Part shown: in pieces, positions 1 to 64,000 of the stretch
Position numbering within the stretch: position 1 is the first letter of the stretch
How the letters are laid out: every line of letters begins with the position of its first letter
NCBI RefSeq assembly: GCF_000189635.1
Contig: NW_002476463.1
Location: forward strand, 868,001 to 932,000
Direction of reading: 5' to 3'
From: Tetrahymena thermophila SB210
Taxonomy: Eukaryota > Ciliophora > Oligohymenophorea > Hymenostomatida > Tetrahymenidae
DNA: 64,000 nt
Notes under the pieces: model-generated
Seen by the model: only the letters and a program-made list of their open reading frames with translations
What the model was told of the DNA's origin: nothing
The model's database searches: none
Made by a program: the position numbers and the translations under genes

Positions 1-609
1 ATTGTGTCTCATAAAACGTGTGATGAAAACGATTTGAAAAAATAGCTTAAAAAGTAAAAATTGAAATATAATTTGATTTTATTATTTATTTTTTGAAGAT
101 GAATTAGTTTATCAAAGCTTAAAATGAAATAATACTATTTCCTTAAAAAGTTAATAAAATAAGAATTTGCTAAGTTAAATCAATATTTAACATATTATTG
201 TTATCAATAAATAAATTTTTAACTTTGTTGAACTATACAAATATATTTTTAGGTATAATTAATTTAAGTAAATTAGTTGTTAGCATATAAAGAAAATAAT
301 TAATTTATATTTTTATTTAATAAGTTGAAGTTATTATACATTATTTATTATTCATTCATTCATTCATTCATTCATTCATTCATTTATTTTATTTTATATT
401 GCTTTATTTGAGATAACTTTATAACTATAAAATTCAATTTAATTATTTTTTTTATTTAATTAGATAATTTAAGATATGAAGGAAGTTTTATATTGATTGA
501 TTGATTTAATTATTTATTTATTTACTTTTTCTTATTCTCTATACTGTAAACTGTAACACTCAACTGATTTGATATATTGAATATCAAGTGTTAATTTACT
601 TCTTACAAA
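1..609. other. intergenic, 3' side of the PLC gene
   Basis: AT-rich spacer with no open frame of coding character on either strand. It holds a short ATTC microsatellite (349-384) and ends just downstream of the TGA stop of the minus-strand phospholipase C gene. Confidence 0.7.
349..384. repeat. (ATTC)n microsatellite
   Basis: About nine tandem copies of ATTC in the intergenic region. Simple-sequence repeat with no sign of function. Confidence 0.9.
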
Positions 610-3600
610 TCAAATAGAGGTGATATTATGTAAACTAGGTTAGTTATTTTGAGCGTTTTTACTTTTTTTGCTAAGACCTTATGTTGAAGTGTTTATTTAG
701 TTGTTTTAAGTTTTTAGTGTTTGTTGATTTTGTTGTTGCTACTATTATGTTAGTATTTCTATACTTATATGAGCAAATAGAAAAGAGTTTGGAATTGGGT
801 TTAGTTGTGAATCTAAAAGAGGAATTGTACGGAAACCTTTACGGATACAGCTAACTGGGATTGCGTATTAAGCGAAGCGATCTTAGCATTCAGGGTTATC
901 GTATACTTGAAAAATGACAAAGGCTAATTCTGGGATGTAAACAGTAAAATCAGCAATACAGTTTTCAAACTGTGGGTTATAGCAGCTATTATTTTTTACC
1001 TAATTTGATACAAAAAGATTTTCGTTTGCCTAAATATCTAAGGCTGTTCCTATTAATCTTATGCTGATATAAGGTGAAAATATTTTTTCTTCATCGCCAG
1101 GTATTCTAAGGCTTTAAGCGCTTATGATTTCTACTTTGAGCCAAATTTTAGGCTTTGATGCTTCTTTTTCAAAATATTGGTTTGAAGTTTTTGCAGTCGA
1201 TGAGAGGAGCCAGGGTGGTTTGAGCACATATCCACATGAAGCATTTTACTTGAAATATTGTAAATAAGCAAGAAGATAAAGATCCTATGTATAATAGTTC
1301 ATAGCAGAAAATTAACACCCACTCACCATAGTCTGCAAAAAGTTATAATTTGAATGATCGCTTTTTGCTTATTTTGGGTAGGTCCTTAACAAATACTATC
1401 TTGTATGGTTAACTATTTGCTAGTTCATTTCTTCTTAGGGATTCATAATTAGAGCAACAGTTATTTAAGAGATTTTCTATTCGCTCAATTAGGAAAAGCT
1501 CCAAATAGAAAGCTCTTATTAAATGCTATACTTACATGCAAATAAAGCAGTGCATTATTCTATATTATTAGAAATAGGAACACTATTCTTTTTTTTGATA
1601 TTTTTTTGTGATTTCATATTTACAATTTTGAAATCAGGTGAGTATGTTGAGTTCTGCATCATATCTCCTCTTATAGAAACATTATCTCCTCCATTATTTC
1701 CACCATTGTTTATCGCATTACTTAATATAGCATTAATATCATCAACTCCTTATTTCTTTAAAATTAATAGAAAAAAGCATTTAAATTTTATTAAAAAAAA
1801 CAAACAAAGTAATATTTAAATTTGGATAATAAAAAATGTAAAATATTTTTATGTGACAGATTATTAAAAAAATTTATTGCATTTATGATTTTTTTATAAA
1901 AAAATTAGTTTTGTCATAAATGGTATTTTAGGTATAAGGTAGTTTTATTTTTAAACTAAAGATCTTTATTTGTTTTTAAATAAAATTTAATATTCTTTAT
2001 TTATTTTAGATAAGATTGATATTTAATTTTTATTTTATTTTTGCTTGGAATTTTATAAAATAAAAATAATATTTTAAAAATATTTTGAAGATTTTCTTTT
2101 ACATTTGTTGATTTGTTATTATCAAAGATTAGAATCTAACTAGTGATGTCCCTATTTTAAGAAACAAAATCGCTGCTTTCATCATCATCGTCATTATCTT
2201 GTTCTCCATTTAATAATTTTTTATCTCCATAAAAAGAATTATTCTACAGTAAATCTTTTTAAGATTCATTCTGCTATGTTTAAGCATTATTTAGTATGCT
2301 GCCTATAGGCAAGTTCTCAAACGAAGCTCTTTTCCTAGCCATGTAAAGCAAAGAGTGTCTCTTTTTTTCGTTTACATTTTAGTGTTTAATAAAGACGGGA
2401 GAATCCATTGCAAAATTTTCATCTTTGTTAGCAACTAAGTTTACATTTGGCTAACTTCCATGATACTCATATAGTGGAACATCTGACTTAAAAGGTATTT
2501 CTAAATGAGGGATTTGCTTAAAAGAGGAAGATCTAAATATGATATTAGTAAATTCTTAAATAAAAATTTAGAAAAGAAGATTAAAGAGTATTTTTCTATT
2601 TAGAAGTGATTAAAATTTAATTACAAAAGCCACAAACCTTATTCTGAAATGTGTAAAAAATCAAAAAAAGAAGATTTTCTAGAAAAATTAATATTAAACA
2701 TATTTCAAATATATTACAAATATAATTTCAACTAAAAAATGAATAAATAATAAAGTAAGGAATTTAATTAAAATAAAGAAAATTAAAATTGTAAATAATC
2801 AAAAAAAAATAAATTTAAAAAAACAAGATTATAACTTTTTTATTATTTATTTTTTAAAATAATAAATTTTTTTTTTGTTAAAATAAATAAATAGTTGATT
2901 TTAAATATCAAATTTCAATTAAAAATGATACAAAATTATTGAGACATTACCTTTGTTGATAATTTGTATCGTTTTTTATGATACTTAAAGTTTATATGAA
3001 ATTTTGATAATTATTTGTTATTATTTGCATATTTTAATATTTCTAAATTAATATGAAAAGTGATTTTTATTTTTGATTTGTGGAGTTTCGTTGCTATTTT
3101 ATTTTAGATTCTGTTTAAAAACTGAATTTTTTAACTTAAGAAATAAATTTAAATTAAAAAAATATTTTGAACATGTGCTTTATTGTAAATAATAATTATG
3201 AAAATTATTATTATTTAAAAGTGATAAAATCTAAAAAGATTATAAAATTTCTTCATTTTTTCTTATAAAACAACAAAGAATATTCTTCTATACTTAAAAA
3301 CTATATTTTGATTTAAGTCTGTACTAATAATAATAAAAATAAATTTATTTTTACCTTGCGGTGTGTCTCCTTTGTTTGTTGGATTGCTATGACTTCAAGG
3401 AAGGTGATCTTGCTTCTTAAAATTAAATTTAATCAGTTCTCATTTTCCTTTGCATTGCTTCTTTAGGATTTTCTACAAGACTATACTATGAATTTTACTA
3501 TTGAATGACCATGGATTTAATCTCTCTGTTAGCAGTTATAAGAGCCTTATTTTATAAAATTTAAAACTGATTGATTTAATTAGTTTTTATTGTTGCATAA

Positions 3601-6600
3601 TTATCTTCGTTTAAAAATTCTTTATCTAAATTCAATTCTAAATCTATCAGTTGCTCAATTTCATTTGGCTACTTTTTATTTAGCTATCCTAATAAAGCTA
3701 TAGATGGTTATTTGCTATTATCTCGAGTTATATTAGGGCCATTTTATGGTTTTTTTTGGATGGTCTTTTACTAAACAATAGGTTTCTTTTAGTTACTGTT
3801 ATTTTTTTTGTTGCTGTTATTCTTACTCTTCTAATTACTTTTTTTCCCACTGTAACTGTCATCATATTCATATTCATCATCATCTTCTTCTTCATTCTCT
3901 TCCTCTTCCTCTTATTATTATTTTCTCATTCTTTCTTCTTCCTCTTTTTTTTATCTCTTTTTTCTTTACTCTTCTTCTTTTAACTTCATCTCCCTCTCAT
4001 ACTACTCTCTCTCTTCTCTTTCCTTTACTTTTTTGTATACTTTTTTTTCATACAATGATATTATGTTTGCCAGCTTTCCTTTAGCTCTTATGATGATTTT
4101 CTTTTTAAGTTAATTAGGTGAGGGAAGATAATCTAACGAAATAAAATCCTCAGGAAGCCTATAAAGCATATCCTAGAACACATTTACCAAAAATTAAGCT
4201 ATTAAATTTTATTAATTCACAGAGCATTCATGCTCCAAATTTATAATTATTGGATAAACACTTCTTTCAAATCCATATTGTTTAATCGCCTTGAAAATAT
4301 CTTCAACACTAACTGGAGTTACCTAAAAAACTCCTTATAAGGCTTCAGGAACTCCTGATTCTCCATCCTAAAATTTATTTATAAAATAGCTTTATTTAAT
4401 ACATTCAAAATTGCAATATTTATAAGAAATTAAATAGCTATATTTATTGGATATAAAATTGCTTTTTTTATTGGATAAAAAATAGCTTTATTTATTAAAG
4501 AAAAATAAAAACTTGATTTAAGCACTAAAATTAGAGTTGTGCCCATATATTGAACTTCGATATTAGATTTTTAAAGTATCAATAAATATGTAATTTTGAT
4601 TTTTTCTCATTAATTTTGGGTAAATAATATCGAAATATTAGATTTATCAAGCCTCGATAGATATTCTATTTTCTATAGTATCAGTATCGATATACAAAAA
4701 AATAAATTAATACCGAACATCTCTAATTAAAGTAATAAGTTTGTGATTTAAAATTCAATCCATTATTTATTGTTTTTATGAATAAATTTTTAACTAATTT
4801 TGCTAAATTATTATTTTTAATAAATTAGTTAATATTTACCTAACAATAAATATCAAGGTGCCTAACTCCCTTTTACAATAAATAAATGTATGCTTTTGTT
4901 AAATCCTTTGTTTAAGTGACTAAATCATAAACCAAGTAAGATCTGAAAGAGCTATTAATAAAGTAATCAGAAAGAGGTTTGTCCATATTCTATTTTAATA
5001 AAAATTATTTATTTTTATCAAAAATTTTAATGATAATAATGATGATTTTATAAATTTAAATTAAATAAATTAATTAATTTATATATTTAATTATTGTCTA
5101 CTTGGGGCGTATATTAAAAGAACAATTAGCTAGAAATAAGTTAAAAAGTATTGAAAACTTGATTAAAATTTATTTGAACAAATTGTAAATTAAAATCTTT
5201 TTCGAATAAACCCTATTTAAGATATTAATGCTTTTAAAAAAACATCAAAGATTATTAATATAAAGAAGAATTAATTTGATTTTAAATGAAATATTTAGAT
5301 ACCGATATGACTTATTTTGCAGGATCAAAAATAGAATTATCCCCTGTGAATATTAGCTGACAAAATGACAAATAATTAATCATTTTCTTTTCTCTGCCTT
5401 TTGTAAGTTTGTTCATTTTCGATAACACTTGCTTTTCGTCATAATTTTCTCCTTATTCGTTCTGGTAGAACTTCAATATATCCTTTTGCAATATCATATT
5501 ATTGTTTGTGCAATATGATTAGTAAATAGGTTATATTTCTGGCTTTTCAAGTAAAGTTATTGTTAATTCTATGAATTCGTTATAAGTTAATGATTTTTCA
5601 TTGTTTTTGTAGTACTTTTTAATTTTGTCTTCTAGCTCTTCATTATTAATTTGTATTAAAAGCTTTCTTAATAGCTTTTTTACCTCTTTATCAGTAATCT
5701 TCTTTTTTTTATCGATTTCAGCTCCAAGAAGCAGCTAAGCAATAAATTGCTCTTTTGTCTAATAACTTTTAAAAAACAAAATTAATTTTACATTTTCAAT
5801 CATTTTCAATGCTAAATAAATAAATATTTATATATTTTTTGGTTGCTTTTTGATTGTAAGTTATTAACATATTTCAAATTCAAAGTAACTATTTAATTGG
5901 CTTTCTTACTTTCAATATTTTTTTTAGAAAACAAATTTATAATAATGAACTTATAATTTTCATGATTAAATTTCTATTTTTTTTCATAACTTAAATAAAA
6001 TTCATTCATAAGTTTATTATATTTTGCTTGAATGCTTAAGGGAATTTACAACCATAAAACGCTGGTTAGATTCATACTAATTTAAAAAAACTATAAAATA
6101 TAAAATTGCTACTTCTAAATGTCATAGTCTGGACCATACTCTTTTACAAATAGAAGTCCTTTCCACCACTTATCTCGTGTCTTTTTATCATTAAATTCTA
6201 AAATTAACTCAAATCCTCCATCCATTGTCAAGCAAAGCGAGACTGATGAATCATAGTTATTAATTTCTGTTAAAGAAGGTTTGGATTGTATGTTTTTAAT
6301 TTCGCTTAATTTAATCCTTGATTCACTAAATTTTTTGTGGGCAGATAGCCATTATAAGATGTTACAATCTGTTTCAAGCAAATAGAAAAAGCATTCATGT
6401 TTTTTCTTTCCACTTTTTGTGTATCTATTAATTACATCTCCATAAACCAAAGCATTAACTGCTTCATTAACAATAATACTATCTAAATTTCCTTTGCCTG
6501 TAGTAGCCCTACCATCTTTACCAATTAAACTTTATCTAAAACTTTGCTATTTCCTGGCTGCTTGGTTTAAGGATGGCCTTTAATTATTTGAAGCTTATTC

Positions 6601-6636
6601 TGCTTATTTCTGCTAAACCTTTTAATTGTCTTCCAT
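610..6636 (-). CDS. PI-phospholipase C, delta type, catalytically degenerate
   Basis: Minus-strand gene in six exons: 6636-6078, 5811-5303, 4989-4840, 4367-3355, 2532-2103 and 1755-610. These sum to 3,807 nt, an exact 1,268 codons plus TGA, which supports the model. Domains in order: PH (about residues 60-172), degenerate EF-hands (187-355), X (357-505), a long acidic Gln/Lys/Glu-rich linker (about 505-955), Y (957-1070) and C2 (1095-1220). X begins PLSDYFINSS and contains NLEHEC and LPSPNQLKKK; Y contains YPKQAKSDHSNY and CGYVLKP; C2 has PELAFVIFQVYD. The family hydrolyses PIP2 to IP3 and diacylglycerol at membranes. Here the first catalytic His (SSHNTYL) is Phe 371 (SSFRSYL), the second (HGxT) is Gln 417, and a calcium ligand (ELD) is HLD. 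Inference: a non-catalytic phosphoinositide-binding or regulatory paralogue. Intron edges are by eye. Confidence 0.93.
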
Positions 6637-8470
6637 ATAAATTATTCCTTTTTTGCTATAATCTTAACAATGATTAATAATAAGTTACTGTGCAAAAAAT
6701 TGATTCTTAATTAAATTTATGATGGAATTTTTGTTGGTTTAAAGAAAAAAGCAAATATTAAATAAAAATAAATAAATAAAGAAAAAGACCAATTTCATTT
6801 GGAAAAACTTCGTCTTATCCATAACAAATTATAAAAGATAACTCAACTCATTCATTTCATGTTTATATTTTTTTGAATTCATATTTAACTAAAAATTCAA
6901 GAAATTTGTTCTTTTATTTAAAAGAAATAAATTAACAAATAACTAAACTCTAAGTTACTAACATTCCTTATTAAATTTACATGTAGAAATATAGATTAAA
7001 ACAAATAAAATTAAGAGTTATTTCTTCATAAATTAACAGATTAGCTTAATTTATTTTCTTGACTTGAAGCAAATTTATATTATCACGAATATTTTTGAAA
7101 AAATTTAATTAATAAAAATTATAAATTGCTCAAGTAATTTCATTTAACGATTATAATTTATCTAAATGTTGTAATTTTCTTAGCAAAAAAATAGTAAAAT
7201 TAAACATAAATTAACAATTTTTTTTAATAAGATTGAAAGATACAAAATAATAAATTAAGATAATTATTAGATGAATTGATCCATATTAAAAAATTTTTTA
7301 ATTTTATTAATTAAAGAAATTACAATATTTTGATGTTTTTAATAAAAGCCAGCCATATAATTTTCTCTTATTTCTACTTTTAAATTTAATTATGGATATT
7401 TTTGTTTGAATCATAAATCTTTATTGATTAAAATAAGAATTAAAGTTCTTATTTGATTTTCAATAAAATATTTTTTAATAAATTTATTATGAATTAATGA
7501 ATATATCTTATTTAAATATTGCAAAATAAAGAGAAAATAAACTTTTAACATATAGCAATAAACATTTTTCAATATTTAAGTTGAAGGATATTTTTTGAGA
7601 AATGATAAAAATAGTATTTTTATAAAATCAACGAAGTAATTTTATTTATAAGTTTGTTAAAAATTTTAAAAATAATAAAAACTTTTAATTTATATTTTAT
7701 AATAAAATAATAATTTAATAAAAGTATTTTTTTATGAATATTTGTAGAAAATCTAAGTGAGAAGATTTGTAGTAAATATGAAGGGTTAGAAAGTTAGAAA
7801 TAATCATTTTTAAAAATAATTGTATTATTTTACTATTTATTTATAAATAATCTTAAAATTTGTAAAATTTCTTAAATAAAAAATTAATTTAAAGAAGCCA
7901 GAAAAATATTTTTATTAATGAAAGTAAAATCTTAAAGGAAAAAAGGTTATTAATTAATTAATTTAAACTATTATATAAATTATATTTAAAATAGATGATT
8001 TAATTATATTTAATATAAAAAGCAAATTTTGAATATGAATTAATTACTCAGCTTTGATTAAAATTTAAAATTATATAGAATTGATTTAATTATTTATTTA
8101 TTTATTTAGCTATTTTGCTTTGGGAATATTCTGTCTTTTAGATTAAAAAAATGTGAAAATTCTTAACAATTTTCGAATAATTGTAGAGCATATAAACTTA
8201 ATTTGCTACAAAAAAAACTCTAGAAGAGAAGAAATATTTCTTCAAAAATTCTATGATGATAAAAATAAACAAAAGTTAATTATTAATTAATTAGAAAGTG
8301 ATCAAATAAAGTTTTTTCTTTCTAAAAATATATTCGCACTTATTTTATTTGTAAAACATTGTTAATTAATTAAAAAGAAAAAAAGAGAAAGATTTTTAAT
8401 TTCTTTGCAAATAATAGATTCAATCAATAATAAAGATACTAACTTACTTACTTACATTTGCCATTTTAAA
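6637..8470. other. divergent intergenic region
   Basis: About 1.8 kb of AT-rich sequence between the diverging PLC and Nfs1 genes. No open frame, RNA gene or repeat was recognised. Both promoters must lie here, but no element can be named. Confidence 0.7.
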
Positions 8471-10661
8471 ATGATCAAAAAAATTATACAAACAAGAGGA
8501 CTATACAATTTGTTGAAAGCTCCATTTTCTTAAGAACCTTGTAATTAATCTCTAATATCTATTTAATTAAAATCAATTTATCAAATAGCATAAAAAACAG
8601 CTTTTAAGATTTTATTTTTTAGGAATTTGATCATAAAATAGCATCAAAATATAAATAGACATTTATTTGTTTAATAGTTTATAAAATGAGACTGATTAAG
8701 ATTTTAAATTTCATCATAAATAAAAGTTTTAAATAAATTATTTAATATTTTAATTTTGATTGATATTAATAGTGCTAAGTTCAGGTAATTACAACACAGC
8801 AGATAAGCGCTCAATTTATTTAGATTTTCAAGCAACAACTCCATTGGATTTCAGAGTTCTTGATAAAATGATGCCTTATCAAACAAATATGTATGGAAAC
8901 CCTCATTCTAGATCTCATGAATATGGGTGGGCCACAGAAAAAGCTACTGAAGATGCAAGAGCTTAAGTAGCTGATCTTATTGGCGCAGATCCAAAGGAAA
9001 TTACTTTTACTTCAGGTGCAACTGAATCAAATAACTAAGCATTAAAGGGATTAGCCGCTTTCTATGGAAAGAAGAAGAAACATATTATTACTACTTAAAT
9101 TGAGCATAAATGTATTTTAGATACCTGTAGAAATTTAGAAGAATAAGGATATGAAATTACTTATCTTCCCGTTTAAAAAAATGGTTTAGTTGATTTAGAA
9201 GTTTTTAAAAACGCTATTCGTCCAGATACTCTTGTAGCTTCTATTATATTAGTTCACAACGAAATAGGTGTAATTTAAGATATCAAAACAATAGGAAAAA
9301 TATGTAGAGACAATAAAGTTTTCTTCCATACAGATGCTGCATAAGCACTTGGAAAAATCCCTATTAATGTAGATGAAATGAATATTGATTTAATGTCTAT
9401 GTCTAGTCATAAAGTATAGAATTATTTTTAATATTTATGCAATAGTAGATAGATAAAATAAAATATAATATAAATAAATTCTTATTTAGAATTCATCTAA
9501 AATTTTTATCAAAAATAAAGGTTTATGGACCTAAGGGTATCGGAGGTTTATATGTTAGAAGAAAACCCAAAGTTAGAATTTTACGTAATGATTGATATTT
9601 ATTTATTTATAAAGGAGATGAAAAAATGAATGCAATAAAAAAATATTTTGTAATTATTTAGCAATTATTAATGGTGGTGGATAAGAAAGAGGTTTAAGAA
9701 GTGGAACTCTTGCTCCTCATGTAATTAATTCTTTAAATTTAAAAAGACTTTAGAATTGAATTCAATTTTTTGTTTTATCAATAAAAAAAGTTGTGTGTTG
9801 GTTTTGGTGAGGCTTGTGAAATTGCCAAGAGAGAAATGGATAACGATAAAAAACATATTTAAAGGCTTTCAGAAAAATTCTTGAAAGAAGTCTACCAACG
9901 TATTCCAAATATATATATAAATGGTGATAAGGTAAATAAATAATTTTAGAAAAATATGAATTCCATTTGCATAAATAATGAATAAAACTTAAAAGTAAAA
10001 GCATTAGAAAAAAATTAAAGTAGCTATTTATTTTATGTCTTAAATTCAGCTCAGTTAAAGCAATTTCTAATTACATAAATTTTATGATTTTTTATTATAA
10101 ATTTGCCTGATTTTCTGATTAAGAAATTTCTTGAAAAATTAAGATTTTTACCAGAAAATAAGAAAAAGAAGCAAATCTGATAAAAAATGTTGATTTACTG
10201 CTAATTTTTCTAAATGAATTTCTAAATACTAAGAATTAATTTAATTAATGTATAAATTAAAGGATCAAAGATATGTCGGTAACATAAATATTTCCTTTGA
10301 ATTCGTTGAAGGAGAAAGTTTAATGATGGGTATCAAGTAATGTGCTGTGTCAAGTGGCTCTGCATGTACTTCTGCTTCTCTTGAACCATCTTATGTCTTA
10401 AGAGCTCTCGGTGTCAACGAAGAATTAGCTCACACTTCATTACGTATTGGATTTGGGTAAAATTAACTTATTTTAACTAAAAACTTTTAATACTTAATAT
10501 TATTTCCCTTAAAAAGTCGCTTTACTACTGATGAGGAAGTCGATTATTTAATTAACCTCTTGTCTGAAAAAGTTTCTAAATTAAGAGAAATGTCTCCTCT
10601 TTGGGAAATGATTTAGGAAGGTATTGACATTAAAGAAATTTAATGGTCCCAACCTCATTGA
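8471..10661 (+). CDS. NFS1: mitochondrial cysteine desulfurase Nfs1/IscS
   Basis: Seven exons: 8471-8540, 8773-9413, 9521-9584, 9662-9720, 9791-9931, 10263-10456 and 10517-10661, together 438 codons including TGA (437 residues). The PLP enzyme takes sulfur from cysteine as a persulfide for Fe-S cluster assembly. Visible landmarks: a basic, hydroxylated N-terminus ([15 protein letters not shown]) fitting a mitochondrial presequence; [39 protein letters not shown]; the PLP lysine in SSHK at the end of exon 2; [12 protein letters not shown]; the loop with the catalytic cysteine, [14 protein letters not shown]; and the terminal SPLWEMIQEGID signature. All key residues are present and the length is usual for the family. 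Splice phases agree at every junction. It is the best-conserved gene in the window. Confidence 0.97.
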
Positions 10662-11994
10662 AATAAATAAAAATTAAATTTATAATAAGTGTATTTATTT
10701 ACTGTATATTATTATTTATTATTTTAAAATAATAATCTCATTTAATTAATTAATTTACTATTTTCACTCAATTTATGAATGGCGTTTTATTTTTAAAATT
10801 TAATCTAAATTAATATTGAAATCATATTTTTAATTAATTCATTTAGGGATAAACCGAATACTCGGTCTAAAGTCTATTTATCTTATTCGATGTTTGGTAT
10901 TTTTTAAAATAAAAAATTTGTAACATTCTACATTTGGCAATTTTTTTTGGAAACAAACATTCAGTAAATTTGCCTAATAAATTTCTGAATATATTAAAAT
11001 AAAAATTTGTTTTTTTATGAGAAATAATTAATGTATTTGTATATTTTAAATGTATAAATTGAATAAATATATTTAGGAAACTAAAATTAATTATTATCCT
11101 TATTAATAAATATATTTGATTGAATTACTATCAAAATTGATGTTGATATTCTCAGATAATTATTTCTGTAGTAGGAAATAAATATTTAGTAGAATAATAA
11201 ATCATATTTTTAAAATTTAAAGAAAATTAAAAATAATAAATAAGGTATCGAAATAGGTTGGTTTCGAACCTAAACAAACTAAAAAAATAAAAAATGTTTA
11301 AAATTGTATTAAAAGATTAAATAATTATTTTCAAAATAAAAATATTTTTTAATTTAGAGAGGATACATTAAATATTTTTATGTACTTCTTCGCCTTCTAA
11401 TAAATTTTTTCTCCAAATCATTAATATTTATGAATAACATTTTTTTTGTTTTAAAATCTAAATTAATTTAATATCATAATACCTTATAATTTTTATCAAA
11501 TGATAGAATTATTTTTTTTTTATTAGCATGAAAGATAAAATTTATTTGCTCTTTTTCTTCTTCTAATAAGAACACTCATTTTTATATAAAACATTTAGAA
11601 TTTTAATAAACATTATTTATTCTATTTATTTTTGAATTATATCTATTCAATTCAAGTTTTTGTTTTCTCCAAATAATAACATAAGAATTAATAATTCATT
11701 TTAAAAAATAGTTTAATTAGTTATATAATTTAGGCTTTCTAAGAAATTTATTTAATTTAAACTATTTTTTTAAATAAAAATAATTTATTTTAATTTAGAA
11801 AAAAAAAAATGATATTTATTTTGTTTAAATCAAGGATATTTATTAGCTTTGAAATTTTATATTTTGATAAATGAATTAATTAGGTGAAATTGAAAATTCA
11901 AAATAAAGCTTTGAATATTAATCACAAGATTTTACTTAAAGCGAGCATTTACTTTTAATTTAAATGATTAAAAATAATTAAGAAAATCAAATTA
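10662..11994. other. intergenic, nothing recognised
   Basis: AT-rich spacer of about 1.3 kb. A short palindrome at 11255-11271 resembles a tRNA T-arm, but the rest of a tRNA is missing. No open frame of coding character. Confidence 0.7.
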
Positions 11995-13175
11995 ATGAGT
12001 GTTTATAATTAATAAAATTTCAACAGGAATCCTAAAATTCAAAGTTCCTCTAATACATACATTCCAGTTTGTTTTGAGGATAAAGAAAATGTTTTTGAAG
12101 TAGTGAATATGTCATTGAATGGTAGTTCAAGATAGGAACAAGGAAAGGTTCCAAGATTAGAAATATCACGTACCAGGAGCTTTTCTAGATAATCAAGCCC
12201 AAATAGCAGCTTTAGAACTTAAACTGAGAATGAGGCAAACAATTCAATGCTCCATTATACTAATTCACTATAATAGCATTTAAATACATAGGGTTCAACT
12301 ATATCCAGAGATTATACAAAAAAACAAATACCTATTCCTAAGCCTTAAAATCTTCCATAAGCACCTTCTTCTAGGTCAAATTACAGTGTAAAAGATATTG
12401 TAAATGGAACTTAAAATAATTTATATAACTATGCCTACTAGCCTCAAAGGACAAAGAGGAGCTTAAGTGGATAAATTTACTCATCTCCTTCTTACGAAAA
12501 CATTTAGAATAAATAATATTTCCCTGATTACTCTCTTGAGTATTCCTGCAATTTTTCTTCTAATGGCGGTAATTATGTCCTTCCTCAAGATTCAATTCTT
12601 AATGAAAGCAGGACAGTAATTTCTAAAGAAACAGACGCTTGTGTTCAAGAATATAAAGAAAAGATGAAAGAATTAAATAAATTTTTTGATGAAAATAAAG
12701 CTTTCGAACAAGAAGTGCAGACAAATTTAAAAAACCTTTAATATTTAGGATGTAAAAATTTGTCTTTATTTGAAATTTGAATTTAAATGACTGTTTATTT
12801 GTTTGTTTGTTTGTTTATTTAAAATAATTTACTTTTTTTATTAATAAATTAGAGAGAAAGTAAGATATAATACTTGACTGTATAAAAGACCTTGATGATT
12901 TATATTTCAAATACTAAAAATAAAGTAAATATGATGATTCTAATAATTAAGCAGTAGAAGTCACAGATGTCAGCACTTAAAATTACATAACACAATAAAA
13001 AAATCAAATATCAAGTTAAGATATCATAAATTGTCATAGTTCTCAATATGATTTTAGTGATTTTTAAGATCGAAAATCAGTTTAAATAATTGAAGGAGAT
13101 TACAGTTTGTCATATAAAAGCTAGAGTCAGTGCGATATAATAAACTAGCCCTCTGTTAACGATTTTGACTCGTGA
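11995..13175 (+). CDS. Gln/Ser/Asn-rich protein with short coiled coil
   Basis: Two exons, 11995-12751 and 12853-13175, give 359 residues and end at TGA. The split codon closes in phase (T + AG) at a GTAAAA donor and an ATTAG acceptor. The first 200 residues are low complexity, rich in Ser, Asn and Gln, with scattered RSxSR-like basic/serine patches. A charged helical segment follows around residues 215-290 (VQEYKEKMKELNKFF, then CIKDLDDLYFKY) and could form a coiled coil. The C-terminus is again Ser/Gln-rich. No catalytic or binding motif, signal peptide or membrane segment was recognised. The frame is real because dozens of TAA/TAG codons are read through without TGA, and its base composition differs from the spacers. 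Function unknown. Confidence 0.8.
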
Positions 13176-13745
13176 TTTTATAATATTAAAAATATTGATA
13201 CTACTTAATGAACAAATATTTCAATAAAATACAGAATTTCAAAAACTAAATTCCATAATTAGAACAATTTCATCTAAAAATAGGTTTTAATCCATTAAAT
13301 AAATTTATTAAATTAAATTGTATCATATCAATGTTTGTTTGTATGTATGTATGCAAATTTATAGAATTTATTATTGGAAGCTAAATCAGTTTAAATCCCA
13401 TTCAAAAACAAATACACCTACCTACCTAGTTATTTTGCTTTCAAAGTAACTAAAGAATTTAATCATCTCTTGCTTGAAGCTATATAGGATAGATTAAAAA
13501 TTTAGTCATCCGGTTTGTCTTTATTATAGCTTACAACACTACTTTAAAATAGTGAATGAATTCTGCAAATTATTTTGAATTTCACTATATTCTTTCTTTT
13601 GGTTAGTAGAAGATTTTTTTTAAATAGAGGCAAGCTCTATCTTTTTATCTTTTTAATTTCATAAAAAATTGACTGTTAATACAAACAAATAAGAAATTTA
13701 CAAACAAAAAAGTAAAATTTAAAAAAAAATAATTAAATTAGATAC
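13176..13745. other. intergenic, nothing recognised
   Basis: About 570 bp between two same-strand genes. Short GTTT/TATG runs only. No open frame was supported on either strand. Confidence 0.7.
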
Positions 13746-15605
13746 ATGAAAAGTAATTTTCCATAAGACCAAATAGATTTTTTTCCTTTTGGAGAATTTA
13801 GCAGTACAATCTAGAAATCCTTATCTGATGGATCATTTTATTTTGCATTATCAGTTAGCTTTAGTTTCTTAGTTTTAGTTCTTCTGTGTTATATTTATAA
13901 GGCTTATCTTTACAAAAAGAAAGGTTATTTAAAGGTGGAGAAAAACTAACTAAAATATCTATTTAGAAATTCTAAATCTAATAGCAAGGGAGGATAGCAC
14001 AATAGGAGACTACTCTCTTTAATGACAGATGAAGGTGAAGATGAAAAAGATGAGCATTTTTAGCAGAATAAAATGAAATCTAAAAATATTAGAAATAAAT
14101 AACTATCAAATTCTAAGATAAATCACAAGAGTTAAATGGTAGCATTAAAAAAGCCTTTAAGTTTTTAAAATGAAATGAACTTTATTTGCTCTAAGAATGA
14201 AGTAACTATTTGTGAACAGCGTGCCAAAAATTTGGTTTAGTCTTCAAATTAAGATAATGTCTAAAATATAAATGTTGTATCTTAAATTTGTAATTAGGAG
14301 TATTAGATGTCTAAAAGCGGTCCTTTTCTAAATGATCAATAAAGTAATATAGTCACTGCTTTAGCCAGCCCTTCGAAAAATAATAGCGAAAAACAGCAAA
14401 TGCTCTTTGGATAATAAAATAATGCTGAATTGAATAATTAGGCAGAAGGTAATTTTAGATCGAGATCATCTTCAGTTGCAAATAGTTTTAGTTCTGCACC
14501 ACGCTCTCACAGATTTTAATCTACTGCTGATACAGCTTCGATAACTCCCTAGTCTGTGAATTGCTCCTAATCTCAACCCCAATCTATTAATCAAAAGTTA
14601 ATCGATTCTTTTACAAACATAGTTGTTGTTTAGGAAAAAAGTAATCCTAGTACTGTAAAATAGTATTCTAATTTCAAAGAAATTGAGAACAATTAACTTA
14701 AATCTTTAACAGACTAACTCCAAAAAAGCAATGAAAACCACTTATTATCTAATTAAAAAATAAAATCTCAAACAATCTAAAAAGAAAAAGCAGTAGCTAA
14801 GAAAAATTAAGATTTTATGGCTGACCTTGAGAAATAAATGTAAAAGTAAGAAAAAAATGCTCTCGAATTATCTTTTGACAAAATTGTAATTCATAAAGAA
14901 ACAAATTTTTGTCAGAGACTAACAAAAAACTGGATTAGACTATTTTAAAATCATTGCATCATATTTAACACTTTTAAAGAAGATATGATTGTCTTTCCTA
15001 GATAACTAAAAGTTCTTTTAATTTGCCTCTTTGTCAACTTGAAATTCTTCACTGGAAGCTTAATTTAAATATATTTCTTCAACAAGGAAGTTGAAAGACT
15101 GTAGTATAAATACATGTACAGATCAGACCATATAATGAATCTTGAGAAAATACTCCCAAAAGATGATATAGCATCAATAACTTTTGAAATAATTGTTAAT
15201 GCAGGAATAACTATTCTACTTACATTATTAATCTGCATATTATGCCAAGCAGCGAAAGCAGAAAAAGACATCATATATATTAATTACAACAATTAGTAAT
15301 TACTAAACAACATAAAAGTTATTTAAGGTATATAATCATACAAACTTTTTGTGGGACTTATCGTTTCCTTCGCTCTTGGTTCTTTGACTTTCTTATAATA
15401 TATTTCAGTTATTCAATTAATTAAATTTGAGTTTGTTAAGAGATGGCTAGCGATTGATGCCTTAGTATTCTTATTTTATTTTTGCTTTTTTGATCTTTTC
15501 TATCTAACTCTACTCTCTTTAATCAAAGCTGCTTCAAAGACATCAGCAAGATGTCACTTACTACATAGATATCTTATCAAAAAGCTCTCATGGTGGTAAG
15601 TTTGA
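13746..15605 (+). CDS. multipass membrane protein, polycystin-1-like TM segment
   Basis: Single exon of 619 codons ending at TGA. A first membrane segment lies near residues 35-57, followed by a basic stretch and about 300 residues of Gln/Ser/Asn-rich disordered sequence. The last 220 residues hold four more hydrophobic segments (starting LLICLFVNLKFF, ITILLTLLICIL, FVGLIVSFALG and LVFLFYFCFFDL). The block running from NWIRLFQNH through the Arg-containing VFPRQLKVLL to the next membrane helix resembles the segment after the PLAT domain in polycystin-1-like proteins, where a conserved R precedes the first of the later helices. No GPS, PLAT or extracellular REJ region is present, so if related it is a shortened form. 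The similarity is by eye and modest. An alternative is an unrelated ciliate-specific membrane protein. The antisense open frame at 15065-15274 is a shadow. Confidence 0.75.
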
Positions 15606-16495
15606 ATCGACTATTTCCCTCTTTAAAAAAAATATAAATAATTAAACTATATCTTAATAGATTTATTTAAAAACATATGAAACTATCTAAATAGATAAAT
15701 AAATTGTTTAAGTATTACATATGATTCTTCTTTTATGTCTATTCTATAATATTTATGCATTTCTTTTTAAAAAATAAAATTTGCTTTGTAATTAATTATG
15801 CTAAGTCATCACCTCGCTTGCTATCTAGTTAGCTAGCTGAACGATAAAAAGTTTACAATAAATTTAAATTTTAAATAAACTAAATTGAAATTTTTTTGTT
15901 TCAATAAGGAAAAAGAATATATTGTATTTTACTATAAACCCTCCTACATTCTTTCTTACCCACTTAATTATATATATAGCTAATTTCTAATAGCAGGTAG
16001 AACTTGGAGTAGGGATGGGTAAAATATAAGAAGATTTGCATTAAATGATAAATATTCTGTAAATTTGATTGCATATTAGAAATTTTTGTTATGATAATAG
16101 CAGTATGTCTTTATTAGAGATTACGTCTACTTTATTTGCGATATAAGATTATAATTTAAATATTACCAATTAATAATCTACTAGACTAAAAATGCCTTTT
16201 AAAATTATTTATTGTGAATATTTAAATTAAGCAAACCTATTTTTTAAGTTGAATTTGATAAAATTTAGTTTATTACTTACTTTAAAATTTATAATTACTA
16301 TACGAAAGTAACATTTAATGTTTTTATTACTTTTTGAATACATTTATCAATTTTTACTACCACAATTTATTTAGAAACTTTTTAGAATTATAAAAAAATT
16401 GTATTGAATGATTAATATTTATCATAAATAGATACTTTTTCTTAATTAAGCTATTCAGTTTTTATTTGTTAAAGTATTAAAAAAGGCAAGCAATT
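15606..16495. other. intergenic, nothing recognised
   Basis: About 890 bp of AT-rich sequence between two plus-strand genes. No supported open frame or repeat. Confidence 0.7.
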
Positions 16496-19400
16496 ATGGG
16501 TTGCACATAAGCCATTTAGCTTTATAGTTAAAGTTAAATTGAAAAGATAGATGAAGAAACTGTAATATAATTCTTAATGTAACATAAATATGACTTTTAA
16601 AAGGTACTGGAAAAAGGAGATTTTTCATTAGCAATGATTGCATATTCTTAGAAACTAAAATGTTAAGTTGCAATTAAGGTTTTTAAACAGTTCGAAAAGT
16701 TCAATTAGGAAAATGAAAAAGAATTAGACAAAAAGATAGAAGTTCTATAAAATATCACTAATGAAATATATTTCTTAAAGACAATTGAAAAGATTTACGA
16801 TAAACAATAAGGATTAATTGCTATTGTGACTGAACCTTATGATTGTAATAATTATAATATTAATATCAGTTAACATTAAATATACAATAGGTAATCTTAA
16901 TAAAATTCTAGAATTAAACAAGCTTAATATTGAATAAATTGTTGCAATCGCTTATTAGTTGCTAAAAGGTTTAGATGTATTGAAAAAAAATGGTATTTCT
17001 TTTCAAAATTATATCTTATCTGAAAATATTCTCTATAGCTAATCTAAAAATAAGTTTTTAATTGGTATTAATTATTAATTCAATACAATACAATTTATAA
17101 GAGAACTAACTTTATTATATATATAGCCTATTATGGATTATAAAACACAATGGCAAACTCTCTACCTATGAAAACACATGAAGTAAATAAAATGTATTTA
17201 TTTTTTGAATAATTTATTATATTTTTTAAATAAAAGTCTGATTAACATTTAAAAAGCTAATAATCTCTGAAAGAGATTAAAAGGCAAGAATCAAGTGCAG
17301 AGATATAAAATGTATTTTATTTAAATTTAACTAACTTATAACTAATTTTTTTACATAAATGAATAGATTGATATATTCTCGCTTGGCTTAATTGTGGCTG
17401 AAACTTTTATATAAAGAAGACTCACACAAAAAGAGATTTTGAATTTGAAGCAAAAAAAGTTTTTAGAAGTATTTCCTTATCAAGAAAGATCAAAGGACGT
17501 AGATTTTATCAACTAAATTATTTCAAAGATGACAGACCCTAACAAAGATAAAAGACTTTAGCTAATACCAATTCTGCTTCAGAGTTTAGATTCATTCAAT
17601 ATTAATGAGAATTCTCTAAAATCACTAAAATTCAAGAAAGTAAGAAGGCTTTTCATAAGCAAATAAAATATTGATGACATAGTTAAAGCAAATGAATATG
17701 ATGTGCTTGAAATAAATCTTGGGTAAATAATTTAATCAAATATTACATTTTAAGCATTTATTTTTTTAGTTATATTTTAAAATTTTTAAGCTTTACAAGA
17801 ATCTTAATTTTTAAAAGGGGGATTTATTTTTTATATTTTTATTTAGCTTTTATAAATTAAAAAAAGTAAGAGTAACAATGTTATTTTAAGAAATAAATAA
17901 TTTGAATATTATACCTACCTATCAACATATTTAATAAATAAATTGTTCATTTGATTTCATAAATACTTTAATTGATATTTTTGTTTCTTAAATTTATTTT
18001 CTTTTTAGGCAAAATAGTCTTTTTGGGGCAGAAGGAGCTAGCAATTTAGGTTAAAAATTAGAATCCTGTTAAAATATTGTTTCCTTAAATCTTAATCTTT
18101 AGTAATATATTTATTTTATTAGATTTTTAACACAATTATTAGTTAGATAAATAAGTTTAAGATTATTGATTGCTGCACATTTAACAAATACAAACAATAA
18201 GCAATTTTTATTATTTTTTCTTATAAAGTGTGAAATTAATAAAATTTATTAAATTCCTAGTCTAACTAATCTTGGTGCAAAAGGAGCTAATTATATTTGT
18301 ATGAGTTTAGGAAAATGCTTAAAAATTAACACTTTAAACCTTAATTTAAGGTAAGTATTTTAATTATTTGTTAAATTAAAATAATTAAAGTTTAAAAATT
18401 ATGAATTTGTTAAAAATTTAGTTAATTATTTTTAATTTTTAAATCAACTTTCTTTGAATTTGAATAAACAAATAAATACTAAAATATTTTATATTATTTA
18501 TTTAGTTTCAATTAAATAGGAGCTGAAGGAGCGAAAAACATTTGTATGAACCTTGAAAAATGTTAAAGCATAACTTATTTAAATCTAAATCTTTAGTAAT
18601 TTTTTTCAAAAATTTTAAAAATTAATAAACGTTAAAACAAACAAATAAATCAAATCAATGTTTGCTTTTTTATTTCAACTTTGGATTAATAGAAATGTCC
18701 ATTCAAAATTGATCTAAATTAAAGAGCTTTCTTTTTGATAAAACATAAATTTATTTTTTATTTCTTTTATTAGCTATAATAATCTTGGAGCAGAAGGAAC
18801 AAAATACATTGGGATGTTCTTAGAAAAATGCTAAAATATATATTCTTTGGTTCTTAATTTAAGGTAAATTTATTTATTTTCAAAATAATTTTCTTATTTA
18901 CTTAGAAAATGTAATTTTAAAGTAAAAATAGGATTGGTGCAAAAGGAGCAAAAATTATTGGAAGAAGCTTAGAAAAATGTAAAATGATTACTTCGTTGGA
19001 CCTTTTAATAAGGTTATATTATTAAATATTAATTCATGGAATATTTTTACAATTAATCATCTCATATTACTGCCAATCAATCACATTATTCTTTTTGTAT
19101 TTTTCGCTATCAAATTTTTCAAAATTATTATTTTTAAATTATTTCTTTTTGTACTTTTGATAATTGCACATTTATCCAAACTTTTAAAATAAATTTGCCA
19201 ATTATTACATTAAGTCAAAAAATTTTAATAAAGTATTTCTTAAAAATGAGTGTTTTTTTATTAGATGCACAATAAATTTATTATTAAGCAAATATGATTT
19301 CCTCATAATTGAAATTTTAAACCAACTTATTTCTAAAAATATTTAATTTTTCAAATAGTGAAAATGATCTTGGAGTGGAAGGAGTAGAAAATATAGGGAC

Positions 19401-20969
19401 AAGTTTATAAAAGTGTCAAAACATAACTTCACTGAATCTTAACTTCAAGTAATTGTTATTATTTATATTTTTTAAGATTTAATAATTGCATTTTTTAATG
19501 ATTTTTAATGCTATTAATTAAAAATTTATGTTTATTTTATTCTAAATTCAATTTTTGATTTGAAAAATTAATTTATTTTATTCATAGTGGAAACAATCTT
19601 GTAACAGAATATGCTTAATTAGAAGTAAGCTTAGAAAAAAGCCAAAATGTAAGTTCACTATATCTCAGTTAGCAGTACTATATATATTATTAAATATAGA
19701 TTTAGATAATTTATAAAACATAAATAAATACATCAACAATATTTTTTTAATTAAGAAACTATAATAAGCTTTTTGAGAATGGTGCAAAATATATTGAAAG
19801 GAGTCTAGAAAATTGCCAAAACATAACTTCTTTGAAAATATAATTAAGGTTATATTATTTATAACTAATTTATTTAGCTATTTTTAAGGTAAAAGGGAGA
19901 GAGAAATTACAAAAAAAATATATGATAAATTATTATTTTTTAATTAATCTTTTTTTTTTTAGAAAAATCCTAAAATAAATAATCCTTCGCCTCCCCTTTC
20001 ACCCAAACTTAAAAAAAATAAATTATAAATTATAATGAAATGAATAAAAACGTTATAAACTTTATAGTTAAACTAATCTTGGAACTGAAGGAGTTATGCA
20101 TATAGCAAATCTTTTATAAAAATGTCAGAATATTATTTTGTTTGAACTTGATCTTTAGTAATTTGTTAAAAGTAAATCTATAAAAAATTTAATTAAGCAT
20201 TTTACTTTAGAGGTAATCGCCTGGGTCCAGAAGGAGCAAAAAATATTGGAATAAGCTTAGAAAAAAGTCAAAATATTACTTCTTTGAGTCTTAATCTAAG
20301 GTAATCTAGTTAAGGATTTATTTATTTAATTAATTAATTTTGAATTAATAAAAATTAATAATAACTAATTATTTACTTTTTTAATAGTAATAATAACCTT
20401 GGTGAGGCTGGTGCAAAAATTATAGGGATGAGCTTAGAAAAGTGCCAAAATTTATGCTCTTTGACTCTCTCTTTAAGGTACCTTTATTAAAATTGAATTA
20501 AACTTTAAAAAAAAATAAATATAACTAACAATTAATTAAGAAATATTTATTTAAAATTTTAATATTTAATTTAATTTTTCATTTTAAATTCACATATTAT
20601 TTACTTCTTTACAAAACATATCAAATATATTTTTAATAGTGGAAATAATATAGGTGCTGTAGGAGCAAAGTATATTGGAATGAGCTTAAAAATGTGTAAG
20701 AATATCACTTATTTAAATCTTAATATAGAGTAATTTAATTAATTTAATTGTTAATCAAATTTTAAGTTAAATATAAAAAAATAGTTTTTCTTTAAATAAT
20801 AATTTTTATTAATAATTTTGTAGCAATAAAATACTAATTTATTATTTATAGTGTAAATGAAATCAGAGCTGAAGGGGCAAAATATATTGGAATGAGCTTA
20901 GAATTGTTTTCAAATGTTACTTCTCTAAATCTTTTTTTAACGTAATTTTCATCAATTAATAAAATTAAT

Positions 20970-21066
<97 letters not shown>

Positions 21067-22318
21067 AGCCATTAATTAAATAGATTATTATTTTAAATTA
21101 TAATTTGTTTTATTTTCTAATCATATTAAAATTTATTTTTTTACTGAAGCGGAAATAATTTTGGAGCGTTTGGAGCAAAATATATTGCAGCAAGCTTACC
21201 AAATTGTGAAAGTATTACTTCTTTAAACCTCAATATATCGTAAATTTTTTTTTAATATAATTTTAATTATTTATTATCAAAATAAATTAACTATATGTTA
21301 ATTTCTTAATAGAGGAAATAACGTTGGTACAGAAGGAGCAAAGTATATTGCAACAAGCTTAGAATAATGCCAAAATATAACTTCTTTAAATCTTAATATT
21401 TAGTAATTTTTTAAAATTAATATTTACATTGAGTTACTTACAAATGTATAAAAGAAGAGTTTGCTTTTTCTTCAACATAAAAAATAAATTCGAATGAATA
21501 GTTAAAAATTAATTTTTATTTCCTAATTCTTATTTTAAAAAAATATATTATTTTCTTGTTAGTAACAATAATATTGGTACAGAAGGGACATAGTATATTG
21601 TATCAAGCATAGAAAAGTGTTAAAATATTACTTTTTTGAATCTTTCATTAGGGTAAATTTATTTATAATCTTGTATTAAAATATGAAATGTCTTTTTTTA
21701 GTTAGAATAAGAATTGATTATTTATCTATTTTATTTAAGTTTAACTCTTTTTTAAGAATAATTTTAAATAAATTAATTTGAAGCAAAAATAATATTCATT
21801 CAGAAGGAGCAAAAAATATTAGTTAAAGTTTGGAAAATTGTCAAAACATTAATTCTTTGGATCTCGATTTAACGTAATTTTCATACTTATTAAAAATACA
21901 TATAAATAAAAGTAAAAAACTATAAAAACAAAAAGAATTATTTTTTATAAACTAATAGTTAAGACAGACTATTTTTAATTTATAAAAGATATTTATTTTT
22001 TATCAATTAATTTTTAAAATATTTTTAAACAAATCTTTATTTAAAAGTGAAAATAATTTAGGTGAAAAAGAAGCAAAAAATATAAGAATTGCCTTAGAAA
22101 AATGCCAAAATATTAAATCAATTAATCTCTCTCTAAGGTAAGCTTTGAAAATTTAATTATTTAATTAAATAAATCAAAAATAAACAAAATAAATGTCTAT
22201 TTCTGTTGATACTGTAATAAATAATTTATTTTATTTTTAATTTAAAAAATAATTAAGCTTCTTAGTAAATGGAATAATTTGGATAGAAAATTACTAAAAA
22301 ACTTCAGAAGATGCTTGA
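16496..22318 (+). CDS. pseudokinase with leucine-rich repeat array
   Basis: The first five exons (16496-16844, 16870-17064, 17127-17182, 17237-17311, 17367-17722) encode a kinase-like domain. Eighteen single-repeat LRR exons follow (18009-22137) and a short last exon ends at TGA 22318. The N-terminus MGC could be myristoylated. The fold is recognisable by the beta-3 lysine in VAIKVF, LLKGLDVLKK before the catalytic loop, IDIFSLGLIVAE (subdomain IX) and DPNKDKRL (XI). The catalytic loop HRDxKPEN reads FQNYILSEN, DFG reads AYYG, and the glycine loop is lost, so phosphotransfer is very unlikely. The LRRs are of 30 residues with a NNLGAEGAKYIG-type start, similar to ribonuclease-inhibitor repeats. 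Inference: a scaffold or sensing protein. The 3' end is uncertain: an alternative acceptor at 22264 would run to a TGA near 22505, or splicing could continue into the second array. Confidence 0.85.
18009..22137 (+). repeat. tandem single-repeat LRR exons (18 copies)
   Basis: Exons at 18009, 18261, 18506, 18774, 18923, 19359, 19588, 19756, 20068, 20211, 20388, 20640, 20852, 21150, 21313, 21563, 21784 and 22048. Fifteen are exactly 90 nt; the others are 93, 87 and 93. All are bounded by introns in the same phase (2), with a GTAA-type donor after the final LNL and an AG acceptor before the Asn-Asn start. Each exon is one LRR, so the array grew by exon duplication, and any exon could be lost or skipped without shifting the frame. 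Confidence 0.9.
20971..21066. repeat. (TCTA)n microsatellite in an LRR intron
   Basis: About 24 copies of TCTA inside the intron between the LRR exons ending at 20941 and starting at 21150. Probably length-polymorphic. Confidence 0.95.
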
Positions 22319-22872
22319 AACCAATAATCAGTGCAAGTTTATAACAGAAAATTAAATAAATAATAATATAAATGCATTTTATTTCATTAATATATATTAT
22401 AAAAATTATATATATATATATATGTATATAGATATTTGCATGTTTTTTTAAAAATTAAATCTAATAAGAAGTTTAATAAATTTTTTAAAAAATTTTTAAA
22501 TTTTCTTGACTGTCTATGTGATATTTAACATGAATTACTATTTTATATTCATATTTTCTAATATTGTTTTAAATTAAGTAGAGAGTATTTTAATTAGTAA
22601 AAGAAAGATAATTAATGTTAATAATAAATATCTTAAAGGTAAAAATTAAAAAAATAAAATTAAAAGAAAAATAGAATGATATATAAAGATAAATAATAAG
22701 TAAAAAATAATATATTTATTTAAAATTTAATTTATTCTTTTAAATAAAAGTTTTTAATCACACAAAGCAACGATTAATAAAACTTAAAACTAAAATTTAA
22801 GTATTTATTTATTTAATTAAATAAAATTAAAAAATTAATATAATCATTTACTTGAATTGAATAAATTAAAAG

Positions 22873-25800
22873 CGATATAAATAGTCAAGATATTTCAGAC
22901 TTATCATATAAATTGTAGTTTTTCAAAAACTTAAAATCTCTCATTCTTGAAATCAAGTAAAATCATCAAATTATTAAATTTATTTTTAATTAATTATTTT
23001 TTAAATCAAATTATATTTGTTAAAAATACAATTTACTAATAAACAGAAAAAATTAGCTAAAAAATTAAGATGCTTTAGAAATAATATCTCGTGTATGTTA
23101 ATTGGAAGTTTTATCAGAATTGTAAATAGATCTTTCGTAAATAATTTCAAGGTTTTTATTGATTTAAATTGTTTATAAATTTCTTTATTTATTTTTCTGA
23201 TTAAAGGTAAAATTTAGTTGATAATACAGGCTTAGCACAAATTGGTAAACAAATATCTTAAATAAAAAACCTTTAAACCCTTAAACTTGAGTTATCGTAT
23301 AAATTTTTCTATTTCGATAAATATTTTATTGAATGGTTTAAACCCTAATAAAATAATATAAACAAAAATTAAAAATTTTTAAAATTAATTTATCGAAATT
23401 TTAAAAAAATTAAATAGATAAAATCACTTAAACAACAAAGGAGTAGAAGAGTTAATTTAATGTTTACAAAAGAATAAGAATATCTGTAATTTGGATTTAA
23501 ATTTAGGGTATAATTTACTTTCTATTTAAAGTAAAATTTGTAAAAATCAAAAGTTTTTTTATGTTATACAGAAACTTGAGGCTTGATAAATAAGGAGCTT
23601 CAATTATTGGCGAAGGATTATATAAGATTTCTAATCTAAAAATATTATTTTTAGGGTTATAGTAATACAAACAAATTAATCTTTGAAAAATCAAAAAATA
23701 TATCATGGTTAATTTGAATATTTTTAGATGTAATAAAATCGAAGATGAGGGAGCTCGCATAATAGTGACAGAATTAAAGGAAAATATTAACATAACTAAT
23801 TTTTATTTAAATTTATCGTAAAATACTTTTAAATCTTAAACTATTTTATACTAAGAGCTTTTTATTTAATTTTGGTATTTAAAATCTGTATTAAACTTTA
23901 AAAATAAGGTAAAATAATATTACTAACATTGGAGCAGCTTATTTAGGTACATACTTAGGTCAATTTAAGAACATTGAATATTTAAAGTTAGCATTATAGT
24001 AAATATTTTTGATATATTTTTACAATATTTAAATGTATTTCTATCAAAAAGATCTAATAAAATAGAAAACTAAGGGTTTTTTGAATTGGTTGAAGGATTA
24101 GGGTATTGCAAAACTCTAAAAAGTTTAATTATCGTTTTAAAGTAAATATTTGTTCAATTTATTTTTAAAATTTCATCAAGTATTTAAATATTTATTAATG
24201 GGAATATTTTATATTTTATTAGCCTTTAACTAATACCCATTCATATTATTTTTATTTTATTCTTTGAATATTTCCTTCAAATTTCTCTTAATTACTTGTT
24301 TAAAAATTCTTATGAATGACTCATGCTTGAAAAATAATATTTATCTATTTATTTAAAATATATTTTTTATAAATAACTAAATATTTTTAAATTAAAATTT
24401 AAAAAAGTTTTAACTAGCTATTTGTATAAGATATAAAATAAATCTGCAAACTTTTTTAGCATTATCCAAATCTAACATTTCTCAAATTAGTCATAGGATC
24501 TGAGGTATTTAAGTAAATAATGATTTTAATTATAATTAAATTACAATTAATATTTTTATAAAATAAAAAAAGATAATTCTGCAATATGGAATCATATAAA
24601 GAATATTTAAATTAAATCAAAAAACCTTTTAGAAAATCAAAAAGGTTAATTAAATATTAAATATAATTTTGAAATAATAAATTTTATATTGTGAAGCATG
24701 TAAAATAGTATAAAATATAGCTTTAAATAATAATCAAATTTATCAAATTTATTTTATATTTATTAATTTTTCATGAAATTATGTAAAAAATTTTTCCTCT
24801 AAAAATTTGACAAAAGTTTTATGCATTTTAATATCAATAAAATAATTAAGTTGTAGATAATACAAAATTTATTTTATAGGATAATAATCATTATAAATAT
24901 TGTTAATTGTGATAATTGTGATTTGATAGTTGGCGAAAAGAATTATGAGCTATATAGTTAGTTTTAGTTATTTTTGAAATTAGACTTCTCAGGCTTTAAA
25001 ATAAAAATCTACTAATCTACTCATTTTCTTTAATTTTCTGATTGTCTAAAATTTAACTTAATTCTTGATTTAGTTATCGCTAAATATAAATAAATAAATT
25101 TAATGATAAAATATGAAAAAATTAAATTGAAGATGTTTTACATCATCATTATTTTTAAGCAATATAGATAACTGTTTTATATTAGTTATTAGCATAAATC
25201 TTGGGCTCCTTAATCTTAAATTCTGTTAAAACTTTAGAATTATTAAATAATTTATCAATAATTTATTTTGGCTGATAAATACTTTTTGATCAAATTAAAA
25301 TTACTTTAAATCCATTTTTAATGATCGAAGACTTTTACAATTTTTAAAATGTTAAGACAATTCATTTAAATCTTAACTTACTAGGCCATTACTTCTGTTT
25401 TCATTAGTGGTAAATAAAAAAATAAGTAGATTAATTAAATTTAAATTTATTTTTTGAAAATAAAAATAATTTGTAAAAGAGTTTATTTTAAAAATTTATA
25501 ATATTTATAAATTACTCAAAACTGAGTATGAAACATCTTAAAAGTTTACAGTTCTAAATTGAAATTCCTAAATGATAGAATCCTTCTTTGATAATACCAT
25601 TACTGCTTTATTTGGATAAATTTATATTTTAATATACTTAGCAATAAAAAAGTTTTATTAAAATTACTTTAAAACTAGACCTAAAGTAGTTAGATTAAAG
25701 CACTTAGATATTGAAAGGCATAAGCTACTCATACTATTACCTAGAGAACACGATCTAATATACAAATTCATATAATTTAGATAAAATTTTTATTTTTAAA

Positions 25801-26546
25801 AATTACTTGAACGATAGAATTAATGTATTAAGGTTTTAGATTGTAGGAAAAGGGTTTGTTAAATTAATAATGCATTCGTTTGTTAATTTATTGTAACTAA
25901 TTTATATTTTTTAAATGATAAAATTTAATAAAATACTTGATTAAATAACATTTTATTTAATAATATAACAGTTTATTTATTAAATTTTACTCTAGATTTA
26001 TTAAAAGAGATCTTAGATTCTAACAATTTTTTAATCCTTCAGTTAATCCTTTTATCCCTTCACTGCTTATTTAATGTTGGCTTTTCATTAAAAATTAAAA
26101 TTTTTTAAATAAATACTAATTAATTTTAATAATTTTAAAATAAATAAAAAGACAAAATAAATTTAATTAAATAAAATTTTTAAAAGTTTTTATTCATAAT
26201 TGAAATTTAATTTTAATTAAAAAAAAAAAATTGTAATAAAGATACTCTCCTGAAATATCTAAAGCCAAATTTTATAGATTTGTGCAAAAGGATAAACCTT
26301 AGCCTATCTGAATTGCCAATTCGTCATTAATTTTTCGACAACTAAAATAGAGATATTAAAAAAATTAATAGATTATAATATGAATAAAAAATTCATATTA
26401 GAAATCATTTCATTCAATAAATAAATAAATCAATAATTTTACCTAAAGTTTAAATTAAGATGAATGCAAAAAGGAAACTAACAATTTAAAAACTTTTGTA
26501 TAAAATAATTGAATAAGTGTTGTTGATTTTAAATATTTTAAATTGA
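22873..26546 (+). CDS. second LRR exon array, partial or continuing gene
   Basis: Eight further LRR exons are clear: 22873-22956 (84 nt) and then 23047-23136, 23207-23296, 23418-23507, 23572-23661, 23728-23817, 23909-23998 and 24052-24141, each 90 nt and in phase 2 like the first array. Their sequence is more diverged (for example NTGLAQIGKQIS and NKGVEELIQCLQ). Downstream, weaker LRR-like pieces appear near 24459-24503, 24880-25080 and 25330-25408. An open frame at 26250-26546, ending at TGA, may be the C-terminus. No start codon or kinase domain precedes the array. Either it continues the gene at 16496 by splicing from 22137 to 22873, which is in phase, or it is a separate gene with an unrecognised 5' end. 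The part after 24141 is poorly supported. Confidence 0.55.
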
Positions 26547-27182
26547 GTTACATCTTAGATTTAATATATATTCTTGTGAAAGAAAAACATTTTTTTTTTT
26601 CAAGTTCACTAAATTACAATTTTCTATCTTGATTTATTTTCTTCTTTTTCTATTAATCTTATTTAAGATTTAATTTTATAATGTTAGATATTAAATTCCG
26701 ATTACCAAATTAAACAATAAATAAAAATTTCAGAACATAATCTCCATTTATTTTGGTAATAAATAATGTGAATTCTATTAATAATAAAACCTAATGTAAT
26801 AAAATAGTGCATGTTATGATAGGAATAAAACAATTCTAAACTATATTAATAAATGAATTAATGCTAATAAATAGATTGAAAAAGAAAAGATGTTTTTTTT
26901 ATTGAAAATGGAAAATTTCTTGCAAAATTATAAGTTAAAATTATAGACACTTTAAAAGACTTTTGAAAGAATAATTATAAATAATATCAGGAATAGATTG
27001 TTTAGTTAGAATCCACTTTAAAAGAAAGATTATGTGTTTATGTGTGTATAAAATTTGATTAAAAGTAAATATAAAAGCATATAATAATTATATATATCAA
27101 AACAAACACAATTTATAGTGGTTTATTTTAAGCGCAAAAAAATATAATAAATACAAAATCTAATTTATATTAAATAGCATAA
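26547..27182. other. intergenic, nothing recognised
   Basis: AT-rich sequence before the F-box/VLRF1 gene. No open frame of coding character. Confidence 0.6.
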
Positions 27183-28334
27183 ATGAATTTCTAAGCAATT
27201 AATTTAAATTTTTTATTTGAGAGTGATGCTAACTGTGCTAATTTAATTTTGAGCTATCTTAATAAGAGAGAGCTAGCTAGGTTCGGATAATGCTGCAAAT
27301 ATATTCACACATAAGTTATCGAATTTTAAAAAGATTAGTATAATGAAGAATACAATGATTGGAGATAAAACAAAATTAATAGGCTGAAAATAAACAATGG
27401 TACAAAGAAGGGCAATTAAAACATTAAATTTATTGAAACAGATACTAATTATATAATAAAAATGAGAATTTTTGATATTCCTCTTAAATATTTAGTTTAA
27501 AAGAATTGGAATTTTATCAATGAAAGCGATGAATAATATGTTAAAAAAATCAAATCTGATAAATTTATTAAAGAATACAACAACCTATTTTTTAAGAACA
27601 AATAATACAACGACATTCTATTTATTAACAGATCTATCATTGATCCAAGTCTCAATTATCAAGAAAGCGACTTCGATGAAGATGAATTTGAATAAACTAA
27701 ATATTAAGAACTTTATCAAGGCTAAGAATTTTCTTCTGATAATTATGATTTTTCTAATATGCAAAGTCTTCTAAGTAGATAAAAATAGATTATTTAAAAA
27801 ATGAATAAAAAAGAATAAGTTAAATAGTAATAACAAATTGAAGAGTCAAGCTACTTAAACTAATTATAAACAATCAAAAAAATTACTATCATTCTTTGTC
27901 ACGGAGGTTACTTCTCAATTGGAATATTTAATGATAAAGGCAATTGTATTTTCCACAAAAGTGATCATAAATACGTTGTCCGTAAAAAAGCTGGTCAACG
28001 TTAGCTCAATTGCGATACCTAAACAGGAAAGAAAGTAAAATCTATTGGTAGTTAAATCAGAAGAGACCAAGAAAAGAAACATTAAGAAAAAGTACACAAT
28101 ATTTTGAATGAGCATATTGATGAAATAGATAAAACAGATGTAGTCTTTTTACAAGCTCCAGGTCTCAATAAGCAAATTCTAATCAGAGATAATGAACCAC
28201 TCATGAAAGTATAACATAAGATTAGATCTCTTTGCCTTACAGCTAAAAAGGCTAACTACACAGAAGTAGAAAGAATATACAAAGCTATAACAAAAATATA
28301 TTTAGTATTAAATAAAGAACCAAAAAAATAATGA
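27183..28334 (+). CDS. F-box-like plus Vms1/ANKZF1 (VLRF1) domain protein
   Basis: Single exon, 383 residues, ending at TGA. Residues about 15-50 form an F-box-like helix set (NLILSYLNKRELARFGQCC). A poorly conserved acidic, Gln-rich middle follows. From about residue 235 there is a Vms1-like release-factor domain: ILCHGGYFSIGIF, then HKYVVRKKAGQRQ, GSQIRRDQE, VVFLQAPG and the final LTAKK helix region. In Vms1/ANKZF1 this domain cleaves peptidyl-tRNA on stalled 60S ribosomes in the quality-control pathway, using a Gln in a GxxQ motif; here GQRQ supplies it. The usual C2H2 zinc finger, ankyrin repeats and p97-binding VIM motif are not visible, and the protein is about half the length of human ANKZF1. 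An F-box would suggest an SCF ubiquitin ligase link, which is inference. The plus and minus frames at 27520-27774 and 27915-28115 are shadows. Confidence 0.85.
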
Positions 28335-29353
28335 AAATAATAAACTAAATAATTTTAATTCTATATAAACAATTACTTAGTGTTTGTTTTCATTCATATT
28401 TGCCATTTTTAAATTATTTTTGAGATTATCAACATTTATTAAATGAAATTCAAGTAAAAAATTTAAATTATTATTAAATTAAAAAGAAAATTCAAAATAC
28501 AAATATTTTCTATTTGATAATAGAAATACAATACACAATTATTAATATATATTGTTGCCAATTAGCTTCTTTTTATAAAAGCTTATAAATATTTTTTTTT
28601 TAGTTTACAGCTTATCATTATTTATTTATTTAATAAGGAATAAATAATATAAATTAAATAATTATTTTTTCTTTATTTATAAAAATGATAAATAAATGCT
28701 TAAATTCATTCTTATATTCATATTTATGTTCCTTTTTTAAAATTATTTTTGTAATTATTAATCCTTTTATCACATGATCACTTATCATATTACCTTTCTA
28801 AATGTATTAAATAATGTTAAAATATTTTTTAAAAGTTTTTATTTTAATTTAACCAAGAAAATTTTCTTTGGTGATAGTTGTTTTAAATGTTTAAAAATAT
28901 ATAATTAATATAGAAAAATTCTAATTTAAAAAAAATCATTTAAATTCAGTAAATTTATTATTCAAAAATTTTGAATTAATTTAAAAAGAAATAAATAATA
29001 TAAGTTTATTGCCAAATATTTTAGAAATTAATTTGTAAAATAATTTAATACATTTCAATTATTATTAATATATATTAGCATTATTTTTAGTTCATTAATG
29101 TGTTGAGTTTATTATTAATTAAAAATATATTTCTTAAGAAAACTATAGAAATTTATCTATTTTTTAAATAGATTTTTCTAGCAAAACATAAAAATCTCTG
29201 ATTTTAATTTTTGATGATTCACAATCTAGTTAAAAAGATAAATTACTGTTTAGCATAATTATTTGTTAACAATAAATATTTATTAATTGAAAGTAGCTGT
29301 TACTGCGATAGTTTTATTTTACTCAAACATAGTTAAATAAATAAATACATAAA
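28335..29353. other. intergenic, nothing recognised
   Basis: About 1 kb of AT-rich spacer. No supported open frame, RNA gene or repeat. Confidence 0.7.
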
Positions 29354-30241
29354 ATGTTTTCTAAATTTTTGTAAAAGGCAACTTCTTCTTTTACCAAAAA
29401 CTAATTGTAAAAAACATTCCTGGTATATACTCCAAAAAATCATTTCTTTTTTGTCTCGAATGATTGCTATAGCAAATTAGGAATAAATAAAAATGCATCT
29501 AAAGATGAAATTAAATCTGCATATTAGGCTTAATTAAGAACTATTTAATAGTCGTCAAGAAGCTCTGCTTAAGAAAGATAAATATAGGATTTAAGAAATG
29601 CATTTGAAGAAGCTATGAGAAATTTAAATTCAAAGAAAGGCAACGAAGACTAAGATATTTTTAAAAATAATAATGAAGACTATTAAAACTCTAAGTAAAG
29701 CGATAGCCAAAGGGAGCAAAGTAAATTTTCTAGTGAATAGTTTTAATAAGAATAGTATTAATAGAATAATGATTAATAATAAAAGAGAGGATGGTTTAAG
29801 TAGTTTTTACTAAATTAGAGTTACGGCTAAAAGCCTAATGCTCAGTAAAAGTAGTGGGGATATGAGGTTTTTGCATTAAGTATACTTGGTATCACTGGTA
29901 TATGCTATGTAATTGGTTCTAATTTAAAAGATTATTCCTCATAAAATATCGATAAACCAGGAGCTAGAGTAATTATGACTCATAAAGATTTAAATTTGGC
30001 TAAAGAATAGTACTCTCAGTATTAAGAGTATAAAAAAGTTTAAAATCAAATCCTAGAATAACAAAGATAGAATCAGCAAATTCAGTAATAAAATCCATAA
30101 ATAAAAAACGAATAGGATAGTATAAGTGGCTTCTTTGGAAATAATGACCAAAATAATAATAAATAATCTGCTTTTGATAAAGAATTTGAGGAATATAAAA
30201 AGAAACACTCTAAAAATATTTTTGAAGGAAAAGATGAGTGA
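29354..30241 (+). CDS. J-like protein without HPD, membrane-anchored
   Basis: Single exon, 295 residues. The N-terminus (MFSKFLQKATSSFTKN) is basic and hydroxylated, consistent with mitochondrial import. Residues about 45-95 look like a J domain: CYSKLGINKNASKDEIKSAY matches the start (YxxLGv...as..eIK.aYr), and a later helix ends DLRNAFEEAM, but the HPD tripeptide that stimulates Hsp70 ATPase is absent. A Gln/Asn-rich stretch follows, then one membrane segment (FALSILGITGICYVIG, near residue 180) and a Gln-rich, charged C-terminal helix. Family knowledge: J-like proteins lacking HPD act as partners or adaptors, as in the mitochondrial import motor. Assignment to that motor is not shown here. 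Confidence is high for the gene and moderate for the J-like call. Confidence 0.8.
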
Positions 30242-30867
30242 AATTTCATTAAAAATTCAGTAATTATTTCAAGTATTTATATTAAAATAAAGTATATGTT
30301 TAGTCAGTATTTATTTATATATAAGTTCCTATTTTAATCAGGCTAGAATGAATCTATCTATCTATCTTAGTCCAATTAATTTATTTAAAAATATTTTTTT
30401 ATAAAAATTTTCAAATAATTAGAAAATATTTTTTAAGTTTGTTTTACTTAATATTAAATTTAATTTTATTTATTAGAATTTTTTGAATATTTTTAATAAA
30501 ATTAAGATAAAATTCCATCACTAATTTAAATTTTTTAACTGATTTTAATTTAATGCACAGAATTAGATTTTGAACAAAATACTCTTAAAATTATTATTGA
30601 AGAAGACATATTAATTATAAATAAAATGTTTTCACTACTTAAATATGAAAAAAAGCCTCCATAATATTTGGTGCGTCTTTGTTAAATAAAAGGATCACAA
30701 AAAATAAAAAATTTATTAAATTGACTTACTTTTAAATCGAAATATTTATAAAATAGAATGAATCGAGAATCTTTATTGGTGAGTTTTGTACTTGTAAATA
30801 AATATATCAAAGGAATAAATAAATATATTTTTTAGTAAATTTGAATTAATAAATTAGATATCTAATT
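30242..30867. other. intergenic, nothing recognised
   Basis: About 630 bp of AT-rich sequence with a few CTAT units at 30353-30365. No supported open frame. Confidence 0.7.
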
Positions 30868-31272
30868 ATGAGCTTCGACAGCGATAAGTGGTTTTTTGTA
30901 TTTGGAACTTTGAAGCCAGGATTTACTTAATTCTCTTGGAATTTATAAATTCATAATGACCATTTTAAATTAGCTTGCCATAAAGCTTATTTGAGGGATT
31001 ATGAGCTGTATTAATGTAAATATCCTACTATTATCTAAGAAGCTGGAAAGTATGTTGAAGGATATATAATTACATCTGAAAAATGGGATGAACTTGTTAA
31101 GATATGTGACGAAATAGAAGAATATCCTGCTTATTATACAAGATTTTAAGTATAAGTTGAGTTAGATGAAGATCCATAGAAAAAAGTGACTGCATGGGTT
31201 TACTAAATGCAACCAGACAGATATAAATTAGAAGAACTAGAGAGAATTGGTCCTAGTTTTCAACCTAAATGA
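30868..31272 (+). CDS. gamma-glutamylcyclotransferase-like (AIG2/GGCT) protein
   Basis: Single exon, 134 residues, ending at TGA. The N-terminal FVFGTLKPGF matches the YGSLxxG substrate-binding loop of the GGCT-like fold. LRDYELYQCKYPTI, then GKYVEGYIITSEKWDEL, and EIEEYPAYYTR follow in family order. The acidic residue in IEEYPAYYTR matches the conserved acidic position (ExxYxR-type) used in catalysis, and AWVYQM is the last strand. Family members cyclise gamma-glutamylamines or gamma-glutamyl peptides to 5-oxoproline. The exact substrate cannot be told from the sequence. The length (about 135) is typical for the AIG2-like group rather than the longer ChaC group. The gene is compact, with 289 bp to the next start downstream. 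Confidence 0.88.
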
Positions 31273-31561
31273 TATTACTAAGATATTAAACTAAAATAGC
31301 ATAGACAGCTTTTTTAATTAATTTTAATGTGTTTACTTTTTTATTTTTAGAAAAATGTATGCAAAATGTGTTAAATGATAAAGAAATTATCTAATATTAA
31401 ATATAAGACATTAATAAATACTTTTCTTTATTTTGAATGTGGATATAATTTAATTTATCAATCTACTATCTAAATTGCTTAATTTCTTTTCAATTAAAAA
31501 ATAAATAAATAAGTAGACTATATTCATTCATTTTTAGAAATAATAAACTCCAACCAAGCCA

Positions 31562-34500
31562 ATGATTTAGATGTCTGAACATCAAGAACATCATCACTAA
31601 AATCATAAAAAAAAATAAAGCCTTCTACCAAATAATTTTAACATTTAATAATCAAAGAAGGCTTCAATGGATAAATCTTCTTCATCAAAAGTAATTGTGT
31701 TTGTTTAGCTTTTAAATATACATTCAAATCAGTAGAAATAAATATGTTCATTTTATCTTAAAAAAATTTGATTTAAAATTTCTTATTAAATTTTAATAAG
31801 ATTGATTTGAAGTTAATGATTTTATTTGGTATTTTGTTAAGGACTCCTCATCGAGTGAAAGCTTCGACATGTCTTCTGAAATAAATCCTTATGAGAGTTC
31901 TGATTCTTCAAGCTCAAGTTCGAATTCAAATTCAAAACATTCGCATGAAGATGTTGCATAAGATAAATAAATATCCTAAAAGCTCCCAACATTGCAGTAT
32001 AAATTAGATTTTAACTATTATAAAACTATTAAGCACTTCTATATAAACTTAGCTCAATTGAGAAGTCAAAATAAAATATTACATTTGTGCTGTCATATTA
32101 TCTACACAAAGAAAGCAACTTTCCTGAAATAAATATGTAATTTTAAAATGAAATATTTGAAAGAAAAAAACATTGATAAACTGTTTTGATGCATTACTTA
32201 CAAACAAAACAAACGATTAATTATATTTGATTTTAAAATATTGAAATTAATATTTAATGCTTGATTTATTTAGGAATATTTCTAAGATGATTAAAAAATT
32301 AAATATACCCAAATTTGATATGGTCTTACTTTACATAGCAGCCTGCTTTAAAGACAGAGAATATGATCAACAGTAAATTCTTAAATAAATTTTTCCTTTT
32401 AATAGTTTGTTTTAACATATTTTAAATTATCAAAAGAATTTTGTTAGAAAAAATTAAGCTAAAATTCTTTGAATTAAGTGACAAAAACGATAATGAAAAA
32501 TTAGCATAGATAATTTATAGCTTAGTTGATGATTAAGTGAAAAACGATAAAGTTAAAATCGGAAGTATTTTTATTGAGCACTCAACTTACTTTATGTAGA
32601 GAGTTTTAGAAGATAAATAAATTTATTACGAGCTATTTTAGGATATTCTTCAATCAGGAGATATTAATATGAATCTTTTGATCCCTAAACTCTACATACC
32701 AACATCAACATTATACATTTTGCTTAATGAAAAAAAATTTGATTAATTATTGTAAGAAATAAATATAAATAAATGAATGAATGAGGATTTTTGGTAATTT
32801 ATTTATGATTTTAAAAATAGATTCCTAGTTAAAAATAATATCAGAATCATGCATACATCCATGATATCTTTTACATCAAAACATGAGCTCACTTATGAAG
32901 GATATTTAAACAAACCCTTACTTAAAGTTAATTTAAAATTATATGCCTTATTTTACACAGACAAGGTGAAGGACAACAGTATAATTAAGTAAAGCTCAAA
33001 AATTATATATAAATTTAATTCTTTAATTTATTTTATAAATAATTAGGAAATTCCTTTTGGAAATTAGGTAGAGCTCTTAAGAGTATAAAGAATTGCTAAA
33101 GGTTTTTGTCAAATATAAACATAATTCTCTAGCTAAAGATATTTACAAAGCCCTAATAGATTGCAATCATAATTTTGATTATAAAATTCTAAACTTTTCT
33201 TTGATGGTAAATAAAAACAAAAAGTAATTTTTTATTTAATTTACTTGTAATTAATTAATTAGAATTAGAATTTAGAGTTTCTGTGGTTTTTGGGGAAGTA
33301 GCAAAATGTAATTCTAACTAGTTGGTTAAATGAAGAAACCACATAAAAAATATTAGTAGATTAACTATATTCTGTAGATGGAGTTTACTTTGAGTATTTG
33401 ATTTACTATTTAAAGAGAGTAAAGAGATTTAAAGTGAAGCAAACCATAAAAAGAATGTGTGAGACATTAATTTTTAGAATGCAGACTTGTAGAAAGGGAT
33501 AATTTTTATACACATTTAACAATCCATTGAAAGTCTCTTTAATTGTCATGGAATTACTCCATCAGACAAAAGAAAAAGTTGTGCATCATACTAGTAGATT
33601 GAATAAGGCAATTGAATTATATTACAAATTTGTATAAACTTATTGCTCTTTAATAACTGATGACTCACTTATGATTGATATCTTTAAAGATATTGACCTT
33701 GAAAAAAGAAAGGTTATTTATTTAATTAACAACAACAACAGTGGCATTCTCCAATCAAATCAAATAGTTGAAGATGCAATTGAAGTAAGTTATTAGACAA
33801 ATTCTATTCAACATCAATCTAATTCTTCACTAATAAGCTGATCATAATTTTTTATAAATCAGCAAATTTTACATTCAAAAATTTTAAAAAACCCAAAAAT
33901 TAAAAAATTAGCATGATCTTATTTATTGAGGAATTATATTTATTTATTAATTTAAGAAAGAAAATATAAAAGGCTTTTATTAAAAAATATTTTTTAAACT
34001 AATTTAAAGAAATATAATTTAATGAGTTTAATAACATCAATTTTTATTTTAAATAAAGTCTATGTGGAATGGTAATGTTGTGCCATAGGCAAATCTGCTC
34101 AAGATGTTTACAGTAACCTAAAATCTTTTCTTTTCAGAAATGAGTGATTATATAATTGAAAAGGATCCAAAAAAGAACCAAATTTTTATGATGATTAACA
34201 AGAATTATCAAAACCATCACTTTTCTTTATAAAGAGTCGTTTGGACTTATAATTGCCGTATTAGAAATTAAATAGATCAGTGTTTAATTTTAGTTCTAAT
34301 GGCTTTGATATTCATTAATTTTAGTAGTTTATTTTAACCTTAATATGATCTGTAAGCGCTTCTTTCAGCTAATAATTATAATTATGATGATGTTTATGAT
34401 CAAGAATTAGAAATTATTCGAAACTTAAAGGATGTTTACTTAACTTATCAAATTATTTTAGACATCATTATAGGTTTCAATTTTACCTTTAAACCTATCT

Positions 34501-35712
34501 TTATTCTTTACTTTGATTGGACTTAAAAAGCCTAAACTAAATTCTCAGTCTAAGATTTCTTTTGCTTTTTACTCGGAATTTTAAGTTTTATTTAATGGGG
34601 CTTTATTTCAAACATAGAAGATGTAGAAGAACCAATTAGGTTTGATATTTTGATAATATTTAGAGCTGTTTATATGTCTATAGTTATTGTTTAATGTGTA
34701 TTTGCTATCAAAAACTTCAAAGTATTTGGTCCTATGGTTAAAGCGCTTTGGCTTGTAGTCCTCGAATGCTCTAAATTCTCTTTTATATTTGTATTGGTCA
34801 TTTTGCTATTTGGATTTTTAGCCTACTTTTCATTTTTTGAAAATATCAATGGTAGGTTTACTAGTTTAGACTAAGCTTTGCTATTTCTCATTGAAGCTCT
34901 TTTTGGGCAATTTGCTTTTTCTGATTTCAATTAACCTTCACCTATATATGCACCTATATTCCTAAATGTTTATCTCTTCTTTATGCCTATCATTTTCATG
35001 TAATTATTGGTTGCCGTTCTGACATTTACATTTGAGGCAGCATCTAGAAGTGGTAGAATTCATTATTTCTTAGGCACTATCGATAATCTCAAAAATTTAG
35101 AGTACGACCCTGTCAATGGTTGTCTCGTTGCTATTCCTATTGTTGGAAACTTTATAAATATCACCTTTATATTGACTCATATGCTCTCAGATCCAGACCC
35201 TTCCGCTAAAGTAATTAATTAATTAGCAAATTTATTTAAATATTTGGTTAATTTTAGCTTAAATTTACTACTATAACTTATAAAATTAATAGGAATAAAA
35301 TATTGACACACTTAAAAAAGTTAATAAATTCTTAGTTCGATTAGGATATTTCCCTATATATGTTATTTTCACAATTTTTTGTGCTTTGATGATAATAGTA
35401 TTTTCCCCAATATTCTACATCGTTAAATTCTACAGAATTTTGAATGAAACTAACAAGGAAGAAGGTTATTCCAAAGGAAAAAGATTATTAAAATGGATTC
35501 TACTGGGTTATTACTATATGCTAGTCTAAACTATTCAAGACTTTAAAACTAACTATCAATACTTAATGCATGGTAAGTATGTTAATATAAATAACAGTCC
35601 TCATATAGACTAACAAAACAACTAGCAGTAGATATTAGCATCTCTAACTAAAAACTGTCTCAAAAATATGGAAAAATAAACTTCTAAATTGCCTCTACCT
35701 TCCCTACATTGA
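31562..35712 (+). CDS. TRP/polycystin-like cation channel
   Basis: Plus-strand gene in roughly ten exons. First exon 31562-31690; second from 31843; further exons from about 32276, 32437, 32821, 33047, 33270 and 34058; last 35293-35712 with TGA. The N-terminal half is soluble: His-rich start, a Ser-rich segment, then helical sequence with a motif ending DLEKRKVIYLINNN. The exon at about 34058-35213 carries the channel core: a first helix (LILVLMALIFINF), S2-S4-like helices, FKVFGPMVKALW (S4-S5 region), a pore segment rich in Phe (LFGQFAFSDF) and the last helix (FFMPIIFMQLLVAVL). The final exon adds another hydrophobic segment and a Gln/Asn-rich tail. The layout matches TRP-family (TRPP/TRPML-like) six-helix channels. 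Ion selectivity is unknown. The exon 2 donor (GTTTTG) is atypical and uncertain; several inner boundaries are approximate. Confidence 0.82.
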
Positions 35713-36367
35713 AAAAACTCAACTAAAATATGTTATAAAAATTGAACATTTTAAATTCAAATTATTTGTTAATTTCTTCTAATATAAATTATAAAAAAAA
35801 TTAACTCTTAACACTTGCAAAATACTTGTATAAATTATTCATAAATGTATTTTTCCTTCATTCGAATTATTTGCAATACCATACATAAATATAGAATTAT
35901 TATTAATATAAAATAATTTGTAAATAAATCATTTTTGTTACAACATTAATAGAAAGGTTAAAAATAAACTCCAAAGAAAAAATAAAATATATAAAGATTT
36001 GAAAAAAATATCTAGATTTTATTAGTGATATCTGAGATAAAATACTTTTATAAATTAATACCACAATATTCGCTCCAATTTATTCAAATTTTGTAAATTT
36101 TTTTTGCAAAATAATTAATTGCTTGTTTTTTGAATAAAAAAAATATTAAATATCTTAAAAGAAGCTTAGTAAAAATATATTTTTAGTGGTATTTAATAAA
36201 AGGGTTTTTATAGTATTTTATTTGTTGTGTTAGTTTTTTTTAATATTTGATTTGATTTATAAGAACGAACAAGTCATCATTTGCATTTTTATAAAAAATT
36301 TTATCAAAAAAAAAAAGATTTGATAAATAGATAGATAGATTAAAAAATATATAGTTAGGTATCAAAA
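35713..36367. other. intergenic, nothing recognised
   Basis: AT-rich spacer of about 655 bp with short homopolymers and a GATA run at 36326-36338. No supported open frame. Confidence 0.7.
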
Positions 36368-39300
36368 ATGAGTTTTTAATCTAATAGCACAGATACTAAG
36401 ACATATACGCCTCCTTTTAAAACGAAGAATAGGGATTAAGGAAAGGACCCTATTTTCTTTTATACAAGTAAGCATTTACCTTTCGGTTTTAATTTTTAAC
36501 ATCTGCACTAAGAATAATCCTACCATGTTTATTAAATCTTTTTTATACAATTAGAGTTGAATAAAGATTTGAAAGAAAAAATTCAAGAAGAATTTTAATA
36601 TAAGCTAGAAGATGATTATATATATTTATTGCTAGAATCTTACAGAAGAGACTGTTTTCATGAAATGATAAAAGTCATAATAATGCTTCTATTTAGAGAT
36701 GAAAAGTCTTTCTTTAGTTTTTTTAAAAAATAAAACAGCAAAACACACATCTAATGTCTATATGGAGAGGGTTATGATGTTTAATAATTAAAAAATTAAT
36801 CAGATCCTACATATTATCTAGATTTAATGAATAAGTATTTAAGAATAGGAAATTAGTACAGTTTTATAAAATGCAATCTTTGTTATAACCTATTCTAAAA
36901 AATTAATAATAACTACTAAAAATTTAGAGATTAATTACCTTAGGTGTTTGAATATGTCATATATAAATACAACTAAACTCCTAAGGCGTATCCATTTGAA
37001 AAATACAAAGAGAATCCTGGAAATAATACCCTTAAAATTCGTTTATGCTTTTTAGCAACTTATGCTTAAAATTTATGCACAAAAAAAGACAGTGAGAATG
37101 AACCATTTTTCATTTTTTAACAAGCTTATTGTAATTTTGATAAGCTAGAAGATACTTATTTGCAGGAGACACTAAAATCAGGAAGATTTTTTGTGGTTTC
37201 TAATAAAAATAATACAAAAAAATATGCTTTCTCAGATATGCCTGTTGTTGTAGATTTTACTGATGAAGAAATAAATCAACCCTCTTTGTATCTTATAGAT
37301 TGGTATGGTAAGGTTTTAGTTTAATAAATCAAAAAAATAAATAATTCAGCCTATTTTTTTTCTCTCCCAACACTTACTTCACTTTATTAAAATTCTAACA
37401 ATTAACTTAGCAAATTTTAAAAAAACAAGTATAATAATTTTTATTTTTAGAATAATTTGGTTATTTTTTTTTGGAAAGTTCATTTTATTTTATCAAACTT
37501 GACTGAAATAATTTTATTTTATTTAAAGAGGATCTTTAAGATTATATGATGCAAATATCTGGCTCAATCTCATACCCAAAAACTCTTTCATAAGATATAT
37601 ATAGAAGCTTGTAAGTTAGGCTAGAAAAAGAACTAGGTAATTTTATTAATTGTGATTTGCTAAGAGGAAAACTTAGAGAAGATCAATATAATATTACCCT
37701 TTGGATAGAAGCAAGAAAAATTTAAAAAGAAATAATATAAAAATCAAATATCTTAGAAAAAGAGTAAAAAATTATAAGAATTTTTGACTATGAAGATAAT
37801 TTGATTTAACAAAGACAAATTGATCCTTTTGAAGTTGAATATATAGATCCAGAACATAAATGCAAATTTATTTACGGCGATGGGCTAGAAATTACAAATT
37901 ACCTTCTTCCTAATGAGTATGACTCGGTTCTCATAGAGAATTATCCTGAAAACGAAAACGAGGTTTCCTTCTTCTAAGAATTTAAATTAAATTATCAACT
38001 GATTTTAAGCATAAAAAAGAAAAATTAATAATTATATGTTAAATGCCTTAATTATGCCTTGGCTAAAGAGTTTTATAATTACTTTATAAACAACCATTTA
38101 GTTAAAGATAAACAAAACAGACTGATATCTAAACCTCTAATAACAGAAAATCTCTATACAAATAAAGCTATGTATGTTATGAAGGTCTAATATGAGGTTA
38201 TACATAATCTGCAAGGGCAATAAACTATTGAATAGGTATTTGATTTATTTATAAAAAATAGTTACAAAATAGTCGAAAATAAAAATAACGTATAAAATCA
38301 AAACTAAAAAATCTGCTATTTGCTATTTGATAAGAAAGAAACTGGTGACATCATTAAAGAAACGTAAGTTACATATTTATTTATTTATATATTTATTTAA
38401 AGATCTTTAAAGGTTTAAAAACATTTTGAATTCATAAACAAGATATTCTTATCAATTATCACCAATTTATATTAATGTAATTTCTCAATACCTCATTCCT
38501 TGGTTATCAAGATACCGAAAAATAGAATAATATGAGTTTGAAATTATTTTTTAAAATTTGAGAAAATGGCGAGTATTAATTGATAAGAATCTACGTTATT
38601 TTAAATAAAAAATTTTTGAAATTAAAATCATTTATTTATATTTATTTTTATATAAAAAACAAATAAAGAGTTAAAGTTTAGTTTGATTAAGCATTAAACA
38701 ATTGTTTCCATAATAAATACTCAAAATAAATTTATTAAATTACTTTAAAAATGAATTTTTTTAAAATTTTATTTTTTTATAAAATTTAGATTAAATTAAC
38801 AATTAGCTTATGGTATCAGATTTGTTAGCATGGATATGTAAGAAATTAAATAAGGTAAAATAACTATCGATCATAAAGTCTATATTTATTATGAAGAATT
38901 GCTAAAGAAAATATATCCGAATGAATATAAAATACTCCTACCAAATGAATAAGAGTACGAAGAGAAGGAAACTGTCCAATAATTACTTCAAAAAAAGACA
39001 CAACTTGTTAAAAAATAAATAATTAGATTTTTTGACGATCCAAAAGACAATTCTAAAGTCAACATTTTAATTTAATCGGATACTGACAAGTTGGTTTTCA
39101 AAGGTTTATATGAAATTCAAATGGTTATTAAGCCTAAAGATATTTACTAATTAAAAGACACATACCAATATCATATTTTTACTAATGAGGATGCTAAGAA
39201 TAAGCTCAAAGAATTAAGCATAAATAATTCAATTTACATTCACCATAATCACTAATTAAATAGGTTAGAGTTTTATACTTATTAAACAGCAAAACAGTCT

Positions 39301-40556
39301 AAAAATTTAGTTAAAAAAGTCATTTAAGAAATTGAAGAATACATTAATAAATACAAGGTTAGCGTATCTTTCAATATCTAATAAAGTAATTCTAAGGGCT
39401 TAGTTGAATATCTTAAAATCAAAGGCTTCCCTTACTAATACGAACATAATAAAATTTAAACAAAAATTGTTTACACTTAATTTAAAGAATAACTAAACTA
39501 TATAAATGAAAATTTTATGAAGCCTCTTCACTAAAATGTTGAAGATTGCTAAATTTGTTATGATACTTAGGAGTTGTTTAAACTTTCTAATTGTTAATGT
39601 AAAACTGTTTGCAAGTCATGTTTGAAAGCGCATATAAAAGATGAAGTTATAACTTCTCTGACTCACTTTAAAGCATAAATTATTTGCCCTTCTTGTAATA
39701 AATAACCGATATCAATCAGAGATATAAATAAAATTTTTGATAAATTTGCTCTTTAAGATTTATTCAAGATGAGATTCAAATCAGGCATCGACCATCTTAA
39801 AAACGAAAATGGATAAAGAATCTTTAAAGGATGTGATTTCCCTGATTGCAAAGGTAATTAATTAACTAACAGATTTTATTTTTTTAATTCAATATTGAGT
39901 TGATTTTATTTTTAAAACTAGGTATTATGAGAATTCCCTACATTGTAACTAAAGATACTAGTGATCATTGGTAATGTCCTATGTGTTAGTACGATTATTG
40001 CATAAAACACATATTAAATTAATAATATCATTTACCTCTACATGATGTGCATGAAAATTTGATTTCTTGTGAAGCATAGATTAAAGATGTAGGTATAAAT
40101 GATTTAGAAGAATTAGGAGTGATAAAGGTATGTCCTAACTGCAAAGCGAAATTTTCTCATGAAGAAGGATGCAATCATCTTACTTGCAAAGAGTGTAAAT
40201 GCCATTTCTGTGCTATCTGCAATTGGTATGAACTATAGTAAAAAGATATTTATAAGCACTTGTAGGAATTACATTCAGGACATAGTTCTAATAAACCTGT
40301 TAGCCTTAAAACTGCTAATCAAGAAACAATAGAAAAGCTTCAAAAAAAATTAGAGAAAAGACAAAATAATATAAAGGAGGGTAAAATTTTAAAAGCAGAT
40401 AGTGATGAAGAAGACAATGTTTTCTAAAAGCTTAAGCTACCAAAATCATGTCGCTTTTAACTAGGTGATGTAGACGAAAACCTATTAAAAGTTCTCTTCC
40501 ATGAATCAGATTTTTAATTATAGTAATCACAAGTTTCTAAAGTATTTAATTACTGA
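36368..40556 (+). CDS. RBR (RING-IBR-RING2) E3 ubiquitin ligase, large
   Basis: Four exons, 36368-37307, 37529-38363, 38790-39853 and 39922-40556, sum to 3,474 nt: 1,157 residues plus TGA, with all phases closing. The C-terminal 280 residues are an RBR module. RING1 opens CQICYD and continues CKTVCKSCL, then CPSCNK. The IBR-like block has CDFPDC and CPMCQYDYC. RING2 has VCPNCKAKFSHEEGCNHLTC then FCAIC. The cysteine in GCNHL aligns with the catalytic cysteine that accepts ubiquitin in the RBR mechanism, so the enzyme looks active. The first 850 residues match nothing I recognise. They contain two segments that begin alike (EQKIIRIFD and KKQIIRFFD, about 340 residues apart) and may be a duplicated beta-rich module, plus a CxxC pair near residue 170. 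A short charged C-terminal tail follows RING2. Confidence 0.9.
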
Positions 40557-42376
40557 AATTATTTTTAATTGTATACATTCATTCATATTAATTTAAATAT
40601 TTTTATAAAAGTTTATAGTTTATTTCATTTAAGATTTAAATTTACTTTTTACATGCTTGTTCAAAAAAATCATTAAAAAAGAATTGTTTCTAAGAGTAAA
40701 TAATTATTAGTGATTGATTTTCTGAATAAAATAATTAATTATCTAAAAAACCAAAATAAAATAATATTTAATATATTTTTTGTATGAATTTCGATAAAAA
40801 AATGTTTATTTTAGTTTAGAATAAAATATTATGAGCTTTCTTTCTACGTGTCAATAATATCAAATTTAAAAGCTTAAATTTCTGAAAACCAGCTTAAAAC
40901 TAATATTTTAGATTTTTTTTTGATATTTAAAGTTACTAAAAGTAATTTCAATAAAATGATATGACTATAAAATAGTTGAAATTTTTTTATAATTAGAATT
41001 TTTCGAAACAATAAAATAATTTATAAAAATTAATGTACACATTTTTGAAGTTATATTCATTTTTTAATAAAATATTGAAAGAATTTCTTTATATTTTTTA
41101 ATTCAAAAAAAATTAGATTTTAATTTGATTTATTTCTACTTATAAAAATTTGTAAAAATAATTCTAAACTTGTTAAAACCTGTTAATATTTTCAGATCTT
41201 AGATAGTTTTATTTAAAAAAATAACGCAATGAAATGATAAACATTTTATATTTATTAATATTTATAATTAAATTCAGAATTAAATAAAATTCTCTCTTTA
41301 ATATTTCATTTTTTTAAAAAGCACTAGTGTTATTAATTTGCCTTTGTTTAACGAAACATACGTTTTTTTAATGAGAAAAAAGCATCTTCACATAAAAATT
41401 ATATAGTGCTCATTAAAATCTGAAGATTTTAGAGAAATATTTGTGCTATTTATTACAATTAACAAAAAACAAATCAATTTTTTTGTCATTTTAAGCTTGA
41501 AAAGAATATTATTAATCTTTTTTTTGTACTTTTTAATACAAAATATGTTCAATAATAATAATATTAAACACATTGATAATATTATTAAAGATACATCAGT
41601 TTTCATCAGAGATAAAGTGTGATCTCTTCATTTTAAGCCAACCATAATAAAGTAACTATAATAATCAAATTAATGTAAAAATTAAAAATCATAATTCTTA
41701 CTAATTATTTTACACCATTTTGAATGGCTCCAAATATAATTTTGAGACTAAATTAAAAATAGCTCAAAATTTTCATTCCATTAAAGAATATAATTTTGAG
41801 ATGTGCATTACTTACCTTCTAAAAAAACACTAATTGAAAAATTTCAAAATTAATTAAAGGTAACTAACTTTGTTAAAAAAAATAAGTAAATAAAATAATT
41901 TTTTTTCTTATTATTTATAAAAATATTTTATGTTTTTCTTCTTTTATTTAATAATTAAGTATTATAAATATAAGCAAATATCATTTATTTTAAATGGATT
42001 TGAGTAGACATAAAATTTCTTTTTACATATCAATATTTAAATTACTACTTTTTAAACATATATTTTTTCTATAAAACTTTACTCCTTCCTTGATCTTTGA
42101 GCAACTTAATTTTGCCAAAATTAAAAAATGTTTAAGAATTTTATTAAATATTTAGATTAATGCTCTTATTTGTATAAAAAAATATTTTTAAAAAATATAA
42201 TCCTAACATAATTATGCAAAATAATTTTATTTTGATAAATCAGATGCAAAAATTTTCTTTTTAAAGATTGAAACTAACATATAATTAAAATAAACGAAAG
42301 CAATTTAAAGATAATTCAGTATAAATTTTATGAAATACTACATAAAAACACACGTATACATCTGCTTTGAATTATA
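40557..42376. other. intergenic, long and AT-rich
   Basis: About 1.8 kb between convergent genes. The only open frame is a minus-strand one at 41388-41606 that ends at TGA and would encode a 72-residue hydrophobic, Lys-rich peptide. Its composition matches the spacer, so it is not accepted as a gene. Confidence 0.65.
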
Positions 42377-43597
42377 TCAATCAGTTTTTGATGAAGATTA
42401 TACATTTTGGAATGGGCCCCATGTGCATGCTCTAACTCTTGCTTTAACAAATTCTACCTTTTGTTCATGAGTTAAATTTTCTTTTGTCATCAATTTGTTA
42501 GCTAATATATCGTATTGCTTGAATGCAACAAAGCCAAATACTTCGAAGGCATGGGTATCCTAGAACATTGAAGCCTTTTGCTTTTCATATTCTTCTTTGT
42601 GCTTTTCATATAATTCGCTGTGCTTTGTCCAATGAGCACCAGGGTATTGGTGATGAACTACATGATAATCTTCTTCAAGAATGTTAAAAGTTCCAAAACG
42701 AATTGTGATATTGTATGCATATTCGTTTTCTGGATTTACAGGATCAATGAAGGCGTGCCATGACCAGTTGATAGCTGCTAAGAGAATGACATTCTCAAAG
42801 AAAGGATAGACGACATACCCGAAGGCGAAGAGAGGATGTATATTATAGCAGAAAACAACAAATCCAATAAAATAAATTGTTCCAACAATCATATTAATAC
42901 AGCACTTATAATTTTTCTCTCTGTAGAATTAAATAACTGTGGAGACATTAGTTGCGTATAATGTAAATCTAGGAAGATATCTTACCCAATTAGCAAAATT
43001 ATCACGTGGTCTATCTGCAGTAGAGATAATATCCAAGTATGAATTGTTGTACTTATGATGGTTCTTAGAGTGTCCAATTGCAAAAGTAGAAGGAAGAATA
43101 CCGTAGAAAAGTCCTATGAACCAGTTGAAAACATTTTGGAAGAGGATTCCATAAGGTTCTTTGTAAAGAGACTTGCCCATGTGACCTTCCTTGTGGGAAA
43201 GAGCATAAGCATATGCAAAATTAATCATGAAAGGACCAAGTCTTAAGACATTGTAGGCAAGACAAAGACTGAGACTGAAGCCATATGTTAAGGTGTACTT
43301 AAGACACAATGTAAATAAGATAGGTACTAAGACAGCCAAAAGGATAATCACATTCATCATGTATGCATCTTCCTTGTAAGTGACAAAGCGCTCATTGAAT
43401 GATTGAGTTTTTTTATTAAAAGCTGCTGCCATTCTAAATAGGAAACCTGTACCTGGTTAGCCTTTAAACTTTCTGTCTATGCACTCCCATAAGGTAGCTA
43501 TAGCAGCCATCAAAACGACAGGCAAAGAGACAATCAAAATAAAAGCACCAGCTAACAAATTACCTTGCTCTCTTAAATATAAATTAGTTTTAGACAT
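42377..43597 (-). CDS. membrane fatty acid desaturase/hydroxylase
   Basis: Single-exon minus-strand gene, 406 residues, ATG at 43597 and TGA at 42377-42379. It has several hydrophobic segments and the three histidine clusters of the di-iron membrane desaturase/hydroxylase superfamily: SHKEGH, GHSKNHHK and the C-terminal HVVHHQYPGAH. These bind two irons at the cytosolic face of the ER and introduce a double bond or hydroxyl group into a lipid chain. Spacing and topology (helices, first two boxes, helices, third box) fit. Substrate and regiospecificity cannot be read from the sequence. Compared with its neighbours it is richer in G+C and has very few TAA/TAG glutamine codons, the pattern usually seen in highly expressed ciliate genes. 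Open frames at 42560-42892 and 42929-43432 are fragments of it; 43055-43246 (plus) is a shadow. Confidence 0.92.
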
Positions 43598-44615
43598 TTT
43601 TTTATAATATGCTTGCTAATTTTCTTAACTACTCATCGATCTATCTATCTATCTATTTAATTATTTATTTATATCTTTTAAAAATAATATTTAATTGAAT
43701 TTTATTAATTATTTAGATGTGATGGGGTTGTTTTTTCAATTTTTAAAACTTTTGATAATGCTGATTAAAAAATTATACATCAGCTTCCCTGTAATCTTTT
43801 TTGTTAACTCTTATTTGGTTTGATTGCAAATTTCTATTTTTAAACACGAGTGTTTTAAAAAGTAATTAAAAGTATATATAATATTATTAGGCTTATTCAT
43901 TTAATAGTAAGTAAAAGGTAAATTAAAAAAAGTATTTATCTCATACCTTTTTATCCATTAATTTTACTGTAAATATTATTTTTAGACCTCTCCAAAACAA
44001 ATAAACTATTGATAAAATATAATTATTGTTTTTTTTTTTCATAATTTTCTGATGAATCTTATTAGTATTTATATTTACCGACACACTAATTATCTTACGG
44101 ATATGACGCGTTTACATATTTATTCAGTGTTTGATTGGTTAGAAAACAGGAATATAATTGTAATTTGATAGAAAAAAAATTAAATGAGCTGAAATAACTT
44201 CTCAAGAAAAAAATTTAAATCTCTAATTTAAAACATTTAAATTTGATTTTAAAAAAGTAAGGAAAATTAAAAAACTCATTCAATTTTAAATAAAAATAAA
44301 TATATTTTATTATTTTTAGATATTTCATAAGAAGCTTTTTTCAACTAAAAAATATATCTGTTAATTTTGTATTAAAAGATAATTAGCTTGAACAATTAAT
44401 GTTTTTTTCTTTTATTTAATAAAAAGGAAGTCAAATAATTAGTAAAAGATATTTGTTTGTTAACATTAACATTTTCCAAACATTTGGATTGTAAAAATAA
44501 ATCAAAAATTTAAAGATTTATAAATAACTCTTAAAATTAAATTAAAATAGAAAGTAAAATATATAAAGCATATTTGTTTGTATTTTGTAATTTTTCAAAA
44601 AAAGAGGTAATTATT
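43598..44615. other. divergent intergenic region
   Basis: About 1 kb between diverging genes, with a short CTAT run at about 43638-43656. No promoter element can be named and no open frame is supported. Confidence 0.7.
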
Positions 44616-45266
44616 ATGAGTGAAAATAGCACAGTTATAAGTTCTGATTTCTAAACTGCGGATGAAGCGTTGCAAAAATTCAATGAGTTTTTAGAGAAAT
44701 TACACTTAAAACAAAGATGGACTAGTTTAGAAGAAATAAAAGTTGAAAAAAAAACAAATTGGTTTAAGATAATTAGCTCTGAAGAATTTCTAAAAATAAT
44801 AGAATGGATATTAATTGTGAACTTGAGAATTTAACTTATTAATTTTTTAAACAACATTGAAACTTATTTCTTTATTCTAGCTTACCATCTAATTCTTACT
44901 GCATACTTTTCTTATAAGAATTACTAAGAAAAATAACCTGAATTTCCTTAATTTGCAATTTCAATGATTAAGTAAGCTGGTTTATTCGCTGTCATTTTAC
45001 TAGCATTCGAAGGTAGATTCTTAAATTTACCTATTCCCGAAACAATTAAAAGTGTCAGCTTCTTTTTCTTCCCAGTTATTGTTTTTAGTTAGTACTCAAT
45101 TTTGACTGATGTTAGTCTTACTTTTAAACTCAACAATAGTATAGTCATATAAGGCTAAAACTGGAAAATTTAGCGTCTAGCTATGATTTGGATAAAAGCA
45201 GTTGAGTTGCATTAATTTTATACCAATAACTACTAAAAATCCTTAGCACTTAAAAAACTAAAATGA
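44616..45266 (+). CDS. small membrane protein of unknown function
   Basis: Single exon, 216 residues, TGA stop. The N-terminal 65 residues are acidic and helical (DEALQKFNEFLEKL, then a WF pair). At least three hydrophobic segments follow: IIEWILIVNLRIQLINF, YFFILAYHLILTAYF and LFAVILLAF, plus a Phe-rich stretch (SFFFFPVIVF). The C-terminus is basic and Gln/Lys-rich. Many in-frame TAA/TAG codons and a clear drop in AT content against both flanks support a real gene. No family was recognised. The spread of charged residues around the helices suggests a small multipass protein of an internal membrane; this is inference only. Confidence 0.8.
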
Positions 45267-46462
45267 AATTTAATATAATTAACATCAATAAAATTTTCTA
45301 ACCAAGTGATGAATGGTAGGTAGACTTTATATTAATTATATTTATTTTAATAACTTAAAAAATAATATTTGTTAATACATGAAATTTATTTTTAGTATCT
45401 TTAGGATTTAGATATATAGATAGATATCACAGCTTTAATTTATGCTTAATTATTTAAAAGTTTTAAATTTTTATTTTTTATAAAATATTTATTTAGGTTA
45501 TATTTATTTTAGAATTTTAATAAACTTTGATAATTAATTTTATGATAAAATATTTATTAAAATTAAAAAAATAAAAATATTTAATGTAATTTTTAAAAAA
45601 TCTAAAAATTTATTATATAAAATTATTAAGAAAATCAAATTCTTAAAAAGCTAAAAATTCACAATTCTTCACTACTCTATTTGCCATTTTGCATGAAGAA
45701 TTACAGTTATTTCTTGGTAATTTTTTAAAATATTTAATTATATTCACAAAAATAAAAAGAAATTAAACCATAAAAATACTTAATAATTATTAAATTTGAA
45801 ATAAAATTGAAGAAATATTGAAATAGAAATTAATTTTTTTAATTTAAAATTTTATTTAAATTAAAAAAAATAAACTTAAATTAAAAGCTTATCTCAAATA
45901 AAGATTAAGTTTAAAAATAAATTATATTTTAAATAGTAATTTCTTTGTAAATATTCTGAAATTATATATATTTTAAAATAAATTTATTGCTTGTTTAATT
46001 TAAAAAAATAAAATTGAAATGCTTAATTAACACTATCAATAATCAAATATAATACAATAATTATTTTTTCTATGATTGATTAATTGATTTATCTATTTTT
46101 TCTTGGTTAATTTATTTTTTAAGGTGATAAAATATATTTTAAACTTGGTAAATGCTTTTCAAGTTTTAAAATTAGAAAAACTAGTGTATGATTAATATAA
46201 AAATTTTAATTGCTATTTAAAATCTAAGAGAATTTTAATAAAACTTAATATTAGATTATCATTAAATATTAAATATATAAAACATTTTTTATTTTAACCA
46301 AATAGAATTAAATATCAGGTTTTTATTTTTTTTATTGTTTATATTATTAAAAACGGAATTATTAAAAATTTAAGCTCAGCTTAATTCATTATCAGATATA
46401 TTACATTTTATAAATTATAAAAGTTGTTTGTGATTTAAATCAGAAAAGTTATTAAGAATAAA
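45267..46462. other. intergenic, nothing recognised
   Basis: About 1.2 kb of very AT-rich sequence between two plus-strand genes. No supported open frame, RNA or repeat. Confidence 0.7.
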
Positions 46463-48949
46463 ATGAATAATCAATAAAACTCAAGTAATTTGTGTATACT
46501 ACCAGCTATTCATATTAAATGTATAGATCACCCAAACAATGAGATCAAGAGCGTATGTTGCTAACTTGACTGCGAAAAGCATAGCCCTTTTATTTGCTAA
46601 GAATGCAATTCCCATCCCAGTGATCATAAAATAGAAGAAAGAGATAGATTCCTTCTTTTATTTAGCCGTGAAATAGAAAAAAATGTAAAGATTTAGCAAC
46701 AAATTTATGATGAAACTATTGGGAAAAAGGAGAATTTGAGCTTATTAAGATGGATGGAAGATAGCTAAAATCATATCATAAAGTTATAAGACTATATTAA
46801 AGCCTAGAAATTTTAGGTTGAACAAGATATTGAAGAATTTATTATAATAATTAACAAGACGCTCAAGAACATCAAAGAAAAATCCTTTCAAAAATTCGAT
46901 GAGTTTTTAGATAACTACAAATAAAGTTTAGAAATATTTTAGCTATTTAAAGATGATGTGTTTTAATTGAATTAAAAGTTTAAATATTTCAGTAATCCAA
47001 ACATATTGGCTTCTAAATTGATAAATTAGAACAATTAAAAGGCCAGCAAGACTATAAATGAAATAAAAAGAGCTATTCTAATTGCTTAGGAAACAAATTC
47101 AAAAAGCAAGGATTTTGTTGATAATCTACATCTTAGTCTTAAAGAGTTAAATAGTTTAATTGATGATCTCCCTTCTTATCGAGGAGCAGGTTTGTTCTAA
47201 GAAGAGTTAACTGAACCTCTGTAAAAAAAAATTGAAGAATTTTATATGGATAATTTACATATTCATAAAAATGCACCAATAACTCTGAGTCTAGCTAATT
47301 ACAAAGAAAATCGTCTAAACAAAACAATTAAAACAAATGAAATTAGTCTCTCATAGAAGTACAGCTAGAATAATTCGCAGAATATTGACATACAAAGTAT
47401 TATAAACAAAAGTGTTTTAAATTTCTTTGACCCAAACATTGGTTTGGTAAATTAGATAGGAGTGAATTAAGACGAAAAGCAACCAAACAAGCTCAATTAA
47501 TTTAATGATTTGAACTTATATCAAGAAATCAGCAGTGATGCTTTTCATGAAATAAACTACCCACTTTACACACCTTTAAAGCTAAATATTAGAGAAATTG
47601 GGAAGTTTAATCTATATGAGAATGAAGAAATTCAATTTTAATACACATCTATGAGTTATTTAGGATACAATCTTATTGCTTTAGCAGGAAAAGAACCACA
47701 TGTATATGATATGATATCCAAGAAGATATATACTCCTGATCCATTCGTGATTAATAAGCATTATCAAGATCTTATTTCAATAGAACCCATTTCGCCTTTG
47801 TTTTAACCACTGCATTTCAAAGATAAAATTATTTTTGCTACTTCTTCTCTTGATTCCTCTATTGTATTTTGGACTATAGACAAAAACCATGTTATTAATT
47901 CCTTTTAAAAGCTACTTGGCTTTTTGATGCCTGTCAATTTTATAGTAGACCTCTAAGATGGTGCTAGAATTCTAGCTGTAGATGGTAGTAATGAAATCTA
48001 ACTACTTGAATACCATAATTACAGATGGTTATTTTCAAAGAAACGTAACTCATTTTTTAAATATTTCAATACTAGAAATTTATTTAGAATTATTTTAAAT
48101 TTACTTTTTAACAACCTAAAATAAAAATCTCTAAAAATAAATTACTAAAATATTCAATTAATTCTAATTGAATTGAAGAATTAATTTTTAACATGTGAAT
48201 TAATTAAAAATATCTCAAACTCAATAAAATTAAAAAATATAGTTTTAATTTAATAAAAGTTATAGAAATTTTTTAGATTTATCTCAAGAATAATTTATTT
48301 TGGAAAAAATATTTAAATTTTATTGTTTATTTAAAAAATTAAATGATTATTAGTCTCTCAATCAAAGGTTACAGACATAAAGCTAACTTAGAATTAATAA
48401 GTAGTTGTAGCTTTAGAAGACGGATAGATAAGTGTGCTAAAGTTGAATATTTCTTACAATTCTTCGTCTTCATTTGAAGAGATATTATAGTTTTAGACAG
48501 GAGTTTAAGGTGTAACTAGCTTAGGACTAATCCCAAAGACATGGGACAGAAAAAACTTCTACATTTTAGGATGCAAAGATGGATCTTTAAAATTATTTGA
48601 TATCATATAAAAAAAAGTAATGGCAACTTTTAATTGTAATCAAGGTGAGTTATTAGATCATATTATTTTAAGAGAGAGTAAAAAATGTGCTTTTTCTTTA
48701 GTTTATTTGGGTCAAAGTGATAAATGTTTGAAGGCTTATCACTTCGCTGAAAATAGCAACGATAATGTAATAATCTAAGAGCAAATTCTATTAAATATTT
48801 AAGAATTCACCTCAAGTTTGCCAGGTTAATACAAAATCTAAATCATACCTTCATTTTAATAATCCTTCTAAAATTCTCCATTAATCTTAATTTTATCTGA
48901 AACTCACAAACATATTATGGTATTGCAAGTTGAGTCATAAGCAAAATGA
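46463..48949 (+). CDS. B-box-like zinc finger, coiled-coil and beta-propeller protein
   Basis: Two exons, 46463-48044 and 48354-48949, sum to 726 codons including TGA; the split codon closes as C + TC. Residues about 30-60 form a Cys/His cluster (CCQLDCEKH, FICQEC, HPSDH) spaced like a B-box. A long helical region of about 250 residues follows, with heptad-like charge patterning (EQDIEEFIIIINKTLKN). The C-terminal 350 residues contain repeating beta-strand units such as ALEDGQISVLKL and LGCKDGSLKLFDI, which look like diverged WD40 blades. Order and type recall TRIM-like proteins without a RING. No RING, SPRY or catalytic motif is seen. Function is unknown; a protein-binding scaffold is the most that can be inferred. 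Confidence 0.8.
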
Positions 48950-50272
48950 TTTTGATTTTACTTGAAATAATTTTATGTTTTATTAAATATTCTAAGTTAG
49001 ATAGATTAACATTTTATAGCAATAAATTATAATAATATTTGTTATACATATGTTTTTGTAATTATCAAATTTTATTTTTTTGAACTGCTTTTCTTCTAAA
49101 TGTTATAAGAATTATTCAATACTTACTTATTTAGTAAAGCATATTATAGTTTTGTTTCTTATTTTTGCTTAATTAATATTTATTTTATTCATTTTGTTAA
49201 TTTTAAAAGTTATTTCTATCTCAAAAAAAACATTTTAATTTTGTATTTGTTTATCTTAAAAACACTTGGAAATGGATGTACTAATTATGAATTATTTAGC
49301 AATTTTGGTGTGAGATCATAAAAATAAATCTTGTTCTTTTCTGCTTTTTAAATTTTTAAGAGATTATTTTATTTTATTTAATTATTAATTTAATTATGAA
49401 AATAATTTTTTATTTTTTTTATTAATTTTTTGGTTAAAATTTGAAAAAGAGCAAATTAAATTATTTGAATAAATATGATTTTTTAGTTGATTTTAATTTT
49501 TTTTGATAAAGTATTTTTCAAGAATATATTAATTATTAAAATAATTTTTGTAAAAGCTATTGAAAGGAGTGAAAATAAATAATTTTTAGCAAATATCTTT
49601 TTATAAAAATAGAATTAAAATAAAAAAATATTTAAATAAGTAGATGTTTGTTTGTTTATTTGATTGATTGGTGAATAGGTAAAAGAAATACAATAAACAT
49701 TACTTATCAGTTAAAAATAAAAGATATCTACTAAATTTTGAAAAAATAGCAATTCATTCTATTTTTTGAAAGCAAATCATTATGTTAAAACGAAAATTTA
49801 GTAATACTTGTTTTTAAAAGAGCGAAAATATGAATTATGCTTATTTTAATATATTCTTTGTTTCTATTTTCTTACATTGATAATAAGTTAATATTTATAC
49901 TTTGAGGAAAAATTTGTAAAAAGATTTATTTTCAAAAATACCTTATTTTCATTTAAGAATAAACTGTAAATTAAAAACAAATATATAGTTTTTAGGTAGC
50001 TAATAAGTAAGAGCAGCAACGATAACCACTAATTGCTAACTAATTAACTGCAATATTTAGATTTACTCATTTATTATTAGAAATTGTATTCGATGCAGGG
50101 ATTTTAAAAGTAAGCGCTTCATTTTACAATATAATTTAGAACAATAAATTTTGTTTGCTTTAGAGCAAATTCACTCAAGTTTGTTTTGACTGATTCTAAA
50201 ACTTAAAATTATTTAATGCATTTATGAATATCAAAAATATATAAAAATAGGACTAGCTAATCTCCATAGAGA
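48950..50272. other. intergenic, nothing recognised
   Basis: About 1.3 kb of AT-rich sequence. Parts of 49990-50270 are less AT-rich and could hold a 5' exon of the next gene, but no frame is convincing. Confidence 0.6.
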
Positions 50273-52397
50273 ATGCAAGCCAAAAAAGACTCATCTCTAA
50301 TTGTAGGTTAAGTGAAATCATAACAATCTGGGGCGACCTGTTTAATTCCTAGTGATTCTGCAGTAATAAATTCAGTAGATTTAATTCCTTTTGTAAAAAA
50401 TAATAATGTTTACGAGCAAATTCATTTAACTTATAATTTTTACTTATAAAAATCTTATTAAGTATACACTCTATAATTTCATAAAGGCAAAGACTGCTAA
50501 AGAAACTATATCAAAGAATAGCTAAATTAATACTTCTCACAGTAACCAAATGGGTACGAGAAGAGATAAATCAGCTAATAATTCAGGTAAAATCAATTTA
50601 TAATTTTGTATTTTAGTAATGCAATAGAATTTAATCAACAACAAATATTTGAGTTGATTTTCAAATTATAAATTTGTATTTTAATAATTTAGCTAGTAAA
50701 GAGAGGGCAAATAGTGGGAGTTAGAAGCATGGGTTGAAAAATAAATCAATATCTCCATCAACTTAAAAAAAGACTTCAGCTGCTTTGATGTCTACTTTGA
50801 AATAGAAACTAAAAAACTAAAATAGCCAGAATGGATTAAATTAAATTGCATAAAAAAAATAGCATAACTAATCATCAATTCAATACAATAGCAATAGCAA
50901 CATAAATTAAAGTTTAGGAAATTAATACTTTCCTTAGCAACCAAGCATCAATAGCATTATTTAGTAGTAATGTTAATAAATAAATAGATAAAATATGCAG
51001 TAGTAGTTTCAAACTACCTCTCCTTATCTTCAAAGTAATTAAAAGCATACAAGTTCTTCTGGCATAGAAAGCATTGAAAACCTGTTAAGTGCAACCAGTA
51101 ATGCAAATAAAAATACATAAAGCAGTTAAGACTCAAAATATCCTTTAAAAAATTCACTTTCGACTTCAAATATGAATAACTAAAACGACAACAAAAGTTA
51201 AAGTAAATACTTTTTTTTTTTAAATTGGAATATTACGGAGTAACAAAATTTATTGAGTTACATTTAAATTAAATAGATATTTAAAAAATTTAACGATTTA
51301 AAAAAGAAAAGAAGTAGCAGCTTTAAAACAATTCTATAGCATAAATATATGGCAAGCATAACTAATAGAATCATCATTAAAATTAATAGCAGTAAATTTA
51401 GCAATTAGCTTAGATGACTTCGCATTCAATACCTAGCTCTTCACAGCGAAAGACAACTTCTAATAAAAATTTATAAGTTAATTAGTTTGGGAATCAACAA
51501 CTCTCTCAATAGCAACTTGCATAATTATAATATTAAATTTAAAGCTCCACAGACTCATCTAGTTCATTGAATATAAATTAAATACAGGGTATTTCCACTC
51601 TGTTTAAATATGATTAACTTTATAAAAGAATTGATACTTTTTGGAGTAGTAACATGTACAGCTATTAAACTGATGAAACAAATATGAAGAGCTACTTCGA
51701 TAGCTTATTTAGCATATTTGAGGAGTATAAAAATTAATTAGATATGAAGCTTGTAGATATTTTATTCAAAGTATTTATGAATCCAATATAAAAAATGATA
51801 ATTGAGTTAGAGAAGTTAAACGAAGATAAATCTAAGCTGTTAAAAGACAATGAAGAAAGAAGAAACGAAGCACGCTAACTGCTTTACTAAGTTGAGATGC
51901 TTTAACATAAAAATGATTAACAAACCGATATACTTAAATAAATATAAGATCATCAATTTCATTCACCTCTTTTGGAAAAATTATTTACAGAAAATTAAAA
52001 ACTTAGCAAGCTCCTTGCTAAGTAAAAGCACAAAATGCATGAACTAAGAAAAAAAGATGAAAAAGTGATGAAACTGTTATATTTTATTCGTAAAGAAGGA
52101 ATTGATGTAGACAAAATATATAAATTGCATATGTAAACTCCAAGAAATGAAACAAGCAGCGAAGAAGATTCATTTATGCTAATGAATGATAATAACTTCG
52201 ATGATCTTCAGTAGAGCTCTCATAAAAATAATTTTATAAACGATGATTAATCAGAAGAATAAAATGGATTAAATGGAGAGGAACAAGATCTGCTCGTAAA
52301 TAACGAATAAAATACAATAAATAACAACAATAATAATCATAAAATATACAACAACAATAACAACTACAATATGTAAGGTATACTGATTTAAAATTGA
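50273..52397 (+). CDS. Gln/Asn/Ser-rich coiled-coil protein
   Basis: Four exons, 50273-50362, 50487-50586, 50693-51202 and 51307-52397, sum to 1,791 nt: 596 residues plus TGA. All junctions close in phase, but an extra upstream exon cannot be excluded. The first 330 residues are Gln/Asn/Ser/Lys-rich and probably disordered. Around residues 340-500 there is an ordered, highly charged helical part, with an aromatic patch (RIDTFWSSNMYSY) followed by a long coiled coil (IIELEKLNEDKSKLLKDNEE) that ends LLYFIRKEGIDVDKIY. The tail is acidic and ends in a poly-Asn run (about residues 570-590). No known domain was recognised. Composition is typical of ciliate cytoskeletal or granule-type proteins, but that is not evidence of function. 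The plus frame at 51850-52047 is a shadow. Confidence 0.78.
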
Positions 52398-53222
52398 TTA
52401 AAAATAAAATCAATATACTAACAACAATCTAATAAAATAAATACATTTTTCTTAATTTTCTTGATAAATCAACCACTCTTATTTTAAATTTTGTAATGTA
52501 AAGCTTACTATTTATTAAATAAATCTATATAAATAAATAAATAATATTTGTTTATTTAATTTGTTAACTCTTATATAATAAATTAATTTAATAAAATATT
52601 TCTTTTTTTTACAAAATCAAATAATTGTTCATTCTTAATATTACATTATTTCTTATTTTTAAATTATAAAGTTTAGTAAAAAATTAAATGAAAATAACTA
52701 AAAATAATATATAAATACTGTAATCTTCATTTAAATTTAATATTTTATTAATAAAAGCCTTTGTATTTAAATTTTGTTTTATGAGAAAGGTTTAATATTA
52801 AAAATTATAATGAGATTGTTTTTGTTCAAAGCAAACTACATTACATATTTTTTTTAACAAATTAAATGTTATTTATCAAAACAACAATGACTTTTTAATT
52901 TATTTAAATAATATGAAATTAATTCTAGTTTTTTGATTAGAAAAATTACAATTTTAAACTTAAATCTTAAAAATGTTTTTATTTATAAAGCAAAAACTGA
53001 TATTCCAATTAATTATCTATTATAACTCAAATAAAGTCAATTAATTAATCAATCAATAAATAAATCACTTAAAAGAATAATCTTTTGATAAGATATGTTC
53101 AAAGAAATTAAACTACTTTCTAATTAACTATTTAATAAATTAATTAATTAATTTTAAAAATAATCAATTTAGATTACTTAAAATACTGACAATTCATAAA
53201 ATTTTTGATTATTTTAGGTATT
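52398..53222. other. intergenic, nothing recognised
   Basis: About 825 bp of AT-rich sequence. A possible AG acceptor sits five bases before the next ATG, so a 5' UTR intron is possible. Confidence 0.65.
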
Positions 53223-56200
53223 ATGATATTTTCTAATATTCCAAGATCACCTTCTAACTAAATTTCAACCTCCATTTAGAATTAGGCAGGAATAAATTTT
53301 TAATCTTAGGTGTAGCATACTTAAATTCCATAATAAAATAAAATTACTCCTATAATGTCTACTAATAAAAATACTTTGACCAAAGAAGCTCCAAAAATAT
53401 TCACAAATATTCAAACTCCTTATTAAAGCGGCTCACTACATAATGGGTAAAGATATTCTGCAACATAGATTAATTTAGCAGCAACTTCTTCTATTTAGCA
53501 AAATTAACTATCTTAAGTAAACCATGTCTTTTTTATGAGTCCTTAACCTTCTGAAAAGAGAATACATAGCTAAGAACCTGCTAGGAATTCATAAAATGTG
53601 ATTAAAAAAAGCAATAATAATAATAGAATATTTACGACTCCAGATATTTAGCTCTATCAGCCATTATCACCTCCTCTTCATTTATAATAGAATATATTTT
53701 TAGATTAACAGTAGACACTAAATACGTAAGAAGACAAAAATCCTAAACCGTTAATCTAGAGTATAGTATTTTAGCCTTCTTAAAAAGCAGAGAATTTATA
53801 AAATAATCAAATTACAAATGAGAATCAAAATGAATTTTAGCAAATTTATCCGTTTAAACCAAACTACGAAAGCATTATTGAAGTTGGTGGAAGTTAAAAC
53901 AAAGGTAATTTATATGCTGATGAAAAATCTTAAAACACATAATAATAAGCTTTGTAAGAAGATTAGTATGCAGCATTAGCAAAGAAGGTGATAACTGAGT
54001 ACAAATTAGAGCTTTAAAAATTTATAGATGAAAATGCTGAAGTTATAATAGGCGATTAAACAGAAAATTAAAGGTATAATTGAATAAATATTTTATTAGT
54101 ATTTAATATGATGAAAAAATTTGATTTTTTATAAAAAATAGAAAGTTAAATGAGATATAAGAGTTGATTGCAAATTCTAAGACAGTAATTTATTTATTTA
54201 TTTATTTAGTTAGTTAGATATATTTAATACTAAATTTTTATTTTGATTTTTAAAATGTAATTTAAATTAGGATGTTTTCAACAAAATAAATAAATTCTGT
54301 TAAGAAAAATTAGAAGCAATTACTTATGAGTAAACAATTATTTAGAAGTAGATTTAAGAATTTCAGCAAACCCTAAAAGTCAAAGTGGAAGAACAATATT
54401 TAAATCAGATGGGGAAATAAATGAATGAAAATATTTCAAAGCTGATTGAAACCAAATGGAATGAAAGTTTCTCTTAAGTTTAAAAATAAATAGAAGAATG
54501 CCAAAATTCTTTTTAAATTTTAGATGGAAAATAAGATAAAGCTTTTATAGAAGTTGGACAGTTTTTAACAAAGCTTAAAACAGATATTGAGAAAGTTTTT
54601 TTTGAAGGATAGGCTTATTTCAAAGCAAATTTAGATGCATTTGGACTAAATTTATCAGAAAAAATAAACACTGCTGATGTTAAAAGTGTTTTTATTGAAA
54701 TGAATTAAGGATTTTATGATCAAATATTGCCAAATCTAGATTCTTTAAAAGTTAGAACAGATGCAATTAGTGGAAGCATAAAGGCAATGGAAGAAGAACA
54801 AACTAAAAAGATTGAATAGCTTGAATAATAGCTAAGTGGGTATCTATCTTCGTTAGCCAATGGAGTTGAAAAACTTTAAGATACATAAAGGAGAACAGAT
54901 TAGGCAGCAGTCTCATTTTAAAATGCCACCTCTTGCTTGCAATAATATAAAAATAAATTAGATATGCTTGAGAGCATTGTAAGAAATTTAGTAATGACTA
55001 GCAAAAACAATTAATACTCCAGTGAAGCACAAATGTAAAACAAGGTCGATAAATTAGTAGAAGCTTTATCAAAAATATAAGAAAATTTTAAATTATTAAA
55101 GGAAAAATATGAAAAAGAGTCAGCTGAATGGAAAAAATAAATTAATAATAACTCAACACTTAATGATTCTAAAGTGAACTCGACAATAGCTAACAATTTA
55201 TCCAGTTAATCAATAGCTAGTTTTAATTCTTAGTTAATTCAGTTAACAAATTAAAATAAACAGCTGTTGGAATCTTTGAGATTTAAAGAGTAAATGATCT
55301 AAGAATAGAAAATGCTTATTGATAATTTTGAAAAGAAAACTTAGACGCAATCGTAATAACTTGTCGCACTTATAAAAGAGCTCAAGTAAATTAAATAAGA
55401 ATCAAAGTAGAGATAAAATGTAATACAAGAAGCTAATAATTCAATGTTTTCATCTATTTAGTCAAATAATGGAAATAATCACTCAATAGCTGATTCACTT
55501 TAACAAGATATTATGTCTAATATCTAGGTCCTTAATCCTAAACATTAAACGAGCTAATAAACTCCTTTTGATTTTAATTAGTTAGAGGATTATTAAGAAG
55601 AATTCGATGATGACTGTGATAATATTGATGATGATGATGAAGTTTATGATCAAGAGCTATCTCTTAATGGTAAATGTCAGACAGAAGAGTATCAAAATTA
55701 GAGAGAAATTCAAAGCTACTTTAAGAAACTAAGAACTGAACAATCGTCTCACCCAAACTAACAAAAAACATTACATAAATATGAATAAGACATTTTCTTT
55801 TATCCTCATGAGAATTAAAATAATGATTTGATGATTTAAACCTGTGAAGTTAACTTAAGAGATTTAAAAACTCTTTCAGGATAAGAATCATATAGATAAA
55901 ATAAATAGTCTTTATTATAAACTCAATAAGCTAACTTATTTGCTAAAAAGCCATTAGCAGGATTTAGAAAATAACTAAGACCAAGAAGAACTGTTCAAAA
56001 AAGATGTAATACCGAATCTAATATAGAAAATTAACTACCACAAGCTTTCATAAAATCTCCAACTTCAAATACAGTCATCTCAATTAATAACAACTGCAAA
56101 GATCCTACTTATTCTAATAGTTCTATATATAATTTAAAGACAGAGGGAAGTCAATCAACTCATTAAACTTCAAATAAGTAGTTAACTTCTCAAACTATAA

Positions 56201-56699
56201 TATAATAAAACTCTTAAAATTGTTTCTCTTAACCACTTAAAAATATAAACACTACATCATATAATCAAATACCTAAGCTAGAATCTTCAAATCACACTTC
56301 ATAACAATTCTGTAAAATAATTTATTTTTAATATGATAAATTAAATATTTATATCAAATAAACAGAAACACAAAGTAACTCCCAAAGCTTAAACTCAAGC
56401 TGCGCGGTAAATGACTTAGTTCATCTTATAAAAAGAAGTAAATTAAAAATTATTTTTATTGAATTAAAGATAATAAATATTTTAAAATAAATATATCAGG
56501 ATTACTTTACAACAACACACTTAAAGAGTAAAAAGAATAAAAGCTTAAGGTTAAAATAGAAGAAAATAGAAAATTAAAAGATGATTACGGAAAATTCATT
56601 TATGATAAGAATGGATAAGCTTTAATATTTAGTGAAGAATAGTTGGAATATTTGGAATAGGAAGCTTAGATTATCGAAATAATCAACAAAAATAAATGA
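53223..56699 (+). CDS. large coiled-coil, Gln/Asn-rich protein
   Basis: Four exons: 53223 to about 54073, 54271-56311, 56366-56437 and 56500-56699 (TGA). About 1,050 residues. The first 250 are Gln/Asn/Pro-rich with repeated SP and TP sites (RSPSN, TTPDI, PLSPPL). The middle (about 270-700) is a long coiled coil with many heptads (KIEQLEQQLSGYLSS; LESLRFKEQMIQEQ). It is followed by a strongly acidic stretch (EEFDDDCDNIDDDDE), a Gln-rich basic region and a helical C-terminus (LKVKIEENRKLKDDYGKF). The later junctions close in phase, but exons 1 and 2 do not with the donor at 54074; an alternative donor after an ENAE motif near 54041 would. No family was recognised. A structural or cytoskeletal role is only suggested by the coiled coil. 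The minus frame at 55011-55196 is a shadow. Confidence 0.78.
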
Positions 56700-56969
56700 T
56701 TGCTTAATTCAGAAAGATTATATAAATGCATAAGTAAATTATAAAATAAAATAAGGTGTTGGATTCTACAAACAAAATACTATTATATAAAAATTAATTA
56801 TTAAAATATATTATCAAAATATTTGTTTATTTATTTATTCTTTTGTTTATTTATTTTTAAAAAATAGATAGATAAATAAATAAATATCTTCATTTCAAAA
56901 ATATATAAATTTATAATATTCAACTTTTTTTAAAACAACTATAAATTTATTAATAATCAAGCACACTGA

Positions 56970-57955
56970 TCGTATAAAAATCATATCACTAATCTTAATG
57001 GTAATTATTTATGTAATTTTGCATCTAAAATAACTACAAATCTAATATTATACTATTACATTTAAAAGCTTTCTTAATTATTTATTTTCAATAATTATCT
57101 GTACTTTTTAATGAATGATATGTCTTGAAAAGGAAAGATTATTGATATATTTAATAAAATAGTTTTTAAATGAATTAATTAAAGTTATAAAATAAATTAA
57201 GAAAATACTATTTGATAAAAATAAATAAAAATATATATATAAATATCTAAGATTAGTGATATCATTTTCATACAATCAGCATATTATGTATGTGTGATTG
57301 TTAATAAAATTTTTTTTTTTTTAAAGTTGAATTTTCAATTAATTATAATTATTTTATTTATGTAATTTTACATCTAAAATTATTACAAACCTTATATTAT
57401 ACTATTACATTTAATAACTTTCTAAATTAATTATTCAAATATTTATCAATATTTTTTAATGAATGATATGCTTTGAAAAGGAAATATTAATTATATCTAT
57501 TTAAATAAAAGAATATTTAAATGAGTTAATTAAAATGTTAAAATAAATTAAAAAAATACTATTTTATAAAAAATAAATTTTTATAAATAAATATATAAAT
57601 ATCTAATATTAAATTCAACAAAATAAAAAAAAAATTTTATTAACAATCACAAATACATACATATATTGATTTATCTTATGAAAATAATATCGTGGATTTT
57701 AATGATAATTATTAATTTTGTAGTTTCACATCTAAAATAATTACAAACCTAATATTATACTATTACATTTAACAACTTTCTTAATTAATTATTAAAAAAC
57801 TTTTTAAATGAATGAAATATTTTGAAAAGGAAATATTATTTATATATAATAATTATAATTAAATTTAAATAAAAGAGTATTTAAATGAATTAATTATGAT
57901 GTTAAAATAAATTAAGAAAATACTATTTTATAAAAAATAAATTATAATAATATAG
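56970..57955. repeat. three tandem copies of a ~260-bp unit with alternating inverted arms
   Basis: Three diverged direct copies (about 57001-57250, 57341-57606 and 57701-57955) share a core reading CATCTAAAATAA...TATTATACTATTACATTTAA and a second block around GAATGATATG..TTGAAAAGGAAA. Copies 1 and 3 are preceded by a similar segment, and copy 2 is flanked by arms that are reverse complements of each other (57253-57339 and 57611-57698, sharing GTGATTGTTAATAAAATTTT). No coding frame. This could be a MITE-like or excised-element remnant, or a local rearrangement. Confidence 0.75.
57253..57698. repeat. inverted-repeat-flanked unit
   Basis: Arms of about 87 bp at 57253-57339 and 57611-57698 pair as imperfect reverse complements around a 270-bp centre. 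The longest clean match is GTGATTGTTAATAAAATTTT against its complement. No target-site duplication is obvious. Confidence 0.7.
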
Positions 57956-58213
57956 AAGCTATATATAAGTAGTCATAGCTGTAGATGTCATTTTTTAAGA
58001 TTTATTTATTTATTCTTTAATTTATTCAAAATTTTATTATCTTGGCTTTAAAGTAAGAAATCTCTTTAGATATCTAACAAAATAAATAAATACGCTTAAT
58101 AATTAACTAACTATCTTGTTTATTTAGGAATTTTATTCTTTTTTACATTAAATAATACCAATATGCATTATATGGCTTTTTGTTGAAGAATATAATCAGA
58201 TAAAGAAATTCAA

Positions 58214-58606
58214 TCATTGCTATTCCTATTCAACACTTGTTTTAGTAACATAAATTTTTCTCATGTGCTTATCAGCTATTATGACATTTCCAGACCAAAA
58301 TTTATTTTATCTAAATATTTCATTAAATTTCTCTAATTTTTCAGAGTTATTAAGCACATCTTGTGGTAACTCAATATATTTTTTAGCAAGGATATCATTT
58401 CTTAAATATATTTTAAGATCTTTATTGATTGGTGTATTATATTTTACATCAACCTCAGTGATTGAATCATTGATCACCATATTTCTTTACTTATCTACGC
58501 AAATCAATTGGCCATATATTTTTCTATCGTCATTCAATTCTATACAAACTATCTTTCCAATAACAGAATTTATAAATTCTTTTTTCTTATCTTCATATGT
58601 AGCCAT
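58214..58606 (-). CDS. LSm (Sm-like) protein, NAA38-like
   Basis: Single-exon minus-strand gene, 130 residues, ATG at 58606 and TGA at 58214-58216. Residues about 10-50 are an Sm1 motif: NSVIGKIVCIELNDDRKIYG, then LICVDKQRNMVINDSITEV, with the family's Gly, the acidic pair before the turn and the Asn. An Sm2-like strand pair comes late (GNVIIADKHMRKI). Between them lies an insert of about 50 residues, longer than in canonical Lsm1-8. The VDKQRNMV stretch recalls the LSm-fold auxiliary subunit of N-terminal acetyltransferase C (NAA38/Lsmd1), whose fold is also divergent; an RNA-binding Lsm protein is the alternative. The 128-codon plus-strand frame across the same bases is its shadow. The gene converges with the coiled-coil gene. 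Confidence 0.82.
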
Positions 58607-59287
58607 TTTTAACTTAAATTATGTTTATTTTCTATGTCCTTTTCTGTAAATTAACTATTGTCTTTTGGATTCACTCTATTTAATAAAGTTTTTTTCTCCT
58701 TTTCTTAGTATGCCTAAAAGCTTCTGATATATCTTTAAATAATTAATTAAATTTTAAAAAATATCTTACTAAAAATATTGGTTTTAAATCTAAAATTATA
58801 TATCTTTTCTCAACCTCGTTCTAAGTGCATTCATTTTTCAATAAAACAATAACTTTCTAAAAATTTAATAAGAACATATTAATAAAAATAATTTATGTTT
58901 AAATCAAAACAAGATATTCACTTAACAGAAATCAACTAGTTGCAATCGTTTTAAAATTAAATTCTAAGACAGATGTATAATATTTTAGTAGCAATTAATA
59001 CTGATTTTAGTTATATAAATTTATAAATACAAAACCTTTAATAAAATAAATAAAAATATTAAAATTAAAATACTGCAAATATTATTTATTTTTATTAATT
59101 AATTTTAATAAATTGTTCCTTTATCTTCAATCATTTATACTGTCACTAAAGTCAATAAATAGTTGTTTGCATGATAATATAAATTTATAAATACAAAACC
59201 TTTTATAAAATAAATAAAAATTTTAAAATTGAAATACTGCAAATATTATTAATTAATTTTAATAAACTGTTCCTTTATTTTTTATTT
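58607..59287. other. intergenic with duplicated segment
   Basis: AT-rich spacer upstream of the LSm gene and downstream of the FHA-RING gene. It contains the first copy of the duplication at 59012-59336. Confidence 0.7.
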
Positions 59288-59336
59288 TCAGTCATCTATA
59301 CTTTCGCTGAAATCAATAAACGGTTGTTTACATGAG
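59012..59336. repeat. tandem duplication covering a gene's 3' end
   Basis: Two copies of about 162 bp (59012-59175 and about 59176-59336) share ATAAATTTATAAATACAAAA at the start and a near-identical end. The second copy holds the last 15 codons and stop of the FHA-RING gene; the first carries a mutated version of the same codons (IDFSDSIND against IDFSESIDD) that is now untranslated downstream sequence. Confidence 0.85.
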
Positions 59337-60616
59337 GGACATATGTTATTGCTCTTTGTTAATGTACATTATAAGCAGAGGTCTTTGTGATTGCAAGGCT
59401 TTAGATAATATAATTTTGATTCATTCTAAGAGCAAAAAAGACACAAATTAGACACTTAATTAGTTATTTAATTAGAAATTTTAGAAAAAGTAGTTTCTAC
59501 TTAATTGTTATTGCCAATTGATACTTTGTACTTATTCAATAATCCAAATTTTATTATGCATTCGTTATTTAGTTTAAAAGGAGTATTCTACTATATCTTA
59601 ATACTAACTTTATCGTAGATTTCTGGCTAATTTAATATCAGTATTTATTTGATACAATTCATTTTAATACTGCAATGTAAGTTTTCAATAAGTTCATCTT
59701 CTTTGAGCTACTTTTAGAAATTTTTGCCTATTTAGTATGCATCTCCTTCCTGTTTAATATCGAATTCTAGAAGAAAAGAATGGATTGATTCATCTACAAG
59801 GTTAGAAAAGAATAAGCAAACTCTATTAGTCTCTTTATCCAGAGAGAAAATACTTTTTACCTCGCAAATAAATGTACCGATAAGCAACTACATATCTGCC
59901 TTTAAAACTATTTCATCCTATACAATATAAGTTCCATTTATAGAATTATTATCAATTAAAAACCATTAGCGATATTCTTCTTCATATCTTAAAGTAGCAT
60001 GCTTTTTGCTTATTGATTTTAAAGGATCACTTATAACATAATCGCATTCTGTGCTAGCTCCTATCAAAACATCCTTGTTTTCTCTTACTAAAAAGTATCT
60101 TTCTATATCTTCATGAGGTCTCTTTTTTGGATTTAAAATTCTTTTTATTTCTTTAAATTAAATTCTGTATTCATTTATAGCTTCAAAGTTTCTTTTAATT
60201 ATTGGCCTCTAAACAGTTGGATGAAAAATCTCTGGTTTCAGTATAGACAGATTTAAATCGTCTTTATCAGTTTAATTTTCAAATTAATCAAATTAATTTT
60301 CTTCTTATTTGGTCTCCTATATTTCCTCTTTATCAGTAGAAGACTAATCCTCACATTTTGGTTGTAAACTAAATTCGTAAGTCAATGTAGAAGCTTTGAC
60401 TGATATTGAATTTTGAAATTCTATTTAGTTTTTAAACAAATCAGGATCACATAACGAATCTAACTTTTCAAAGTATGGTGTATCAACTAATTCAGATTAT
60501 TTTTCGTCCTTCTAACTACCAACTGAATTTATTTTCATATCGACACTTTTACTCATACTAACTGGCAAATCTTGCAAAAAGTCTGCCCTGAATTCTATTT
60601 TTTTTTTATTATTCAT
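59288..60616 (-). CDS. FHA-RING protein, paralogue A
   Basis: Single-exon minus-strand gene, 442 residues, ATG at 60616 and TGA at 59288-59290. After an acidic, low-complexity N-terminus, residues about 195-260 form an FHA domain: LVRENKDVLIGAS, ISDPLKSISKKHATL, DNNSINGTYI. FHA domains bind phosphothreonine. The Ser/His and NGT elements are kept, but the conserved Arg of the GR motif is Ala (GAS). A second weak FHA-like segment follows (DAYQIGKNFQ ... IIKFGLLNKY). The C-terminus is a C3HC4-like RING (CLFCSQ, CNHKDLCLQC, CPSC) as in Mdm2/IAP-type E3 ligases. It is paralogous to the gene at 61488-62762 along its length. Inference: a ubiquitin ligase whose targets are chosen by the FHA region; phosphopeptide binding by the first FHA is doubtful. 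Confidence 0.87.
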
Positions 60617-61487
60617 ATAAATAATGAGATCTTATAAAATTAATCAAATTAATTATGATCAAAATTTTTTATAAATGCTTCTAAGCACAAAAAAAATTGT
60701 AAAAAGGTTAATATCTCATGGATAGAACTTGGCAAGCATTAATTTAGATGATAAATTCTGTATTTAATAATTTAAGTAAATTTAAAAATATTATTTTTTG
60801 CACAATTTTAATTCAACATGAAATTCAAATTTCCAGTTAAATTGCAATCACACATAATCGTTTTAAATTTTATTTTTTAAAATTATAATTTATCTCCCCT
60901 TTAAATAAAGATAAAAAATTAGCTTTGAGTTTTATTGTTTTAGTTAAAATTTTCAGGGGTATTAAAAATTTACTCAAAAAGATTATATTTATATATACTT
61001 TCAAAAGATCTTTAATATTTAATAATATATTTTTTTTATTTTTTCAACAAAATAAAAAATTGAAATAAATTTGTTTTAGAATGATTTTAAAAAATTAGCT
61101 AAAACTATTTTTTATTTTTTGTAATAATAAAAAACAAAATAAATAGAAGATTGATTGTTTTTTTATACTTTATTTAAGAAAAGATATCTATCTAAATATA
61201 GGAATAAACTACAATTTAAATTATATTTATTTTATTAAGTTAACGACAAATAAATTATTTTTCTTTCTTTTTATATGGTTTTCAAAATTTAAATAGATAA
61301 ATTTCATATATTATTATTATTAAAACTTAGAATGAATGAATGATTCATCTCAAGTTTTAATTATTTTTTCTTTTATTCGATAAATTAAGTGAATAGATAT
61401 ATCTATTTCTTTTATATCTATTTTTTACTTGGTAGGAATCTAAGATTCTATTAAACTAAATAAGATTTTACTTTTGATTTCGTTTTT
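60617..61487. other. intergenic between FHA-RING paralogues
   Basis: About 870 bp of AT-rich sequence between two genes on the same strand. No open frame, RNA or repeat recognised. Confidence 0.7.
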
Positions 61488-62762
61488 TCACTCTTTATAC
61501 TTAAAATCTTTAAATTAACATTAGCAAATTGGACAATTCTTTTTAGACTCCATCAATTTAATTACACAGTGAATACAAATCCTTGAGTGATTGCAAGGAT
61601 TTAGAATACATATCTTTTTAGAAGTCATGAAACAAATACAACAATCTTCTCCTTCAATAGAAGATGAAATAGATGTAATTGTATCCAAGTTTTTCTCATT
61701 GTTTAGACACTTTAGCATTCTTGATTGTTTAGATTCAATCTTTTTAACAAATTATGAAAATATATAATAGTTTACCAATCCAAATCTTATAATATCTTAA
61801 TCTTTTATCTTAACTGATTTATCAGGCTATATTATTTTTGCTATTTTATAATCTGCCTCTTGACAATTCCAAATTTTTATTTTATTCTTTTAAAATTATA
61901 TGTAGCATTAGTTGTTGGCAATCATTGGATCATCTTTCAGCTAGGGTTAATGTAATTTTCCTATTATGAGCTTTTCATCAAAAGGAACGCTTTTTGTTAT
62001 TTAAAAAGGCTCTATTGAATCATCAACCATGCATTTAAACGTGAGTACAAAATCAGTTATCATAAAGTTTATACTATAATCTATTGTACACTAAAAAAGT
62101 CCTATTGCTATTCTGTCATTTGGCTTAATAGGGGAATTATCAATCACTAGAAATGACCCATTTTTAGAATTATTATCGTTTAAATACCACGATTGCTTTT
62201 CTTTATTCCAGTAAAATGAAGCATGATTTGTACTTATCGAGCTTAGTTCATCGCTAATTACTATTTTGTTTGATAACTTTGATCTACCTACCTTTACTTC
62301 TTCAGCTCCATCGCTCTCATAAATTTAATCTGGAAGATTCATTTTTTCTTATTATTATTAATCCTATTTCAATTTTAGTTGTATGCATTTTAGTATCTTT
62401 GTTACATAAGTGCTATTATCAATAATTTCAGGATCTCCTAGATCATTATATTATTTTTAATCTAGTTTATCTGCTATATTTGACTATAAAACAGTAATTG
62501 GCCTATGATAATCTTCTTCTTCTACGACTTAAGTCTGATTTTTTGTTACATTCAATACCTAATTTTCAGTAACAAACTCAATGTTTGCTTCAGAGTTATC
62601 TTTAAAATCGAACACGTTGTTATAATCCTTTTTCTCTTATTTATCTGTATTTATAAAAACATTAGAGCTACAATTTTAGGATATAATCATGCTTTCCATT
62701 ATATTCTATTAATTGGAACCCTAAAAGCTGAATGAATTCTCCATTTAAAAGGGTTGGCTCAT
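61488..62762 (-). CDS. FHA-RING protein, paralogue B
   Basis: Single-exon minus-strand gene, 424 residues, most upstream ATG at 62762 and TGA at 61488-61490. Internal ATGs exist (for example at 62342), but the acidic N-terminal sequence before them aligns with the paralogue, so the longer form is preferred. The FHA core is VKVGRSKL, ISDELSSISTNHASF, NDNNSKNGSFLV. Here the phosphate-contacting Arg (GRS) is present while the last motif is NGS instead of NGT. A second weak FHA-like segment is conserved (KLIIGKLHQ ... DIIRFGLVNYY). The C-terminal RING reads CCICFM, CNHSRICIHC, CPIC. Tandem arrangement and co-linearity with 59288-60616 indicate local gene duplication followed by strong divergence. 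Role: probable E3 ubiquitin ligase with a phospho-dependent binding module. Confidence 0.87.
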
Positions 62763-64000
62763 TTTATTTTATCTATAATCCTTAAGTTTTCTTTAAAATG
62801 TTGTCTATTTTTGATTAATTTAAATTTAGAAATGTATTAAGTAATTTTTAATAAAAACAATCAGAAATCTTATTCTTGATGTTCGATTTACAAAAATTGA
62901 TTTTGGGTAGAAATCCAATTAAACAAACTTTTGCTTTTTTTCTTTCTTTCTATTCCAATTGAATATTATTTTTTAGCTAACTGTATTTGTTCTTCTAATA
63001 AAAAAGGTATATATATACCTTTTATTCATAGCAAGCATTCAATCTATCTATTTTATTATTACTTCACTTATCTGTATCCACAATTTTAGTTTTTATTTTG
63101 TATTAAAAATCACTTCTACTTTTTTAATTTTAATAAAAATTTAATTTCTACTTCTAAATTTACAGCACTGTAACATAATTCATTAAATATTTCATTCTAT
63201 AACAGATTTAATCATTATAATTGTAATTTAATAAACACTAACCATCTTTTATCCATACAAACAATATTGTTAATATTATTAATTGCAGCATTTAATTCTA
63301 ATCTATTTATTACAACAAATTAATAAATCTTTATTTTTATTACTTTGAAATATTAGAACCAAAGAAAATGTATTTATTATATCAGTCATAGTAAATATAT
63401 TTCCATCATAATTGATTAAATATTTAATTCAATAACTGATTTAATGATTATAATTCTAATTTAATAAATACTAAGCATCTTATATCCATACAAACATACT
63501 CTTTAATATTATTAATTGCAGCAATTAATTCTAATCCATTTATTACAACAAATTAATAAATCTTTATTTTTATTACTTTGAAATATTAGAACGAAAGAAA
63601 ATGCATTTATTATATCAGTAATAGTAAATATCTTTCTATGAATGTTTGTTTATAAACTAAATAAAACACTTTAATTTTCATACAAATTCTAAATATTTAT
63701 TTCTTAAAAACAAAAACAATAAATACTAACTAAACTTATTTAACAATGATTTTAAAGCTAACTTTTTTATTAAATAAACTAATCAGTTTTTTGTTACAAA
63801 GTTGATAAAAATTGGCATGCATTTCTTTAAATGTGTTTAGATTTAAGTAAATTAAGATCTTTATTTTTATTTTCTACTAAAATTTTGGCTAAAAAATAAA
63901 AATAATTTTAGTAACGATTTAATAATAAAAAAAAATAAACTAATTAAAAAAATCAAATTTATCAATTTTAAAATAATTTATAATATCAAGTAAAGATAAG
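62763..64000. other. intergenic with tandem duplication
   Basis: AT-rich to the window end. It holds the duplication at 63188-63639. No open frame of coding character. The next gene lies outside the window. Confidence 0.7.
63188..63639. repeat. two-copy tandem duplication, period ~232 bp
   Basis: Copies at about 63188-63405 and 63421-63639 share long stretches such as TTACAACAAATTAATAAATC and TACTTTGAAATATTAGAACC with a few substitutions. Noncoding on both strands. Confidence 0.85.

Follow-up and report, generated by a model that had tools for sequence, protein, structure and literature searches.

Phospholipase C (PLC) pseudo-enzymes are best known from animals, where they are represented by PRIP, and presumed cases occur in plants. 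In its passages on PRIP, one account describes an X-Y domain that associates with PI(4,5)P2, a protein that protects this lipid from metabolism, and, in PRIP1, a PH domain that binds IP3/PIP2 and needs Arg134 (matching Arg40) for binding (PMC6726632). Arabidopsis PLC8 and PLC9 carry H311L and H356P and are presumed inactive, and overexpression phenotypes are reported for them; their authors point out that inactivity has yet to be proved by experiment, and consider that the two proteins might act as silent partners or use another catalytic domain (PMC11209554). In Tetrahymena, PLC3 is mentioned as an inactive, PRIP-like PLC whose PH domain was used in that work (PMC3823935, in a passage citing Leondaritis et al. 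2011, Eukaryot Cell 10:412). A dead PLC in this genus is already known in print as TtPLC3; to this we add a corrected active-site map, the phosphate-contact positions that are kept, and a second dead paralogue, C212.

The gene described here lies in a 64,000-nucleotide stretch of the Tetrahymena thermophila genome (the window) on contig C91, and we refer to it as C91 PLC. We propose, at a probability of roughly 60%, that it encodes a catalytically dead delta-type phosphoinositide PLC that would act as a non-catalytic scaffold for phosphoinositides or inositol phosphates, PRIP-like in function. Translated with ciliate table 6, in which TAA and TAG specify Gln and TGA is the stop, the gene occupies 6636..610 on the minus strand, and our splice model resolves it into six exons, whose product is a delta-type PLC about 1,241 aa long:

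Exon 1, 6113..6636, minus strand: start codon, low-complexity N-terminus and PH-like domain at about aa 50-170 (splice model and PH_12)
Exon 2, 5303..5765, minus strand: EF-hand region (splice model)
Exon 3, 4840..4989, minus strand: first half of the X domain, SSFRSYL ... GVRHLDIYCQ
Intron 3, 4368..4839, minus strand: 472 bases, interrupting the X domain at the residue where the paralogues are interrupted too
Exon 4, 3355..4367, minus strand: remaining half of the X domain (EALQG ... IIIRAKGK), then the first part of the long X-Y linker, which includes a KE-rich charged run
Exon 5, 2103..2532, minus strand: X-Y linker, the whole of which spans about 450 aa
Exon 6, 610..1755, minus strand: end of the linker, Y domain (65.1 bits), C2 domain (25.1 bits) and TGA stop

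Introns 2, 3 and 5 are better fixed than introns 1 (6112-5766) and 4. For these two, several placements were open, the choice was guided by splice signals and by the spacing seen in the paralogues, and the borders are uncertain; of all five, intron 4 (3354-2533, 822 bases) is placed with the least certainty. The length of 1,268 residues given in the preliminary description is accordingly replaced by about 1,241 aa, itself dependent on how introns 1 and 4 are placed. Both borders of exon 3 match the aligned places in the best splice models of three paralogues (C221, C332 and C212), and GC content separates exons (0.27-0.31) from introns (0.12-0.18). The intact frame described earlier stands: the four largest exons contain zero internal stops where shuffles average 2.9 to 7.1, and mononucleotide shuffles of exons 1 to 6 (500 each) were stop-free in 3, 6.8, 36, 0, 4.6 and 0 percent of cases, the single stop in the last exon being its own terminator. 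Within intron 3 (4368-4839), short recurring AT-rich units such as AATAAAGCTATTTT were seen by eye. Elsewhere in the window, a class V aminotransferase (8760-9626, plus strand, E 2.3e-60), which we take to be cysteine-desulfurase-like, lies upstream of C91 PLC in divergent orientation. An open frame at 26967-28331 (plus strand) has a strong match to the release-factor-like bVLRF1 domain (E 5.1e-40) and is presumably of the Vms1/ANKZF1 type, and 59291-60643 (minus strand) encodes an FHA domain protein (50.3 bits) with a RING-type match near its C-terminus that scores 26.1 against a cut-off of 27.

Active-site positions were assigned in PLC-delta1 numbering, for which we took the offset to be 132; as a check, eight known PLC-delta1 residues land on the right letters. 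The codons concerned are as follows:

4945..4947, minus strand: Phe (TTC, in SSFRSYL) at the catalytic His311 position (alignment and codon)
4942..4944, minus strand: Arg (AGA) at the Asn312 position, a calcium ligand (alignment and codon)
4858..4860, minus strand: His, the first residue of HLD, at the Cys339 position (alignment and codon)
4852..4854, minus strand: Asp (GAT) at the Glu341 position, a calcium ligand (HMMER alignment and codon)
4846..4848, minus strand: Tyr (TAT) at the Asp343 position, a calcium ligand (HMMER alignment and codon)
4335..4337, minus strand: Gln (TAA in the ciliate code, in EALQG) at the catalytic His356 position (alignment and codon)
4233..4235, minus strand: Glu still at the Glu390 position, a calcium ligand (alignment and codon)

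The alignment bears out the earlier claim that both catalytic histidines are lost, with Phe and Gln in place of His311 and His356, and extends it to five of the six active-site residues (H311F, N312R, E341D, D343Y, H356Q), E390 being kept. It corrects the reading of the ELD motif as HLD, which arose from a misalignment. HMMER places C91 PLC G-V-R-H-L-D-I-Y-C-Q-D-G against rat PLC-delta1 G-C-R-C-L-E-L-D-C-W-D-G without a gap, and the intron that follows this stretch falls at the same residue in the best splice models of C91 PLC, C221, C332 and C212; therefore E341 corresponds to Asp and D343 to Tyr, and the His takes the place of C339. The four calcium ligands N312, E341, D343 and E390 accordingly read R, D, Y and E, one of them unchanged and one (E341D) conservatively replaced. 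Each of H311F, N312R and H356Q takes at least two base changes, and a single base-call error cannot explain the lost histidines because each codon lies at least two bases from either His codon. An alternative exon restoring the histidines, named in the preliminary description as what would overturn this result, was sought in a six-frame scan of window positions 1-9000, where no usable frame carries a motif like SSHN or HGxT; the only matches, HGHS at 3513 and SSHR at 1208, both on the minus strand, lie in other frames within exons 4 and 6. That catalytic residues have been lost in an open gene is well supported.

Domain profile searches of the 101 Mb genome (445 contigs) gave 10 exon matches to the X domain over cut-off on six contigs, two each at C221, C332, C112 and C91 PLC and one each at C212 and C269, and four Y-domain matches, at C332, C221, C91 and C212. 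C112, whose two X matches lie about 2 kb apart, and C269 are without a Y match and presumably encode bacterial-type PLCs. The paralogues C221 and C332 retain SSHNTYL and HG and, with these intact motifs, are canonical PLCs. The fourth gene with both barrel halves is located as follows:

C212 PLC, G000:C212:509001-518000: X domain from near 2985, followed by Y and C2 up to near 5640; divergent N-terminus

All three of its domains exceed their Pfam cut-offs (X 98.1, Y 41.5, C2 55.1 bits), and in a MAFFT alignment its active site reads H311K, N312N, E341E, D343E, H356Y and E390V. C91 PLC and C212 both being without the catalytic histidines, two of the four genes that have both X and Y are affected. 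An X-domain tree of eight rows left four of its five inner branches open and did not decide whether C91 and C212 share an origin; C91 PLC sits on a long branch in it. Searches for relatives by tblastn found none in viral contigs (29 pattern matches) or in bacterial and archaeal genome contigs (255 pattern matches), which says little about orthologues because neither collection consists of eukaryote genomes.

Loss appears uneven within the X domain of C91 PLC. At the positions K438, K440, R549 and Y551, which we take to be inositol-phosphate contacts in PLC-delta1, C91 PLC has a basic replacement (K438R), keeps K440, and keeps R549 and Y551 within LLRTYP; S522 cannot be placed because a longer loop allows two alignments. 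Forty-seven X-domain columns are invariant in six active PLCs (C221 and C332 of Tetrahymena, delta1, zeta, gamma1 and gamma2), with gaps ignored in gamma1, a piece truncated at either end, and with 438 and 440 counted outside the catalytic class. C91 PLC keeps 28 of these, namely 1/6 catalytic and 27/41 other columns (Fisher p 0.033, indicative only, since the columns are not independent), so that 5/6 active-site residues are substituted against 14/41 of the others. C212 shows no such contrast (2/6 catalytic and 22/41 others kept, p 0.42).

The preliminary description had credited the gene with all five domains of a delta-type PLC. The claim stands for X (149.4 bits against a Pfam cut-off of 23.1), Y (65.1 against 28.8) and C2 (25.1 against 22, the segment scanned alone), all over curated cut-offs and arranged as the two barrel halves in the order X then Y, with C2 after Y. 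It is less secure for the N-terminus, where the PH and EF-hand matches are in the right order with sub-threshold scores: two EF-hand models reach 22.9 against 30 and 18.3 against 21, and PH_12, run on the exon segment alone, reaches 25.0 bits (E 2.7e-5) against 27. A whole-protein Pfam scan gave neither PH nor C2 at E<=10, and none of the 23 matches of a genome-wide PF00169 (PH) search falls at C91 PLC or the other three PLC genes. Compared with solved structures, the PH segment gave a single match (E 0.92), taken as chance. By eye, the first EF-hand loop is degenerate beside that of C221. The C2 calcium positions are reduced to S653, N677, D706 and P708; this is no mark of a dead gene, because the canonical paralogue C332 has lost all three Asp at the same positions. 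One column of the PH-like segment, which we take to be the Arg40 position of PLC-delta1, holds Arg in C221, Cys in C91 PLC and other residues in C332 and C212. PH-mediated IP3 binding of the PRIP kind thereby appears weakened for C91 PLC, given the Cys in the Arg column, although canonical C332 is also without the Arg.

In the predicted protein, both histidines and three of four calcium ligands are substituted, and the barrel halves, C2 domain and several phosphate-contact positions are kept. Such a protein would be unable to cleave PIP2. Its X-Y barrel may still bind inositol phosphates or the head groups of phosphoinositides, with no need for calcium. At the membrane the protein would serve as a lipid-shielding scaffold or as a competitor of the two canonical PLCs, and its charged linker of about 450 residues might hold partners, much as mammalian PRIP is reported to act. 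The mechanism would be workable because the X-Y domain of PRIP is reported to associate with PI(4,5)P2, and PRIP to protect this lipid from metabolism (PMC6726632). Speaking for this reading are the presence of canonical C221 and C332 in the same genome, the six open exons, the lack of a restoring motif in the region scanned and the apparent preferential loss of catalytic columns. Selection for a non-catalytic role, whether the protein binds phosphoinositides, IP3 or partners, is plausible and agrees with K440, R549, Y551 and K438R. Against it, the PH column holds Cys where PRIP1 needs Arg134 for binding; the pocket may be closed by N312R and other substitutions; and the long C91 branch also suits relaxed constraint.

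The same loss of the PH-column Arg, together with the pocket changes N312R and C339H, would also fit a non-catalytic scaffold that works through protein partners, by way of the charged linker and the PH and C2 modules, around a ligand-free barrel. The linker, at about 450 aa with its KE-rich run, suits such a role; 11 LIR-like patterns in the protein are meaningless alone, and one scripted RVxF-like pattern gave zero matches. We consider a ligand-free barrel unlikely, as the barrel retains K440, R549 and Y551 and is still basic at 438, whereas in C212 both R549 and Y551 are gone and position 438 is Ile.

That C91 PLC is instead a decaying or unexpressed gene, open by chance, would agree with its long branch in the X-domain tree. 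Six in-frame open exons bounded by splice signals, stop-free rates of 0, 0 and 3 percent when the three largest exons are shuffled, and substitutions that are denser in the active site make this very improbable. Slimmer still is the chance that the gene encodes a rewired enzyme, in which His339, Asp341 and Arg312 give other chemistry or calcium-free hydrolysis: a His does stand two residues before the 341 position, and an alternative catalytic site has been proposed for Arabidopsis PLC8 and PLC9, which lost both histidines (PMC11209554), but here both histidines, N312 and D343 are gone and E341 is changed. An artefact of assembly, splicing or genetic code hiding a protein that retains its histidines is scarcely credible, with no supporting point found and with changes of at least two bases at each of three codons, the lack of a usable SSHN- or HGxT-like motif in positions 1-9000 and the intron positions common to the paralogues all against it.

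Returning to the binding scaffold as the preferred reading, such a protein in a ciliate, dead yet still holding some of the phosphate pocket, would show whether dead PLCs came to shield lipids on more than one occasion, and genes are readily deleted in Tetrahymena. More tentatively, and with the balance tilted against it, T. thermophila might run a graded set of pseudo-PLCs that buffers PIP2 or IP3 without calcium and arose apart from animal PRIP, half of the eukaryotic-type PLC genes found in it (C91 and C212) being dead in ways that differ: the phosphate pocket is kept in the first and lost in the second.

Three eukaryotic-type PLC genes, one of them inactive, were reportedly counted in Tetrahymena by Leondaritis and colleagues in 2011. 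C91 PLC is probably TtPLC3, an identity that we infer and for which C212 is the other candidate. The species match fits: in this genome one RIB72B exon agrees at 97 of 97 aligned residues with the RIB72B chain of 8g2z, and a telomerase stretch agrees at all 203 aligned residues with 6d6v, save for 21 extra residues in the query that we take to be an unspliced intron; both entries are from T. thermophila, which makes the genome that species or one very near it. TtPLC3 is described as an inactive, PRIP-like, eukaryotic-type PLC with a PH domain (PMC3823935), and C91 PLC, a eukaryotic-type PLC with a PH-like segment and a predicted loss of activity, resembles it. C91 PLC is favoured over C212 because it has the best PH_12 score among exon segments of the four PLC genes (25.0, followed by C221 at 23.7, with none for C332 and C212); counting against the assignment, longer scans recover PH_12 for C221 (19.3 bits) and not for C91 PLC. 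Among the matches listed in open-licence literature (titles and abstract openings), none described a second dead Tetrahymena PLC.

Compared with known systems, C91 PLC resembles rat PLC-delta1 (1djg, 1djx) over the EF-X (E 4.3e-32) and Y-C2 (E 2.7e-24) regions; the rat enzyme is active, and C91 PLC differs from it at five of six active-site residues. With mammalian PRIP-1 and PRIP-2 (PLC-L1/L2, p130) it shares a PLC-delta1-like build and, as judged from its sequence only, PLC domains combined with a dead active site and a predicted lack of activity. PRIP1 has Arg134 in its PH domain, where the corresponding column of C91 PLC is Cys, if that column is indeed the Arg40 position. Arabidopsis PLC8 and PLC9, in the substitutions given for them, have likewise had both catalytic histidines replaced, with E390K and K440R in addition, whereas C91 PLC keeps E390 and K440 and changes N312, E341 and D343 instead.
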